Of a stretch of 29,380 nucleotides of DNA, positions 1-29,380 are shown one piece after another. The notes under the pieces were generated by a model. It did not search any database, had not been told where the DNA came from, and saw only the letters and a program-made list of their open reading frames with translations. Position 1 is the first letter of the stretch; each line of letters opens with the position of its first letter. The DNA comes from a virus, in IMG/VR virus record IMGVR_UViG_3300042369_000038, positions 1 to 29,380 of that record; one strand, 5' to 3'. A program made the translations under genes and the position numbers.

Positions 1-82
1 TATAATTGCATTAGTATTTGTAAGACCATCTGAATAACTTCGAGCTGTAGCACCTATTGCAATAGTTTGAAATGCTGGTATT
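1..82. repeat. Terminal direct repeat, left copy (circular contig end)
   Basis: These 82 bases are identical to the last 82 bases of the window. The tail-fibre reading frame runs without a break from position 1 into position 29298, so this is the overlap of a circular or circularly permuted assembly, not a genetic duplication. The unique length is 29,298 bp. Confidence 0.95.
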
Positions 83-1383
83 GTCCAAGGTAAACTTGGC
101 GTTAAATTAGTTAGACTTGCAACAAGTGCTTTATTAACTCCGCCATCATTAAATACTGCAACAACTATTCCACCACCAATTAAAGCTCCTATCTCTGTAC
201 CACCACCTCCTCCACCACCTGAAGCAGCAATAGTCTGATTAGGGAAAGTTCCTGTAATAGTTACATTAGTTCCTGCTATCAAACTTGGAGTGGCTGTACC
301 TGTACCTCCATTCGCTACTGCTACAATGCCTGTAACGTTGTCTGCTGTACCTGTTGTATTCTGATTAAGTGTAGGGACATCTCCTGCAGTTAGATTAGCT
401 CCTACGGTTACTCTACCCTTAGCATCTGTAGTGACCTTTGTATAAGTACCTGCTACACCTATTGATGCTAATGTAGCTGTGCCTAGAACATTCGCAGAGC
501 CATCAAATGGAGGGGATGTATATAGTACATCACCATTAGTGGATATAGTTCTCGCAGTTGCTAATGTAGCAGTAGATCCTGCAGTTCCTGTAGTATTTTG
601 ATTGAGTATAGGGAAATCAGCAGCTACAGCTATACTTGGTACACCTGTGCCTGTTGTGTTCTTTAATATGCCTGTATTAAGATTAGATAATAAAGTGCCA
701 TTGATACCCTTAACAGTTAAGCCTACATTTCCTATAGCATCACCTGTATGAGTTGCATTACTTACTAAGCCACTATATTGGCTATTCGTAGCATTGTCAC
801 CTGTATTAGTACCTGATAGATTCGCTACAGCTCCATTAGCTAGCATTGCATTAGAGATAGCTCCATTAGCAATAGCTGTTGCATTGCCTATACTTGTGAC
901 AGGACCTGTAAGATTAGCATTAGTTGTAACTGTTGCAGCATTGCCTGTAGTACTTTGATTCAAAGTAGGGACATCGGATGCTACCATAGCTCTGAATGTT
1001 GGTACTCCTGACGTTCCATTAGGTGCTGCTAGAATATGATTAGCAGTCTTTGAGGCATAAGGATTCTGAGTATCTCCATAAGCTGAAGCTAAGCTAATAA
1101 CAGGAGTACTAGTTCCTGTAGCTACTACAGGTGCTGTTGCTGTAAGTGATGCTACACCTGGAGTCACTACTAAGTTACCACTGCCTAGAACAGAGCTACC
1201 ATTGATAGTCTTGATGTTAGTGCCACTGACTAAGGTGTCCTGCTTTGAAGCTAGGATATTTGCACCTGTAACTGACTTTGTCACATAGCCACCTGCACCA
1301 TTACTCTCACTAATTTCTACTAAGTCAGTAGCTGCTATAGGTGTACCTTTTGCTGTTAATTGACTAATTTTAATATTTGCCAT
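1..1383 (-). CDS. Tail fibre / receptor-binding protein, N-terminal 461 codons (gene cut by window end)
   Basis: Read in triplets from the ATG at 1383 to base 1, the frame contains no stop. It continues from 29298 to a TAA at 28996, giving about 561 aa. The N-terminus (MANIKISQLTAKGTPIAATD) is the usual start of Bacteroidetes phage fibre proteins that attach to the tail tip. The middle is low-complexity and rich in T, N, G, A and S. It holds three copies of a D(V/F)P(T/I)LNQ(N/S)TTG unit (coded at 937-975, 580-618 and 343-381), then a glycine run (about 197-220). This is typical of a trimeric fibre shaft. It follows the 116-aa gene by 3 nt and probably shares its promoter. The likely role is host recognition; the receptor is unknown. 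Confidence 0.8.
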   Translation of the reverse strand, partial: MANIKISQLTAKGTPIAATDLVEISESNGAGGYVTKSVTGANILASKQDTLVSGTNIKTINGSSVLGSGNLVVTPGVASLTATAPVVATGTSTPVISLASAYGDTQNPYASKTANHILAAPNGTSGVPTFRAMVASDVPTLNQSTTGNAATVTTNANLTGPVTSIGNATAIANGAISNAMLANGAVANLSGTNTGDNATNSQYSGLVSNATHTGDAIGNVGLTVKGINGTLLSNLNTGILKNTTGTGVPSIAVAADFPILNQNTTGTAGSTATLATARTISTNGDVLYTSPPFDGSANVLGTATLASIGVAGTYTKVTTDAKGRVTVGANLTAGDVPTLNQNTTGTADNVTGIVAVANGGTGTATPSLIAGTNVTITGTFPNQTIAASGGGGGGGTEIGALIGGGIVVAVFNDGGVNKALVASLTNLTPSLPWTIPAFQTIAIGATARSYSDGLTNTNAII

Positions 1384-1386
1384 AAT

Positions 1387-1737
1387 TTATTGTATTACTC
1401 TGTTATCTAAATCCTCTGTTATTCTTTGGTCACTAATCTCAGTTACCCTGTTGTCAGTTGCTGGAGGACCTCCCCCTGCAACCAATAGCCATGCCTCTAT
1501 CCAATTAGCATTGATTGTTACTGTGCCTCCTAACTCTAAGACTATATTCATAAGGTGATCATCTGATGTACCAGGATCTCCCCCTACTACTGATAAGATA
1601 TCTCCTATTAAATTCTTAGAGCTAGCTACATCTATGCCGTAATGATTAGCTATAGCAAAAATGTAAGATTCATTCAATGGAGGATAAGCTCCTACTGAAT
1701 ATGCTGCAGCAATATCTCTAAGTATATCATTACTCAT
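1387..1737 (-). CDS. Small late structural protein of unknown function (116 aa)
   Basis: First gene of the tail-fibre transcription unit. Its ATG at 1737 directly follows a copy of the late motif (upstream box 1764-1768, TGTAATATAGTT at 1738-1749). The stop lies 3 nt before the fibre start. The protein has an alpha-helical N-terminal half (about residues 1-50, with NESYIFAIANHYGID) and a Gly/Pro-rich middle, and ends in a polar stretch with a repeated DNRV pattern (TDNRVTE, LDNRVIQ). No signal peptide or membrane segment is visible. Placement between TerL and the fibre suggests a virion or fibre-associated protein. I do not recognise the family. Confidence 0.7.
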   Translation of the reverse strand: MSNDILRDIAAAYSVGAYPPLNESYIFAIANHYGIDVASSKNLIGDILSVVGGDPGTSDDHLMNIVLELGGTVTINANWIEAWLLVAGGGPPATDNRVTEISDQRITEDLDNRVIQ

Positions 1738-1768
1738 AACTATATTACATTAGGATAGCTTTTTGTTT
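1738..1768 (-). promoter_or_regulatory. Putative phage late promoter, copy 1 (fibre operon)
   Basis: On the minus strand AAACA (1768-1764) is followed after 14 nt by TGTAATATAGTT (1749-1738), then directly by the ATG of the 116-aa gene. The same two-part arrangement occurs before three other late genes. If the TAAT block acts as a -10 element, the transcript would begin at or beside the ATG. Confidence 0.6.
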
Positions 1769-2936
1769 AGAACGCATAGTATGAATCATCGGTGTAATAT
1801 TCTTGTCTTATGTAAGTGGTAGCATATCGGATTGCATCCATGGCATCATCATATAACTTAATAGGCTCATCCATGATTTGGTCACCTATCTTCTTCCACT
1901 TATAGTTCTCATACTCCTTCATTATCTGCTTATCCTCCTGACAAAATACTCCAAAGGTCTTGATGTTATCTATGCCTTTCTTCACTACCTTGTTAGCATT
2001 ATGCACATCATACCCTGCAGTATTCATCTCGGCAATTATCTCAGGTCTTGAGTAGTCTGCCATTATCTCTATATTCTTATCCACATTCAATGCATCCATC
2101 TTCTCTATCAGCTGAGTAGTGGTGAGGTAGCTCTCATAGATAATCTTCTCAATGAAGATATCATTGTCACAGTAATAGACTCTCACTAGAGCTGTAGGGT
2201 GGTTATATCCAAAGTCTAAGCCATAGACATACTTTACGAACTTAGTTGGTCTATGAGCTATGAATGTCCAATTAGAGTAGATGTTACTCTTAGAGATAGC
2301 TTTCTCACCTAGAGCATATATCTGATACATTGCCTCATCAGTTCTCTTCAAGTCCTCAATCTGCTTCTTAATGCTATCAGGTAGGAATGGATTGTCCCTG
2401 TAGGTAGACTTGATTAGGATGCTTTCCTCAGTTGGTAGGTCATAAAGCCAGGATGATGACTCAGATGGGTTATAGTCAAAGATTAGCTTGTCTTCTGTTC
2501 TCATGTTCAGCTGAGTAAAGTCATCATAGAATAACTCATTGGCTTCATTACACCATGCCACATCTCTCTTCCTACCTCTTATCTTCTGCTCATCATCTAC
2601 ACTAAAGAACTCCACTATAGATCCATTAGGGAATGAGTAGATATGCTCTGACTTGTTGTGATTGCTAACCTCATAGATGTCCATGTCTTTCATGATCTCT
2701 AGAAAGTCCCTCATGACTGTAGCTCTCAGTGCAGGGAATGTCTTACGAATGATTGAGACTACCTTGTTCTTATTCTGATAGCAGTAGACTATTAGCATCT
2801 GACAAAGGCTGTAGGTCTTAGATGACCTTGAGCCACCCTCATTGATAATGAATCTTAGTGCAGGATCAGTGAGAGCTGCATAGTTCTTTTGGAATATAAC
2901 GGTACTATCTATCTCCATTGGTATAAGCATAAGCAT
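1767..2936 (-). CDS. terL: Terminase large subunit (ATPase and nuclease)
   Basis: DNA-packaging motor protein of 389 aa. The N-terminal ATPase shows a Walker A of the terminase type (GGSRSSKT, residues 34-41) and a Walker B-like RDVAWCNE (124-131). The C-terminal RNase H-like nuclease shows YGLDFGYNHPTAL (D241), IMADYSRPE (D294) and YDDAMDAIRYA (D364/D367), the three acidic positions expected. It is a PBSX/Terminase_3-like protein at normal length for a small siphovirus. Possible starts are ATG at 2936, 2930 or 2918; all overlap the preceding 46-aa gene, and 2918 (MEIDST) gives the shortest overlap (14 nt). It cuts concatemers and pumps DNA into the prohead through the portal protein coded at 16286. 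Confidence 0.95.
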   Translation of the reverse strand: MLMLIPMEIDSTVIFQKNYAALTDPALRFIINEGGSRSSKTYSLCQMLIVYCYQNKNKVVSIIRKTFPALRATVMRDFLEIMKDMDIYEVSNHNKSEHIYSFPNGSIVEFFSVDDEQKIRGRKRDVAWCNEANELFYDDFTQLNMRTEDKLIFDYNPSESSSWLYDLPTEESILIKSTYRDNPFLPDSIKKQIEDLKRTDEAMYQIYALGEKAISKSNIYSNWTFIAHRPTKFVKYVYGLDFGYNHPTALVRVYYCDNDIFIEKIIYESYLTTTQLIEKMDALNVDKNIEIMADYSRPEIIAEMNTAGYDVHNANKVVKKGIDNIKTFGVFCQEDKQIMKEYENYKWKKIGDQIMDEPIKLYDDAMDAIRYATTYIRQEYYTDDSYYAF

Positions 2937-3045
2937 AGGCTAGCATCTCCATCTGCCTACTATCACTGATAATTGCTATCCTGTTAATCTTTATAGCTAC
3001 TCCTTTCTTAGAATAGATGTAAGCCTCAACAGCTTGGCACATCAT
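2905..3045 (-). CDS. Hypothetical protein between TerS and TerL (46 aa)
   Basis: A short frame fills the gap between the terminase subunits. I choose the ATG at 3045, 1 nt after the TerS stop (TGA 3049-3047). The longer frame starting at 3102 would overlap TerS by 56 nt. The stop (TAG at 2905) lies within the start of TerL, so the genes are packed as in an operon. The product (MMCQAVEAYIYSKKGVAIK...) has one mixed helix and a basic centre, with no membrane segment. It matches no family I know. Position suggests co-expression with packaging genes. Confidence 0.5.
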   Translation of the reverse strand: MMCQAVEAYIYSKKGVAIKINRIAIISDSRQMEMLAYAYAYTNGDR

Positions 3046-3046
3046 T

Positions 3047-3472
3047 TCAATCCTTTGCACTAGTGATGATGTTAACTTTGATTTCAGAGATATCCTTACC
3101 ATTGGTAGTGATGTCTGATTTCTCAGTTAGATTGTTTAGTCTCTGAGTGATGGATGGATTAAATTGTCCTACCATACCTCCACTGATTTGGTCGTTTCTG
3201 ATTTCTCTCTTTATGTACGAACAGATAGTCCTATACTCAGAATATCTATTATCAGTGTTATCAAAATAATGATGACAATCTGAGTAATTCTTATAGCAGA
3301 ATATCTCAAATCCCTCATTAGTTAAAGGCACTCTCAAAGGCTCTGCCACCATCTCTGCAGTCTTTTGTGATAACACCCATTTATGTCTAGGATTATCTAG
3401 AGTATAAGCTCTATACTCCTCAAATATCTCCATCAGCTTCTCAGGAGTCTCTATTAGTTTAGTCCTGCCCAT
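3047..3472 (-). CDS. terS: Terminase small subunit
   Basis: 141-aa protein immediately upstream of terL. It resembles the gp3-type DNA-packaging protein family of Bacteroidetes phages. An N-terminal region (LIETPEKLMEIFEEYRAYT, about 6-24) precedes a central TNEGFEIFCY / DNRYSEYRTICSYIKREIR segment (about 51-95), then a VGQFNPSITQRL stretch (101-112) and a polar C-terminus. TerS recognises the packaging site and stimulates TerL. Its start overlaps the 76-aa gene by 14 nt. Assignment rests on position, size and the FEIFCY/SxYRTICSYIK/FNPSITQRL pattern. Confidence 0.8.
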   Translation of the reverse strand: MGRTKLIETPEKLMEIFEEYRAYTLDNPRHKWVLSQKTAEMVAEPLRVPLTNEGFEIFCYKNYSDCHHYFDNTDNRYSEYRTICSYIKREIRNDQISGGMVGQFNPSITQRLNNLTEKSDITTNGKDISEIKVNIITSAKD

Positions 3473-3689
3473 TGTCCTCCTCCTCTACTACAGGCTCATC
3501 TACTACAGGAGTAGGTATTGGTCCTTTGACTGCTTTATACTTCACTACTTTAGGCTCAGTTACAGTTGGCTCTTCAAACATATAGCCTAATCCTATAGAT
3601 ACAAAGTAATCATATCTATTAGCATCTAAAGTAATCCTGTTACCTTTGTGGGAGATCTTAGCTCCAATAAATTCATCTTTAATTTTCAT
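3459..3689 (-). CDS. Conserved hypothetical phage protein (76 aa)
   Basis: Small protein with an N-terminal beta-rich segment (MKIKDEFIGAKISHKG, LDANRYDYFVSIGLGYMFEE, about residues 1-40). The tail is Pro/Val/Glu-rich and acidic (residues 41-76). It overlaps the upstream sigma-like gene by 11 nt and terS by 14 nt, so translation is probably coupled. The GLGYMFEE pattern is familiar from small proteins of Bacteroidetes phages, but I know no function. Possibilities are a packaging accessory or a head decoration protein; neither is shown by the sequence. Confidence 0.65.
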   Translation of the reverse strand: MKIKDEFIGAKISHKGNRITLDANRYDYFVSIGLGYMFEEPTVTEPKVVKYKAVKGPIPTPVVDEPVVEEEDNGQD

Positions 3690-4206
3690 CTCTTAGGTTT
3701 TTTAAATCGGTTTTTATTTCTTGTATCCAATAGTGAGCAGATGTAACAGGTATTCTGAAATATTCTGCCATTGCTCTAGCTGTACTGTATCCTTTATCAA
3801 AGTAACATTGAAACACTATCAGCTTAATCCTATCTGTAATCCTACCTCTATATGTCTCTATCACTGCCATATTGTTCTGATACTGCATATCATCTCGTAT
3901 CTTATCGTATAAATCCGTATCATCATCCATCACTATCGGCATAGTACTATCTGTAGCTGTCACTCTCTCTTGCCTATTAGTTAGTGATGTAGACCATAGA
4001 ATCTGCATCTTAATAGTATTTAATAGATATGCTTTCACCTTACCGGGATCAGTTACCTCTATATCTATATTACATAAATATAAAAAAGAGTTATTTATTA
4101 CAGCATCAGCAGATATTGTAGACTTCATTCTTACTAGAAAATAGTTAGTATATTTCCTTATCTCTTTGTAGTGAGCTGATATGTAGTTGTCAAGTATAGG
4201 TCTCAT
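3679..4206 (-). CDS. Sigma-70-like (ECF-type) transcription factor, divergent
   Basis: 175 aa with the two-domain layout of an ECF sigma factor. Residues 8-75 (HYKEIRKYTNYFL ... INNSFLYL ... KVKAYLLNTIKMQI) resemble sigma region 2. Residues 118-170 (RGRITDRIKLIVFQCYFDKG ... STARAMAEYFRIPVTSAHYW) resemble the region 4 helix-turn-helix, joined by an acidic linker with MDDDTD. The gene sits just upstream of the terminase genes, a sensible place for a middle or late regulator. It may recognise the late motif found before four structural genes; that is inference. An alternative is a terminase-associated DNA-binding protein. Region 2 is divergent, so family membership needs a profile search. Confidence 0.55.
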   Translation of the reverse strand: MRPILDNYISAHYKEIRKYTNYFLVRMKSTISADAVINNSFLYLCNIDIEVTDPGKVKAYLLNTIKMQILWSTSLTNRQERVTATDSTMPIVMDDDTDLYDKIRDDMQYQNNMAVIETYRGRITDRIKLIVFQCYFDKGYSTARAMAEYFRIPVTSAHYWIQEIKTDLKNLRDEN

Positions 4207-4390
4207 ACCATTGCTTGAAATCCTTAAGCCATATCTTTCTCCTTACACTACTGCAGAAGCATTCTTTCTCATAACTAACTAGCCTATCTTTAATAGCTTT
4301 GAGTTTTAATAGATGAATCTTATAGGATTGCTCTTTCTCAGGTAGACTGAACACCTGTTGTATTATTACTTGCTCAGCTTCTGTAAACAT
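4190..4390 (-). CDS. Hypothetical small protein with CFC motif (66 aa)
   Basis: I choose the ATG at 4390 (MFTEAEQVI) over a longer frame from 4477. The longer version would overlap the membrane-protein gene by 112 nt and its extra residues are uncharacteristic. The protein is mostly helical: residues 1-40 carry PEKEQSYKIHLLKLKAIKDRL, and the end has ECFCSSVRRKIWLKDFKQWY. The CxC plus Arg/Lys-rich helix plus WY pattern recurs in small Bacteroidetes phage proteins, whose function I do not know. It overlaps the sigma-like gene by 17 nt. Confidence 0.6.
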   Translation of the reverse strand: MFTEAEQVIIQQVFSLPEKEQSYKIHLLKLKAIKDRLVSYEKECFCSSVRRKIWLKDFKQWYETYT

Positions 4391-4617
4391 TCCTGTAGTA
4401 TAAACGACAATAGAGCCACAATAGTTGCCTGAGCAAAAGACCAGGTGCAAATTAATGTTAGCCAAAAAGATACGCATTTAATACAGGTAGCAGAGGAATG
4501 TAGATACATTGCTAGAATGCTAGGTTTGAATTTGCTATAGATTGAGTCAATCAGTAGCTGTAATGGCTCAAAGTTTACTAGAAACCATGATACTGCAATG
4601 TAGGTTAGTATTATCAT
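4366..4617 (-). CDS. Small membrane protein with CxxC (83 aa)
   Basis: Two hydrophobic helices are visible: residues 1-25 (ILTYIAVSWFLVNFEPLQLL) and about 46-75 (CVSFWLTLICTWSF ... IVALLSFILQ). A CIKCVSFW motif lies at the start of the second. CxxCxxFW before a transmembrane helix is seen in small phage and bacterial inner-membrane proteins of unknown role. It is the first gene after the terminator at 4622-4652 and overlaps the 66-aa gene by 25 nt. A possible promoter lies right against its ATG, but the evidence for it is weak. Confidence 0.6.
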   Translation of the reverse strand: MIILTYIAVSWFLVNFEPLQLLIDSIYSKFKPSILAMYLHSSATCIKCVSFWLTLICTWSFAQATIVALLSFILQECLQKLSK

Positions 4618-4621
4618 CTGC

Positions 4622-4652
4622 CAAAAATAACAAAGGCAGTCTTACGACTGCC
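4622..4652 (-). terminator. Rho-independent terminator of the replication operon
   Basis: On the minus strand GGCAGTC-GTAA-GACTGCC (stem coded by 4635-4652) is followed by TTTGTTATTTTTGG. It lies 6 nt past the stop of the HTH gene. The 7-bp GC-rich stem with a four-base loop and T-rich tail is a standard terminator. Confidence 0.75.
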
Positions 4653-4658
4653 ATAAAG

Positions 4659-4862
4659 TTATTGATTATTTAGATAATTTTTCCACCATTTGAGATAAAA
4701 CTGCTCATTGACAGCCTTACCATTAGTGAATCTCCAAATGGAGCAGTAAGAGACTCCGATATCCTCAGCATAATGACTGAGCTTATATCTATTGGTGAGC
4801 TTAGACTTGGTCTCTTTAATCATAAAGTCCTTAAGGCTCTCACCTTTAGAAAGGGAGATCAT
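4659..4862 (-). CDS. Small helix-turn-helix protein (about 67 aa)
   Basis: Last gene of the replication block. I prefer the ATG at 4862 (MISLSKGESLKDF), which overlaps the DUF3127 stop by 17 nt. The frame extends to 4883, and an ATG at 4823 is also possible. Residues from about 20 on (NRYKLSHYAEDIGVSYCSIW, then RFTNGKAVN) look like an XRE/Cro-type or phage-repressor-type helix-turn-helix. It ends in a Trp-rich helix (YLKWWKNYL). A regulatory role is likely. With no integrase in the genome there is no sign that it is a lysogeny repressor. A terminator follows directly. Confidence 0.55.
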   Translation of the reverse strand: MISLSKGESLKDFMIKETKSKLTNRYKLSHYAEDIGVSYCSIWRFTNGKAVNEQFYLKWWKNYLNNQ

Positions 4863-5166
4863 CTGCAGGATTATCAGGTACATGAGTTGCAGCTGCAGTT
4901 AATAGATCTATCTTCCATAACTCTAATGAGTTGAAATGCTTATCCTGCCATTCTCTACCTCTCAGATTGAATGATGCCTCTACCTCTTCACCTACTCTAC
5001 AGCCATCTAGTAGAGATGTTTTGTCTCCTGTAGCCTGTAAGGTGATGTATTGAGGATATTTCCCATCCTCTACGGTTATTACTACTTCTCTCTTAGAGAA
5101 CTTCTCAGTAACTTGTACTGTCTCACCTATCACTTTGATAAGTCCTTTTACTTTGTAATCATTCAT
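4846..5166 (-). CDS. DUF3127 protein, SSB-like OB-fold with acidic tail
   Basis: 106 aa matching DUF3127, a Bacteroidetes family thought to adopt an OB fold like single-strand DNA-binding proteins. Visible features are GLIKVIGETVQVTEKFSKRE (8-27), VGEEVEASFNLRGREW (about 58-73) and FNSLELWKIDLL. The C-terminus ends in DDLPF, very close to the DDDIPF-type tip by which SSB proteins recruit partners. It lies in an operon with ERF, an exonuclease and a primase-helicase, so it is probably the phage SSB. Its ATG overlaps the stop of a 30-aa membrane peptide (ATGA). Confidence 0.8.
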   Translation of the reverse strand: MNDYKVKGLIKVIGETVQVTEKFSKREVVITVEDGKYPQYITLQATGDKTSLLDGCRVGEEVEASFNLRGREWQDKHFNSLELWKIDLLTAAATHVPDNPADDLPF

Positions 5167-5255
5167 ATTATAGTTGTTATTAAATTATACATACCTATTA
5201 TTATCAATCCATACACTACTAGTGCTAGGATCATTGCCATTGTTTTTTCTTTCAT
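5163..5255 (-). CDS. Single-span membrane micropeptide (30 aa)
   Basis: A 30-aa frame, MKEKTMAMILALVVYGLIII... ending LITTII, forms one hydrophobic helix after a charged start. Both ends are coupled: its ATG overlaps the upstream gene's TGA (ATGA at 5255-5252), and its TGA overlaps the downstream ATG (ATGA at 5166-5163). This exact fit in both directions strongly suggests it is translated. No function can be inferred beyond membrane insertion. Confidence 0.65.
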   Translation of the reverse strand: MKEKTMAMILALVVYGLIIIGMYNLITTII

Positions 5256-5464
5256 ACTACCTGCTCAGGGAATGGATTGTCTAGTCTCATTTTTGCTACT
5301 TCAATCTCTGCTCTTGTTGTTAGAGCTTTTGCATACTCATCAGCCATACAAGCTACAGTTGAGTGAGGATGTACATACTCAGCTTGATAGCCATTTCCGA
5401 TTGCTGATAGCAGTCCTTGCATTGCTGCAATCATTGCTTGTTGGTAAAATTCTTTTTCTGTCAT
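5252..5464 (-). CDS. Conserved hypothetical phage protein (70 aa)
   Basis: Short soluble protein. The N-terminal helix is MTEKEFYQQAMIAAMQGLLS, followed by a centre with GNGYQAEYVHPHSTVACMAD and an Ala/Arg-rich helix ending in DNPFPEQVV. Proteins with the KEFYQQAMIAAMQGLL / ADEYAKAL arrangement are common in tailed phages next to recombination genes, but no function is established that I know of. Its start lies 1 nt before the end of the spacer after the exonuclease gene, and its stop forms an ATGA overlap with the micropeptide. Confidence 0.65.
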   Translation of the reverse strand: MTEKEFYQQAMIAAMQGLLSAIGNGYQAEYVHPHSTVACMADEYAKALTTRAEIEVAKMRLDNPFPEQVV

Positions 5465-5465
5465 T

Positions 5466-6086
5466 TTATTTATTATTTAATTGATTAATATACTTAACAT
5501 AATACTCAGTGCAGTGATGCAGTCTTACCTTTATCTCCTCCTCAAGCTCCAGGTCTCTACTGAAGAGTAGAGTAGTGATTCTCTTCTCAGGAGCTATGTG
5601 ATCTACCTGATGCAGTGATAAGTTCTCCCATTCATTGAGTAGAGATGGGTGAGTAGAGACCATGCAATAGACTAGACTAGCATAATTTTTATTATATAAC
5701 ATCATGTAAGCTCTTAGCTGCCACTCATAATCTTTATTTATACCCTCTTCTGATGTAGCAGGGAACGTTTCTAATGACCATGATGTCTTAATGTCTACTA
5801 TTTGGTCATCTAGTACTATATCAGCCTCTCCTGTGAGCCATTCGTTATTCAGTCTCTCAGTGTTCTTAGAGTAGTTGCTGAACATTACAGAGTTGAATAG
5901 AGCTATAGAATCATTCTCCTGCAATTTGCCCTTATTAATATACTTGTTATTCAGCTCTACATTATAACCGTAGAAATCCTGCTTAGCTACTGCTCTAATG
6001 TAGCTCTTAGTAGTTTCAGATAGCACCTCTGACTTAGTCCTAGATGCTGTCATTAATTTTCCGAGTGAAGATGGATGCCATTTCAT
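5466..6086 (-). CDS. PD-(D/E)XK exonuclease (YqaJ/Cas4/lambda-exo-like)
   Basis: 206-aa nuclease. The catalytic core is visible as LTGEADIVLD (D89) and QIVDIKTSWS (D98, K100), the PD-(D/E)XK signature. The later Q123-containing YEWQLRAYMMLY segment matches the QxxxY motif of the RecB/Cas4/YqaJ group. It is probably the 5'-3' exonuclease that makes single-stranded tails for the ERF annealing protein encoded just upstream. The two genes overlap by 4 nt (ATGA), a typical exonuclease-recombinase pair. Length fits the family. Confidence 0.8.
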   Translation of the reverse strand: MKWHPSSLGKLMTASRTKSEVLSETTKSYIRAVAKQDFYGYNVELNNKYINKGKLQENDSIALFNSVMFSNYSKNTERLNNEWLTGEADIVLDDQIVDIKTSWSLETFPATSEEGINKDYEWQLRAYMMLYNKNYASLVYCMVSTHPSLLNEWENLSLHQVDHIAPEKRITTLLFSRDLELEEEIKVRLHHCTEYYVKYINQLNNK

Positions 6087-6622
6087 AATAACATGAGTGC
6101 TTTATTCTGTAAATCAGTTAGCTCAAAGGTCTCTCTTAGCTTAGGGATAGTAAACTTACCATCCTGAATAGATACTAATGCCTCCTCAAATCTTTCTTTA
6201 GATAGACCAGGCTTAGCTGCCTTAACAGGTACACTAGCTAGATTAGCATCATCATCTACTGATTGTAAGCATAAGATACTGCTCAAAGTATATCTACGAT
6301 AGTAAGTGACTGCAGATCCTACTTGCTGAGGATTAAGTCCTGCAGGTAGTTCCATGCATGACTCAATAGACTCATTAGAATCTATGCAGATTATCTGAGT
6401 ACATACTGAATTACCTTGAATAGGCTGTAGTAATAGTAGACCATTCTCTAATAGAATAGGCTCTACTGCCTCAGTAATTGCATTGATGTCACTGTAGGAC
6501 TTTTTAAAGTGGGGATTGGTAGCATTCTTAGCTACTTTGCCGATTGACTGCTTAGCCTTGTGTAGCTTTTGGTGCAGGGTTAGTACAGGTGCTGGTACTA
6601 CAGCTTTTGTTTTTGTTTCCAT
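6083..6622 (-). CDS. erf: ERF-family single-strand annealing protein
   Basis: 179 aa. The ERF signature is clear: NPHFKKSYSDINAI (36-49), EPILLENGLLLLQP (about 54-67), and QQVGSAVTYYRRYTLSSILC (99-118), followed by the acidic VDDDAN. ERF proteins bind single-stranded DNA ends and anneal complementary strands for genome circularisation and recombination. The C-terminal 50 residues form a small helical domain. It pairs with the downstream exonuclease and DUF3127 protein. A 36-nt AT-rich gap upstream contains TATCTTTA, close to a host-type -7 box, so an internal promoter is possible but unproven. Confidence 0.9.
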   Translation of the reverse strand: METKTKAVVPAPVLTLHQKLHKAKQSIGKVAKNATNPHFKKSYSDINAITEAVEPILLENGLLLLQPIQGNSVCTQIICIDSNESIESCMELPAGLNPQQVGSAVTYYRRYTLSSILCLQSVDDDANLASVPVKAAKPGLSKERFEEALVSIQDGKFTIPKLRETFELTDLQNKALMLL

Positions 6623-6658
6623 AATATAGATTTAAATTATTTCTGTAAAGATAGTCAA

Positions 6659-7123
6659 TTATTTTATATCTGCAAGGAATTTTAAATAAAATATCATAAA
6701 TTCATCAAAAGTTCTTGCAATAAAGTATGTACCCCCTGCAGCTTCTACTGATTCCTGATACCTCTTCTGCACCTCTGACTGCCTATCCTTACCATATTTC
6801 ACCTCAATCTTAACTGACCTACCTCTAATGGTGGCAGATATATCAGCAGATCCTTTTGTACCTGTGCTAGGAGTATAAGTGCCTTTCAGTTGTCTAGTGT
6901 TCTCACCTACCTGTATCTTCTTACCCTCTCTATATACTCCCATTGTATTGATTCTCTCAGCTTGAAAGCCTGAATAGGTTAAAAAGTGTATGATACATTT
7001 AGTGAGAGCATTGGCAGAGTTATCATTCCAATCTGATGCTGTAATGTATGGCATGGTGGGGTGCTTAAGGGTGAGGTAGTTAATCTCTAGGGCTTTTAAA
7101 AGTGTTTTGTTTTCTTTGGTCAT
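6659..7123 (-). CDS. VRR-NUC-like nuclease (possible junction resolvase)
   Basis: 154 aa. The C-terminal half carries a PD-(D/E)XK core: TGTKGSADISATIRG (D94), SVKIEVKYG (E107, K109), a basic DRQSEVQKRYQESVEAAGG helix, then TYFIARTFDEF. This is the order of VRR-NUC and phage resolvase-type nucleases. The N-terminal 85 residues are less conserved. The likely role is processing of branched replication or recombination intermediates. It sits between the GIY-YIG gene and ERF in the replication operon. Confidence 0.75.
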   Translation of the reverse strand: MTKENKTLLKALEINYLTLKHPTMPYITASDWNDNSANALTKCIIHFLTYSGFQAERINTMGVYREGKKIQVGENTRQLKGTYTPSTGTKGSADISATIRGRSVKIEVKYGKDRQSEVQKRYQESVEAAGGTYFIARTFDEFMIFYLKFLADIK

Positions 7124-7128
7124 GATAA

Positions 7129-7683
7129 TTAATTTTCTGTTATTTTGCCTAAATATGAAAAATTTAAATAAGAAGCAATTTCAAAATGCACTCTAATTAT
7201 GTCATAATGAACTTTAGATAATTGTTTGTTTAATAACATTGTATTTTTTGAATTAATAATATCACTTTCATTTAAATTTTCAATTAAATTTTGCAATGAA
7301 TTAATAGCTAAAATAGATTGTGAAGTTTTTTTTTGCATTTCTATTAATTTATTTGAATCTAAATTAAAACTTAAATTTAAACAAGAAGGTAAAGATTTAT
7401 TATTAATCGGTTTCATATATTCAATTAATATTTTTTCCATAATTAATCTATGTTCTTTGTTTTCAATTAAAATAACTCTTGCATAACTCCAATCTTTATT
7501 ATCGTTTTTGCAATGCATCTGTAGTCTATTGTTTATGTTTTTTGTATGACCAATATAAATTAAATCATCATTTTTATCATATAACATATAAATACCACTA
7601 TCTTGAATTACAGGAATTATATCATAATAATAATAAGACATATTCCATTCACCTTGTCTTTTAATCTTTTTTAATTTTATCAT
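7129..7683 (-). CDS. GIY-YIG homing-type endonuclease, AT-rich insert
   Basis: 184 aa with a GIY-YIG nuclease domain: DSGIYMLYD (GIY 30-32), LIYIGHT (YIG 43-45), NNRLQMH (R53) and the glutamate E83, all catalytic positions. The rest is Asn/Leu/Lys-rich with no recognised DNA-binding module. Base composition is far more AT-rich than the neighbours: sampled 60-base stretches inside hold about 18-20% G+C, against about one third in the ERF gene. This suggests recent arrival as a mobile gene. The ATG at 7683 overlaps the primase-helicase TGA (ATGA). An ATG at 7641 (MSYYYY) is an alternative start. Confidence 0.85.
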   Translation of the reverse strand: MIKLKKIKRQGEWNMSYYYYDIIPVIQDSGIYMLYDKNDDLIYIGHTKNINNRLQMHCKNDNKDWSYARVILIENKEHRLIMEKILIEYMKPINNKSLPSCLNLSFNLDSNKLIEMQKKTSQSILAINSLQNLIENLNESDIINSKNTMLLNKQLSKVHYDIIRVHFEIASYLNFSYLGKITEN

Positions 7684-10019
7684 ATATTCATAGCTTTAAT
7701 TGTTAATTCATCCCATATATCTATCTCTTTTACCTCCTGTACAAATGACAATTTAGTACTGCCTCCATTCCTATTGGTAGAGCAGATATATCCTTTGTAT
7801 TCGCAGTACTTCTTAAAGTTAATTGTGATGCTGTTCTGTGTTATGTAGTTCTTTTTATCAGGGAATGCATTGCAAAATGAATCGTATAACTGTTCTTTCA
7901 CTGAGTAGTAAGTATCCTCTTTTAGATCCTCAAAGAAATAGTACATTTCACTGCTAATCTCATCTAATATCTTTCTAAAGTTTAGATTTACAGTAGGCAT
8001 CTCTATAAGTCCTACATTAAGATATATCTGTATACATTCTTGACAATAATTGTCAAAGGCTGCCCATTGGTCATCATCCCAATCAACGAACAGCTCATGA
8101 CCAAATAGATCTACAGGAGTGAACTTATCATTAAATGTCTTAGCCATCTCTACCTCATACTTTCTAGCATTGAAAGATGCACCATTGCCTGAGATAGTAT
8201 AGTTGGTAGTGATAATAATCTTAGGGCTGTTAGTTACATCTAGTTTAATAGAATCCTTGCCTTTGTATTCAATAGTAATACCCTCAGTAATAACACTGAA
8301 TAAGCTCTCAAAGTTGAACTTCTTTTTAACATCATCAAATACTAATATTTGGCAGTCAGTAGATACATTCTGATAGGGGAATTTATTTTGAAAGTCAAAC
8401 AGCTTACCATCTAAGCTCTGCACTTTCTTAAGATGTCCCATTGCATTCCAAAACAATCCCTTTCCACTTCTCCCATTAGGCACATCAGAGATAGCCTCAT
8501 CATTAAAGATAATAGCTTTGTTATTACTCCTATCCTTATAGCTGTGCAGGAGGTATCCGATTACAGTCTGAAATGCTTTGTACTTACTTTTATCTTTACC
8601 TGCTATGTTCCAAATGAAAGTTCTAAATTCTGAACTATGGTGATCTGTTTTCTTAAAGTCTCTATTGATGACCTGGTCTCTCCAAATAGATAGATCCATA
8701 TCAGCATAAGATAGTACCTCTTTTTTATCTTTAGATACCTTTACTATGCAATTAGTATAGAATAGATATGCACTATCTTTGTCATCTTTCAATAGACTTA
8801 CATTCTTACTAGTCAATATCCCTAGAAATTCTCTCTTAAAGAACTTAAGATTGCCACTCATCAGGTTATAAACTCCCTCAGGCTTATCATTAGAGGTTAT
8901 GTAATCTAATACAAAATCTTTTATATCTTTCTCATATACCTCATTTAAAAATATACCCTCTTTTTTAATCATTTGAAATGTGCCATTTTTCTCAGGGGAA
9001 TGCTTAAAGAAATCATTGTTATCTAGGAATGTTTTGAACTTAAAGTTGTTAAGATTGTAAGCTCCATTCTGAGTAGTGGACCAAAAGTCATCATCTACCA
9101 TCTTAAACTTCTTTTTCAATGCCTCCTTAGCAGCATTCCAATCTCCATTATGCTTGACTAAAGTATAGATATTAAATGGTGAATAAGATTGCTTAGATTC
9201 AAATGGCTTTATAGCTCCTCCATCTTCACTAAATATATAGAACATATTATTTTGAAAGCCAAAAGTAGCAGAGAATCCATCTTTTATATCTTTGTTAGGT
9301 CTAGTCCAATACTCTGAGCCATCCTTTCTCTTATTGCAGAACTGCCAACCTATCCCCTTAAGCAGCTCCTTAGCCTCTTCTCCATTCTCAAGGTTATATT
9401 TACCATCAGGAGTAGTATCTTTCCAGGTCTCTGCCCATTTTCTATCAGATGTATCTTTGTGAGGTAGACTAATAGTGTGATGCTGATTGTAAGATGTAAT
9501 TAAATCAAAGACATTATTAATATCATCATCAAAATAGCTCAGCTTTATGTACTCCTCACCACCTATATGACTATATCCACTAGATGGATAGCAGGCACAG
9601 TACTGTCCATTGCCTCTCATCTCTACCATTGTAGCTCCTGTAGGATATTTAGCAAATACTCTACCATTAAACTTCTCTTTTGATCTAAAGTAAACATGAT
9701 AGCCACCTCCTGCTGTAGTGTAACAGGATAGCATCCCATCTTTAATAAGCATCTTAATAGATGGCACATTAATAAAGTCATCAAATGTATCTTTAATAGG
9801 CTCACCATTATGGCAGTCAAAGTCAATGCAGTAAAATTCACTAACTAATCCACAGGCTATCCCTATTTTTTCAGCTTTTAAGAATCTACTATCTACATCT
9901 GTAATAGTTTCATATAAAAAATTATGACCTGCCTCAAGCATTGGAGCTTTGCTGTTCCAAAGTGGTAGAGGATTCAATCCCTCTGCTATTAATTCATGTG
10001 CTACATCTATTAGATTCAT
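7680..10019 (-). CDS. Primase-polymerase / SF3-like helicase, bifunctional replication protein
   Basis: 779 aa, the main replication enzyme. The N-terminal prim-pol domain (about 1-190) has the catalytic DxD in YCIDFDCH (D66, D68) and the GGGYHVYF motif (H108). The C-terminal helicase has Walker A NGRSGKG (515-521), Walker B QILVFDD (557-563) and a sensor TTNY (604-607), as in D5/DUF5906-type SF3 helicases. Walker A ends in Gly instead of Ser/Thr after the lysine. It presumably primes and unwinds at the phage origin, which is probably the iteron region just upstream. It is the first gene after the promoter at 10124-10156 and the structured leader. Confidence 0.9.
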   Translation of the reverse strand: MNLIDVAHELIAEGLNPLPLWNSKAPMLEAGHNFLYETITDVDSRFLKAEKIGIACGLVSEFYCIDFDCHNGEPIKDTFDDFINVPSIKMLIKDGMLSCYTTAGGGYHVYFRSKEKFNGRVFAKYPTGATMVEMRGNGQYCACYPSSGYSHIGGEEYIKLSYFDDDINNVFDLITSYNQHHTISLPHKDTSDRKWAETWKDTTPDGKYNLENGEEAKELLKGIGWQFCNKRKDGSEYWTRPNKDIKDGFSATFGFQNNMFYIFSEDGGAIKPFESKQSYSPFNIYTLVKHNGDWNAAKEALKKKFKMVDDDFWSTTQNGAYNLNNFKFKTFLDNNDFFKHSPEKNGTFQMIKKEGIFLNEVYEKDIKDFVLDYITSNDKPEGVYNLMSGNLKFFKREFLGILTSKNVSLLKDDKDSAYLFYTNCIVKVSKDKKEVLSYADMDLSIWRDQVINRDFKKTDHHSSEFRTFIWNIAGKDKSKYKAFQTVIGYLLHSYKDRSNNKAIIFNDEAISDVPNGRSGKGLFWNAMGHLKKVQSLDGKLFDFQNKFPYQNVSTDCQILVFDDVKKKFNFESLFSVITEGITIEYKGKDSIKLDVTNSPKIIITTNYTISGNGASFNARKYEVEMAKTFNDKFTPVDLFGHELFVDWDDDQWAAFDNYCQECIQIYLNVGLIEMPTVNLNFRKILDEISSEMYYFFEDLKEDTYYSVKEQLYDSFCNAFPDKKNYITQNSITINFKKYCEYKGYICSTNRNGGSTKLSFVQEVKEIDIWDELTIKAMNI

Positions 10020-10117
10020 AATTTATATAAAAAAGAGAGTCCCCCTAAGCGAACAGCCAAGTTGATAGGGGGATTTATACTCTCTAAGATTAAAGTCTTT
10101 GTCATTGGCTGTTCTAA
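10020..10117 (-). ncRNA. Structured leader RNA with crossing stems (pseudoknot or attenuator)
   Basis: In the minus-strand transcript GAACAGCCAA (10114-10105) can pair perfectly with UUGGCUGUUC (10060-10051). That second strand lies in the loop of another hairpin, AGAGAGU/ACUCUCU (10085-10079 with 10040-10034) stacked near CCCCCU/AGGGGG (10072-10067 with 10046-10041). The stems interleave, so the RNA can form a pseudoknot or switch between two folds. The second hairpin is followed by UUUUU and lies 14 nt before the primase-helicase AUG. It could therefore act as a transcription terminator or block initiation. No known riboswitch class is recognised. Confidence 0.6.
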
Positions 10118-10123
10118 TTTTTA

Positions 10124-10156
10124 CAAATGTAATAATAATTATTAATACTTTACAAA
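10124..10156 (-). promoter_or_regulatory. Host-type promoter of the replication operon
   Basis: On the minus strand TTTG (10156-10153) is followed after 21 nt by TACATTTG (10131-10124). This fits the Bacteroidetes housekeeping consensus TTTG/TTG, about 17-23 nt, TAnnTTTG. The start would fall near 10118, just before the 5' strand of the leader pseudoknot. Confidence 0.75.
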
Positions 10157-10157
10157 G

Positions 10158-10407
10158 TGTGCAATCTTTTTTTATCAACATACAACTTTGCACAAACTTT
10201 GCACACCCAAAAGTTAGCAGTACCAAGGCTTTGTGCAAAGTTGGTCTTTTTTTTTACTTTTTTTTTTCATCCTGGTCTTATAGTATATATAGGGTAGGGG
10301 CTTTTTCTCAAAACTTTGCACAAATCAATCTAAATTATTGATAATCAATTCTATTTTATGTGCAATCTTTTGTGCAAAGTTGTAAGGACCATTTTAACAT
10401 TGCACAA
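10158..10407. repeat. Iteron array (AACTTTGCACAA), candidate replication origin
   Basis: The 12-mer AACTTTGCACAA occurs at 10184-10195 and 10312-10323, and as 11/12 at 10195-10206. Its complement TTGTGCAAAGTT occurs at 10231-10242 and 10370-10381. Partial copies with GTGCAAT or TTGCACAA lie at about 10158, 10359 and 10400. The first two overlap in tandem at 11-bp spacing, one helical turn. Long T runs (about 10246-10267) and an AT-rich stretch (10324-10358) lie within the array. The position between a DnaA-domain-IV-like gene and the primase-helicase gene fits an origin or operator. No open frame here looks real. Confidence 0.65.
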
Positions 10408-10426
10408 AAAAAGCCCCGAAGGGCTT
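10403..10426 (-). terminator. Rho-independent terminator of the early operon
   Basis: On the minus strand AAGCCC-TTCG-GGGCTT is followed by a run of T (TTTTT) and TGTGC. The hairpin begins in the stop codon of the DnaA-like gene and has a stable UUCG-type loop. It separates the early operon from the origin region. Confidence 0.85.
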
Positions 10427-10832
10427 AAATTATTTCAGCTAGTTCTTTAGCTGTCATATATTCTTTAAATTTATTGACCTTATCATACTCCCAAGGCATC
10501 TGAATCCTCACATTTATGTAATTGAACTTCTCTAATGCTGAGACTTTGTACTTATCCTCATAATCTAGATCATCTGCAGCTTGCACTAATGGCTCTATCT
10601 CATGGAGATATACTTTATCATGCATCCTAGACCATCTCCTGTGCATTCTGATACCATGTATAACAGTAGCATGATGTCTATTCATAAGCCTTCCTATTTC
10701 ACTAAGTGATAGCTTACATTTGTTTAGCCTGTACATTACATAGTATCTCTTATAGACATAGGCTCTATTCCTAGAGTTGGTAGCTAGTTTATACTTTATA
10801 ATTTGTTCTTTTAAAAATTTTAGTTCTGTCAT
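10425..10832 (-). CDS. DnaA domain-IV-like origin-binding protein (135 aa)
   Basis: Residues about 20-70 match the DNA-binding domain IV of DnaA: RAYVYKRYYVMYRLNK, LSLSEIGRLMNRHHATVIHG. The HHATVIHGI block (53-61) corresponds to the DnaA signature (DHTTVLHA). There is no AAA+ ATPase domain, so this is a stand-alone binding domain with a helical C-terminal extension. It lies next to the iteron array and could be its binding protein, helping load the primase-helicase. The iterons do not resemble the classical DnaA box TTATCCACA. The ATG overlaps the GIY-YIG stop (ATGA). Confidence 0.75.
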   Translation of the reverse strand: MTELKFLKEQIIKYKLATNSRNRAYVYKRYYVMYRLNKCKLSLSEIGRLMNRHHATVIHGIRMHRRWSRMHDKVYLHEIEPLVQAADDLDYEDKYKVSALEKFNYINVRIQMPWEYDKVNKFKEYMTAKELAEII

Positions 10833-11287
10833 TTTTTTGTATGTTTTTTAGTTCCTGCTATATTATATTTTGGCTTATATTTTTGTATAAAATTATTTTC
10901 CATTTCAAGAGCTTTATTACGATCATGCTCTTCAAAAAATTTTACTGTATCCCATTCTTTAATATTTTCTCTTGTATGTTCCCTTAATCTTGAATAAATA
11001 CAATTAGATACTCCAACATAAACTAAATTTTCATTATTAAATAATAAATAACATCCTTGATATAAATCAGGTTGAATTTCTTTAGCTTTTTTAAAATTTA
11101 TTCTACTAATTTTTTTAACACTATAATCTTCTTCTTCTCTTTCCCATTCGTATGAATATTTATTGGGAGGATTAATTAATAAATCTACTGCCCAATCATA
11201 TTCGGTATGAGGCTCTTGAAAATTTGAAACTAAATAACGATTTTCCCAAAGCGTGTATAGTATTATGTGTGCTTGTTTTTTAGTCAT
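10829..11287 (-). CDS. GIY-YIG endonuclease with N-terminal extension
   Basis: 152 aa. The nuclease domain occupies the C-terminal half: YQGCYLLFNN (GCY 78-80 in place of GIY), LVYVGVSN (YVG 90-92), SRLREHT (R100) and ALEMENNFI (E130), then YKPKYNIAG. The first 70 residues (HTEYDWAVDLLINPPNKYSY) are an unrecognised extension that may bind DNA. The gene is AT-richer than its neighbours. It is coupled by ATGA overlaps on both sides, so any past insertion has been fitted neatly into the operon. It is only distantly similar to the GIY-YIG protein at 7129. Confidence 0.8.
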   Translation of the reverse strand: MTKKQAHIILYTLWENRYLVSNFQEPHTEYDWAVDLLINPPNKYSYEWEREEEDYSVKKISRINFKKAKEIQPDLYQGCYLLFNNENLVYVGVSNCIYSRLREHTRENIKEWDTVKFFEEHDRNKALEMENNFIQKYKPKYNIAGTKKHTKK

Positions 11288-11526
11288 AACAATTTAGTTT
11301 GTGTTACTGACTTAAATAGATCCGATTGAGACTCCATTACACCTGTAGCATTAATGAAATCTATCTCTACTTTTGCAGATTGGATTAGAGTACCTGCGAG
11401 CTGAGATATTGCCTTAGCTTTATCTACCTCCACATTCACCTGGTCTGTTGTTAATGTTTCATCGCTCAATCTCTCGAGAGCCATAAAGATGTGATCTCTT
11501 AAATCACTTAGTTTGTTTTGTGCCAT
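11284..11526 (-). CDS. Conserved phage protein of unknown function (80 aa)
   Basis: Helical protein: LSDLRDHIFMALERLSDETL (about 6-25), then VDKAKAISQLAGTLIQSAKV (33-52) and EIDFINATGVMES. Small proteins with the LRDHIF...KAKAI..LA..I..SAKVE pattern are widespread in tailed phages and often lie beside HNH endonucleases, as here. I know no proven function. It overlaps the HNH gene by 23 nt and the GIY-YIG gene by 4 nt. Confidence 0.7.
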   Translation of the reverse strand: MAQNKLSDLRDHIFMALERLSDETLTTDQVNVEVDKAKAISQLAGTLIQSAKVEIDFINATGVMESQSDLFKSVTQTKLL

Positions 11527-12115
11527 TATTATTTATTTTATTTATTAGTTTACATTTTAATCTCATTACCTGTTGTAATTCTTTAGGCAATCTTTGGATG
11601 GTATTTCTAGCCATATTTTCTTTCAAAGTAATCATTAGCAGATTAGTAATATCATTATTCATATAATTACCATCCTTATACACTACCACCATCCCTTTAG
11701 GAATTGGTCCATTGTGCTGTTCCCAAGTATATCTATTGAGGAGCTGCCACTTTGAATCTGCTAGCTTAATATATTGGTACATTTTACCTCCTGTATCTTT
11801 CCTTTGATGGATAGTACCTATAGGCTGAGTATTCATAGGCTTATTACCTTTCTTAAACATTGTCTTAGCTACTTTCTCATACAAATCTTTGGACATTTTC
11901 TGTCCTTTGTTAGGAGGTACTTGACCTTTCTGAAATTGAGTAGCTTTACCACCTAGATATCCTGGAGGATATTGAGTAGACCTTAAGTATACAGGATCTT
12001 TCTTAATACCCATAGCAAAAGCTCTATTATAAACTGATGACTCACTAAGTCCTAAGTCATCTGCTATCTTCTTAGTAGGCTCAAATGGATACCTTTCTCT
12101 TATGATATCATTCAT
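11504..12115 (-). CDS. HNH endonuclease-like protein with degenerate active site
   Basis: 203 aa. A helix-turn-helix stands at the N-terminus (KKIADDLGLSESSVYNRAFA, about 15-34), followed by a basic linker (FQKGQVPPNKGQKMS). An HNH_3-type core follows: NRYTWEQHNGPIPKGMVVVY (127-146), KDGNYMNND, NLLMIT. The usual His of the HRxxW position is Asn (N127) and the usual His before the DGN is Tyr (Y146). The metal and catalytic histidines therefore appear replaced, so cleavage activity is doubtful. Similar H-less forms occur in other phages and may act mainly as DNA-binding proteins. Its ATG overlaps the preceding 50-aa gene (ATGA). Confidence 0.75.
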   Translation of the reverse strand: MNDIIRERYPFEPTKKIADDLGLSESSVYNRAFAMGIKKDPVYLRSTQYPPGYLGGKATQFQKGQVPPNKGQKMSKDLYEKVAKTMFKKGNKPMNTQPIGTIHQRKDTGGKMYQYIKLADSKWQLLNRYTWEQHNGPIPKGMVVVYKDGNYMNNDITNLLMITLKENMARNTIQRLPKELQQVMRLKCKLINKINNNGTKQTK

Positions 12116-12264
12116 ATCTCTTCAATTAGCATTATTAAATCATCATTTTTCTGAATGAGCTGCTTAACATGATTACGATCATATGCCTCTATAATTCTAG
12201 TAACTAACTTCACAGGACCATTCCAATAGTCAAAGGTCTTGAACACTACTTTATATATCTTCAT
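12112..12264 (-). CDS. Hypothetical protein (50 aa)
   Basis: Short frame filling the space between the 69-aa gene and the HNH gene. The product begins MKIYKVVFKTFDYWNGPVKL and continues TRIIEAYDRNHVKQLIQKND to an acidic end (IEEI), a plausible beta-beta-alpha fold. Its stop overlaps the HNH start (ATGA at 12115-12112), and its start overlaps the 69-aa gene by 14 nt. Tight coupling and balanced composition make it a likely real gene. Function unknown. Confidence 0.65.
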   Translation of the reverse strand: MKIYKVVFKTFDYWNGPVKLVTRIIEAYDRNHVKQLIQKNDDLIMLIEEI

Positions 12265-12460
12265 TGTCATTGTTTTTAATTGGCACATCTAAGCCATACA
12301 TTAAATCAAACATCTTGAAATCTCTGACAGCATTTCTCTTACTACCCTCATAATTCTGAAAGTACCACTCTCTAAATTGTAGGTATTTTTGGTGAGTGTA
12401 TTCACCATTAGCTATTTCATCCTGGACCTTAATAGCTAGCTGTGTGAACTCATTTATCAT
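12251..12460 (-). CDS. Hypothetical protein (69 aa)
   Basis: Soluble, charged and mostly helical, with an aromatic-rich centre (HQKYLQFREWYFQNYEGSKR), a hydrophobic segment (FKMFDLMYGLDVP) and an acidic polar end (NNDNEDI). The ATG at 12460 overlaps the stop of the 41-aa gene by 11 nt. No family is recognised. Placement in the early operon suggests a small early host-interaction or replication accessory protein, but nothing in the sequence decides this. Confidence 0.6.
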   Translation of the reverse strand: MINEFTQLAIKVQDEIANGEYTHQKYLQFREWYFQNYEGSKRNAVRDFKMFDLMYGLDVPIKNNDNEDI

Positions 12461-12575
12461 CTCTGAGTAGTTTAGCTCTGCAGATTTGCAGGTAAAGTTC
12501 TAAATTAAAGCTACCTCTATCTTGTCTCTGCCACCAATCTAATTGCTGAAAAAGTGTAATCATGTTATTATTCAT
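12450..12575 (-). CDS. Hypothetical small protein (41 aa)
   Basis: MNNNMITLFQQLDWWQRQ begins a 41-aa basic/aromatic peptide that ends RAKLLRDDK. Its ATG (12575) overlaps the preceding stop as ATGA, and its stop overlaps the next gene by 11 nt. This coupling is the main argument that it is expressed. No function is apparent. Confidence 0.55.
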   Translation of the reverse strand: MNNNMITLFQQLDWWQRQDRGSFNLELYLQICRAKLLRDDK

Positions 12576-12763
12576 ATCTTAGATTTTAATAAGTTAAGAT
12601 TTGCATTACTTAAAGGAAACAGGGATACCTCTTCATCATCAGTCTCCTCAGCATGATATGTAAATGGCTCAATAGTGCCAAATATATATACATCACTATC
12701 GTAGCTAGTTTTCCAATTAGACCAATACTTGTTTTCAAATTTAGTTAGTTTAATAAAGTTCAT
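12572..12763 (-). CDS. Hypothetical protein (63 aa)
   Basis: I use the ATG at 12763 (MNFIKLTKFENKYWSNW). The longer frame from 12841 would add 26 cysteine- and isoleucine-rich residues that coincide with a better small gene in another frame. The ATG forms an ATGA overlap with the upstream 43-aa gene, which supports this start. The protein is polar with an acidic centre (HAEETDDEEVSLFPL) and a short basic tail, and looks like a small beta protein (YDSDVYIFGTIEPF). Function unknown. Confidence 0.6.
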   Translation of the reverse strand: MNFIKLTKFENKYWSNWKTSYDSDVYIFGTIEPFTYHAEETDDEEVSLFPLSNANLNLLKSKI

Positions 12764-12891
12764 AATATAAGTTCTAAAAAAGTGAATAAAAATAAGATTG
12801 ATAGTATTACAGTTGTAACAATAAGCATAGCTATAGCACATGCTTTCTGCTCTTCTCCTACAGGAGTAAAATAATTAATTAGTTTTTTCAT
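12760..12891 (-). CDS. Small membrane protein (43 aa)
   Basis: Starts MKKLINYFTPVGEEQKAC and continues into one long hydrophobic helix (AIAMLIVTTVILSILFLF) with a short end (TFLELIL). This predicts a single transmembrane span with the N-terminus inside. Its stop overlaps the next ATG (ATGA at 12763-12760) and its start overlaps the 59-aa gene by 17 nt. Role unknown; small early membrane peptides of phages often target the host envelope or cell division, which is only a possibility here. Confidence 0.6.
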   Translation of the reverse strand: MKKLINYFTPVGEEQKACAIAMLIVTTVILSILFLFTFLELIL

Positions 12892-13054
12892 TGATTCTAT
12901 TCATTTGTTTAAATAAATTCTCAATTTCCTGTAACTGTTCTTTGTTTAAAAATGTAGTTAAGGTCTGAATAATTAAATGCAGTTGATTTGTGTTTAGCTT
13001 ATCCTCCTGCTGTTGTACTTCTAAATAATCTAAGATTTCATTAAATGTTTTCAT
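12875..13054 (-). CDS. First gene of the early operon, helical protein (59 aa)
   Basis: I use the ATG at 13054 (MKTFNEILDYLEVQQQ). A longer frame begins at a TTG (13090), but that codon lies inside the promoter -7 box and is not a credible start. The protein is almost entirely amphipathic helix, rich in Gln, Leu, Asn and Glu (NTNQLHLIIQTLTTFLNKEQ ... IENLFKQMNRINEK), and may form a coiled coil or small dimer. Function unknown. Confidence 0.6.
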   Translation of the reverse strand: MKTFNEILDYLEVQQQEDKLNTNQLHLIIQTLTTFLNKEQLQEIENLFKQMNRINEKTN

Positions 13055-13087
13055 GTGTAAAAGTTTTAATTGTTGATAACTATACGC

Positions 13088-13095
13088 CAAAGATA
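13088..13095 (-). promoter_or_regulatory. Host-type promoter of the early operon
   Basis: The minus strand reads TATCTTTG, an exact TAnnTTTG box, 33 nt before the ATG at 13054. The -33 box is weak (TTATTG-like about 20 nt upstream). It is the only good host-type box in the gap, and all early genes lie downstream. Confidence 0.6.
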
Positions 13096-13288
13096 GTATA
13101 AAGTTTTATAACTGCAATAAAAAAGTGTAATTTATATTCATTCTAAATAAGGATAGGTCGCAATTTGCGACTGCAACCAACTTGGCGGAAATACCGACAG
13201 GTTAAAACCTTAAAACCTTTGCTATTATTAAGGTTATAGCCTTAAAAAGTCCAATTTATTTCGTAAAAAACGGGACATAATCTAAAGT

Positions 13289-13334
13289 GTTACTTTGGAA
13301 TTACATGATAAGTTACTTTGGAATTACATGATAA
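13289..13334. repeat. Perfect 23-bp tandem repeat, two copies
   Basis: GTTACTTTGGAATTACATGA followed by TAA occurs twice head to tail (13289-13311 and 13312-13334), directly followed by TCGGAATTATG, a partial echo. A spacing of about two helical turns would put two bound proteins on the same face, so an operator is likely. Confidence 0.8.
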
Positions 13335-13380
13335 TCGGAATTATGCCTATTATGTAAACTTTATTTAGCATTATTCATGC

Positions 13381-13423
13381 AAAAAAAAAAGCAGCTGCGT
13401 GCTGGGGAGCTTACAACTGCTTT
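13381..13423 (-). terminator. Strong Rho-independent terminator of the portal-lysis operon
   Basis: On the minus strand AAAGCAGTTG (13423-13414) pairs with CAGCTGCTTT (13397-13388) with one G-T wobble, around a 16-nt loop. An unbroken T run (13390-13381) follows. It lies 26 nt past the exonuclease stop. Confidence 0.9.
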
Positions 13424-13448
13424 CTTTAACATGGAAACAAGTGCTAAG

Positions 13449-14213
13449 TTAATGTTTATATTTGAATTTCAAAAATTCTGTGTAACTTTTATTATTTATT
13501 TTAAAATGTTTTCTACAATCATTGCATAACATCCAATGATGGATAGTACCTCCTGCAGTCACTACCTGTTTATTATATCTCACATTGTAATTTGTACATT
13601 CAGGACAGCAGAACTTCTCATCTCCCTCCATTACAGCATAGTGAGTAGATGGAGTAGTGTAGGAATTAAGTTTATTGAATACAGCTTCAAGTACAGTGAC
13701 ATCCATTTTGCAATACTCTACCATCTTATCCATTGCTTGCTGATCTTTCTTAAATACTATGTCTTTCCACAGGTCTAATCCCCCTGTATCCATCTTCTGC
13801 CCTACTCCTAAATACTTAGCTATATAGTCTAGTTTATTTGAGTTAAAATTAAAGTACTTTCTAGCCCATTTAAGCGTGTCAATAGTCTTAGGTGAAGGCA
13901 TAACATCAATACCATGTAATAAAGCTCTTGTACGCAACCATTTTAGGTCAAATCTATCCCCATTATGAGCCACAATTTCATCTGCTTGAGCCATAACTTT
14001 AAGGAATGCTTTAATCATTGCCTTATCAGATTGCTTTTTATCCCAAGTTAGGAACTGTACATCACCATCTGACTCCCATTTATAGCAGATGCATATGATT
14101 GCTCTCTCATGAATGATATCACCTGGATTGATTGTGAGGTTATATCCTGACCGCCAAAATATACCAACATTGAATGATGTCTCAATGTCAAAAAACAGTC
14201 TTTTTCTTACCAT
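13449..14213 (-). CDS. DEDDy 3'-5' exonuclease with C-terminal zinc ribbon
   Basis: 254 aa from the ATG at 14213. A longer frame begins with TTG at 14252 and would overlap the spanin gene, so it is rejected. RNase H-like exonuclease motifs are FFDIETS (D9, E11), AHNGDRFDLKWL (D89) and EYCKMDVTVLE (Y167, D171), the DEDDy pattern of DnaQ/PolB-type proofreading domains. Residues 203-233 form a zinc ribbon (CPEC ... CNDC). There is no polymerase domain. The function may be DNA degradation or repair. It is odd that the gene is last in the lysis operon instead of in the replication block. A strong terminator follows. Confidence 0.8.
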   Translation of the reverse strand: MVRKRLFFDIETSFNVGIFWRSGYNLTINPGDIIHERAIICICYKWESDGDVQFLTWDKKQSDKAMIKAFLKVMAQADEIVAHNGDRFDLKWLRTRALLHGIDVMPSPKTIDTLKWARKYFNFNSNKLDYIAKYLGVGQKMDTGGLDLWKDIVFKKDQQAMDKMVEYCKMDVTVLEAVFNKLNSYTTPSTHYAVMEGDEKFCCPECTNYNVRYNKQVVTAGGTIHHWMLCNDCRKHFKINNKSYTEFLKFKYKH

Positions 14214-14226
14214 ATATGGTGTAAAC

Positions 14227-14646
14227 TTAGAACAAATATTTTTCCCTTGCAAATTTAAAGAGATATGATAGCAGTAAGCCTACGCCTACCCCTACAAATA
14301 ACAGATTAAGATTACCTCTAGTCTTAGGTTGTGTAGCTTTAGCCTGTGCTTTTTCTACAATACGATCTTTGTAGATAGTTTTTACTTTAAGTTTATACTC
14401 TCGCTTTAATTCTATTTTTGTCTTAGGCACATAGACTGATTTATACTTTATAATGGTATCTTTAGTAGTGATGAATTTCTCCCACACTATGCTATCATGA
14501 ATGATAACAGGGATAGAATCTAAAGTTGTAATTCTGATAGTATCTCCTGTCTCTTCACAGGTATATCCTTTCTTAATAGCTTTATTAAGATGGTATTGTG
14601 CAGAGCAGCTGCTGAGTAGTAAGATTATAGCTAAGTATCTCATCAT
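14227..14646 (-). CDS. Unimolecular spanin (u-spanin) candidate
   Basis: 139 aa. The N-terminal signal ends in a lipobox, LLLSSC (C14 lipidated). The long periplasmic stretch is charged and beta-rich (about 20-100; [38 protein letters not shown]). Near the end is one transmembrane helix ([18 protein letters not shown]) followed by a basic cytoplasmic tip. An outer-membrane lipid anchor plus an inner-membrane anchor in one chain is the u-spanin layout (as in phage T1 gp11), used to fuse the membranes in the last step of Gram-negative lysis. It directly follows holin and endolysin genes and overlaps the endolysin by 4 nt. Confidence 0.75.
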
Positions 14647-15107
14647 TCTTTTATTTCAAAGTGCATCCAATCGTAGTTCTTTTCTCTACCCAAAGATATA
14701 AACCCATGCTTATAGAATATATCTATCATTGCCTTATACTCAGGTCTTGCAAATCTTGCAGTTTTCGATGATTCTTTGAGTAGATTTCTAGCAGGATCTA
14801 GATCAATGGCTATTCCCCATGAGTGCATGGATAGTGCTGTACCTCCCCTCATCTTTCTATAGTTGAAGCATCCACCGAATAAATCAATCCCTAACTCTTT
14901 TATCTTATCGTATCCATAGGTAGCTAGAAGCTCATTGAATACAGCTGTAAAATTATCAGCTACTAACTTATGGCACATCATAGAGTTGACAGTGCTGTCT
15001 AAGTCCCAAGCTATTCTCATTGGATAAGGTAACTTAATCTTTACTAAATATCCTGCACCTGTTACATTAGCAGTACCATATTTAGATGTAAGTTCCCATC
15101 TAGTCAT
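14643..15107 (-). CDS. Endolysin, M15 family peptidase
   Basis: 154 aa zinc peptidase of the M15 (VanY/L-Ala-D-Glu endopeptidase-like) family. Zinc ligands are visible in [15 protein letters not shown] (H95, D102) and DWMHFE (H149). No signal peptide or cell-wall-binding domain is seen, so it is a compact single-domain lysin that needs a holin for release. It cleaves peptide bonds in peptidoglycan stems. It overlaps both the holin gene and the spanin gene by 4 nt, forming a complete lysis cassette. Confidence 0.88.
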
Positions 15108-15565
15108 TTCAGTTTGTTTAGGTCCTCTTTAACTTCCTTAGCTCTAGCAAATAATTCCTTTCCACTTTGCCAAAGGTCCACCCCTTTTACTTGTTTTATT
15201 GACTCATTAATAGACATCACCTCGATGCTGGATAACACTAATGCAACTATCTTTGTCAACATAAATGGTACACTGAAAAAAGTAAGCATGATGTCATTTA
15301 GTATGAATCTATCTATTAAAAAGAACATTATCACAGTTACCTCATACAGTGCTAACTTGCTGATTATAGATGAGAGCTTTCTGCTAGTTATTTTATCTCC
15401 TATCTTCTTAGCTTTCCATATACCTGTGATAGTATCAATGCATATTAATACTCCAATCATCAGCAGTATCCCACTTATTGGTAAAAAGAATGCAAAGCAT
15501 ATAGATATAAGTGTCAAAAGTTGTGATTGAATTGATATTAGTAATAGTGATAATTGTGCTTTCAT
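15104..15565 (-). CDS. Holin, phage holin-4 family-like
   Basis: 153 aa with three or four hydrophobic segments: about 5-45 ([20 protein letters not shown] ... [10 protein letters not shown]), 70-90 ([18 protein letters not shown]) and 93-117 ([20 protein letters not shown]). The [14 protein letters not shown] motif between helices 1 and 2 and the Ser/Arg-rich [12 protein letters not shown] are characteristic of the Phage_holin_4 group. The C-terminus is a charged helix ([12 protein letters not shown]). It forms the membrane lesion that releases the endolysin. It follows a 53-aa membrane protein by an ATGA overlap. Confidence 0.8.
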
Positions 15566-15723
15566 TCCCTTCCCTCTATTTGTAATGCTAGAATAAAAGT
15601 AAGATAGCCTATTATACTACCTCCCATTAGCTTAAGATATATAGCAGGCTCAAATAGTAATGATATGCCTGTTAAGTATCCTAAACTGAATACTATTATA
15701 GATAAGACTCCTGAGTGCTTCAT
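15562..15723 (-). CDS. Small two-span membrane protein, possible second holin or antiholin (53 aa)
   Basis: MKHSGVLSIIVFSLGYLTGI starts a 53-aa protein with two hydrophobic stretches (about 6-27 and 32-49) and a charged end (EGRE). Both ends are ATGA overlaps: the ATG (15723) with the connector stop, and the TGA with the holin ATG (15565). A hairpin membrane protein just before the holin often acts as a holin partner. This role is inferred from position and topology only. Confidence 0.6.
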   Translation of the reverse strand: MKHSGVLSIIVFSLGYLTGISLLFEPAIYLKLMGGSIIGYLTFILALQIEGRE

Positions 15724-16286
15724 ATTATTAAGATTGAATTATTATAGCCATTGCCTCCTGCACCTCCACATAGACCATTGCATTCTAGCAATCCATTAGA
15801 TAAACAGCTACAGCCATCTATCATAGGTCTAAGGTCAGTATCTCGGTTAGTTGTACCTGTAAATATTGGATACAAAGCTCTGTTTTTTAGTAAGTATCTA
15901 ATCAATCTCTGCTCAAAAAACGCAGCCTTTTGTGCATAGTGTTCCATACTGAATGCTATTGTACCTCTATCTACAGATGATGAGTTATCTCCGAACTGAG
16001 TCTGTAGACCTTTATTCTTTAGCTGTAGACTAAGACCAAATACAGCATCTTCTGCTGCTCTCCATGCTATAATAGGCTGTATGAATGTAACTAGCATCTC
16101 CTCATCAGGATCTAAAGTCTGAGCATTGTACTTAGTAAGCAAGTCATTATAGAATGTAGTGCCTAAGATAGGCATGATTCTCAACTGAGCTTGAGTAGCT
16201 AAGTAAGGAGTAACATTGTTGACATCTACATTAGCTGTGATGGGTGTGTTATTCTTTAGATATGTTTCTGTTATAAAGTATAGCAT
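15720..16286 (-). CDS. Head-tail connector protein, DUF6712-like
   Basis: 188 aa. The N-terminus (LYFITETYLKNNTPITANVD ... ATQAQLRIMPILGTTFYNDL) has the Q...LG..FY pattern of head-tail connector proteins from Bacteroidetes phages (DUF6712 type). The C-terminus is unusual: a Cys/Gly-rich stretch (CSCLSNGLLECNGLCGGAGG) that may bind metal or form an exposed tail. It probably sits under the portal ring. The start overlaps the portal stop by 1 nt (TAATG). Confidence 0.65.
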   Translation of the reverse strand: MLYFITETYLKNNTPITANVDVNNVTPYLATQAQLRIMPILGTTFYNDLLTKYNAQTLDPDEEMLVTFIQPIIAWRAAEDAVFGLSLQLKNKGLQTQFGDNSSSVDRGTIAFSMEHYAQKAAFFEQRLIRYLLKNRALYPIFTGTTNRDTDLRPMIDGCSCLSNGLLECNGLCGGAGGNGYNNSILII

Positions 16287-17572
16287 TATAGTATAGGTGT
16301 TTGTGTATCATTCAATGGAGGCAAAGATGCTAAGGCTCTAATTTCATTCTTAGACATATTCTCTAAGACTTTAGCAGCTACTGCAGGATTCAATGTATTA
16401 AGTGCATCATTAGTCTTAGAGGTATCTCCCTCAAGTTCTACTATTGCCTCGTTAATTATCTGATAGTTATTGATAGTGAAATCTGCATCTATCTTTGCTA
16501 TAAAAAGTAGCTCATTAAAGATATCAGATACCATATCTCTCAATGGCATTACTACATTTTTCTCAAATATGATGTAAGCCTGCTTAATATCTGAGCCATT
16601 ACCTAGTGAGCCTGTAGTACGAATACCCATAAGTATAGGATCTATAGTGTGAGAGAAGCAAATCTGCTCAGTGTTAAGTTGTGATGCCTCTTGAAATAAA
16701 CCATCATTACCATTAGTTGGCAAAGCCTCTATCTTAGGTAATTGGTCTGCTGAGTTAGCAAAGAATGCTACAGCTTTCCCACTGTTGGCCGCTCCTTTAA
16801 GCCTATCAATGGTATTCCTTATCATGTTTTTTTCCTCCTCAGACTGAGGCCTTTTAGGAAACATCATAGCAAAGGATGGAAAGATTGAGTTTTGTATATT
16901 ACTTTTAGCAAAATATGAAAGCTCGCCTGATAAGAATGCAAAGTTTAGAGCTGAGGTGTACTGAGGTAATGGATAGAAATCCTGTCCAATACATTCTACC
17001 TCATACACAAATAGTTGCTCATAGTCTCTACAGGTAGGAGTGTATCTCCTTATCTCCTGTACTCCAATCCTACTAGACCAATCATCACAGATATAGTATC
17101 TTTTTCTATCTAAGTTTACTCTAAGTTTCTCAGGGGATAAATTGACTATCTTTGTGAGCTTCATCTTATCATCAAAGCATAACTTGAAATATACTCTATT
17201 GTGCAGTATTAGTTGCTGAGTTACAGCAGGTACTACTTTTTTAATGTTTAATTTTCTTTCTAATGTGTATAGCTCTAGCTTATCTTGAGGAGTAAGTCTA
17301 TCTGCCACTATATTAAATCCACCTCCTACAGCTGCATTCACTTTATACCCCACTATTGAACCATGTAATGGACTGCTGTAGTATATTTGATTGAGTAGTT
17401 CTGGATACAGATTATCCTGCCCAAATGGAATATAGCCATTAGTCTGATTCCTACCATTTACATAGGGTAGAGTTAAATTAGCACCTCCCACCTTTAGGAA
17501 TGGAGTAGAGAATGATTGATATCCCTCTACTATTTCGTGTTTTACTGTTTTAAAAAAGTCTTTTAATGCCAT
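16286..17572 (-). CDS. Portal protein
   Basis: 428 aa. The early segment FGQDNLYPELLNQIYYSSPL (about 51-70), followed by HGSIVGYKVNAAVGGG, is the typical portal start. The middle has AVTQQLILHNRVYFKLCFDD. The C-terminal helical part has FSHTIDPILMGIRTTGSLGN, then IKQAYIIFEKNVVMPLRDMV, like other HK97-type portals. It forms the dodecameric ring at the capsid vertex through which TerL packages DNA. It is the second gene of the operon that starts at 17916. Confidence 0.85.
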   Translation of the reverse strand: MALKDFFKTVKHEIVEGYQSFSTPFLKVGGANLTLPYVNGRNQTNGYIPFGQDNLYPELLNQIYYSSPLHGSIVGYKVNAAVGGGFNIVADRLTPQDKLELYTLERKLNIKKVVPAVTQQLILHNRVYFKLCFDDKMKLTKIVNLSPEKLRVNLDRKRYYICDDWSSRIGVQEIRRYTPTCRDYEQLFVYEVECIGQDFYPLPQYTSALNFAFLSGELSYFAKSNIQNSIFPSFAMMFPKRPQSEEEKNMIRNTIDRLKGAANSGKAVAFFANSADQLPKIEALPTNGNDGLFQEASQLNTEQICFSHTIDPILMGIRTTGSLGNGSDIKQAYIIFEKNVVMPLRDMVSDIFNELLFIAKIDADFTINNYQIINEAIVELEGDTSKTNDALNTLNPAVAAKVLENMSKNEIRALASLPPLNDTQTPIL

Positions 17573-17574
17573 AA

Positions 17575-17916
17575 TTACTCATAAATTGATTGTACTATTG
17601 GTCCACTTACTACCATCCTACCCTCTTCAATCACTACTCCTGTAGAGTTAGCAATAGTTGGAGGTGTGATATGTGACTCATAGATGCTATATGTATACTG
17701 TCCTTTGATTAGTTCCAAATCTACAGGCTCATCCAATAAAAACTGATTGAATCTTTCAGGATAAGCTGAGCTATCAGCAGTGTAGAATGTAATAGGTGCA
17801 GAAAGTTTGTCCATTTCATTCTGAAAGACAAACAAATAATAAGGATTCGGCAGTGTACTTACCTCTGTTAGGGTAAGGATAATCTGATTGACCTCATCTT
17901 TTTTAATGTATATCAT
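17575..17916 (-). CDS. Small virion-associated protein (113 aa)
   Basis: Beta-rich protein (MIYIKKDEVNQIILTLTEVS, TLPNPYYLFVFQNEMDKLSA, QYTYSIYES), familiar from Bacteroidetes phages and prophages next to portal or tail genes. I know no established function; head-tail joining or tail-tip decoration are possible. It begins 2 nt after a late promoter-like motif, which itself follows a terminator, so it must head its own transcript. It ends 3 nt before the portal gene. Confidence 0.65.
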   Translation of the reverse strand: MIYIKKDEVNQIILTLTEVSTLPNPYYLFVFQNEMDKLSAPITFYTADSSAYPERFNQFLLDEPVDLELIKGQYTYSIYESHITPPTIANSTGVVIEEGRMVVSGPIVQSIYE

Positions 17917-17918
17917 AT

Positions 17919-17949
17919 AACTATATTATACTAAGGTCAAAAAATGTTT
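17919..17949 (-). promoter_or_regulatory. Putative phage late promoter, copy 2 (portal-lysis operon)
   Basis: AAACA (17949-17945), 14 nt, then TATAATATAGTT (17930-17919), 2 nt before the ATG at 17916. It starts directly after the T run of the terminator for the upstream operon. A promoter is therefore required here, and this is the only candidate. Confidence 0.7.
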
Positions 17950-17950
17950 A

Positions 17951-17980
17951 AAAAAAAAGCTCTACAATATGCAGAGCTTT
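17951..17980 (-). terminator. Rho-independent terminator of the capsid operon
   Basis: On the minus strand AAAGCTCTGC and TGTAGAGCTTT (17980-17956) form about 10 bp with a short loop, followed by an unbroken T run to 17951. It lies 20 nt past the tail-tube stop. Confidence 0.88.
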
Positions 17981-17999
17981 AATTATTAGGGTGTTAAGG

Positions 18000-18515
18000 T
18001 TATGGAATAACTGATGCTACAGCACCTGAAGTAATTTCCCACGCCAAATGGTCTGCTTCCGCTAAAAGTGTAACGGAATATTTACTGCCATCCGCACGAG
18101 CTGTGCCTGATCCTTCACCTGTAGCAGTTAATTGTAGGTCTTGAAAGAACCAATACTTGCCATTAGAATCTAATACTATTGCAGTTAGGTATCTCTGACC
18201 TGATGCTAGTATATTGATAGCTTCTGACTTATCTTTGTCTCTTCTATTGAACATTAAAGTAATAGTCTGAGTTACAAATGAAGATCCATTGATTAGATCT
18301 ACTGCAGTATCCTCAGTATAGTTACCTGTGTTTCTATTGATTTCAAATTCAGTATAATCTAAAGATACAACTAATGTAGTTACCTCCCCATTTACTGCAA
18401 CAACAGGGCTAGTAGTGATATTCTCTTGATCATTTAACCATATTTTTCTAATTCCTCCTATGTTGTTGTCACAGGATTTTGTTATCGTTTCTAAGGCATC
18501 GCATCCTAAAGGCAT
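18000..18515 (-). CDS. Major tail tube protein
   Basis: 171 aa, beta-rich. A Cys-containing start (MPLGCDALETITKSCDNNIG) precedes GGIRKIWLNDQENI, then long beta segments (YTEFEINRNTGNYTED, VTQTITLMFNRRDKD, YLTAIVLDSNGKYWFFQDLQ). It ends in SGTARADGSKYSVTLLAEA. The GGIRKIWL and YSVTLLAE.. patterns are those of tail-tube proteins from Bacteroidetes siphoviruses. It would polymerise around the tape measure. It is coded directly after the capsid gene across a hairpin and is the last gene before a terminator. Confidence 0.75.
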   Translation of the reverse strand: MPLGCDALETITKSCDNNIGGIRKIWLNDQENITTSPVVAVNGEVTTLVVSLDYTEFEINRNTGNYTEDTAVDLINGSSFVTQTITLMFNRRDKDKSEAINILASGQRYLTAIVLDSNGKYWFFQDLQLTATGEGSGTARADGSKYSVTLLAEADHLAWEITSGAVASVIP

Positions 18516-18532
18516 AATATAAGTTTTAAGTA

Positions 18533-18552
18533 AAGGGAGCTTTCACTCCCTT
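18533..18552 (-). terminator. Hairpin between capsid and tail-tube genes (partial terminator)
   Basis: On the minus strand AAGGGAG-TGAAAG-CTCCCTT is followed by TACTT with only a short T run. It probably stops some transcripts or protects the 3' end of the capsid message, giving more capsid than tail-tube mRNA. Confidence 0.55.
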
Positions 18553-18571
18553 AGATTTATAAATTAGTTAA

Positions 18572-19513
18572 TTAAGATGCAGAGTTGTAGAATACAATCT
18601 CATTACCATTAACGTGAGTAAATCCTACTTTCATATTTGCACGAGTTCTGATAACAGGTGTAGCAACAGTATCAGCTAAATTGATAGCTCGTAATGCTTT
18701 CCCATCACCTTCAGCATCAAATGCATATAAGAAATTATTTCTAGGTGAAGCAACGATAGTAGACTTACTTAACATTCCAGGACATAATACCATCTTTATT
18801 CCAAGATAAGAAAAATCTAATGCTTGAGTTAAGTTAGCTTGTGTATTAGATGCAGCAACAGCAGCACGATAAGCAGTAGCTACAGGAGAAGATACATAGA
18901 TTCGTAACTCTTCTTGATTAGCAATTACAGCAGGAGGGATAGCAGCATAAACTGTAGCCAATGTAGCAAGTACATTTCCTGCATTAACAGCTGGAGGTGT
19001 AGCTCCACCTACTTCAATTACATTAGCAGCATCAGCTACTAGTGACTTCTTATATCCATCACATAAAGCAAGTGCAGGAGTTCCTGATGTAGTATCACCT
19101 GACCAACGTAATTTCTCAATGTTCTCAGCGATTGTCTTAGACATCTCATTCCAATAGTAATCCATGAAAGATGCAACAGTGAAATCACCATTAGATCCTT
19201 TAGTCATTTGTAATGATACAAAAGACTGCTCTAGGTCAAATTGACAAATCTCTGCCATAGCTGATAATCCACATACATCAATCTCTACAGATGCAAGCTC
19301 ATCAGTTGAAGCGTTCCATCCGCAATTCTCTGCTTGTAAAACTTGTCCAAAGACCACATTAGAAATCTTAGTCTTAAATTTAACACCTGGTAGTGTACGA
19401 TAGTTGTCTACTACTTCCTCATTCAAATAAGCTCGGCTATAGAATGCTTCGCTGTTAGCTTGTAATAATGCAGATGCATCAATGTCCAAGTCAAATTTTA
19501 ATTTTCTACTCAT
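18572..19513 (-). CDS. Major capsid protein
   Basis: 313 aa. Features that fit an HK97-fold capsid of Bacteroidetes phages are a short N-terminal arm (MSRKLKFDLDIDASALLQAN), a tight beta region (LPGVKFKTKISNVVFGQVLQ), a spine helix (DYYWNEMSKTIAENIEKLRW), an Ala-rich domain (about 168-235) and the final LRAINLADTVATPVIRTRAN, FTHVNGNEIVFYNS. It lies directly after the XkdF protease/scaffold gene (15-nt gap) and before the tail tube, with A-rich DNA at the start codon as expected for a highly translated Bacteroidetes gene. Confidence 0.85.
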   Translation of the reverse strand: MSRKLKFDLDIDASALLQANSEAFYSRAYLNEEVVDNYRTLPGVKFKTKISNVVFGQVLQAENCGWNASTDELASVEIDVCGLSAMAEICQFDLEQSFVSLQMTKGSNGDFTVASFMDYYWNEMSKTIAENIEKLRWSGDTTSGTPALALCDGYKKSLVADAANVIEVGGATPPAVNAGNVLATLATVYAAIPPAVIANQEELRIYVSSPVATAYRAAVAASNTQANLTQALDFSYLGIKMVLCPGMLSKSTIVASPRNNFLYAFDAEGDGKALRAINLADTVATPVIRTRANMKVGFTHVNGNEIVFYNSAS

Positions 19514-19528
19514 TTTTTTGTTTTTTAT

Positions 19529-20494
19529 TTAGTTATTATTGTTTAAAAATTTACTTACCATACTGAACTTATCATGCTGTGATAATTTAGTAGCTTCTAC
19601 TTCCACTACTTCCTCACCTTCAGACATCACCTCTTCCATATGATTTCTTAAATCAGCTATCATTGCTATAATAGCATTGATTTGCTCATCAATTACAGGT
19701 TGAACTATAGCTAAGATAGCTTCAGCATCAGCAGCAGGATCAATAGCCATCTCTTCTGTGGCAGGTGTCTCCTCTATTACTTCCTCTTCTACTACTGTAT
19801 CTTCTAGTGCAATCTCTTCTGTCATTGCTTCTTCTTCAACAACAGGTGCATCTTTAATCTCGATAATCTCACCGTCTACTACGACATAGATCTTACCATC
19901 AATTAGATGTTCTCCATCAGGTAATTTATTCATACTATATTTATTATTTAATTGATTACTTAGTTTTAAGCCTAAGAATCCCTCAATAGAGAAACCTATC
20001 TGCTCATTCTTTACTAGCTCATTATAGTAATCTTTATCAGTTACCTGAGCTGTTACCATTAATGTGCCTTTAGGTACTTCAATACCATAGCTAGAGTAGG
20101 CTTTATCTTTCTTAGGATCTTCTACTATCCATGCCTCAAGTACATAAGCAGGTACAGTCTTATCAGTATCATGCTCTAGGTTAAATACATTCCTATTAGA
20201 TAGGTCTTGCATGAATTTAGAATGAATCTGCTCAATAGTCTCAGCTGTAAATTGTACATAGTACTCCTCATCATTCTCATCATTCCTATATATCTCCATT
20301 GGAATCATGGCAGGTGCTACCACTCTATACTTTAGCTCATCTGAAAAAAACAATTTCTTATGTTCATCAAATGCTAGACCTTTGGTAATAATGGCAGGAG
20401 TTGAGGTGAAAGCTATTTGCTCAATCCCTAACTCTTCACCATCTGAATACTCAGGATCTATAGTAATTTTATAGATTGGTATATCTTTTGTCAT
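19529..20494 (-). CDS. XkdF-like prohead protease fused to an acidic scaffold domain
   Basis: 321 aa. Residues about 78-180 match the XkdF putative serine protease: FNLEHDTDKTVPAYVLEAWI (H108 in LEHD), VPKGTLMVTAQVTD (140-153) and EQIGFSIEGFLG (S169). The C-terminal 110 residues are extremely acidic (EEEAMTEEIALEDTVVEEEV) and then helical (AILAIVQPVIDEQINAIIAM), like a coiled-coil scaffold. It ends with a basic segment that could bind capsid. Protease plus scaffold in one chain before the capsid gene is a known assembly layout. Heads its own late transcript. Confidence 0.8.
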   Translation of the reverse strand: MTKDIPIYKITIDPEYSDGEELGIEQIAFTSTPAIITKGLAFDEHKKLFFSDELKYRVVAPAMIPMEIYRNDENDEEYYVQFTAETIEQIHSKFMQDLSNRNVFNLEHDTDKTVPAYVLEAWIVEDPKKDKAYSSYGIEVPKGTLMVTAQVTDKDYYNELVKNEQIGFSIEGFLGLKLSNQLNNKYSMNKLPDGEHLIDGKIYVVVDGEIIEIKDAPVVEEEAMTEEIALEDTVVEEEVIEETPATEEMAIDPAADAEAILAIVQPVIDEQINAIIAMIADLRNHMEEVMSEGEEVVEVEATKLSQHDKFSMVSKFLNNNN

Positions 20495-20521
20495 AACTAT
20501 ATTATATTTTTTTTATATTTG
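20487..20521 (+). promoter_or_regulatory. Host-type promoter for the plus-strand gene pair
   Basis: TTTG (20487-20490) is followed after 23 nt by TATATTTG (20514-20521), matching the Bacteroidetes consensus at the long end of the spacing range. The start would lie near 20527, 11 nt before the ATG at 20538. Confidence 0.6.
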
Positions 20522-20524
20522 TTC
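20495..20524 (-). promoter_or_regulatory. Putative phage late promoter, copy 3 (capsid operon)
   Basis: GAACA (20524-20520), 13 nt, then TATAATATAGTT (20506-20495), touching the ATG at 20494. Its upstream box overlaps the -7 box of the oppositely directed promoter for the plus-strand genes, so the two are likely to exclude each other. Confidence 0.65.
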
Positions 20525-20537
20525 AAAAATTAAAACT

Positions 20538-21116
20538 ATGATAGAATTATTCGGCAAAGAAATCCCATCTAAGATGGAGGAGCTAACACTAGAGCAGTTC
20601 CAAAAGATATCTGCTATCCATAACAGTGATGAGTATGATACCCTAGAGAAACATTGCAAAGTCTTTGAGTACTTAGGTATAACTGAGGAGGAGATGGATG
20701 TAGACTTTGAGCTGTTCTTAGAGAATGTTAAGTTGTTTAATAAAGATAACTATACTAAGAAAGATGCTGTTGAAGAGATAGAAATAGATGGCTATACTTA
20801 TAGAGCTGAGATGAAGCTATCAGTAAAAGATTCTAGGATTGTTGAAAAGATTGTTAAGAAAGATAATAAAGAATATATCTCTGAAATAATGGCTCTAATG
20901 TTCAAACGAACTGACCTATCTAATGCTGAGCATTATGATTCTGCACATCTAAAACACAAAGCTAAACTATTTAGTAAGCTCAAAGCAGATATAGCTATCC
21001 CTTACCTTACCTTTGTAACCTACAAAATAACAAACCATGCAGAATCTCAAGTTACCAAAGCATTGGAATCAGATATCAGTGAGTCAGTTCCTGGAGATCA
21101 GGAGTCTGAGCAGTGA
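20538..21116 (+). CDS. Tail-assembly-chaperone-like protein 1, plus strand (192 aa)
   Basis: Acidic, helical protein on the opposite strand to its neighbours. It starts MIELFGKEIPSKMEELTLEQ and has a central DGYTYRAEMKLSVKDSRIVE and an EIMALMFKRTDLSNAEHYDS block. The FGKEIPSKMEELTLEQF start is familiar from proteins coded just before tape-measure genes in Bacteroidetes phages. Position between tail tube and tape measure suggests the role of the gpG/gpGT chaperones that coat the tape measure during tail assembly. It overlaps the next gene by 80 nt in another frame and is paralogous to it. Role is inferred. Confidence 0.6.
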   Translation: MIELFGKEIPSKMEELTLEQFQKISAIHNSDEYDTLEKHCKVFEYLGITEEEMDVDFELFLENVKLFNKDNYTKKDAVEEIEIDGYTYRAEMKLSVKDSRIVEKIVKKDNKEYISEIMALMFKRTDLSNAEHYDSAHLKHKAKLFSKLKADIAIPYLTFVTYKITNHAESQVTKALESDISESVPGDQESEQ

Positions 21117-21765
21117 GGATGGAATGTTTAACTATCAGATTGATGTACTTTCTGCTTTAACTGATAGCAATATCTCTGAATTTGAGGAGCTAGATATAGA
21201 TGAGCTAAGTGAATTGACTAAGCAGATTAAATGGATACAGTCTGATCCATCTAGGAGGTATAAGAATAAGCTAGATAAGTATGTACTCAAGCCATTTAGT
21301 AAGCTATCATTAGGTGAGTTCATAGACCTAGAGTATTACTTCTCTAATAATTACCTAGACCACTTCTGCCATATCTTAGCATTACTCTACAGGAGGACAT
21401 CTAAGAACGTTTATGGTGATGATATCATTGAGCCTTATGAGTATAGTCCTAGAGATAGATTAGATTGGTATTTAGATTACCCAATTACTGATGTTTATGG
21501 ATTAATACCTGAGTATATTAAATTTAGGGAAAACTTTACTAATACCTATACTAATTTACTAGTAGATGTAGTGACTGATGATGAGGTGCTAGATGATCCT
21601 GATGAGATTAAAGAGCAGAAGAGAGAACAGCAAAAGCAGAAATTTGCTTGGGAGTCCACTATCATGGCTCTATGCAATGATGACCTAAGCAAGTTCAACG
21701 ATATCCTAGAGATGCCTGTAGTATTAGTCTTTAATATCTTAGGTATGAAAAAAACTTTAGACTAG
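21037..21765 (+). CDS. Tail-assembly-chaperone-like protein 2, plus strand, paralogue of the previous gene (242 aa)
   Basis: Starts MQNLKLPKHWNQISVSQFLE and later has DKYVLKPFSKLSLGEFIDLE, then HILALLYRRTSKNVYGDD. These align in order with the previous protein (LTLEQF with ISVSQF; MALMFKRT with LALLYRRT). It has an extra C-terminal part of about 60 residues: an acidic linker, a charged helix (EIKEQKREQQKQKF), then WESTIMALCNDD and ILEMPVVLVFNILG. It has its own ATG, so it is probably made by re-initiation and not by frameshifting. Its TAG shares the palindrome CTAG with the stop of the converging gene. Confidence 0.6.
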   Translation: MQNLKLPKHWNQISVSQFLEIRSLSSEDGMFNYQIDVLSALTDSNISEFEELDIDELSELTKQIKWIQSDPSRRYKNKLDKYVLKPFSKLSLGEFIDLEYYFSNNYLDHFCHILALLYRRTSKNVYGDDIIEPYEYSPRDRLDWYLDYPITDVYGLIPEYIKFRENFTNTYTNLLVDVVTDDEVLDDPDEIKEQKREQQKQKFAWESTIMALCNDDLSKFNDILEMPVVLVFNILGMKKTLD

Positions 21766-22166
21766 TAATCTAACTCTCCATAAAACTCTCCGAATAAAGG
21801 CTCAAATGAGAATAGTATATCTCCCCCTCTTTCTAGTATGTTATCTATTTCTAAGATAGGATATTTAGTTAAAAGATATTCAGTATATCCTCCCCAAATC
21901 TCTGCATAGATTCCATCCTCATCTAATGCTGCATCAAATTGCCTAAGTAGATTATAAGCTCCTATAGTTTGTGTACCATTATTTAGAAATCCAAAATAAT
22001 AAGCTGCTACAATTTGTATCCTTAAATTAAAGCTATCACTAATCTCTGCATTGATTCGTACTGAATCTACTAGAGTACCTGTGTCTACTAAGAAATTATT
22101 TCTAAGTACTCTTCTAAGTACTGTAGCCATCTTTCTACGCATTGGATATTTTATATTGTAAGGCAT
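21762..22166 (-). CDS. Neck / tail-completion protein, HK97 gp10-like (134 aa)
   Basis: A basic N-terminus (MPYNIKYPMRRKMATVLRRV) is followed by RNNFLVDTGTLVDSVRINAE, the 'long enough, tagged with TGxLxxS' feature of gp10-like neck proteins. Then come AAYYFGFLNNGTQTIGAYNL and an acidic C-terminus. Such proteins join head and tail. It appears to be a single-gene transcript: it has its own late motif 2 nt before the ATG, and it converges tail-to-tail with the plus-strand pair, overlapping stops within CTAG (21762-21765). Confidence 0.6.
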   Translation of the reverse strand: MPYNIKYPMRRKMATVLRRVLRNNFLVDTGTLVDSVRINAEISDSFNLRIQIVAAYYFGFLNNGTQTIGAYNLLRQFDAALDEDGIYAEIWGGYTEYLLTKYPILEIDNILERGGDILFSFEPLFGEFYGELDY

Positions 22167-22168
22167 AT

Positions 22169-22199
22169 AACTATATTATATCAATTAAGAATATTGTTC
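22169..22199 (-). promoter_or_regulatory. Putative phage late promoter, copy 4 (neck gene)
   Basis: GAACA (22199-22195), 14 nt, then TATAATATAGTT (22180-22169), 2 nt before the ATG at 22166. It overlaps the 3' end of the upstream tail-terminator gene. Confidence 0.62.
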
Positions 22200-22628
22200 A
22201 GGAATTTGGCAATTAGTCCATGACTTAATCACTACTGAAAGATTCATCTGCCATCCTGCAGCATAATCTAATAGGTCATTGTTCAATGGTATGAATGTAG
22301 GCTGTCCATCTATATCAAAGTCATAGTCATCACTGAATGTAAACTCTAGGTATAAATCCTGTAGTATCTGCTGAGTATCTGATAAGATAGTTGTGATGTT
22401 AGCTCTATCCATCTGTATGATATCAAAGCAATACAGCTCTAAATTAAAGATAGTGACATTCTCATAGGGAGTAACTCCTGTAGGAACTACATAGACTAAT
22501 GGATACTTCTCATCTTTAGTAGCAAAGTTCACCATTTGCTCTTTAAAGTCTGAGCCTACTTTCTTTACTTGTAGGTGATTGTCATAGAATGCAATAATCT
22601 TATCTACGATGGATTGATAGCTTATCAT
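22185..22628 (-). CDS. Tail terminator-like protein (147 aa)
   Basis: Mixed alpha-beta protein: MISYQSIVDKIIAFYDNHLQ, then KDEKYPLVYVVPTGVTPYEN, FNLELYCFDIIQMDRANITT, and a DTQQILQDLYLEFTF helix ending in WQMNLSVVIKSWTNCQIPE. The 'YPLVYVVP ... ELYCFDI ... DTQQILQDL ... W..NL.V' order is that of tail-terminator or minor tail proteins of Bacteroidetes siphoviruses. It lies between the neck and tape-measure genes and overlaps the tape-measure stop by 4 nt (ATGA). Confidence 0.6.
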   Translation of the reverse strand: MISYQSIVDKIIAFYDNHLQVKKVGSDFKEQMVNFATKDEKYPLVYVVPTGVTPYENVTIFNLELYCFDIIQMDRANITTILSDTQQILQDLYLEFTFSDDYDFDIDGQPTFIPLNNDLLDYAAGWQMNLSVVIKSWTNCQIPEQYS

Positions 22629-24664
22629 AATACTGAATTATTTTGTATGTTATTAATATGATTCTGTGATGATGTTATCTCAGTCTCAGATACTATAGCT
22701 GTTACTGTTATGTTATTTGTGCTACCTCCTGCATTCACTTGACTACCTGTGTTGGCTTGCCCAAATAGTTGAGGTGCAGCTGCTGGTGCTACTGCTGTAG
22801 TGGATGTTAAGCTAGAATCAGGTGAGTCAGTAGTTGAGCCACCTCCACTAAAAGATGCAGCTGTTATTTTACCTATAGCCATTGCAGATGTTATAGCAGC
22901 TCCTGCCATTGCAGCCACCATTGCAAAGCCTCCATCAAATTTAGGATATTGTGCTAAGATAGATACTTGAGCTTGAGCAGCATTAATAATAGCAGCAGCT
23001 AATTGTGCTTTCTTATTTTGTTCAAATTGTTTCTTAAGTAATACTTCCTCTTCTTTACTGCCTTTCTTTACCTTTTTTAATTGAGCAGTTATATTAGTAT
23101 CTGCCATAAATGCTATAGCTTCTCCTACACTCTGAGTTAATTTAAAGCCTGCCTCAATGTTTTTCATTTTATCAGCATGAGCTGCATCATCTATAACTTT
23201 CTGCTTATCTGCCTCAGTTTTCTTTAATGCTGTAGTATCCTCCTCATATTTTTTCTTAAGATTAAATAAAGCTAGTTCATTATCTGCAAATTTAATTTTA
23301 TCAGCTTCATACTTATCATACAATTTCTGCTCTTCAGTATCAGTCAATGCAGCAAGTTCAGCATTATAAGCATCTATCTTAGCTATATTAGCTGCATGAG
23401 ATGATGTCATAGCAGTTGCCTTAGCAGCCTTATCTGCATCATCCTTAACCTTAGCTTCATCTGCATACTTTTTATTAATAGCTTTTGTCTGAATCTCCTG
23501 AGCTTCTACTAATGCAGTAATATCATTCTTATGTTTAGTAGCCTCATCTATTTTTTTCTTATAGGCAGCAGCCAAATCATCAAGCTCTACTTGTTGAGCA
23601 GTCTTTTTAGAATCAGATACTACCTTAGCAGCTGCAGCAATATCTGCCTCTGAGGCTTTATCTGCTGCTATTCTTTTATCTCTTGCTACCTTAGCCTTAT
23701 CACTAGCCTCTTTCTCTTTTTTATCAGCATCATCAGACTCTTTTTTATCAGCAGTATTTTTAGCTACAATTTTATCAGAATATCCTTGCTTTATTATTTC
23801 ATTTTCTTTAGCTACTTGCTTTTTTAAATCTTCTATTTTCTTAAGATCAGCATCATCCCCTAATTTCTTCTGAGCATCTAGTGCATCCTTAGCAGATTGT
23901 TTTCTTTTATTAGCCTCTTTTATTTTAGTATTGCTTAACTCCTCCTCTAGCTTAGTAGTATCTTCACCTGCTGCCTTAGCCTCAGCAATCTCTCTACCTA
24001 AATCTCCTGTAACTCTAGCAGTTCTTTCCTCAGATGACTTAGTTACTTTCTCATTAGCTGCTAAAGTTTTCTCTGCATTATCTTCAGCAGCGAATGCTGT
24101 AAGACCTAACCAATCTGTAAGCTCTTTAAATCCTGCAATCAGCATATTGATAGGCATCATCATTGCTTTGATTACATCATCTAATACTCCAAATGATTTA
24201 AGTACTAGAGCTACTACAGCTATAATGGCTACTACTGCTGCTACTATTAAAAATATAGGATTCATTAAGATAGTCATTCCTAACTTTAAGAATGCACCTG
24301 ACAAAGTCTTAGTCATGTCTACCATGCCTTTCATTGACTTAGTAATATCAGTCTTATTAATGCCACCTAAAGCTGTAGCAAAAGTCTTAGACTTCTCTGC
24401 TGCCTCCTCAAAGTCCAATGACATCAATGAGTCTTTAATCCCTCCTAGTCCATTGCTTACCTGTTCAAACTTAGAGCCTGATGCAAATACAGCAACTGCA
24501 TCATTAGCATCCTTAATCTTATCACTAAGTACACCTGCCTGTTGAGCAAGTGCAGCCATTTGTGCAGGATCAGTAGCACTGGCTATAGATCCTTTTAATT
24601 CTCTTAACTCAGCTTTCATCTGAGCTATGCCTTGTATCTTAAGTGGTATTACTACTTCATTCAT
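22625..24664 (-). CDS. Tape measure protein
   Basis: 679 aa, longest structural coiled coil. A helical N-terminus (1-120) precedes a strongly hydrophobic segment (about 128-182; LMNPIFLIVAAVVAIIAVVA). A long Lys/Ala/Asp/Glu coiled coil follows (about 195-530), with a second hydrophobic Ala/Gly-rich region (about 555-620; AMVAAMAGAAITSAMAIGKI) and a Ser/Thr/Asn-rich end. This is the typical layout of a protein that sets tail length and later enters the host envelope. By the usual rule of about 1.5 angstrom per residue it would give a tail of roughly 100 nm. Confidence 0.9.
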   Translation of the reverse strand: MNEVVIPLKIQGIAQMKAELRELKGSIASATDPAQMAALAQQAGVLSDKIKDANDAVAVFASGSKFEQVSNGLGGIKDSLMSLDFEEAAEKSKTFATALGGINKTDITKSMKGMVDMTKTLSGAFLKLGMTILMNPIFLIVAAVVAIIAVVALVLKSFGVLDDVIKAMMMPINMLIAGFKELTDWLGLTAFAAEDNAEKTLAANEKVTKSSEERTARVTGDLGREIAEAKAAGEDTTKLEEELSNTKIKEANKRKQSAKDALDAQKKLGDDADLKKIEDLKKQVAKENEIIKQGYSDKIVAKNTADKKESDDADKKEKEASDKAKVARDKRIAADKASEADIAAAAKVVSDSKKTAQQVELDDLAAAYKKKIDEATKHKNDITALVEAQEIQTKAINKKYADEAKVKDDADKAAKATAMTSSHAANIAKIDAYNAELAALTDTEEQKLYDKYEADKIKFADNELALFNLKKKYEEDTTALKKTEADKQKVIDDAAHADKMKNIEAGFKLTQSVGEAIAFMADTNITAQLKKVKKGSKEEEVLLKKQFEQNKKAQLAAAIINAAQAQVSILAQYPKFDGGFAMVAAMAGAAITSAMAIGKITAASFSGGGSTTDSPDSSLTSTTAVAPAAAPQLFGQANTGSQVNAGGSTNNITVTAIVSETEITSSQNHINNIQNNSVL

Positions 24665-25223
24665 ATACTCTGATTTCTAGGGTGTTGTTAAATAAGTGGG
24701 TATCATGATAAGCTGCAGTAGGACTATGTAAGTTGGTAGTATTTATCTCAATAGTATCATTATCTCTTCTTTTTGCCATTACTATACTATTAGGCAATAC
24801 TTGACTAAGCATTACATAAGTCTTATTTAAAGTAAAAGCTCCTGCTAATGTACCAAAATATATACCTACTGCTCCTCTAGTCCATATTATAGGTCCTATA
24901 GTATTCTCTAGCTCTATGACTGTAGGTGCTGAGGTGCTAGTCTGACTAATCAAAGCTATGTACTTCTTATAAGTGGGTAGTATATCACTAATAGTCCTAC
25001 CATTAAGAGTACTAGTCACTGTTAGATTAGTAGTAGCTATGCCATCATTCTCTAAGCTTAGACCATTGCCTACTATTAAAGCATTAAGTCTATCTCCTAT
25101 CACATTACCTGAGCCTAAGATAATAGAGTTATGATTGTCAGTAGTTACATTGGTCTTAGTATTATACCCTTGCATTATACTTACAATCTGCTCGCCATTA
25201 CCTGGTCCTTTCTTTATTGCCAT
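24657..25223 (-). CDS. Tail-tip / fibre-like structural protein (188 aa)
   Basis: The N-terminal half has short beta repeats like a trimeric adhesin head or tail spike (NHNSIILGSGNVIGDRLNAL, IVGNGLSLENDGIATTNLTV). The C-terminal half is a compact beta region (YKKYIALISQTSTSAPTVIE, GPIIWTRGAVGIYFGTLAGA). Such C-terminal domains are common in Bacteroidetes phage tail genes. It lies between the 738-aa tail protein and the tape measure, overlapping the latter by 8 nt. Function is inferred from context and composition. Confidence 0.6.
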   Translation of the reverse strand: MAIKKGPGNGEQIVSIMQGYNTKTNVTTDNHNSIILGSGNVIGDRLNALIVGNGLSLENDGIATTNLTVTSTLNGRTISDILPTYKKYIALISQTSTSAPTVIELENTIGPIIWTRGAVGIYFGTLAGAFTLNKTYVMLSQVLPNSIVMAKRRDNDTIEINTTNLHSPTAAYHDTHLFNNTLEIRVYE

Positions 25224-25225
25224 CT

Positions 25226-27442
25226 CTATCCGAAGTTAGGTAAATCTATTTCAGTTTCTAAGCTAATCAATTCTACTTTAGTAGGCACTAAATCATTAGC
25301 ATTGTAATCTATAATCTTATTAATACTCCACCATGAATTGTCAATCCTTATCTTATCATTCAGCTCCATTAGTTGGATGTCTACCTCATTGAGTAGAAAG
25401 TATGCAGTCAATAGCTTACCGCCATTTATTTGTGCTACTGTTCTCCTCCAATAACTATTGTAAAGATTGTTGTTAGTGTTTTGATTTACTTGATAGTAAT
25501 AGTATTGACATTCTGCAAAGTTAATATCTGAGAGAGGATTAAATGGATCTCCTCTAAAATGTGAGAGGTAGGGATAAGCTCCACCTGTAGATGTTTGTGT
25601 ATCATACCCTGAATTAATTATAACCTCCTGAGCAACCTTCTGCCTATTATCATATAATATTCTGATGTTAGTCTTAGGTGCTGCACCATTTAGTAATGGT
25701 AAAAATGCACCGAATATTGTAGGCTGTACAGGTGTAGGTGAGAAGATAAGCTCTTTAACATCTATACCTTTCACATACTCATTATCAAAGGTTACCTCCA
25801 CTTGTCCATATATCTCATTAGTAACACCTGTATAGACTGTGTTAGGTGAGTCAGTATCTGCCTTATATGTTAGTCTTAGTTTCTTATTGTTAAGCTCAGG
25901 GATAAAAATCATAGATTGCTCCTTATCTTTCATCAGCTTGTTAGTCCAATCTACAGCCTTACCTGAATCATAGTACTCATCTCTACTAATTAGGATTAGA
26001 TTATTCTGATTATCAGGATCAGCAGTAGCATAAATATTATACATCATAAAGATGCTCTTGATGAAATCCGATTGCTTAATCTTCTCAGGGATAAAGTTGT
26101 TCATGGTAGTGATACCACTGTTCAATGGGATGTTATCAGATGGGCGGATGGTTAGGTCTATTGATGTAATGTCTAAGATTATTTCAGGAGGTGTAAATGG
26201 GCTAATACTAAACTCATCCTCCCACTGCCTATACTGACCTGCACCTAATAATATTCTAGCTTGTGCTATCTGAATATCATTATAGTCTATAAATCCTGAG
26301 CCATCTGAGGTAGCACTTAAAGTAAAAACCTCAGTAAAACTACCTAAGTTAGTAATACCTGAAGGCATAGCATTATCATCATAATCTGCATAGATATATT
26401 GACCTATGCAATCTATATTTTGATTGCCACCTATAGATACATTTAAAGCTAATCTAAAACTATTACTGTGAGGAATTTGAGGTAAAATAATTGGTCCTAA
26501 TGAATAACATGATGTACTTGCATTAAGTGATAGAGTATAACTTACAGTCATCTCCCATGTATAAGATTGACCTGCACCTACCCCTGTCCATTGAGGAGTA
26601 GTGTACTCTCCATTGGTAGTATTAAATAAGTTGCTAGAATCTAATGTCTCAGTCCATCCTGTAGTAATAGGATATCTGATAGGAATTGTCATCTGTCCAA
26701 AAGTTGCATTTACTTGAGGAGTAGACCAAGTCTGACTCCATCCACTATTACTAGCCACTACTTTATAATCACTCCAATCCACTATATTCTGATCACCATT
26801 GTATGGAATCAGTAGCTTATCAAAGTTCGCAGCTGCTAATCCATCCCAAGTGTAACTATATCCTGCTGTAGCAAAGATTCTATCAAAGTAATTTTTAGCA
26901 TAGATAGCAGGCTTGAACCAATTTAGCTGATACTGATTGTCTATGTTGTATGGCATTACATACTTATATCCCTCTGTTACTCCATAGTCAAAAGTACTAA
27001 TCACTACATCAGCATCTACAAAGTGATCTAAGTCTGAGAAATCTATATTATTCAAATACTTATTAGAGATGTCAGTAAAGAATGTACCTCTATCCTCTTT
27101 AATCAATACCTCATACTCCACCATCTGCTCATAGGCTGATGTGAGCTGTGACTTCTTAATGTTAATGAGCTGAAGAGTTGCGTTAGTCATAACAGGGATA
27201 CCATCCTGAATAACATCACAGCTAGTGAGCTGATTAATATTAAAAGTGCCAGCTTGAATGTTTACATCATAGTAGTGATTCAACAGGTTATTGTTATTGT
27301 TATTGCCTACTAAAGTAATGGTCTTACTAAAGTTGCCTGTTCTCTTAGATATATCTCTAATATCCCCTATGCTAAAGTTAAGAGGGAATGATGTACCCTC
27401 TTTAACATCTAGGTAGCCTGTGCTAAGTTGTATCCTAACCAT
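25226..27442 (-). CDS. Large tail-tip / distal tail protein (738 aa)
   Basis: The N-terminal roughly 130 residues form a conserved domain: GYLDVKEGTSFPLNFSIGDI, DISKRTGNFSKTITLVGN, GTFNINQLTSCDVIQDGIPV. This start is widespread in Bacteroidetes siphovirus tail proteins. The middle (about 150-430) is beta-sandwich-like, rich in Tyr, Trp and Asn. The C-terminal part (about 450-738) includes IKQSDFIKSIFMMYNIYATA, then a beta domain ending in NDKIRIDNSWWSINKIIDYN, typical of the baseplate-hub or Dit/Tal-like end. It probably forms the tail tip to which the 465-aa protein and fibre attach. No enzymatic motif is visible. Confidence 0.7.
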   Translation of the reverse strand: MVRIQLSTGYLDVKEGTSFPLNFSIGDIRDISKRTGNFSKTITLVGNNNNNNLLNHYYDVNIQAGTFNINQLTSCDVIQDGIPVMTNATLQLINIKKSQLTSAYEQMVEYEVLIKEDRGTFFTDISNKYLNNIDFSDLDHFVDADVVISTFDYGVTEGYKYVMPYNIDNQYQLNWFKPAIYAKNYFDRIFATAGYSYTWDGLAAANFDKLLIPYNGDQNIVDWSDYKVVASNSGWSQTWSTPQVNATFGQMTIPIRYPITTGWTETLDSSNLFNTTNGEYTTPQWTGVGAGQSYTWEMTVSYTLSLNASTSCYSLGPIILPQIPHSNSFRLALNVSIGGNQNIDCIGQYIYADYDDNAMPSGITNLGSFTEVFTLSATSDGSGFIDYNDIQIAQARILLGAGQYRQWEDEFSISPFTPPEIILDITSIDLTIRPSDNIPLNSGITTMNNFIPEKIKQSDFIKSIFMMYNIYATADPDNQNNLILISRDEYYDSGKAVDWTNKLMKDKEQSMIFIPELNNKKLRLTYKADTDSPNTVYTGVTNEIYGQVEVTFDNEYVKGIDVKELIFSPTPVQPTIFGAFLPLLNGAAPKTNIRILYDNRQKVAQEVIINSGYDTQTSTGGAYPYLSHFRGDPFNPLSDINFAECQYYYYQVNQNTNNNLYNSYWRRTVAQINGGKLLTAYFLLNEVDIQLMELNDKIRIDNSWWSINKIIDYNANDLVPTKVELISLETEIDLPNFG

Positions 27443-28832
27443 TGATAGGAGTATTAAGTGCTAGCTTAATAGTTACTGATTGCTTAATTAGATTCTTATT
27501 TCGCTGTCTAAAGTTCTCAAAAGATGTAGCATCTATAGTGCAAGCTCTTGATTCTATACCATTATTGTAGAACACTTGAGGGGATGTTAGTAGCTCTTGG
27601 AATCTATCAGCATCGTATTGGTCCATCCAATTAGTATTCAATTCTAAGGTATTAGATACATTAGTGTTTAGTGTTCTGTTGCCTATAGCAGTTGAGCTAT
27701 ACAACCATTCACCATCTACCACCTGACCATCTACATGCTGATTATACATCTCTCTACTTATCTGACCTTTCTCATAGGCCTTTAGTTGGAATGCAAAGGA
27801 TTGCCATGATCCCATTCTATCTAGGTAGTACAGATAATCTTCATTGATAACACATCTATTGTCATACTTAAAGTAGTACCGAATTTCAGCAGAACCACCT
27901 TTTATAGATACATAAAAGTTTTGAGTGATAGGAGCTTCAGATGGTACATCTGTAGTCACAAAGAAATTATATAATCCATCAGTAGTACCTGGTGCTACAG
28001 TAGATGATGTTAATTGATTATCATCCCAATCAAAATAAGTCACATCATAAGTATCTACACTATATGTTCTAACCATTAAAAAATATAATTGACCTGTGGC
28101 AATAGATGCTGCACTAGCTTGAGTATTGCCAACCAATGATGTCAAAGCATTACTAGGAGTAAGTGTAGTATTGTACTCTGTAGATGGGAATAATCCCTGA
28201 GCATAGATACCTAAGCTATAAGCTCCATTGAATACCTCTAGCGCTGATAGAGCCACATCCTCTATAAGTATTGTCTTTCTTAAATCTGCATAGGTAACAG
28301 TGCCATTGATAGTGGCATCAGTTACAGTATCCCATCTAGCATTTATAACAAATAGGTTAGTGCTAGCAAAGATAACAGTATGCAATCCCTCTACTGTAGG
28401 ATTAGCAGCAATCCCTCCAAATGCCTGAGTAATACTTATCTGATCACCTGCCACAAAACCATGAGCATTGTAATGTATCACTATATCTCCTCCTGTACTT
28501 TGTGTAAGTGAGTTAGTATATACAATATTAGCAGTGTATTCATAGCCAAATCTGATATCATATTGATACCATGACTCATTTACAATACCTAATCCAAACT
28601 TCCATGTCACCAATGACTGCATCAGCCTAGAGATATCCTGCTCACCATACCCTGTACCGAATACAGGTAGAGTCTTATACTGAGCTATCGGAGTAGCATT
28701 AGTTACAGGATAGACCGTAAAGATATATCTGAAGCCAGGCTCATTCTTATAAGCATTATCTATGATATACTTAATAGGATTGTAAGCAGGCATCATTACA
28801 GATGGCTGTGCTATGATTGTAGTAGCAGGCAT
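27435..28832 (-). CDS. Tail-tip associated protein, upper fibre or baseplate (465 aa)
   Basis: Beta-rich protein. A possible insert (about 118-180) has SLTQSTGGDIVIHYNAHGFV, AGDQISITQAFGGIAANPTV, resembling bacterial immunoglobulin-like or carbohydrate-binding folds. The core has INEDYLYYLDRMGSWQSFAF and later YDADRFQELLTSPQVFYNNG, seen in tail proteins that precede the distal tail protein in Bacteroidetes phages. Its start is adjacent to the stop of the 50-aa gene (TAGATG), and its stop overlaps the 738-aa gene by 8 nt. The role is inferred; it may carry the fibre. Confidence 0.6.
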   Translation of the reverse strand: MPATTIIAQPSVMMPAYNPIKYIIDNAYKNEPGFRYIFTVYPVTNATPIAQYKTLPVFGTGYGEQDISRLMQSLVTWKFGLGIVNESWYQYDIRFGYEYTANIVYTNSLTQSTGGDIVIHYNAHGFVAGDQISITQAFGGIAANPTVEGLHTVIFASTNLFVINARWDTVTDATINGTVTYADLRKTILIEDVALSALEVFNGAYSLGIYAQGLFPSTEYNTTLTPSNALTSLVGNTQASAASIATGQLYFLMVRTYSVDTYDVTYFDWDDNQLTSSTVAPGTTDGLYNFFVTTDVPSEAPITQNFYVSIKGGSAEIRYYFKYDNRCVINEDYLYYLDRMGSWQSFAFQLKAYEKGQISREMYNQHVDGQVVDGEWLYSSTAIGNRTLNTNVSNTLELNTNWMDQYDADRFQELLTSPQVFYNNGIESRACTIDATSFENFRQRNKNLIKQSVTIKLALNTPING

Positions 28833-28985
28833 CTATTCTCCTTTAAGTGCTTTCAACTCTTCATACAAGGCTAGGAGCTGTGTTTCTTTCTCTTGTATTA
28901 GTTCTTCTGTTGTTCTTTCAATAACATCTACAAGCTCTTCAATGTATAGCCCTTGTTCGTTGTAATATCCTATTTGTACTTTCAT
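28833..28985 (-). CDS. Small helical protein between fibre and tail-tip genes (50 aa)
   Basis: MKVQIGYYNEQGLYIEELVD begins a 50-aa acidic protein that ends in a coiled-coil-like helix (QEKETQLLALYEELKALKGE). The ATG lies 10 nt past the fibre stop, and the stop TAG directly abuts the ATG of the 465-aa gene, leaving no spare base. This strongly suggests a real, coupled gene. It could be a fibre chaperone or attachment peptide, judged by position only. Confidence 0.65.
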   Translation of the reverse strand: MKVQIGYYNEQGLYIEELVDVIERTTEELIQEKETQLLALYEELKALKGE

Positions 28986-28995
28986 TTTTATGTAT

Positions 28996-29380
28996 TTAAA
29001 TTGTATGTATTCTTACTGCTCGGACTGATAAGTTACTGCTCTTAACAGATGTGAATTGAGAACCATCACCAGTAAAAAAAGCATTTACACTATTAGCTGC
29101 TGCTTCTGTAGAACTCCAATATATAGAATTAAGAAACCCATTTGTTGAGCCTAAAACTCTATTTACAATAGCAGCTGAATTATAACACATATTTAACTCC
29201 CAAATTGCAGGTAAATACCAATCTGAAAAACCACCATCTGCAAAAAGTCTTGCTCTTCCTGCAGCATAAGCTGTAGTCGCCGGGAGAAGTGTTTGTGCTA
29301 TAATTGCATTAGTATTTGTAAGACCATCTGAATAACTTCGAGCTGTAGCACCTATTGCAATAGTTTGAAATGCTGGTATT
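28996..29380 (-). CDS. Tail fibre C-terminal domain, DUF1566/Lcl-like (same gene as 1-1383)
   Basis: C-terminal part of the fibre gene; bases 29299-29380 duplicate 1-82. The last roughly 85 residues carry the hallmarks of the DUF1566/Lcl, C-type-lectin-like fold: DGGFSDWYLPAIWEL, then YWSSTE, and a closing VRAVRI strand. Such domains often cap phage and bacterial adhesins. Some are the variable part of diversity-generating retroelements, but no reverse transcriptase or template repeat is present here. The shorter frame starting with Met at 29190 is only the end of this protein and not a separate gene. Domain assignment is by motif recognition. Confidence 0.75.
   Translation of the reverse strand, partial: IPAFQTIAIGATARSYSDGLTNTNAIIAQTLLPATTAYAAGRARLFADGGFSDWYLPAIWELNMCYNSAAIVNRVLGSTNGFLNSIYWSSTEAAANSVNAFFTGDGSQFTSVKSSNLSVRAVRIHTI
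29299..29380. repeat. Terminal direct repeat, right copy (circular contig end)
   Basis: Exact copy of bases 1-82. It marks closure of the circle. A true short terminal redundancy of the packaged DNA is possible but less likely, because it lies inside a coding region. Confidence 0.95.

Follow-up and report, generated by a model that had tools for sequence, protein, structure and literature searches.

A putative ECF-like sigma factor and its candidate two-box late promoters in an uncultured phage and its relatives

T4 gp55 and SPO1 gp28/gp33-34 are phage sigma factors for middle or late transcription, with architectures and promoters other than those considered here. Bacterial ECF sigma factors, in turn, possess only sigma2 and sigma4 domains connected by a flexible linker (E. 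coli sigma-E and SigW, described by the profile TIGR02937), and "AAC" is typical of the -35 box of their promoters. One more class of small late regulators, RinA/ArpU of Gram-positive phages, is encoded before the terminase genes and is thought to turn on the late genes; these regulators are not known to act as sigma factors, and the protein described below is unlike them in having both sigma halves and a candidate two-box promoter. The closest proven case appears to be SaPh711_gp47 of the Salmonella phage 7-11, one of the phiEco32-like phages, which in vitro reads bipartite late promoters GTAAtg-(16)-aCTA (PMC8948821). Like gp47, our candidate is phage-encoded, has a region-4-like C-terminus and is associated with two-box putative late promoters with a 16-nt spacer, present in few copies before structural genes, while the early genes would be left to the host sigma factor (PMC8948821). 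Unlike 7-11, with its GTAAtg and aCTA elements (PMC8948821), the boxes here are [A/G]AACA and TAATATAG; gp47 is proven in vitro whereas the sigma factor here is predicted, and no tblastn match among cultured phages connects the two. The product of phi32_gp36 from phiEco32 is comparable as a phage sigma for middle and late genes using an AT-rich -10-like element, but its promoter consists of a single element, tAATGTAtA, and it is reported to have no region 4 homology (PMC8948821). An earlier genome-only prediction for 7-11 proposed a different motif (PMC4331800), which cautions against relying on motifs by themselves, and the safeguard adopted here is co-occurrence and concerted change across many genomes.

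The window, by which we mean the whole stretch of DNA analysed, is an IMG/VR record of 29,380 bases. Because an 82-base direct repeat occupies both of its ends (1-82 and 29299-29380) the record is very likely complete, and the genome, about 29.3 kb long, is probably either circular or terminally redundant. A tail-fibre-like reading frame seems to cross the record ends, with an Lcl_C-like C-terminus at 28996-29190 (E 0.0017). Nearly all genes are carried by the minus strand, including the intact ORF of the 175-aa sigma-like protein at 3679-4206, whose boundaries had been given exactly by a sequence-only reading that left out its strand. This ORF is a real gene; among the matches listed, 199 IMG/VR loci have an intact relative of 165-195 aa, a length filter that left out eight further loci with a 196-aa version. 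The same reading had placed it just before the terminase genes, and the transcription order on the minus strand bears this out: the sigma gene is followed directly by a 76-aa ORF (3459-3689) and then by the genes of the small (TerS, 3047-3472; phrog_606, E 1.3e-11) and large (TerL, 1767-2936; phrog_2, E 1.2e-38) terminase subunits. Relatives of these terminases belong to phages of Flavobacterium, Bacteroides and Parabacteroides, and together with the TAnnTTTG boxes described below they point to a host among Bacteroidota.

Segments resembling sigma regions 2 and 4, noticed from the letters alone, turned out to be real, although with one sequence as query their signal is too faint to decide the matter. 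Taken alone, the window protein has one NCBIfam match, the Bacteroidota sigma-70 model TIGR02985 (E 0.016), and none in Pfam or PHROG. When 38 relatives were compared with NCBIfam, sigma models made up eight of the 12 families matched (best TIGR02937, E 1.9e-4), the two commonest being found in 13 and 12 of the 38 aligned members, and in the distant relative G058 the general ECF model TIGR02937 covers positions 3-163 of 165 (E 2.6e-8). Pfam searches over the family gave weak matches to Mga, DUF7437 and others. Sigma models run over whole genomes matched a single gene, the sigma gene, both in the window and in those relatives that gave a match, which for TIGR02937 were three of 24 records, the remaining 21 giving none. 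No member of the family passes the curated sigma or ECF cut-offs of the NCBIfam models, the best TIGR02937 score being 27.8 bits against 42.9 and that of the window protein with TIGR02985 14.9-15.5 against 126.4, and for this reason we call the protein "ECF-like" and do not name it as an ECF member. RinA/ArpU families were absent from the NCBIfam, Pfam and PHROG matches of the window protein and 37 relatives at E up to 0.1, in libraries that presumably hold RinA/ArpU models. Five scans of the viral_contigs collection gathered at least 465 relatives, down to about 43-45% identity. Sequence searches of the PDB yielded no solved-structure match, tblastn of the window protein against 50,697 cultured-phage records gave no match at E up to 1 (the distant relative L102 had a chance-like one only), and no relative was found in the genome_contigs collection of 84,980 species.

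An AlphaFold2 model built on the alignment of 38 relatives reached pLDDT 78, as against 52 for an earlier, poor AlphaFold model on a shallow alignment. Its helices (2-27, 33-46 and 54-84, then 97-122, 126-136, 143-150 and 154-174) form a region-2-like part with three helices, then a linker modelled as disordered, then a C-terminal half with four helices, so that region 2 would span about residues 1-85, the low-confidence linker 77-94 and region 4 about 97-175, with a predicted recognition helix at about 154-174. The model thus has the two-domain trait of ECF factors, sigma2 and sigma4 and neither sigma1.1 nor sigma3, and both halves have structural matches. Foldseek against the PDB gave no match at E 1e-3 or better, which we think is because the two halves are packed differently in the model; the best, 9n9q_C (E 4.8e-3), we take from its title to be the sigma chain in a complex for RNA-guided transcription. 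A sigma factor or transcription complex is named in 24 of the best 25 rows, row 12 being the exception, and ECF factors are the top structural neighbours. The unrelated fold which the sequence-only reading had named as speaking against it did not appear, the PDB neighbours being almost all sigma factors. Compared separately, the region 4 half aligns with 3mzy over 70 residues (2.1 A, Z 8.6) and the region 2 half with 5uxx over 80 residues (2.5 A, Z 8.1), values that are not decisive given the aligner's own caution that helical folds with Z under about 13 may share a common arrangement. The sigma assignment therefore relies on the agreement of sequence, fold and context and not on the Z values alone; sequence and modelled fold point to a two-domain (sigma2 plus sigma4), very divergent ECF-like sigma factor.

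The sequence TAATATAGTTAT occurs in the window exactly four times, at 1747, 17928, 20504 and 22178, always on the minus strand and always running directly into a start codon; we took these to be the four motif sites of the initial reading. Each forms part of a box pair, [A/G]AACA-N15/16-TAATATAG, whose end lies 2-4 nt ahead of a late gene's start codon, and such pairs number four in the window against 0.2 in shuffles. P1 (1740-1768) reads AAACA-N16-TAATATAG followed by TT and the ATG of gene 1387-1737 (g1), in the block after TerL. P2 (17921-17949), with AAACA-N16-TAATATAG and TTAT, precedes the conserved gene 17575-17916 (g2), after which come the portal, holin and endopeptidase genes. P3 (20497-20524), GAACA-N15-TAATATAG and TT, stands before the head protease/structural gene 19529-20494 (g3), next to which comes the capsid gene, and P4 (22171-22199), GAACA-N16-TAATATAG and TTAT, before the neck/tail-completion gene 21762-22166 (g4); all four are on the minus strand and all four genes start with ATG. 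We call these genes "late" because they are virion genes, following established phage biology. The motif before the structural genes is distinct from the host consensus. The bipartite geometry ascribed to it from the start, that of an ECF-type promoter, fits, with AAC in the upstream box and a spacer of 15-16 nt; the -10 box, however, is the AT-rich TAATATAG, unlike the ECF box of CGT type reported for F. psychrophilum (PMC9723704).

Across 47 phage records that encode the sigma protein, one of them the window, we counted 203 box pairs against 11.0 in shuffles. In 178 of them an ORF with 40 codons or more starts no further than 12 nt downstream (0.67 in shuffles); without exception these 178 share the strand of the sigma gene, and their boxes are separated by a spacer of 16 nt in 140 cases and 15 nt in 38. 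When orthologues were counted without regard to the motif, the pair preceded g1 in 10 of 11, g2 in 42 of 44, g3 in 35 of 46 and g4 in 28 of 46, and, outside these, gene 27435 in 11 of 44 and the 76-aa ORF in 2 of 47, while for each of 16 other genes tested it preceded 0 of 42-47 orthologues. The g3 orthologues having no site are explained partly by contig cuts and partly by variants such as TTACA or TAACA. Several of the 25 pairs with no such start codon within 12 nt are copies of a single conserved site, which in genomes of classes B and C of the -10 box (defined below) comes immediately after the sigma gene, inside a coding stretch. At this site (G007 1457-1485 and its equivalents) synonymous codon changes follow the -10 class, and the packaging genes may have an internal promoter here.

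All 33 records picked by sigma homology alone carry 3-5 start-linked sites. In the reverse direction, viral_contigs was scanned with the motif only and 24 longer records were checked: in 16 the motif occurs 3-6 times on one strand, with one extra copy on the opposite strand in a single record, and all 16 have the sigma gene. The eight records that do not have it show either 1-3 dispersed copies or, in sequences of 56 kb and 249 kb, 6 and 12 copies divided between the two strands; these counts are chance-like, the largest of these records giving a number similar to that of a reversed-pattern control. Relatives keeping the motif in the absence of the gene, which the sequence-only reading had itself named as evidence against the pairing, were thus not encountered among these 24 records, and its pairing of the sigma-like protein with the late motif gains support from the structural and co-occurrence checks alike. 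Its view of this protein as the only clear candidate holds in part. Two other DNA-binding candidates for the main reader of the motif were rejected, since the HTH protein at 4659-4883 has a homologue in 24 of 35 near-complete relatives, leaving 11 motif-bearing ones that do without it, and the DnaA-like protein at 10425-10832 has one in 28 of 35, leaving 7. On the other hand, three small neighbouring ORFs (3459-3689, 4190-4477 and 4366-4617) are as universal as the sigma gene itself. One of them, a 95-aa ORF on the minus strand (4190-4477) just upstream of the sigma gene and overlapping it, is found in 35 of 35 near-complete relatives and has a weak similarity to phrog_35393 (E 0.0031) but no informative family match; it is a possible partner of the sigma factor, an anti-sigma or a co-factor. 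The small ORF at 4366-4617, also just upstream of the sigma gene, overlaps the former and is equally present in 35 of 35; one of these two may play such a part.

The -10 box exists in three classes, which were assigned after the sites had been seen: A, the window's own, TAATATAG; B, TAATATA[T/A]; and C, GCAA[T/C]ATA, read as GCAATATA or GCAACATA. Within one genome nearly all late sites share a class, that is, they change together, while the [A/G]AACA box is constant across classes and so is most of the recognition helix. An exception is the G015-G018 clade, of class TAATATAG, in which the site located at the sigma gene's 3' end has CAATATAG instead. On the sigma tree the three classes need two changes, the minimum, and class A is split from B and C with 97% support. 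Portal and g3 trees also need two changes, the TerL and MCP trees three. The MCP tree joins the window's clade with class B (support 100), and class A as one clade is rejected by the data for MCP (p 3.5e-56) and TerL (p 0.018), from which it follows that capsid genes moved between lineages and the promoter class did not follow them. Nevertheless, covariation fails to single out the sigma gene, since portal and g3 trees fit equally and the rival sigma grouping, which unites the window's clade and class B, is compatible with the data (AU p 0.376). Residues 72-75 of the sigma protein, QNLD in class C against mostly [S/N]TSx elsewhere, are only a suggestion for the class determinant, because seventeen alignment columns separate class C from A and B.

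Among the 178 start-linked pairs the start codon follows TAATATA after 3 nt in 112, 5 nt in 42, 4 nt in 22 and 1 nt in 2. The flavobacterial -7 box lies at -12 to -5 (PMC9723704), and by this analogy transcription would start on the AUG or within about 2 nt of it, so that the late mRNAs should be leaderless; the predicted start sites are the weakest step of the explanation. In phage 7-11 the promoter element and the proven start sites are 6-9 bp apart (PMC8948821), and with such spacing some starts here would fall inside or after the AUG. Such messages would be uncommon for bacteria of this group: leaderless mRNAs constitute 5.5% of those mapped in F. psychrophilum (PMC9723704), and of the leaders predicted in F. 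johnsoniae 87% are longer than 10 nt (PMC6847099).

At the head-protease locus the candidate late promoter meets one of host type. On the plus strand, the -7 box TATATTTG (consensus TAnnTTTG) at 20514-20521 shares two bases with the P3 GAACA box and is followed downstream by a divergent gene at 20538-21116, present in 46 of 46 relatives. All 38 exact head-protease sites have the 15-nt spacer, and all 38 have TAnnTTTG on the opposite strand; it is TATATTTG in 33, and the other five differ only at the two n positions. The stretch 20538-21765 contains two rightward genes in an otherwise leftward genome, found in 46 and 45 of 46 relatives, which are probably driven by the host polymerase. As the boxes share two base pairs on opposite strands, holoenzymes with the phage sigma and with host sigma-A would presumably not fit there together, and the overlap suggests competition of two polymerases at this locus. 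Two more candidate host promoters, both on the minus strand, are TTG-N19-TATCTTTG (13088-13117), before early genes, and TTG-N21-TACATTTG (10124-10155), before the primase/helicase gene in the run that leads to the sigma gene; since host-type matches in the window number 4 against 2.4 in shuffles, it is position that speaks for them. Upstream of the candidate early promoter, at 13289-13329, there are two exact 18-base repeats, ATGTAATTCCAAAGTAAC, 23 bases from start to start, possibly the site of a regulator.

Elsewhere in the window, five copies of TTTGCACA (1.3 expected) are gathered at 10187-10378, between the primase/helicase gene and the gene of the DnaA-domain-IV-like protein 10425-10832 (PF08299, E 3.7e-10), a candidate origin of phage replication, to which the phage's own DnaA-like protein would bind. 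A GIY-YIG nuclease gene at 7129-7683 lies in a low-GC stretch (26%), has a homologue in none of 46 relatives and is likely a recent homing-endonuclease insertion; a second one (10829-11287) is found in one of 46.

Taken together, the gene very probably encodes a phage two-domain ECF-like sigma factor which directs the host core polymerase to the four two-box late promoters. Early genes would probably be read by host RNA polymerase from host-type promoters TTG-N19/21-TAnnTTTG, and the sigma factor would be made from this early run, late in which its gene stands. It would then join the host core polymerase, and we infer that the resulting holoenzyme acts at [A/G]AACA-N15/16-TAATATAG, the C-terminal domain presumably reading the invariant [A/G]AACA box and the N-terminal domain the TAATATA box, whose closeness to the start codon would make late messages begin at the AUG or within a few bases of it.

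The protein might instead be a sigma-like activator, similar to RinA/ArpU, which binds the upstream box and recruits the host sigma-A holoenzyme without any replacement of sigma. A position before the terminase genes is common to these regulators, and the best structural alignment is that of the region-4-like half, but the region-2-like half is also present and conserved, whole-chain matches are to sigma factors, the -10 box is unlike the host TAnnTTTG and varies by clade, and the fixed 15-16 nt spacing is that of a sigma promoter, all of which makes such an activator rather improbable. Still less credit can be given to the motif being read by an alternative sigma of the host, with some other role left for the phage protein. 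Flavobacteria do have several ECF sigma factors (PMC9723704), and different hosts could be mirrored by the clade differences in the -10 box; against this, motif and gene go together in 33 of 33 sigma-selected records and in all 16 motif-rich records selected by motif, and the flavobacterial alternative motifs given in the published account, a CGT -10 box and TAnnTTGY, are different (PMC9723704).

Nor does it seem at all probable that TAATATAG before the ATG serves as a translation-initiation or repressor site with no promoter involved. Its location 2-4 nt before the start codon agrees with this, A-rich bases there promoting initiation in Flavobacterium (PMC6847099), but a second box accompanies it at a constant distance of 15-16 nt, and the pair is seen only before the first gene of late blocks and never before genes within them (none of 42-47 orthologues for any of the 16 genes mentioned above).

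As a kind of regulator the phage late sigma is already known; what looks new is the family, its promoter, the fusion of the latter with the start codon and the overlapping host box, and we found no description of this sigma family or motif in the open-access literature. Phage late sigma factors are known from few cultured phages, whereas the present family recurs in hundreds of virus contigs, so that a small freshwater phage and hundreds of its uncultured relatives seem to carry a divergent sigma factor of their own. The natural series of sigma factors with matched changes of the -10 box makes specificity testable by swapping. If start sites are as predicted, the system would be a clear example of late messages translated without leaders, in hosts that make no use of Shine-Dalgarno sequences, and possibly an orthogonal promoter/sigma pair for Bacteroidota. 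More tentatively, and with more doubt than confidence, overlapping divergent promoters, leaderless late mRNAs and co-evolving sigma and boxes might constitute a self-contained early/late switch in hundreds of uncultured phages. If so, the phage sigma would shut off the rightward host-driven genes in the very act of starting the leftward virion operon, and every late operon would be expressed from leaderless messages, in a phylum where leaderless mRNAs are a small minority.

Follow-up and report, generated by a model that had tools for sequence, protein, structure and literature searches.

The prim-pol/helicase gene of this virus is preceded by a leader that, on comparative sequence evidence, is near certain to be a real RNA: the 5' tail of the predicted transcript pairs with a hairpin loop beside the start codon, forming a pseudoknot whose pairings are retained among relatives of divergent sequence. 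It looks like a so far undescribed RNA element that controls viral replication, and we see about an even chance that it acts in cis as a switch between RNA 5' end and hairpin loop, gating the translation start of a phage replication operon. The window (the whole stretch of DNA analysed) is a virus record of 29,380 bases with genes for phage structural proteins and, besides, a replication block that also includes genes for ERF and DUF3127 proteins. Promoters in the window are of the TAnnTTTG type, so a bacterium of the phylum Bacteroidota is the probable host. The relevant features are as follows.

10153–10156 (minus strand): −33-like TTTG element, recognized by sequence, separated from the −7 box by 21 nt
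10124–10131 (minus strand): −7 box TACATTTG (TAnnTTTG), Bacteroidota sigma-A type
10105–10114 (minus strand): 5' strand of P3, the 5' tail, GAACAGCCAA; covaries with the loop across relatives
10080–10085 (minus strand): 5' strand of P1, AGAGAG; compensated to GGAAG/CUUCC in L462/L565
10074–10079 (minus strand): one-sided 6 nt bulge, UAUAAA, between P1 and P2; invariant in alignments A1 and A3
10066–10073 (minus strand): 5' strand of P2, UCCCCCUA; pairs with 10047–10040 over 8 bp
10048–10065 (minus strand): apical loop of 18 nt, UCAACUUGGCUGUUCGCU, holding the complement of the tail
10051–10060 (minus strand): 3' strand of P3, UUGGCUGUUC, within the loop; pairs with the 5' tail
10040–10047 (minus strand): 3' strand of P2 (8 bp), UAGGGGGA
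10034–10039 (minus strand): 3' strand of P1 (6 bp), CUCUCU
10029–10034 (minus strand): terminator-like U6 run that follows the hairpin; missing from types B, C, E and F
10016–10105 (minus strand): predicted upstream ORF of 29 codons, its AUG overlapping the end of the P3 strand
7680–10019 (minus strand): prim-pol/helicase gene, downstream of the leader; product of 779 aa, PF09250, phrog_19930 and phrog_28855
10425–10832: gene whose product is a stand-alone DnaA domain IV protein (helix-turn-helix, PF08299)

P3 consists of 10 perfect pairs (10114–10105 with 10060–10051); the tail–loop duplex of type A amounts to −17.4 kcal/mol, and a linker of 19 nt leads from the tail to P1. Judged by this pattern of pairing the leader is a true pseudoknot, because P3 crosses P2/P1. 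The coordinates given in an earlier note on this DNA are all correct, and every helix named there is present. The same note had placed the start of the RNA just before the first P3 strand. Because the F. psychrophilum −7 box has been mapped at −12 to −5 (PMC9723704), we predict the leader +1 near 10119, with P3 beginning at about +6; the promoter predicted here lies upstream of 10114, in agreement with that placement and not with a start downstream of 10105. At the other end of the leader, the UGA stop codon of the upstream ORF overlaps the prim-pol AUG at 10019 (AUGA).

The search for covariation that the earlier note had proposed was strongly positive, with compensatory changes in P1, P2 and P3. 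In alignment A1, which comprises the GAGAG class, P1 and P2 are 96% paired and 6 of 13 pairs have changed on both sides, compared with 40–56% pairing in slid controls. When L462, L565 and L569 are added to this class (alignment A3), P1/P2 are 100% paired, again with two-sided changes: P1 passes from GAGAG/CUCUC to GGAAG/CUUCC while the UAUAAA bulge is unchanged. Covariance model R1 detects L462 and L565, both outside its training set, at 64 and 58 bits respectively. In the D class (alignment A2), all of P3 is paired (100%), two-sided changes affect 6 of its 8 pairs, and an additional 5' helix, P0, is 95.7% paired; slid controls reach 29–60%. The register of P3 shifts between types of the GAGAG class; columnwise counting was therefore dropped for this helix and a swap permutation used instead. 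Across 12 unrelated types, the mean tail–loop pairing score was 23.7 for a leader's own tail and loop and 11.8 for swapped ones, and none of 20000 permutations reached the observed pairing total. Relatives thus keep the pairs while their sequences diverge, rather than keeping the sequence and losing the pairs, and by this measure P1, P2 and P3 are under selection as base pairs. G-U pairs (24 of 299) fit only the sense strand of the gene, and an RNA is therefore favoured over a DNA element.

The proposal that the helices are unlikely to have arisen by chance stands for the combination of promoter, tail, hairpin and ATG, but not for nested folding alone. Nested folding of the leader is weak (z = −1.64, with 14 of 200 shuffles as good), and plain minimum free energy folding was dropped as support. 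The combination was sought with a finder that uses no sequence identity, asking for a TAnnTTTG promoter, a 5' tail whose complement lies in a hairpin loop and an ATG within 35 nt, at thresholds of our own choosing. At a score of at least 44 it returned 28 real and 1 shuffled hit in 4.6 Mb, and 39 real and 0 shuffled hits in 1.2 Mb of relatives; the window leader scores 46. The combination is beyond chance. Together, the covariation and this promoter-anchored topology bear out a pseudoknotted leader RNA before the primase gene.

Most of the near-identical phages among the prim-pol relatives carry the same leader as the window. L012 and L015, however, have a different leader (type B) before the same prim-pol gene, and L027, an 80% identical prim-pol relative, has a third (type C). 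Between types A, B and C the tail, P2 and loop sequences are almost wholly different, yet all pairings are retained; among type B variants, P3 pairs change on both sides, as from U-G in L012 to A-U in L112. The type B leader is also found in L066 and L151 before an unrelated primase of the BT4734/VirE type (Pfam PF08800). Because type B precedes two unrelated primases, the leader is, on this distribution, exchanged as a module between genes. The GAGAG–UAUAAA frame likewise occurs before a 190-aa gene in L124 and a gene for a primosomal-like protein (phrog_6451) in L229.

The finder recovered the known GAGAG leaders and revealed others of this topology in L035, L036, L038, L039 and L052. For the wider search, 80 of 596 candidate IMG/VR stretches encoding a relative were taken, and after relatives had been fetched there were 57 distinct leaders at a score of at least 42, compared with 1 in shuffles. 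The merged set holds 59 distinct leaders, all in uncultured-phage (metagenomic) contigs; at least one, L150, which precedes a 17-aa ORF, is probably a chance match. Exact-pattern scans of viral contigs gave a mixture of true and chance matches, which was filtered by pairing. The leaders stand mostly at the head of replication operons, before genes for prim-pol, BT4734/VirE primases and primosomal proteins, and whole contigs usually have one leader heading the replication genes, some having a second, for example before HNH-like genes. P3 begins 4–13 nt after TTTG and the AUG lies 4–29 nt after P2 in the 59 leaders, both ranges being bounded by the finder limits; within those ranges the position between promoter and start codon is constant.

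In the D class a small hairpin at the 5' end, P0, carries the tail in its loop, and on our reading the same is true of I, J and K (P0 stems GGUUC/GAACC, GAGUU/AACUC, UUGG/CCAA and UAG/CUA); the contact in these leaders would therefore be a loop–loop kiss. The complement in the main loop is closed by a short stem, P4, read by eye in the D class and, by the same reading, in I, J and K (UGUG/CACA, UGCG/CGCA, CGAG/CUCG, ACUG/CAGU, GCA/UGC and GCG/CGC). The D class also has a TGAA/GGATT internal loop, and most types have a near-constant A-rich AxATTATT immediately 5' to the hairpin.

Outside these contigs, covariance models R1 and R2, run with strict filters and without a positive control, gave 0 matches in 395 Bacteroidia genomes and 0 in 396 genomes of the order of G002. 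R2 had 0 matches in seven isolate-phage records, the promoter-anchored finder gave no leader in FPSV-S1 or RAP44, near-identical DNA was not found in phage isolates, and exact-pattern scans of genome contigs gave no convincing leader. Among the phage contigs, L189 (IMGVR_UViG_3300009169_000034) has two leaders on its minus strand, at 343 and 1090, with strong terminator-like U-runs, preceding a 60-aa gene and a match to a phage transcriptional-regulator family (phrog_129). Leaders also stand directly before genes that, by eye, resemble NUMOD4/HNH homing endonucleases in L521, L501 (4708) and G428 (L620 6888), and some endonuclease-linked leaders carry a copy of the start region. Such leaders may show how the leaders or the endonucleases move.

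Three kinds of output recur downstream of the common core. The first is a copy of the tail just upstream of the AUG, found in L124, L229, L039, L461, L501, L521, L462 and L565 and in the L545/L557/L558 group. In the latter, the tail, loop and start read GGGCAG/CUGCCC/GGGCAG-AUG in L545 and GAGCAG/CUGCUC/GAGCAG-AUG in L558, so that a one-base difference is mirrored in all three places, a triple covariation. Start copies of at least 6 nt occur in 13 of the 59 leaders, L150 included, compared with 3.4% of mismatched pairs, and copies of at least 8 nt in 6 of 59 compared with 0.2%. The loop is complementary to the start region in about 12 of the 59 (E, F, G, H and about eight more), and in E and F the loop–start duplexes (−14.8 and −16.4 kcal/mol) rival those formed with the tail (−16.0 and −19.8 kcal/mol). 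The second output is an upstream AUG; in types A, B and F it falls at −1 to +1 nt relative to the tail (P3). In most A and B leaders it opens a frame of 28–29 codons whose UGA lies over the main AUG, and the distance between the two AUGs mostly keeps frame (83 and 86 nt for type B; 97, 97 and 100 nt for type F). The upstream ORF is likely to be functional in types A and B; nevertheless it is absent in C and E, its frame is broken in L194 and its stop is shifted in L001, and given these cases it may be incidental. As a universal explanation it was rejected, since it is missing in most types. The third output is a U-run: five or more U residues directly follow the hairpin in 34 of the 59 leaders, compared with 1.5% of control windows, the U fraction dropping from 0.66 over the first 8 nt to 0.37 over the following 8.

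On the sequence evidence, the promoter places the tail at the RNA 5' end and the tail pairs with the loop of the hairpin beside the start codon; we suggest that this loop is a built-in antisense to a translation start region. In the window, the tail–loop helix would cover the start of the 29-codon upstream ORF, and in the closed pseudoknot both that ORF and the coupled primase start would be poorly used. Opening by a ribosome, a protein, an RNA or a changed 5' end would allow ribosomes to enter and melt the hairpin, and then to re-initiate on prim-pol. In relatives with a start copy, tail and start would compete for one loop, giving two exclusive states, and in relatives with a U-run the hairpin could also terminate transcription. 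Flavobacterial initiation relies on start-region structure and A-rich context without Shine-Dalgarno pairing (PMC6847099), and would therefore suit such a switch. Gene gating, which the earlier note had offered as one possibility, is supported as the likely role. A narrower proposal, which we hold tentatively and at somewhat less than an even chance, is that the mRNA 5' end is a decoy, a copy of the gene's own start, and that one loop masks either, so that two exclusive states would set the output of the replication gene; that this design covers the widespread class, its core varied by terminators in some members and upstream ORFs in others, is just as tentative. Against a start switch, the window has no copy of the tail at the prim-pol AUG.

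The pseudoknot might be closed or opened by a factor of phage or host origin, whether a protein or a small ligand, as in autoregulation or a riboswitch, and this can be combined with the start switch as its trigger. The unpaired UAUAAA bulge of the GAGAG class and the TGAA/GGATT internal loop of the D class, each conserved amid variable helices, are what a bound factor would lead one to expect. No ligand or partner is indicated, however, the genes downstream are varied replication genes rather than one metabolic pathway, and there is no Rfam riboswitch match; we regard this as unlikely, if a serious candidate.

The 34 U-run leaders are pointing to attenuation instead of a start switch. Here the hairpin and U-run would form an intrinsic terminator, whose readthrough is tuned by the tail–loop helix. 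The shape required, a hairpin followed directly by a U-run, is that of the window, with its U6, as well as of these 34, but it is not found in types B, C, E and F, including L012, which has the same prim-pol, and L027. Moreover, the tail–loop helix does not exclude the hairpin, and is therefore not a classic antiterminator. The switch between termination and antitermination that had been considered for the window consequently fits it poorly, since hairpin and tail–loop helix are compatible and neither type B nor type C, its closest relatives, has a U-run. In the wider family there may be many relatives to which attenuation applies; as the explanation of the leader we find it rather unlikely.

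Pairing of the first bases could simply protect the 5' end and stabilize the mRNA. P0 or P3 does begin a few nucleotides from the predicted +1 in all types, but the constant AUG-adjacent position, the start-region copies and the U-runs are left unexplained, and we think this improbable. More improbable still is control of copy number by an antisense RNA in the manner of ColIb-P9 or pT181, with a counter-transcript binding the leader. The setting is the same (a replication gene, a pseudoknot, a leader ORF and neighbouring iterons) and the variable loops recall incompatibility determinants; the complement, however, is already present in cis, and in a weak, consensus-only test antisense promoters were not enriched near 57 leaders, TAnnTTTG antisense promoters occurring within 250 nt of 9 of them, where the background is 0.24 per 250 nt. 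Nor were trans targets of the loop evident in five phage contigs. That the element is an origin hairpin or operator acting as DNA is extremely improbable: iterons and the gene for the DnaA domain IV protein adjoin it, but it is anchored to a promoter, its G-U wobbles fit the sense strand only and its sequences are too variable for a protein operator.

Among known systems, the phage leader would work most like the repZ pseudoknot of ColIb-P9 (IncI-alpha) and its IncB/IncL-M relatives, by analogy, but is not to be filed there. In ColIb-P9 a leader ORF is coupled to the replication gene repZ, and an upstream loop pairs just before repZ. The account in PMC8383071, citing Asano and Mizobuchi 1998, has an RNA pseudoknot decide translation of the replication gene. 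An RNA pseudoknot before a replication gene is common to both, and the ColIb-P9 leader ORF may have a counterpart in the 29-codon ORF, which overlaps the start and is confined to types A and B; here, however, it is the mRNA 5' end that pairs with a downstream hairpin loop, and in place of the antisense RNA there is no enrichment of antisense promoters by consensus. In the pT181 repC leader a hairpin with a U-run precedes the replication gene and a counter-transcript drives termination. This attenuator is attributed to Novick 1989 in the citing text of PMC10724649. The hairpin and U-run before a replication gene are common to both, but the phage leader has its partner strand in cis, and not every leader has the U-run. 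Riboswitches of the preQ1 and SAM-II type are start-masking pseudoknots, as the leader would be where its loop can pair with the start region; the differences are that two alternative pseudoknots share one loop here, that the competitor is a start-region copy at the 5' end and that no ligand is known.

The view that no described riboswitch or leader class applies was borne out: no Rfam 15 family reached its gathering threshold in the window and 20 related loci, and our literature search found no description of the class, an absence that is not proof of novelty. The top Rfam score on the gene's strand was Chlorobi-RRM (RF01697), at 17.1 bits against a threshold of 45 bits, aligning CAGCCAAUG/UUGGCUG and UCUCUUU; being below threshold, requiring a 42-nt insert and having no match in L229, it was set aside as chance. 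Control of replication by an RNA pseudoknot is a plasmid classic, and here it would extend to a large class, defined by structure, before unrelated replication genes of many uncultured phages. This class is a covariation-backed target for asking how the timing of replication is set by these phages where the host lacks Shine-Dalgarno control. The decoy-start design, if true, would be a new way of building a two-state translation switch.

The surroundings of the leader have features of their own. Directly upstream of its promoter, at 10181–10384, lie at least five TGTGCAAAG(TT) iterons on both strands, adjoining the DnaA domain IV protein gene; iterons and gene together probably make up a phage origin that has a DnaA-like binder of its own. 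Two GIY-YIG genes (7129–7683 and 10829–11287) stand on either side of the replication module. Elsewhere in the window there is a perfect 23-bp tandem duplication, GTTACTTTGGAATTACATGATAA, at 13289–13334, and the open frames at its two ends (1–1383 and 28996–29379) overlap in protein sequence, which suggests a genome that is circularly permuted or near-complete.
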